Positions 1 through 14,455 of a stretch of DNA of 14,455 bases are shown in pieces. Source of the stretch: Fibrobacter sp. (GTDB lineage: Bacteria > Fibrobacterota > Fibrobacteria > Fibrobacterales > Fibrobacteraceae); contig JABUUR010000149.1 in the NCBI GenBank assembly GCA_021443065.1, forward strand, positions 1-14,455, in the 5' to 3' direction. The first letter of the stretch is position 1. Each line of letters begins with the position of its first letter. The notes below the pieces were generated by a model. It worked only from the letters and a program-made list of their open reading frames with translations, was not told the DNA's origin and did not search any database. A program made the translations under genes and the position numbers.

Positions 1-26
1 ATCCTAGGGCAGGGCCCGTTTATGAA

Positions 27-59
27 GAACCACCGGCTACGCCGGTGGGTTCCCTTTTT
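27..59 (+). terminator. Rho-independent terminator of an upstream gene
   Basis: The arm gaaccaccggc (27-37) pairs with gccggtgggttc (41-52) across a tac loop, with one bulged G, and is followed by ccc and a run of five T (55-59). This is a strong GC-rich hairpin plus U-tract. It probably ends a gene lying to the left of the window, so the GH9 gene downstream should have its own promoter. Confidence 0.75.
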
Positions 60-159
60 GTCCATGACGCGGGGGCCTGGACAATATGCTGAGACCGGGA
101 CAATGTATGGTGAGTTCGCTCTGTTTATACAACGGTAAACGTTATTTAGTCCGTAGATG

Positions 160-189
160 TTGCGTGAATCCTAAGGGAAATGCTATTCT
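160..189 (+). promoter_or_regulatory. Candidate promoter of the GH9 gene, possibly leaderless
   Basis: A weak -35-like TTGCGT (160-165) is separated by 18 bp from a -10-like TATTCT (184-189). The predicted start of transcription would fall about 7 nt after the -10, which is the A of the ATG at 196. No Shine-Dalgarno sequence sits at a normal distance before this ATG. Upstream are two copies of GGACAAT (79-85 and 98-104) and an AACG-gtaaa-CGTT dyad (131-143) that could be regulator sites. All of this is pattern reading without experimental support. Confidence 0.35.
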
Positions 190-195
190 TAGGGT

Positions 196-1887
196 ATGGA
201 AATTCCAGTTCGCTATAATCATGTAGGATACGCACCCGATGCGGCAAAGATTTTCTTTGTGGTTTCCGAGGAACTGAAAAAATTAACCCGGGAACCTGTG
301 GAAAAACTCCGCTTTCGCATTGTAAGTTCCGAGGGCGCAGTCTTGCATGTCGGCTCTTTCAGGGAGGGGTCCTTTGACCATCAAGGATCTTGCGACTACT
401 CTGCGGAAACTCTATGGACCGGGGATTTTTCTGCGGTAAAAAAAGAATGCGCGTGCTCCATCCAAATTTGCGAAAATATCGAAGGTTGCGAAGGTGTTTT
501 TCCGAAGGTCCTTTTTGAATCGGAAAAATTCGAAATAGGAAAGGCTTGGATTGAAAGGCAACTGAAGGCCAACATAAAGTCCTTTTATTTTCAACGCAGC
601 GGTGTGGAACTTGAAGAAAAGTTTGCAGGAAAGTGGGCGAGACCCGCATCTCATTTGGACGATTGCATCGGATTTCATCCCATGATGAATAGGGACGGTT
701 TCTGGAACGCCCAAGGCGGCTGGTATGATGCCGGCGACTATGGAAAATACATTGTGAACGGCGGTGTGTCCGTAGGGACTTTGTTGCTTGCCAGCCTTCT
801 TTGCGAAGGTTCCGTAGAAAGCATTACCCAGGGTGGAACGTGGGAACAGCCCTACAGCCTTAAGGACGAAGTCCGCTTTGAACTTGAATTTTTTTTGCGC
901 ATGCTGGATGATGACGGCGGAGTTTTCTTCAAGGTGACTCCGGAACGTTGGGATTCCTTTGTTTCGCCGGAGGTTTCCGACAGGTCCCAAAAGCGGTTGA
1001 TTCTTGGGAAATCCACTTCGTCGACTTTGAATTTCGCAGGCTCCTTGGCGATGGCCGCCTTGGTCTACCGCAAGGACGATGCGTTTTTTGCAGGGCGGTG
1101 TCTCGATGCTTCCAGAAGGGCCTACCGATGGGCCTTGGATAATCCGAAAGTGGATTGGCCTCGTAATACCGAAGGAAGCGGCGGCTACGGCGACGACAAT
1201 GTGAACGACGAATTCTTTTGGGCTCGGGCGGCGCTGTTCTGTAACGAGCCTGAGGAATCTTTGTACCCCTTGCTCCGTGAGGACATGAAATCAAACGGCC
1301 CAAGGTTGGGACTGGACTGGCGTGATACTCAAAATTTCGGCTGGATTCTGCTTTCGCTGCAGCATCATGATAAAGTTTTGCAGAAGCGGGCGAGAGAAAC
1401 TCTTGAAGGATGCGCCTGGGAAATCATGCGACTGCAAAAGGAAGATGCCTACGGCATTTCTATCCGCAAGTTTATCTGGGGGAGCAACGGCGAAATCAGC
1501 AATCATGCGTTGACTCTTGCCATTGTCAACCTATGGCGCCACGAAATCAACGGGGAGGCCCTGGATTTTTGGTGCCGTGAGCAGTTGAATTTCGTGTACG
1601 GTCGAAACCCCGTGAACTATAGTTTTGTAACGGGTTCCGCCTGGAGCTCGCCGGTTAACCCCCACCACCGCATTAGCCATGGCGACGGCGTGGAAGATCC
1701 TGTCCCGGGGCTTTTGGTGGGTGGCATCAACGGCGACCGTCAAGACTTACGGCGCGGGGTTCGTTACCCTGGCGACTTGCCGGGGCTATCCTATGCAGAC
1801 CAGCAACCCTCTTTTGCAAGCAACGAAACGGCAATCAACTGGAATGCCCCGCTGACTGCTGTGCTTGCGCTGCTTTGCCGTTCTTGA
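196..1887 (+). CDS. Glycoside hydrolase family 9 enzyme without signal peptide
   Basis: A 563-residue GH9 enzyme, expected to cleave beta-1,4-glucosidic bonds in cellulose, cellodextrins or related glucans. The first ~100 residues look like the CelD_N Ig-like domain (note VRYNHVGYAPDA near the start). The (alpha/alpha)6 catalytic barrel follows from about residue 115. Family hallmarks are present: GGWYDAGDYGKY with D178 and D181 (nucleophilic water/base), NPHHR at 488-492, and SNETAINWNAPL near the C-terminus with the catalytic acid E544. Activity is therefore expected. No signal peptide, linker, dockerin or carbohydrate-binding module is seen. An in-frame TAG at 190-192 rules out a longer N-terminus unless there is a sequencing error. 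The likely location is therefore the cytoplasm, with imported cellodextrins as substrate. This is inference, and substrate specificity cannot be read from sequence alone. The N-terminal domain is unusually rich in cysteine (five between residues 66 and 98), which also fits a reducing compartment. It converges with the DUF218 gene, leaving 17 nt between the stops. Confidence 0.93.
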   Translation: MEIPVRYNHVGYAPDAAKIFFVVSEELKKLTREPVEKLRFRIVSSEGAVLHVGSFREGSFDHQGSCDYSAETLWTGDFSAVKKECACSIQICENIEGCEGVFPKVLFESEKFEIGKAWIERQLKANIKSFYFQRSGVELEEKFAGKWARPASHLDDCIGFHPMMNRDGFWNAQGGWYDAGDYGKYIVNGGVSVGTLLLASLLCEGSVESITQGGTWEQPYSLKDEVRFELEFFLRMLDDDGGVFFKVTPERWDSFVSPEVSDRSQKRLILGKSTSSTLNFAGSLAMAALVYRKDDAFFAGRCLDASRRAYRWALDNPKVDWPRNTEGSGGYGDDNVNDEFFWARAALFCNEPEESLYPLLREDMKSNGPRLGLDWRDTQNFGWILLSLQHHDKVLQKRARETLEGCAWEIMRLQKEDAYGISIRKFIWGSNGEISNHALTLAIVNLWRHEINGEALDFWCREQLNFVYGRNPVNYSFVTGSAWSSPVNPHHRISHGDGVEDPVPGLLVGGINGDRQDLRRGVRYPGDLPGLSYADQQPSFASNETAINWNAPLTAVLALLCRS

Positions 1888-1904
1888 AAAGGTGACCTGT
1901 AATA

Positions 1905-2813
1905 TTAATTTTTTGTGGAGTCTGCGGGTGTGGACTTTGGGGTTGACGCAGTGTTCGTTGCTGCGGAACTTGTTGTCGCTGTGCTGGATTTTATGGAGTC
2001 TTGTGCCGATGACGACGATGTCTCGGCCATGCTGGAGATGGGGGCGGTTTCTTCGATTTTCTTTTGTACCTTGGGCAGCAAATCTTGCAGGTTTATGACG
2101 ACGTCCTTCGACCTCTCGTATTCCGCTACAGAAACAATGGGCTTGTGGAATGCTGAATCGGCGGCGGTAAGTTCCCCTGAGGACCACAGGTCTATGTAGG
2201 AGGCGAACAATGCTGCCCATTCCCGAAGCCAGTTCTTGCGGGATTCCCGATTGGTGTACCAGGAATCTGCGTCATAGTGGTAGTTGTGTATGTCGGTGGT
2301 CAAAAAGACGGGGGAGTCCCCGGAAAGTTTGGAAAAAATTCTTTTGACCCTATGGGTTGCCGCGGCTGTTGTAACGAGCAACACCGTGTCGGCGTGGTGG
2401 GCCTTGAGCCAGGGAATGATGGTGAACGCTTCGCCAATGGTGGAGGGGTCGTCGTGAGGCACCATGAAAACGGCGTTGCTGTCGAACCTTCCCAACCTCA
2501 TAAAATCGTCGACATAGAATTCGGCGTTGCTGCGGGTGCGCAAGCTGCGCCTTCCAAGAATCAGGACGGAGTCCGCCCGGCCTTCTGCCAAAAGACCTGC
2601 CGCATAATCGCTGCGTTCCAGGTCTGCGGATTGACCGTCAAGGACAGCCACCCATTTGACGTGGCTGAACTCGTCATCATCAACGAGCCAATGGCCGCTT
2701 TGGGTCATGACGAGGTAGAATGCGACAATCAGCAGAACGAATAACACCGAAACCACGGTGATGATGCGCCTTAGATGTTTTCTGCGTTCTTTTTTTGTAG
2801 GAATTCTTGACAC
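1905..2813 (-). CDS. Membrane-anchored DUF218 (SanA/ElyC/YdcF-like) protein
   Basis: 302 residues from a GTG start. It has a short basic N-terminus, one membrane segment at about residues 17-37, then a DUF218-type domain at about 50-205. Recognisable family features are the VAVLDGQ strand, an 'LLAEGRADSVLILGRRS' block, the DPSTIGEA segment and the VLLVTTAAATHRVKRIF block, equivalent to the usual 'vllVTs..H..RA'. The C-terminal ~65 residues are low-complexity Ser/Thr/Ala. The topology puts the domain in the periplasm. Known relatives (SanA, ElyC) affect envelope permeability and peptidoglycan or lipid-carrier metabolism, but no reaction is established for most members, so only an envelope role is inferred. 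It is last in the ddl-tsaB-rimI operon. The GTG at 2813 is preferred over the ATG at 2837 because AAGGGG lies 7 nt before it, and it begins 1 nt after the rimI stop. The Glu/His residues of the family are only partly matched, so the subfamily is uncertain. Confidence 0.75.
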   Translation of the reverse strand: MSRIPTKKERRKHLRRIITVVSVLFVLLIVAFYLVMTQSGHWLVDDDEFSHVKWVAVLDGQSADLERSDYAAGLLAEGRADSVLILGRRSLRTRSNAEFYVDDFMRLGRFDSNAVFMVPHDDPSTIGEAFTIIPWLKAHHADTVLLVTTAAATHRVKRIFSKLSGDSPVFLTTDIHNYHYDADSWYTNRESRKNWLREWAALFASYIDLWSSGELTAADSAFHKPIVSVAEYERSKDVVINLQDLLPKVQKKIEETAPISSMAETSSSSAQDSIKSSTATTSSAATNTASTPKSTPADSTKN

Positions 2814-2814
2814 G

Positions 2815-3279
2815 TTAAATCCCCTTGGACAATTCATTTACAGATGTTCTGTCGGCCTTGTACAGGGCCGCGTTTTCTCCGTCGGAATAATACTTTTTGC
2901 GGATTCCAAAAAATTGAAATCCGAATTTTTCGTAGAAACGCCGCGCCTTTTGATTGCTCTCTCGGACTTCCAGAAAGCAGCAGTCCCCTTCATCGAAATT
3001 CAAAAGGGAAAATCCACTGGACAGCAATTCCTTGCCGACCCCTTTGCGCTGGGCCGATTCGCTGACGGCGATGCTCAGCAGTTCGGAATCCGGCCCCAGC
3101 AGGTGAAAAACCGCATAACCAAGAATTGCGAAATTTTCGCTTTCATAAACTTCTGCATAGGTGTAGTTCGATGCAATTTCCTGAGCCATCTGGCGTTCGT
3201 TCCAGTCCTGGAATGCCAACGCGTTTTGAATTTCCAGAACCGCGGGGATGTCCTTCTGTTCCATTTTGCGGATGGGCAT
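2815..3279 (-). CDS. rimI: RimI-type GNAT N-acetyltransferase
   Basis: 154 residues, the normal length for RimI, which acetylates the N-terminal alanine of ribosomal protein bS18 using acetyl-CoA in the cytoplasm. The GNAT acetyl-CoA loop is visible as SESAQRKGVGKELL (residues 73-86), followed by the RimI signature LEVRESNQKARRFYEKFGF (103-121) and the FFGIRKKYYSDGENA segment. E104 and Y116 align with the catalytic Glu and Tyr described for Salmonella RimI. AAAGGA lies 7 nt before the ATG. Its position directly after tsaB is a classic bacterial neighbourhood. Some RimI-like enzymes act on other protein N-termini, so the exact target is inferred. Confidence 0.88.
   Translation of the reverse strand: MPIRKMEQKDIPAVLEIQNALAFQDWNERQMAQEIASNYTYAEVYESENFAILGYAVFHLLGPDSELLSIAVSESAQRKGVGKELLSSGFSLLNFDEGDCCFLEVRESNQKARRFYEKFGFQFFGIRKKYYSDGENAALYKADRTSVNELSKGI
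2821..2826 (-). promoter_or_regulatory. Ribosome binding site deciding the GTG start of the DUF218 gene
   Basis: Read on the minus strand, AAGGGG (2826 to 2821) is followed by 7 nt and GTG at 2813-2811. The upstream ATG at 2837 has no comparable site and would overlap the rimI gene by 23 nt. The site lies inside the last codons of rimI, which suggests translational coupling. Confidence 0.6.
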
Positions 3280-3304
3280 TGGCGAATCCTTTGGCCTCGT
3301 CTGT

Positions 3305-3994
3305 CTACTTCAATTTCTCGAAGTAGGAGGGCTGGATGTAGTTGGCTTCTTGGATAAGGCCCGGAGGCACAACGTCAAATAGGGCGGTCCATGCGGAAAG
3401 TTTCTGGTTCTTTTCGTTCACGTAGGGAATGTTCTTTTGACGGATAAAACCGGCGATGGATTCGTCGGCCAAGACTGCGTCGTCAAGGACCATGCGCTTG
3501 GGCGTGTTGGCCTCTAGCCTTGCAAGAACTTCCTCCGTAGAAATAAAGCTTTCTTCGGCTGTGTCCAATCGGGTTTGCCGCATGTACCAGTAGCCGGGGC
3601 GTGCCCGAATGATTACGGTTGCCGTGGAAACAATGGAGCCTGAACGGGTTTCGTGGGCTGCGCCCTCGCTGGATTCGGCATTTACAGAAAAACATTCCAA
3701 GGCCTGCAAAGTGCTTACCCCGTACAACTTTCGGTTTCCGCTAAAGCAAAGGCCTTGGCAAAAGGCGACCCCCGTGCGAAGCCCGCTGAAGGACCCCGGA
3801 CCGAGGGTGACAAGCACTCGCCGTATGTGGTCCAACTTGGCGCCAGCACGCACCAGCAGTTCGTCTAGGATGGCAGAAGCAGTTTCTCCACGGGCTGCAT
3901 CATCTACAGTCTCCAGGTACATCCCGGAATCGCTATCCTGCATGCCCATGGAAATGCCCTTGCGGGAAGTGTCTACGAACAAGTCAAGATTCAT
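3305..3994 (-). CDS. tsaB: tRNA t6A synthesis protein TsaB
   Basis: 229 residues with the ASKHA-like fold expected of TsaB (YeaZ). TsaB is the non-catalytic scaffold that binds TsaD and TsaE to make N6-threonylcarbamoyladenosine at position 37 of ANN-decoding tRNAs. The start MNLDLFVDTS matches the usual 'iLaIDTS' strand, and the hallmark GPGSFSGLRTG is at residues 65-75. The C-terminus NYIQPSYFEKLK resembles the family's 'pvYlR' ending. The central part (about residues 105-150) is divergent, as is normal for TsaB. The ATG is 2 nt after the ddl stop, and rimI follows after 25 nt. tsaD, tsaC and tsaE are not in the window and must lie elsewhere. Confidence 0.88.
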   Translation of the reverse strand: MNLDLFVDTSRKGISMGMQDSDSGMYLETVDDAARGETASAILDELLVRAGAKLDHIRRVLVTLGPGSFSGLRTGVAFCQGLCFSGNRKLYGVSTLQALECFSVNAESSEGAAHETRSGSIVSTATVIIRARPGYWYMRQTRLDTAEESFISTEEVLARLEANTPKRMVLDDAVLADESIAGFIRQKNIPYVNEKNQKLSAWTALFDVVPPGLIQEANYIQPSYFEKLK

Positions 3995-3996
3995 CT

Positions 3997-5031
3997 TTAT
4001 CTCTTGATATAGAGGCTCTTTTCGATAATCATGTCAATGAGTTGGCTGTATGTAATGCCGTTGCAGGCGGCCTGCTGGGGCAAAAGGCTGGTAGGAGTCA
4101 TGCCGGGCAGGGTGTTTGTCTCGATGGCGTACAGTTTGCCGTCCATGGAAATGCGCACGTCGGTACGGCTGTAGCCTGCGCCGCCCAAGGCGTAGTGGGC
4201 GTTCTTCACCAACTCCTGGATGCGTGCTGTAAGTTCCGGGGCAAATTCTGCCGGGGTCACTTCCTTGCATTCGCCGTTGTACTTTGCCTCGTAGTCGAAG
4301 TATTCACGGGTGGTCATGCGCATTTCTGTGGGGGGCAGGGGCTTTTCACCTTCGATGTAGCCGCAACTAGCCTCGCCACCTGCGATGAACTGTTCGCAGA
4401 GTAGACGGTTGGTGTCCTTGAACAGGTCCTGGGTAATCTTGCCCGCTTCGTCCAAATCCTTGGCGATGCCGATACCGATGGAGGATCCGCCCAGGGGGTC
4501 CTTGATGACCAGGGGGAATCCAAGCTCGTCGGCGACCTTCACCAAGGTGTCGCCGGAAAAGTCGTGCTTCCAGATGACGCGGTAGTCGGGGGTGGGAATG
4601 CCGTTTGCCCGGTAGATTTCCTTGGACTTGATCTTGTCCATGGCAAGGGCCGATGCCAAAAGACCGCATCCGGTGTAGGGAATGCCCCAGTTTTCGCAAA
4701 GCGCCTGGATGTGTCCGTCTTCGCCCCATTTGCCGTGGAGGGCGAGGAACGCAATATCTGCATCTGGCAGATCCGAGAGAGCCGGCGACTTCCGGCTGTT
4801 TGCTGCCGTACCTTCCAGGCCGCGGAAATAGTTCACGGAAAAGTTGTCCTTCTGGTAAGGGGACAGTTCCCGTGATGACCAGTGCCAAGTTCCGTCTTTG
4901 TCGATAAGGACCGGGTGGATGTTGTACTTGTCGGGATTCATGGCCCGGACAACACCGGTACCGCTGACTACGGAAACATCATGTTCGGTGGACGGGCCAC
5001 CCATCAATACGAGAACGCGCATACGTGCCAT
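3997..5031 (-). CDS. ddl: D-alanine--D-alanine ligase
   Basis: 344-residue ATP-grasp enzyme joining two D-alanines for the peptidoglycan stem peptide, in the cytoplasm. Motifs in order: MGGPSTEHDVS with E16 and H17 (first D-Ala site), FLALHGKWGEDG (96-107), AMDK (130-133), the ATP-binding stretch VIKDPLGGSSIG with K177 and S183, YFDYEAKY with K250 and Y251, GYSRTDVR with D291, and ETNTLPGMTPTSL with N306. E16, S183 and Y251 correspond to the E15-S150-Y216 triad of E. coli DdlB. Keeping Tyr rather than Phe points to D-Ala-D-Ala rather than D-Ala-D-lactate. The Glu usually just before the GSS loop is Gly here. The start MARMRV is preceded by AGAGG with a 6-nt gap. This is the first gene of the four-gene operon ddl-tsaB-rimI-DUF218. 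No convincing promoter was recognised in the 134 nt upstream. Confidence 0.95.
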   Translation of the reverse strand: MARMRVLVLMGGPSTEHDVSVVSGTGVVRAMNPDKYNIHPVLIDKDGTWHWSSRELSPYQKDNFSVNYFRGLEGTAANSRKSPALSDLPDADIAFLALHGKWGEDGHIQALCENWGIPYTGCGLLASALAMDKIKSKEIYRANGIPTPDYRVIWKHDFSGDTLVKVADELGFPLVIKDPLGGSSIGIGIAKDLDEAGKITQDLFKDTNRLLCEQFIAGGEASCGYIEGEKPLPPTEMRMTTREYFDYEAKYNGECKEVTPAEFAPELTARIQELVKNAHYALGGAGYSRTDVRISMDGKLYAIETNTLPGMTPTSLLPQQAACNGITYSQLIDMIIEKSLYIKR

Positions 5032-5165
5032 TGTAAGCCTCTTTGAAAAACTTGTAACGTCAACAATGTAGATAAAAAAGGAATCGTGAGTGCAAGCCTG
5101 TCTTAAGATATTTGACCCGAAATCTACTTTTGTCGTACGGAACAGGCCGCATCGACATCCAGGGT

Positions 5166-5954
5166 TTAGAATAAAGTAACTCCCACGGAAATGAAGGGCT
5201 GTACATAGGTGTCAAAATCCAGCATGAATTCGTCGCCGTCCTTTGTTTTGGAGAGTTTCCGTTCGAAGTAGGTATGGAAATATTCATGGGAATTACGCAC
5301 GCCGGCGGTGAGGTACGCCCCGTGGAACGCCACACGGACTCCCGCACCGTAAGCGTAGCCGTACATGACCGGCGAAAGGAACTTGGTGTCGTCGGAGAAA
5401 AATGTCTTTCCGACGATGGCTCCTGCAAAGGCGTAGGGCTTGACCATCAATTGGTAGTTGTAGTTTGTAAAGATCGGGACGGAAATGTCGAATCCAAACT
5501 GGAAAAGGGCGGTGTGAATGTCGTGATGTCCCTTGATGGCTGAAGAATCCAGGGGGGCGTCCCCGAAATCCTCGTACAGGTCTGCGATTTCTGCCAGGTC
5601 CGCGTATGCCGCCGAGGGGTTACGGGGGCTGTGGCTTACCCCAAGGTACTGGTAGCCAACCATCAAAAAGATGTCGAACCATTCCTTGAGGGGGAGGGTG
5701 CCGGTGGCTCCATAGATGGTTGTTCCCTCCACGTTGATTTTTTGAGGCATTTCGTGAACCTTGTACACGTAGGTCACGTTGTCCATATCCAAGTTGTTGA
5801 ATTCTATGTAGGGGCCGAAGGAACCCCGGTCGGAGTAACTCATGCCGGATTTGTTGTCTCCGGACATGGATGTGTCGGTGATGGTTTTGGTTTGGGCTGC
5901 CCAGGCCGCGGTGGCGGTAACCAGACTCAATGCTACAAAAAACTGTCTATTCAT
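5166..5954 (-). CDS. Putative outer-membrane beta-barrel protein
   Basis: 262 residues, not recognised as a named family. It has a signal peptide (cleavage likely after AAWAA, residue ~20) and then a Ser/Asp/Thr-rich stretch. Many alternating hydrophobic/aromatic strands follow, such as YGAGVRVAFHGAYLTAGVRN. The C-terminus is FISVGVTLF: a terminal Phe with alternating hydrophobic residues is the usual beta-signal for the BAM assembly machine. About ten strands are plausible, with an acidic insertion near residues 115-140 (AEIADLYEDFGDAPLD) that would be a surface loop or periplasmic turn. It appears monocistronic and diverges from the ankyrin lipoprotein gene. Function unknown. No clear terminator is seen between it and ddl. 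Confidence 0.7.
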   Translation of the reverse strand: MNRQFFVALSLVTATAAWAAQTKTITDTSMSGDNKSGMSYSDRGSFGPYIEFNNLDMDNVTYVYKVHEMPQKINVEGTTIYGATGTLPLKEWFDIFLMVGYQYLGVSHSPRNPSAAYADLAEIADLYEDFGDAPLDSSAIKGHHDIHTALFQFGFDISVPIFTNYNYQLMVKPYAFAGAIVGKTFFSDDTKFLSPVMYGYAYGAGVRVAFHGAYLTAGVRNSHEYFHTYFERKLSKTKDGDEFMLDFDTYVQPFISVGVTLF

Positions 5955-6068
5955 GCTTTTAAATCTAAATTATTTTGTGTAAATTGTTTTTTTTCGCAAA
6001 AAAAAATGAAAAATGTGAAAAAAATGTGTAGTTTTAGTGCGTAAAGTTCGAAAAATGGAGTTTTTACA
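5955..6068. promoter_or_regulatory. A/T-rich divergent promoter region
   Basis: These 114 bp separate two divergent genes and are strikingly A/T-rich, with homopolymer runs of 8 T and 9 A near 5988-6007. Promoters for both the outer-membrane protein gene (leftward) and the ankyrin lipoprotein gene (rightward) must lie here, but no single -35/-10 pair stands out. TGGAG, 8 nt before the ATG at 6069, is the ribosome binding site of the rightward gene. Confidence 0.5.
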
Positions 6069-6809
6069 ATGAAAAAAATGCTTTTGGCCCTTTGCGCCGC
6101 CGGTTTGATGGCTTCCATGACCGCCTGTAACGACACGATGGATCCCAACGATCCCGCTTCTGTCCGTAAGTACCTTACCAAGCAGCAGATTGCCTTTACC
6201 CCTAACCAGTTCGTCTCCTTCGCGGTCAATAGCGACACTGCCAAGATGACCTTGTTCCTCCAGGCTTCCTTCGAAATTGACCAGCCGGCAGACAACGGCA
6301 ACAATGCTGTGGCAATTGCCGCCAACAAGGGCAACCTCATGGTTCTCAACTACCTCTTCGACCACGGTGCCAAGGCCAATGTCCGTAACGGCAACGGCGA
6401 AGCAGTCATCGACAACGCTGTCATGATGGGCAACAAAGATGTGGTCGTGCGTCTCCTGGAACAGTTGAAGAAAGAAGGCATTGACTCCCAGACTTTGGGT
6501 ACCGCAGTTCTTTTGGCTGCAAAGACTGGCAAGGTTGACATGCTGGAAATTCTTGCCGATGCCGGCGCCTCCCTGGAAACCCGTAGCCCCGACGGCTACC
6601 TGCCTATCCATTGGACTGTCAAGAACGGCAACTACGATGCCATGATGTTCTTGATCGGCAAGGGCGTAGATGTCAATGCCAAGTGCGGCCAGGGTTACTC
6701 TGTCATGGACTGGGCTACCAACGAAGGCTACACCCGTCTGATCAAGGAACTGAAGAAGAAGGGTGCAAAGAACACCCCGCAGTACTTCAAGGATATCAAG
6801 GGCAAGTAA
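6069..6809 (+). CDS. Ankyrin-repeat lipoprotein
   Basis: 246 residues. The N-terminus MKKMLLALCAAGLMASMTAC is a lipoprotein signal peptide ending at C20. The lipobox MTAC has Met instead of the usual Leu at -3. From about residue 45 to 235 there are around six ankyrin-type helical repeats, seen in phrases such as 'GNNAVAIAANKGNLMVLNYLFDHGA', 'AVLLAAKTGKVDMLEILADAGA' and 'GYLPIHWTVKNGNYDAMMFLIGKGVDVNAK' (shown here as pattern only). Such repeats bind proteins; the partner is unknown. The mature protein should be anchored in the periplasm or outer membrane. It stands alone, with a terminator directly after it. Codon use is of the highly biased kind (many AAG, AAC, GGC, CTC), suggesting good expression. 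Confidence 0.85.
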   Translation: MKKMLLALCAAGLMASMTACNDTMDPNDPASVRKYLTKQQIAFTPNQFVSFAVNSDTAKMTLFLQASFEIDQPADNGNNAVAIAANKGNLMVLNYLFDHGAKANVRNGNGEAVIDNAVMMGNKDVVVRLLEQLKKEGIDSQTLGTAVLLAAKTGKVDMLEILADAGASLETRSPDGYLPIHWTVKNGNYDAMMFLIGKGVDVNAKCGQGYSVMDWATNEGYTRLIKELKKKGAKNTPQYFKDIKGK

Positions 6810-6841
6810 TTTTAACGGTCGACCAAGGCCTTAACCCATAT

Positions 6842-6876
6842 AAAGAACTTCCCTTGTGCGGGAGGTTCTTTTTTTT
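6842..6876 (+). terminator. Rho-independent terminator of the ankyrin lipoprotein gene
   Basis: AGAACTTCCC (6844-6853) pairs with GGGAGGTTCT (6860-6869), with one G-U pair and a 6-nt loop. An eight-T run (6869-6876) follows. The flanking A residues extend the stem into the U-tract. It lies 33 nt after the stop codon. Confidence 0.85.
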
Positions 6877-6880
6877 GCCC

Positions 6881-7027
6881 TGTCATCCCGGCCTCCGTTG
6901 TACTGTCCTCCCGGGCTTGCCCCGGGATCACCGTCCCGCATTGTCATCCCGGGCTTGCCCCGGGATCTCCCCTTCCGCTGTCCTCCCGGGCGCCGCACAC
7001 TGTCATCCCGGGCTTGACCCGGGATCT
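6881..7027. repeat. Cluster of REP-like GC palindromes
   Basis: Four to five related elements of the type tgtcatcccgggcttgcc followed by ccgggatc lie between the terminator and the TonB cluster. They are: a truncated copy at 6881-6892, a full copy at ~6904-6929 (tgtcctc variant), a full copy at 6942-6967, a truncated copy at 6980-6992, and a full copy at 7001-7027 with 'cttgaccc'. Each full copy can fold through CCCGGG pairing across a short loop. Spacers between copies are irregular, unlike the array at 10587-11118. These look like dispersed extragenic palindromes; no protein-coding content is seen. Confidence 0.8.
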
Positions 7028-7067
7028 CTAATCCTGAGACCTGTCAACGTCTGTTAACTAACCCTTT

Positions 7068-7096
7068 TTGCAGAATTTTTAAAGAATCACTACATT
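7068..7096 (+). promoter_or_regulatory. Candidate promoter of the TonB cluster
   Basis: TTGCAG (7068-7073) and TACATT (7091-7096) are separated by 17 bp, placing the start of transcription near 7103, about 24 nt before the chosen ATG at 7127. The match to sigma-70 consensus is modest (3/6 and 4/6). The location, just after the palindrome cluster and before the first gene of the operon, is right. Confidence 0.35.
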
Positions 7097-7126
7097 TTTC
7101 ATCGGGGTTCTTTGTATTTTTATCTT

Positions 7127-7921
7127 ATGAAGTTTTCTTTTTTTTCCAAGCTGTTTATATGCTTGTGCCTGACTTGCGTTGTTGCAGGGGCACAAGAAAC
7201 GGTAGAAGGTATTCGACGTCAGATCAAGGCTGTAGAGGCTGAAACCGCCCGCGAAAAATCTCTCCACGATGCCGAAAAAAAACGCCATGCCGAGTTTGTG
7301 GAAGTGGGCCGCAAGAAGGTGCAGGCCTTGGCCTCCCAGAACAAGTCCCTGAAGTCTGAAATCGACTCCCTGAAGGTTGAAATCAAGAACTTGGCCGAAG
7401 CCCGTCAAAAGACCGCTGGCACCATCAAGTATTTTGAAAACCGCAAGGCAAAGTACGGAACATCCCTGGCCAAGGTCATCGATTCCCTGGCACCCGTATT
7501 CGAATCCGATTTTCCTTACCGCAACGAAGAAGTGGTGAACAGCGTAAAGGAAATCGCTAGCCAACTTTCAAAGGGCCTGATCGAGGCGGACGACGGCTTG
7601 AACCGAACGTTGGAAGTGTTCTACGACCGCATCCGCCTGGGGTACACCACCGAGGTCTGGAAAGGCTTTCTGCAGGTGGACGCCCGGAATGTGGCCGGTA
7701 CCTTTATGCGCTACGGAGCCGTGGCTGCCATATTCGTAAGCAACGACGGTAACGACGTGCTTTGGCTGGGTCGAACCGAAAACGGGGGCTATGTCTGGAA
7801 GAATGTGTCCGACGATTTGGCAATGCGTACCGCCTTGAAAGACGTGATGAAGGTCGCCGAAGGCAAGACCGCCCCCAAGCTGGTTACCATTCCGGTGGTT
7901 CTTCCCAAGGAGGCTGAGTGA
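7127..7921 (+). CDS. DUF3450-like periplasmic coiled-coil protein of the TonB system
   Basis: 264 residues with a signal peptide (cleavage likely after VAGA, residue 22), a long charged coiled coil at about 24-97, then a compact C-terminal domain. This resembles DUF3450: a segment near FPYRNEEV, an 'LGYTTEVWKGFL' stretch, 'FMRYGAVAAIFVSNDG' and 'GYVWKNV'. DUF3450 proteins are periplasmic and usually precede ttpC-exbB-exbD-tonB genes, where they are thought to help the TonB complex; no biochemical activity is known. It is the first gene of this cluster, and its stop TGA overlaps the ATG of the next gene. Start choice: a TTG at 7112 would add five residues and has GGGG 4 nt before it, but the ATG at 7127 gives a cleaner signal peptide. 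Neither has an ideal ribosome binding site. Confidence 0.78.
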   Translation: MKFSFFSKLFICLCLTCVVAGAQETVEGIRRQIKAVEAETAREKSLHDAEKKRHAEFVEVGRKKVQALASQNKSLKSEIDSLKVEIKNLAEARQKTAGTIKYFENRKAKYGTSLAKVIDSLAPVFESDFPYRNEEVVNSVKEIASQLSKGLIEADDGLNRTLEVFYDRIRLGYTTEVWKGFLQVDARNVAGTFMRYGAVAAIFVSNDGNDVLWLGRTENGGYVWKNVSDDLAMRTALKDVMKVAEGKTAPKLVTIPVVLPKEAE

Positions 7922-9465
7922 TGTTTAGACGAAAGAACGCTTCGCTACAGACGAAAGACGAAAGACGAAAGGGTCGGGGGGGCTCCCTTTTATTCGCGTT
8001 GTCTTTGGCTTTTGTGTGCGTACCTGTGACTGCCCTTGCCCAGCAGGGAGAATCCATCGACGCTGTAAAAAAACGTGCAGAATTGAACAGCGCCAAGGCC
8101 GACTTGGAGGAAGCCCGTAAAAAGCGGGACATGGCCGTGGCGGCCCGCTGGAAAGATCGTGAAACTGCAAATCAGGAACGGGAACTCTTCAACGAAAAGT
8201 ACCAGGAAAGCAAGGAAAAGGTGGACGCCCTCATGTCGGAACGGGCCCGCCTTTTCGAAGACGTCCGTGTGGCCCGCGAAGACTTGGCCCAGGTGAAACT
8301 CCAGGCGGAAAAGGCCCGGGCAGAGTACTTGTCCCTGGCTGCCGGTCCGGAACGCCTCGAAACTCTGGCAAAATTTCAGGAGCAGGGCATTCCCTTCAAG
8401 ATTGCAGAACGAGTGGAGGTCCAGAACAAGGTCAAGAAAGAAATGGGCCTTTATCGGGACGACCCACTCCGTATCGCCAGGTCCATTTTGAATGTGGCCC
8501 AGAACGAAATGGCCTTTACCCGCACCATCCAGATGGAACGGGCTGAACTTGTTTTTGGAACCGCTGTTTCTGAAGGATTCCGCTTGCGCCTGGGAGGCCT
8601 TTACGCCATGCAGATGGCAAACGCCGTGATGGATTCCGCTGGCAACCGCCCTTCTGCCTTGATGCTCCCGGTGGCCGGCGAAAAAAAGCGGGCCTTTAGT
8701 TGGCAGGAGAACCTGACTCCCGAGACGAAGTCCGAGATTTCCAGGGTCTTTGCCGACGCCAAGGACTCCGCTTTCGTAAGGATCCCTGTGGATGTGCTCT
8801 TGAGTACGGAGTTGAGCAGCGAACTAGCCAACCATCAGGAAACCACCTGGAAAGACGAACTGAAAACGTTCTTCAAGGATGGCGGCATCTTGATGTACCC
8901 CATCGCCACGCTCTTTGGCTTGGGGCTTCTCATTGTGCTTGTGAAACTGGTATGGATCCTTGTTCGCGGGTTTGGCGGCCTGGGCGCTCGCCGTGCCTTG
9001 AACGCCCTGAAGAAGGGTGACGTTGAGCAGGCTCGGGTTCAGTGCCAAAAGTCGCACGGTGCGGTGGGCAAGGTGCTAAAGACTGTGCTTGCCAAGGAGT
9101 ATGGCGGCCGCGCCGCCGCAGAGAAGGCCTTGGAAGAAGTATTCTCCGCCGAGGTGCCGCGCATTGAATCTGGACTCACCTGGGTTTCCGTTTTTGCTGC
9201 GACGGCTCCGCTGCTGGGTTTGCTGGGTACGGTCATGGGTATGATCGAGTTGTTCGACGTGATTACCATGCACGGGACATCGGACCCGAAACTTTTGGCT
9301 GGGGGCATTTCCATCGCGTTGGTTACCACGGAAGCGGGCCTTATTGTGGCAATCCCTCTGCAACTGCTCCATACCTTTTTGGCAAACCGTGCCGACGCCC
9401 TGCGCGGCCGCATGGAAAAAGCCGGGCTGGCTGTGCTGAACGCCCTCTGGATTAAGGAAAAATAA
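7921..9465 (+). CDS. TtpC-like fusion: periplasmic coiled coil plus ExbB-type proton channel
   Basis: 514 residues. A signal peptide (cleavage after TALA, residue ~40) is followed by a long coiled coil (about 45-140) and an alpha-helical periplasmic region to ~310. A MotA/TolQ/ExbB domain then has membrane segments at about 321-348, 419-445 and 462-488. The channel signature ATAPLLGLLGTVMGMIELFD (427-446) and 'GGISIALVTTEAGLIVAIPL' are typical of ExbB/TolQ. This architecture matches TtpC, a component of the Vibrio TonB2 system needed together with ExbB2-ExbD2-TonB2. It should sit in the inner membrane and link proton flow to TonB. AAGGAGG (7907-7913) lies 7 nt before this ATG, so it is preferred to the overlapping GTG at 7918. 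Codons 3-17 contain GACGAAA heptamer repeats, so the pre-signal N-terminus (~20 residues, very basic) looks like an added extension. exbB follows after 7 nt. Confidence 0.88.
   Translation: MFRRKNASLQTKDERRKGRGGSLLFALSLAFVCVPVTALAQQGESIDAVKKRAELNSAKADLEEARKKRDMAVAARWKDRETANQERELFNEKYQESKEKVDALMSERARLFEDVRVAREDLAQVKLQAEKARAEYLSLAAGPERLETLAKFQEQGIPFKIAERVEVQNKVKKEMGLYRDDPLRIARSILNVAQNEMAFTRTIQMERAELVFGTAVSEGFRLRLGGLYAMQMANAVMDSAGNRPSALMLPVAGEKKRAFSWQENLTPETKSEISRVFADAKDSAFVRIPVDVLLSTELSSELANHQETTWKDELKTFFKDGGILMYPIATLFGLGLLIVLVKLVWILVRGFGGLGARRALNALKKGDVEQARVQCQKSHGAVGKVLKTVLAKEYGGRAAAEKALEEVFSAEVPRIESGLTWVSVFAATAPLLGLLGTVMGMIELFDVITMHGTSDPKLLAGGISIALVTTEAGLIVAIPLQLLHTFLANRADALRGRMEKAGLAVLNALWIKEK
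7928..7970 (+). repeat. GACGAAA heptamer repeats inside the 5' end of the TtpC-like gene
   Basis: One copy of GACGAAA at 7928-7934 is followed by 15 nt and three exact tandem copies at 7950-7970. They encode the basic residues ahead of the signal peptide core. A related pair, GACGATA twice, ends the MFS gene at 14129-14142. Confidence 0.8.
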
Positions 9466-9472
9466 GGCATCC

Positions 9473-10177
9473 ATGGTTCCTGTCGTAGACCAGAATTCCA
9501 TTCTTGAAGCAGCCTTCGGCATCCTCTTCAGGGGAGGCTGGGTGCTCGCCCCGATTTTTGCGTTGGGGTGGTTCGGGTGGTTTTTGATGCTGGAACGTTA
9601 CGGCTACTATTTTATGCTTCGGGGAAAGTCCTCGGCCTCCTTCTGGCACAACCTGAAAAAGAAGGGTGAGGATGTGGCCTTCGACAAGTTGAGCCGCCGC
9701 CCCTACGGGTATTTCTATGCCCTGGTGAAGGATGTCCGGGACCATCGTCACGAAGGTCCTGTGGCAGTCCGAAACGCCATGGAGGCAACCCGCCACCGCA
9801 TATCCTTGAACCTTTCCAAGTCCCTCAAGACGATTTCCACATGTGCAGCACTTGCCCCCATGATGGGGCTGCTGGGAACGGTGTCTGGCATGGTGCATAC
9901 CTTTGAGACTATCCAACTTTTTGGTTTCGGAAACCCGGTACTCTTGGCCGATGGCATTTCCGAAGCGTTGCTTACCACACAGGCAGGCCTGTTGGTGGCT
10001 TTCCCCCTGATGCTTGCCTACAATTACCTGAATGGCTGCGTTTCCAAGGTCGAAGACCTGGCCTGGAGCGAGGCCCTGAAATTTGAATCCATTGTTTTTG
10101 ATTCCGTAAACCGTTCGGAGGAATCCGGGTGTAGTAATTTGCAAGGCGGAGAAGAACCTGGTGAGGTTGCAAAATGA
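9473..10177 (+). CDS. exbB: ExbB/MotA/TolQ-type proton channel subunit
   Basis: 234 residues, the size of ExbB2-type proteins. Three membrane segments lie at about 22-41, 119-142 and 158-186. The family core is clear in 'CAALAPMMGLLGTVSGMVHTF' and 'ISEALLTTQAGLLVAFPLM', which line the proton path with ExbD. There is no signal peptide. It forms a pentamer around an ExbD dimer in known systems. The gene starts 7 nt after the TtpC-like gene with AAGG 5 nt before the ATG, and its stop overlaps the exbD start as ATGA. The C-terminal ~20 residues are polar and unlike ExbB. Being the second channel subunit in the cluster, it is the classical ExbB, while the preceding gene supplies the TtpC role. Confidence 0.92.
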   Translation: MVPVVDQNSILEAAFGILFRGGWVLAPIFALGWFGWFLMLERYGYYFMLRGKSSASFWHNLKKKGEDVAFDKLSRRPYGYFYALVKDVRDHRHEGPVAVRNAMEATRHRISLNLSKSLKTISTCAALAPMMGLLGTVSGMVHTFETIQLFGFGNPVLLADGISEALLTTQAGLLVAFPLMLAYNYLNGCVSKVEDLAWSEALKFESIVFDSVNRSEESGCSNLQGGEEPGEVAK

Positions 10178-10578
10178 GTTTTATTAGAAAAAGAAGCCGG
10201 GAGGCCGGCGGCATTGATGTATCCCCCATGCTGGACATGGTGTTTATCTTGCTGATTTTCTTTATTGTGACTTCTACGTTTACCCGGGAGACCGGCGTGG
10301 ACGTGACCAAGCCCAAGGCAAGTTCCGCAAAGGAACTGGCAAAAGAAAGCATTTTGATTGGCGTGACCCGTCAGGGGACCATCCATATCAACGAAACCCA
10401 GGTGAACTTGACCACGTTGAATACGGTGCTTCGCCAGATGATGGCCGAAGCACCCGACCGTCCTGTAATCATCGTCAGCGATCGCGATGCCCCCAATGGA
10501 GTTGTGGTGGACATACTCGACGAATGTAACCTGGCCAAGGTCCGAAAAGTATCCATATCCGCCAATAAGGAAGAATAA
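10174..10578 (+). CDS. exbD: ExbD/TolR-type proton channel subunit
   Basis: 134 residues, normal for ExbD. A short basic cytoplasmic N-terminus leads into the signature 'IDVSPMLDMVFILLIFFIVT'; D21 corresponds to the proton-carrying Asp25 of E. coli ExbD. A single membrane segment (about 19-37) is followed by a periplasmic ExbD/TolR domain ('ILIGVTRQGTIHINE', 'DRPVIIVSDRDAPNGVVVDIL'). GTGAGG lies 7 nt before the ATG, and the ATGA overlap with exbB implies coupled translation. The gene is followed not by tonB directly but by the 56-bp repeat array, starting 9 nt after the stop. Confidence 0.94.
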   Translation: MSFIRKRSREAGGIDVSPMLDMVFILLIFFIVTSTFTRETGVDVTKPKASSAKELAKESILIGVTRQGTIHINETQVNLTTLNTVLRQMMAEAPDRPVIIVSDRDAPNGVVVDILDECNLAKVRKVSISANKEE

Positions 10579-10586
10579 ACCACCAA

Positions 10587-11118
10587 CAGTCCCCGGGCTT
10601 GCCCCGGGCCCCAAGGAAACCCAAACGTAGAACCTTTAAACTGTCATCCCGGGCATGCCCCGGCCCTCAAGGAAAACCAAACGTAGAACCTTTAAACTGT
10701 CATCCCGGACTTGCCCCGAGACCCAAGGAAAACCAGACGTAGAACCTTTAAACTGTCATCCCGGGCATGCCCCGGCCCCCAAGGAAAACCAGACGTAGAA
10801 CCTTTAAACTGTCATCCCGGGCTTGCCCCGGCCCCCAAGGAAACCCAAACGTAGAACCTTTAAACAGTCATCCCGGGCATATCCCGGACCCCAAGGAAAA
10901 CCAGACGTAGAACCTTTAAACTGTCATCCCGGGCTTGCCCCGGACCCCAAGGAAACCCAGACGTACAACCTTTAAACTGTCATCCCGGGCTTGCCCCGGA
11001 CCCCAAGGAAAACCAGACGTAGAACCTTTAAACTGTCATCCCGGGCTTGCCCTGGGCCCCAAGGAAAACCAAACGTAGAACCTTTAAACTGTCATCCCGG
11101 GCTTGCCCCGGGATCCCC
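10587..11118. repeat. Tandem array of nine 56-bp units plus a half unit
   Basis: Units begin at 10587, 10641, 10697, 10753, 10809, 10865, 10921, 10977 and 11033; the final partial unit is 11089-11118. The first is 54 bp and the next eight are exactly 56 bp. Each has a GC-rich half (ctgtcatcccgggcttgccc then cgg) and an A-rich half (ccccaaggaaaaccagacg then tagaacctttaaa). Differences are scattered point changes, for instance gggcatgccc versus gggcttgccc. Every unit can form a CCCGGG/CCGGGG hairpin. The last half unit ends in ccgggatcccc, exactly like the solo palindromes at 6881-7027. The array fills the whole 550-bp gap between exbD and tonB and contains no credible gene. Confidence 0.95.
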
Positions 11119-11128
11119 TTGAAAAAAA

Positions 11129-11785
11129 ATGAAGCACTTCTCATTCACAGATTTCATGGCCAAGTATTTCCGCTATCCTGTGGCAATCGTGCTCTCCTTC
11201 GTTGTGAGCGCAGTGTTCTTCCTTGCCGTTCCTGTGTTGAATGTGCTGCTTTTCGATAAGGGTGTCAAGACAGAAAAAGAACTGGAGTCCGTCACAGAAG
11301 TCGAGGTCCTTGTGAGCGAAAAGAAACCCGAGGTAAAACAGAAGGTGTTGCGTACGGTGGTAAATCCCAACCCCTTCAAGATTTCATCTAACATGGGGAC
11401 CAGCCGAAGAGAGAATTTTTCAATGGATTTGTCCCTGGCCCGAGGTGCTGCAGGAGATGGTGTTGCCGTGGGTACCGGCGGTATGGAAAATGTGGTTTAC
11501 GAAGCCGGCGAAGTGGATGAACAGGCTCAGGTTTTACGTGAGGTCCAGCCCAAGTTTCCTGAACGAGCCAAGCGCATAGGAGTGAACGGCTACGTAAAGG
11601 TCTTGATGGTGATTGACGTTTATGGCGATGTGGCCCAGACCCAGGTGCTGACTCTGGATCCGCCGGGTTACGGCTTTGAGACGGAAGCCCTGAATGCCGT
11701 ACGGCAGTGGAAGTTCAGCCCGGCGCAACTTGGCGGCTATCCGGTGGCCCAAAAGGCCACAAAGGAGTTCCGCTTTGTCAAGTAA
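11129..11785 (+). CDS. tonB: TonB energy-transducing protein
   Basis: 218 residues. One membrane anchor lies at about 17-41. A periplasmic linker of ~90 residues follows, then a TonB C-terminal domain (about 135-218) with 'VQPKFPERAKRIGVNGYVKV', 'VIDVYGDVAQTQVLTLDPPG' and 'FETEALNAVRQWKFSPA'. TonB carries inner-membrane proton energy to TonB-dependent outer-membrane receptors. The linker is short and lacks the Pro-Lys/Pro-Glu repeats of E. coli TonB; it is Gly/Ala/Val-rich near 105-125 instead. Such short TonB2-like proteins usually work with TtpC. The ATG follows seven A residues, with no Shine-Dalgarno sequence, and lies only 10 nt after the repeat array. Its stop overlaps the start of the TPR gene. 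Confidence 0.92.
   Translation: MKHFSFTDFMAKYFRYPVAIVLSFVVSAVFFLAVPVLNVLLFDKGVKTEKELESVTEVEVLVSEKKPEVKQKVLRTVVNPNPFKISSNMGTSRRENFSMDLSLARGAAGDGVAVGTGGMENVVYEAGEVDEQAQVLREVQPKFPERAKRIGVNGYVKVLMVIDVYGDVAQTQVLTLDPPGYGFETEALNAVRQWKFSPAQLGGYPVAQKATKEFRFVK
11761..11777 (+). promoter_or_regulatory. Ribosome binding site and TTG start of the TPR gene
   Basis: AAAGGAG (11761-11767), within the last codons of tonB, lies 7 nt before TTG at 11775-11777. No ATG or GTG in this frame gives a sensible signal peptide with a site of this quality. The overlap of 11 nt with tonB suggests translational coupling. Confidence 0.75.
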
Positions 11786-12785
11786 AAGACAATTTTATTT
11801 CGTTCAACGAACGAGGCTCTCCCTTGTCCTTTTGCTGTTGCTTATGCTGTCGTCTTTTGCGACGGCCGCCGACGATTATTTTTTCAAGGCCAACGAACTT
11901 TATGACCAGGGCCGCTACAAGGAGTCGGTACCCATGTACCGTGCCGCCATAGACGAAGGCCGTTACGAGCCTTTCGCCTGGTTCAACCTGGGTAACGCTT
12001 TGGTGCAACTGGGCCGTAAGGAGGTTGCCCTGGTGGCGTACAAGCGTACCGTGGAACTGTTGCCCAATTTTGAAAAAGCCTGGATGCTCATGGGGGACAT
12101 TTACTACCTGGCGGGGGATGCCGGCGAAGCCATTGCCGCCTACAAGCGGGCCGTAGAACTGGGGGTGGAATCGGACCATGTGCACTTTGCCCTGGCGGAG
12201 TGCTACATGAAGGGTAGGGATTGGACGCTTGCGCAGAAAAACTTTGAAAAGGCCCTGCAGTTAAATCCAGACCGTATGGACGCCTGGTATGGGCTGGCCG
12301 AAGTATACGAAAAACTGGGCGATTATGAATACGCCATCAAGACCTTGCAGAACGCCTTGCAAATGACGGCGACCGCCGGCGCGGACGTCCACTTTACCAT
12401 GGCCTATTACTACCGCAGCATGGATTCTACCAAGAAGTCCTTGAACGAAATGGAAAACGGGCTCTTGATGGAACCAGAAAATGTTTCTGCCCGCCGTTAC
12501 TTGGCTCAGATGTACGTGAAGACAGCTTCTCCCTGGATGGCCATATTCACTCTTGAAGAAGGCCTGCGGCACAACAAGGGTAAGGCTGACTTGAACTTGG
12601 ATCTTGGACAAATCTATTTTACCCAAAAGCGTTATGACGAGGCTTTCGAATGCTACATGAAGGCCTGGCTCGATGGAAATTCCCAGGGGCGCATTGGCGC
12701 CGAGAACGTGGGACACGTGTTTTCCAACGCCGGGGATACGGAAAAAGCCGAAAGCCTGTACAGGCGAATCCGCGAAAAGAAATAG
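11775..12785 (+). CDS. Secreted tetratricopeptide-repeat protein of the TonB cluster
   Basis: 336 residues from a TTG start. A classic signal peptide (basic start MSSKRQFYFVQRTR, Leu-rich core, cleavage near ATAA, residue ~30) is followed by about nine 34-residue TPR motifs filling the rest of the protein. Examples are 'AWFNLGNALVQLGRKEVALV', 'AWYGLAEVYEKLGDYEYAIK' and 'LDLGQIYFTQKRYDEAFECY'. TPR solenoids bind other proteins. A TPR protein at the end of ttpC-exbB-exbD-tonB operons is a recurring arrangement, and in Vibrio TonB2 loci an associated TPR protein is known, so a role as a periplasmic partner of TonB is likely. The tonB overlap fixes it in the same transcript. A longer reading frame from an ATG at 11694 lies wholly inside tonB and lacks a signal peptide at its start, so it was not used. 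Confidence 0.85.
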   Translation: MSSKRQFYFVQRTRLSLVLLLLLMLSSFATAADDYFFKANELYDQGRYKESVPMYRAAIDEGRYEPFAWFNLGNALVQLGRKEVALVAYKRTVELLPNFEKAWMLMGDIYYLAGDAGEAIAAYKRAVELGVESDHVHFALAECYMKGRDWTLAQKNFEKALQLNPDRMDAWYGLAEVYEKLGDYEYAIKTLQNALQMTATAGADVHFTMAYYYRSMDSTKKSLNEMENGLLMEPENVSARRYLAQMYVKTASPWMAIFTLEEGLRHNKGKADLNLDLGQIYFTQKRYDEAFECYMKAWLDGNSQGRIGAENVGHVFSNAGDTEKAESLYRRIREKK

Positions 12786-12806
12786 AAAACTATTTGACCG
12801 GTTTAG

Positions 12807-12812
12807 TATAAT
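12807..12812 (+). promoter_or_regulatory. Perfect TATAAT -10 element close to the MFS start codon
   Basis: TATAAT (12807-12812) lies 8 nt before the ATG at 12821. Transcription would begin about 12819, giving a leader of only a few bases. No good -35 is seen at 17 bp (the bases there are agaaaa); TTGACC at 12794-12799 is too close. No Shine-Dalgarno sequence precedes the ATG. Confidence 0.4.
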
Positions 12813-12820
12813 TCATAAAG

Positions 12821-14143
12821 ATGATTTTCCTGTTGGTTGTTATTTACGCCGCCTTTGTCGGCCTTGGTCTGCCAGATACGATTCTTGGTGCAGCGTGGCC
12901 GCTGATTCAGAAAAACCTTGCGGCCCCTTTGCCTGCTGCAGGGATACTTTCCATTATCGTGAGTGCAGGAACCATTGTGTCGAGCCTGCTTACCCCAGGC
13001 TTGTTAAGACTTTTTGGAACAGGAAGGCTCACTGTAGTCAGCATTGGGCTTACGGCTCTTGCTTCTGCCGGCTATGGCTTTTCTACGGCTTTCTGGATGA
13101 TGTGCCTTTGGGCCGTACCCATGGGACTTGGGGCGGGGGCCATTGATGTGGCCTTGAACAACTTTGCTGCGATTCACCTGGAATCCAAGCATACCAACTG
13201 GCTCCATGCCAGTTGGGGCGTAGGGGCCTGTCTTGGTCCTTCGATTCTTTCGGTTTCGGTTTTCCTTGGGGTGAGTTGGCGGGGTGCCTACGAGGTTACA
13301 GCCTTGTTGCTTGGCGCAATCGTGTTGATGCTTCTATTGTCCTTGCCGGTGTGGAAACGGGTGGAGCGTGAAAACACCTCGACTTCTGAATCTTTACAAG
13401 TGGAAGTTTCCTTGAAGGATGCCCTGAGGGTCCCGGGAATGAAACTTTCCTTTATGACGTTCTTCTTTTATTCGTCCTTGGAAATTTCCACGGGCTTGTG
13501 GTGCGGTACTTACTTGGTTGCCCGAGGTTTTGAGCCTGCGGTAGGTGCGCTTGCGGTGTCCATGATGTTTGGAAGCGTCATGGTGGGGCGTGTTGCCAGC
13601 GGTTTTTTTGCCATTCGTTTTACAGATATGCGCCTGGTGCACGCTGGCATTGCCTTTGTGATTGTGGGCTGCTTTACCTTGATTTTACCCTTGCCCCTTT
13701 GGTTTACCCCTGTATGCATTTGTCTGGTGGGGCTGGGCTGCGCCCCGGTTTATCCGTCCTTGATTCATGCCACTCCGGCACGCTTTGGATCGGCTCTTTC
13801 TGGGAGGGCTATCAGCATTCAAATGGCCGGGTCTTACGTGGGGTCTATTTTAATGCCTCCGGCATTCGGCTTTGTGGCGGGACATTTTTCTGTGATATTG
13901 TGGCCGGTGGCGTTGGCTGTGTTTGTGGGAGGCCTTTTGATTTGCGTTTGTCTGTTGGACTACGTTACACGCAAGAAGTTGAATAACGCTTTTGCCACGG
14001 AGCGGATTATGGATGCGCTTCACCAGGTTTCTGAAATGGAGGCCTTGCGAAACAGGTTGCGCAGGCAGCGTCGCAAGGAGCGTCGAAGGGCCCGCCAGTT
14101 GCAACTGCAAAAGTCAAAAAAAATGAAAGACGATAGACGATAG
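12821..14143 (+). CDS. Major facilitator superfamily permease with basic C-terminal tail
   Basis: 440 residues with about twelve hydrophobic segments, an inner-membrane secondary transporter. The N-terminal half has 'AAFVGLGLPDTILGAAWPLI', an RLFGTGRL loop between helices 2 and 3 and 'MGLGAGAIDVALNNFAA' in the region of helix 4. This resembles the fucose/glucose-permease (FucP/GlcP-like) group of MFS proteins. The substrate cannot be told from sequence; a sugar is plausible next to carbohydrate-active genes. The halves are joined by a cytoplasmic loop near 187-205. The last ~55 residues are a hydrophilic, Arg/Lys-rich, probably helical tail (from VTRKKLNN onward, including RRQRRKERRRARQ), unusual for this family. 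The final five codons (KDDRR) come from GACGATA repeats. It is separated from the TPR gene by 35 nt and has its own -10 element, so it may be transcribed separately. Confidence 0.85.
   Translation: MIFLLVVIYAAFVGLGLPDTILGAAWPLIQKNLAAPLPAAGILSIIVSAGTIVSSLLTPGLLRLFGTGRLTVVSIGLTALASAGYGFSTAFWMMCLWAVPMGLGAGAIDVALNNFAAIHLESKHTNWLHASWGVGACLGPSILSVSVFLGVSWRGAYEVTALLLGAIVLMLLLSLPVWKRVERENTSTSESLQVEVSLKDALRVPGMKLSFMTFFFYSSLEISTGLWCGTYLVARGFEPAVGALAVSMMFGSVMVGRVASGFFAIRFTDMRLVHAGIAFVIVGCFTLILPLPLWFTPVCICLVGLGCAPVYPSLIHATPARFGSALSGRAISIQMAGSYVGSILMPPAFGFVAGHFSVILWPVALAVFVGGLLICVCLLDYVTRKKLNNAFATERIMDALHQVSEMEALRNRLRRQRRKERRRARQLQLQKSKKMKDDRR
14129..14143 (+). repeat. GACGATA heptamer pair ending the MFS gene
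   Basis: Two exact GACGATA copies (14129-14135 and 14136-14142), plus a G, supply the last codons and the TAG stop of the permease. They resemble the GACGAAA heptamers at 7928-7970. Confidence 0.65.
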
Positions 14144-14233
14144 ATATTTGTGATGGATGTTTGATTGTTGGTAAATTTCATCTCGGCCATGCGTTCATCC
14201 CGGCCTAAGCCTGCCTCGGGGAGCCGGCTGCAA

Positions 14234-14261
14234 CACACTTAGGAACTTGTTCCTTGGTGTG
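14234..14261. other. Strong hairpin after the MFS gene
   Basis: CACACttAGGAAC (14234-14246) pairs with GTTCCTtgGTGTG (14249-14261) over a 2-nt loop, with one mismatch and one wobble pair. No T run follows on the plus strand, so a simple intrinsic terminator is unlikely. It may stop exonucleases, or be part of a larger fold with the C5/G5 dyad at 14267-14279. Confidence 0.45.
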
Positions 14262-14423
14262 GCTGGCCCCCTTAGGGGGAGGATCCCCTGTGCATTAAAA
14301 ACATTCACTGCCCGCACTTTCGAAAAGTCGAACATCGCGAGACCTTTTCGAGAGGTTCCAATGCTTCATCCACTACGTGGACAAGTCTTTCTAGGTGCTA
14401 ACCGCTCACTAAATGAGTGTTGC

Positions 14424-14445
14424 AAAATTACAAACTTGTAATTTT
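14424..14445. promoter_or_regulatory. Perfect 10-bp A/T-rich inverted repeat, operator-like
   Basis: AAAATTACAA (14424-14433) and TTGTAATTTT (14436-14445) are exact reverse complements with a 2-bp centre. A two-fold symmetric site of this length, close to the window edge, fits a dimeric regulator binding site for a gene to the right. A weak A/T-rich terminator is a less likely reading. Confidence 0.45.
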
Positions 14446-14455
14446 ATAACCGAAT

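Follow-up and report, generated by a model that had tools for sequence, protein, structure and literature searches.

The window analyzed here, a 14,455-nt stretch of Fibrobacter sp. DNA, contains a tight operon in which exbD (10174..10578, + strand; Pfam ExbD, 2.7e-30) is followed by tonB (11129..11785, + strand; Pfam TonB_C, 4e-16; ATG start). The exbD stop at 10578 and the tonB ATG at 11129 are separated by a gap of 550 nt, whereas the three operon junctions upstream measure -4, +7, and -4 nt. The gap is occupied by a tandem array on the + strand (10592..11111) with a 56-bp unit in 9.3 copies, which was the single array detected by Tandem Repeats Finder in the window (period 56, 91% matches, 0% indels). 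When the units were tabulated, ten palindrome cores were located at 10592 + 56n with zero slip. An array in exact 56-bp register, placed at the one open junction of an otherwise closely packed operon, is what the original prediction had described, and both parts of that description were borne out. Two other identities were considered and rejected. A CRISPR array was ruled out because the nine spacer copies are alike save for point differences, and a coding repeat was ruled out because 56 is not divisible by 3 and no ORF of at least 80 aa runs across the array.

The palindrome at the center of each unit has the form TGTC-AT-CCCGGG-CTTGM-CCCGGG-AT. The tag ahead of the stem is TGTC in eight of the ten array units and AGTC in units 1 and 6, and the loops of the array palindromes are 5 nt long (CTTGC, CATGC, CATAT). 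The units have 49-54 of 56 bases in common and no two are identical. The first palindrome core (10592..10607, + strand) has a left flank, CACCAACAGTC, that is unlike that of the other nine units, and it is followed by the first inter-core segment (10608..10647, + strand), whose 25-nt stretch AAGGAAANCCARACGTAGAACCTTT is confined to the array. The terminal palindrome GTCATCCCGGGCTTGCCCCGGGATC (11091..11115, + strand) is the sole unit with an intact 8-bp stem, and identical copies of it are scattered elsewhere in the assembly.

A search of the assembly with the palindrome pattern GTCATCCCGGNCNNNNNCCGGNATC, allowing up to two mismatches, returned 117 + 74 = 191 matches, the array units among them, and the reversed-pattern control returned 0 matches in the same assembly. 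Comparison genomes were drawn from Fibrobacter or Fibrobacterales. The palindrome was matched in 60 of 61 genus genomes, including the source genome, which had the highest count (191, followed by 77, 76, and 68). A stem-agnostic search was also carried out, in which GTC-N8-CTTGN-N8-C sites were collected from 1.11 Mb of Fibrobacter DNA, our own sample included. Of these sites, 26/84 pair at 7-8 of the 8 stem positions, as compared to 0/100 sites of a reversed control motif. Stem pairs 3, 6, and 8 carry both-sided changes in this test; pair 1 is AT and pair 2 is TA in 26 of 27 elements. Within a 321,045-base sample of the source genome (20 stretches and the window, about one seventh of the genome), we found 30 perfect 8-bp elements, all with AT-initial stems, and 0 in one shuffle per sequence. 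When ORFs of at least 120 aa were assigned with a simple caller, 10 of the 11 one-strand clusters of elements lie on the strand of the ORF whose 3' end precedes them, and three further clusters are mixed. Its sequence and distribution place the palindrome among the dispersed REP-type elements that carry a TGTC/CGTC tag. Since the family is dispersed genome-wide, nothing about the palindrome is TonB-specific.

The window itself holds a second REP cluster (6905..7027, + strand), which consists of three elements on one strand between an ankyrin gene and a DUF3450 gene. In an ORF across this cluster (6611-7057), which is likely spurious, the palindromes are translated as CHPG.. peptides. In addition, 22-23-bp tandem runs that contain the palindrome left half and spacer only were observed in L190 (17193-17249), L195 (17399-17459), and L207 (7684-7764), and from their look it is as if half-elements also multiply.

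The CGTC REP superfamily, as surveyed by Di Nocera et al. (2013, PMC3733652), is described as having an unpaired CGTC tag with TGTC and CCTC variants, of which TGTC is common, an 8-9 bp stem with AT in the first two positions, a loop of 4-5 nt, and a tail that is mostly CCA. These REPs are reported there as high in copy number, mostly intergenic, and near gene 3' ends, with no associated transposase found; their neighbors are mostly head-to-head, and head-to-tail dimers are called negligible (PMC3733652). By this described anatomy, and not by consensus sequences, the Fibrobacter elements are alike in the TGTC tag, the AT-initial 8-bp stem, the 5-nt loop, and the C-initial tail, and they share the high copy number, the mostly intergenic position near gene 3' ends, and the lack of an associated transposase, as judged here from PF01797 matches in a 70% complete genome and across 61 genus genomes. 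Compared with the survey's account (PMC3733652), CTC takes the place of CCA as the prevailing tail in Fibrobacter (first base C in 30/30 perfect elements, CTC in 16/30, CCA in 0/30) and the loops extend to 6 nt (5 nt in 21/30 and 6 nt in 9/30). The orientation of neighbors differs as well: pairs within 150 nt are dominantly head-to-tail in the Fibrobacter sample (22/32, or 16/26 when the present array is left out), an arrangement described as negligible for CGTC REPs (PMC3733652), although neighbor orientation is a typical trait of the class and does not strictly define it. Within the array, the intact stem of the CGTC class is found in unit 10 only. The phylum of Fibrobacter lies outside the five named for CGTC repeats in the survey, and the word Fibrobacter is absent from its main text (PMC3733652). 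The papers returned by a literature search included none on REPs in Fibrobacter; one of them, on a Caldithrix genome, contains both terms.

The remainder of the unit is a spacer of ∼34 nt. All nine assembly matches to its 25-nt pattern lie inside the array and, among 80 genus genomes, the spacer was found in the source genome only (0 in the other 79). Units 2-10 have a common left flank and units 1-9 a common right flank, apart from point differences, and an intact right arm is kept in the last palindrome only. The array both begins and ends on a palindrome core, and the closing core makes up the extra 0.3 copy, which would be expected of a tandem duplication that started from two adjacent REPs. 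Tandem arrays by their nature end in an incomplete copy, and what is telling here is solely that this copy coincides with the REP core. The 321,045-base sample contains five further tandem arrays that bear the element and differ in period. Their periods are 39 (C7), 40 (C14), and 61 (C17), a mixed 57/80 (C6) in an array that lies mostly on one strand with two elements opposite, and 110 (C6) in an array whose strands alternate and which is not head-to-tail. These features suggest that the array likely grew in place by slippage or recombination, a view drawn from one genome of the species. The founder state would have been two neighboring direct REPs with the spacer between them, and this pair may have seeded tandem duplication by replication slippage or unequal recombination. 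At the same junction, the close relative L115 (contig of G024:C10) has one intact REP between exbD and tonB. In the closest TonB relative, L114 (94%), and in L116 (92%), exbD and tonB are 6 nt apart and no REP is present, which counts against growth by this route, and a founder pair of REPs was present in none of the 49 exbD-tonB junctions described below.

A different route to the same arrangement would be repeated transposition of the REP by a RAYT-like Y1 transposase instead of local duplication. The GTAG-class REPs are hypothesized to be RAYT-mobilized (PMC3733652). We consider this route very unlikely here: the private spacer has been amplified together with the palindrome, no PF01797 match was found in the genome, which is 70% complete, and the presence of PF01797 across the genus has no association with the elements. 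The domain occurs in 20 of the 61 genus genomes, and element number is independent of it (medians 13.5 with and 19 without; Mann-Whitney p 0.56). Moreover, the element, searched with a loose pattern, was found at 1 of the 20 Y1 loci. Assignment to the GTAG REP/RAYT system was likewise rejected, given that the tag here is TGTC and that this incomplete genome has no Y1_Tnp match.

The quality of the assembly bears on whether the array exists as read. The source assembly is fragmented and MAG-like (535 contigs, 70% complete), and REPs appear to disturb assembly in this genome: 19 of the 27 REP clusters on contigs of known size lie less than 500 nt from a contig end, where 3.2 would be expected. 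REPs thus probably explain part of the fragmentation, and the count of 191 is likely an underestimate. These observations would favor the notion that a short-read assembler wrongly stacked a dispersed repeat. We regard such an artifact as highly improbable, since the spacer occurs at this locus alone, every unit differs from the others, and the exbD and tonB flanks are ordered as in relatives. Furthermore, exact repeats within the array reach 58 nt at most and no 77-mer occurs twice, which means that reads of at least 100 nt can order the units. Longer identical stretches in the array may have been collapsed during assembly.

To place the array in context, the operon was compared across 49 loci, which comprise the window and 48 of 54 relatives' loci; of the six left out, five belong to other phyla and one, L147, has no exbD. 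The relatives' duf-exbB1 and exbB1-exbB2 gaps were excluded because both proteins contain a DUF3450 domain and were confused by BLAST. The exbB2-exbD junction exceeds 3 nt in 0/49 loci, which argues against a general freedom of spacing within the operon. The tonB-tpr gap exceeds 30 nt in 4/50 loci; the constant value of -92 obtained for this gap reflects an ORF start placed too far upstream, and its constancy alone was used. The exbD-tonB gap, with corrected starts, exceeds 30 nt in 26/49 loci. Across the genus, this junction is either overlapping or at most 6 nt long, or it is opened, mostly by unrelated fillers. Fillers of at least 30 nt fall into ten classes by BLAST linkage (L118 and L160 excluded), seven of which have hits elsewhere in the pooled loci. 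Near-identical proteins can be associated with different fillers, for example L140 as compared to L148/L149, in a tree without support values. Besides the window and L115, GTCAT-type palindromes are found at the exbD-tonB junctions of L130, L142, L146, and L090.

Other contents of the junction were also noted. The gaps of L117, L122, L126, L155, L148, L149, L158, L159, and L161 contain unrelated repeat fillers, which are either TAACCACTAACC-type runs or have AGACGAAAG-like starts with TCGTCT-rich ends, and both classes recur in the pooled loci. In L145 (and L107), the gap is 865 nt and its beginning reads as a lipoprotein-like peptide.

The end of exbD carries a feature that is relevant to the translation of tonB. 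The last exbD codons of the window, AATAAGGAAGAATAA, hold the Shine-Dalgarno (SD)-type motif AAGGAAG, and one of AAGGAGG, AAGGAAG, AAAGAGG, or GAGAGG is located within the last 18 nt of exbD in 48/48 loci scored (L121 was unscored). In L114-L162, the end codons, mostly Asn-Lys-Glu-Glu, double as an AAGGAGG-like motif that lies close before tonB if the junction is compact. Loci were classified as compact (gap up to 6 nt, n = 13) or open (gap of 10 nt or more, n = 36). An SD-like 4-mer is present at -17 to -4 of tonB in 13/13 compact loci and in 4/36 open loci, the window not being among these four. Counting distinct junctions only, the values are 9/9 and 4/35, and the loci are related. The lack of an SD sequence before tonB, which had also been predicted, was confirmed: the ATG is preceded by CCCCTTGAAAAAAA, with no SD-like 4-mer ahead of it. 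Such a start is not peculiar to this genome, as 32 of the 36 open loci are likewise without an SD-like 4-mer. Because the motif resides in the exbD end and is near tonB in compact loci, the array separates tonB from it. The starts of tonB in compact loci are GTG (8), TTG (2), and ATG (3), and those chosen in open loci are all ATG; the script gave preference to this codon, and manual correction was applied to five starts (window, L118, L119, L160, and L121). Where TAG overlaps the start, the codon can only be GTG, so that this difference in start codons is not independent evidence of compensation.

These comparisons allow for a broader proposal, in which repeats would have landed and expanded at this junction time after time, on each occasion breaking the SD and start-stop coupling embedded in exbD. 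Repeat arrays would then act as an evolutionary switch that frees TonB from ExbD synthesis, with the present nine-unit array as the most extreme repeat form. We put this forward tentatively and consider it rather unlikely to be correct.

The original prediction also held that the array, if transcribed, would give nine to ten hairpins in the mRNA, and folding did not support strong serial hairpins. The predicted fold of the transcript from 10579 to 11140 has an energy of -138.8 kcal/mol with a z-score of +1.53, and 94 of 100 shuffled sequences were at least as stable. Folded singly, units 1-9 range from -5.6 (unit 3, which has a broken core) to -11.6 kcal/mol, with z-scores of +0.50 to -0.40, and the terminal palindrome reaches -14.2 kcal/mol (z -2.15). 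Hence, of the foldable palindrome that had been assigned to each unit, the tenth stands as a full 8-bp hairpin, and units 1-9 are not clearly better than shuffles. Units 1-9 no longer have their outer stem pairs, such that nine of the ten hairpins are eroded. Together with the poor fold of the array as a whole, this loss speaks against selection for serial hairpins. Terminator-like sites, defined by a GC hairpin and a T-run, were not found in 10592-11111; two were found, both in exbD. A series of intrinsic terminators was rejected because the array contains no T-run. A search for sigma-70-like promoters gave 0 in 10100-11800, and Rfam gave 0 matches in the window.

These data bear directly on whether the array is a selected RNA control device, in which hairpins in the polycistronic mRNA would reduce tonB compared with exbBD or shield the 3' end of exbD, with the ratio tuned by the number of copies. 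REPs within operons can influence mRNA decay, the array occupies the only exb-tonB junction in the window that is open, and the terminal palindrome folds well. We nevertheless find such a device unlikely, because the whole array folds no better than shuffles, the erosion of units 1-9 is the opposite of what selection for hairpins would produce, the array has no terminator-like site, and orthologous junctions contain unrelated sequences or almost none. The original prediction was right that the array has the potential to affect tonB relative to exbBD. Specific hairpin regulation by the array is not supported, and from sequence we expect that its effect on TonB output would be at most modest and passive, with no dedicated regulatory device.

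An SD-like 4-mer stands ahead of 83 of 246 first-ATG ORFs in this genome (at least 200 aa, uncurated), as compared to 45 after shuffling. Such moderate use of SD sequences in the genus suggests that the loss of the motif may cost tonB little, and since SD-less starts are common (163/246), a start of this kind is not by itself a defect. This is consistent with the array being neutral REP debris that affects neither gene, ahead of a tonB start that is SD-independent. The five further element-bearing arrays in the sample and the different fillers of close relatives agree with neutrality; however, a compact junction that keeps the motif in range is found repeatedly in the genus (13/49 loci), and the exbB2-exbD junction is never opened. 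We consider neutrality possible, if somewhat doubtful; it posits the same origin for the array as the explanation that we favor, with which its probability overlaps.

The favored explanation, which we judge probable, is that the array consists of units of a REP and a private spacer that grew in place and separate tonB from the SD-like motif of exbD. It draws on a structured dispersed family, a unique spacer, array ends that fall on a core, five other arrays, and a variable junction, all of which are demonstrated. In the proposed mechanism, the array would be transcribed within the exbBD-tonB mRNA and would cut tonB off from the SD-like motif inside the exbD end, and translation of tonB would start independently, at its A-rich ATG.

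Scattered REPs and tandem rows of similar repeats are already known in other bacteria. Bacterial minisatellite or VNTR loci consist of direct repeats, each some tens of bp long, that lie in a gap between genes and may vary in copy number. They resemble the array as intergenic direct repeats, but in the array a dispersed REP forms the core of each unit and also marks the end of the row. REP or BIME elements are also found inside E. coli operons such as malE-malF, where palindromes lie between co-transcribed genes. The BIMEs alternate in orientation (PMC2817692), whereas the Fibrobacter array is unidirectional and its stems are eroded. The closest published case of form is that of Pseudomonas fluorescens SBW25, for which ordered tandem repeats of near-identical REP-containing units with their flanks are described, and for which the authors inferred a second mechanism of cluster formation (Bertels and Rainey 2011, PMC3116915). 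Both consist of tandem REP-containing units with flanking sequence. The SBW25 clusters, as described, are formed of REPs or REPINs in a genome with RAYTs and have fewer, longer units, the largest REPIN cluster being four REPINs and a REP over >700 bp (PMC3116915). Unlike these, the array is made of single TGTC-tagged palindromes in 9.3 × 56 bp and lies inside an operon.

With these elements, TGTC/CGTC-tagged REPs are extended to Fibrobacter, a genus that is unnamed in the main text of the class survey (PMC3733652), and to the described features of the class they add a preference for head-to-tail neighbors, which the survey treats as negligible (PMC3733652). The array is also a clean case of how tandem REP arrays may originate, given its private spacer, its palindrome ends, and the further arrays of this genome, which have spacers of their own. 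Finally, because exbD and tonB are fused in some related species and opened by unrelated sequences in others, this junction offers a direct test of how repeats between genes influence translational coupling.
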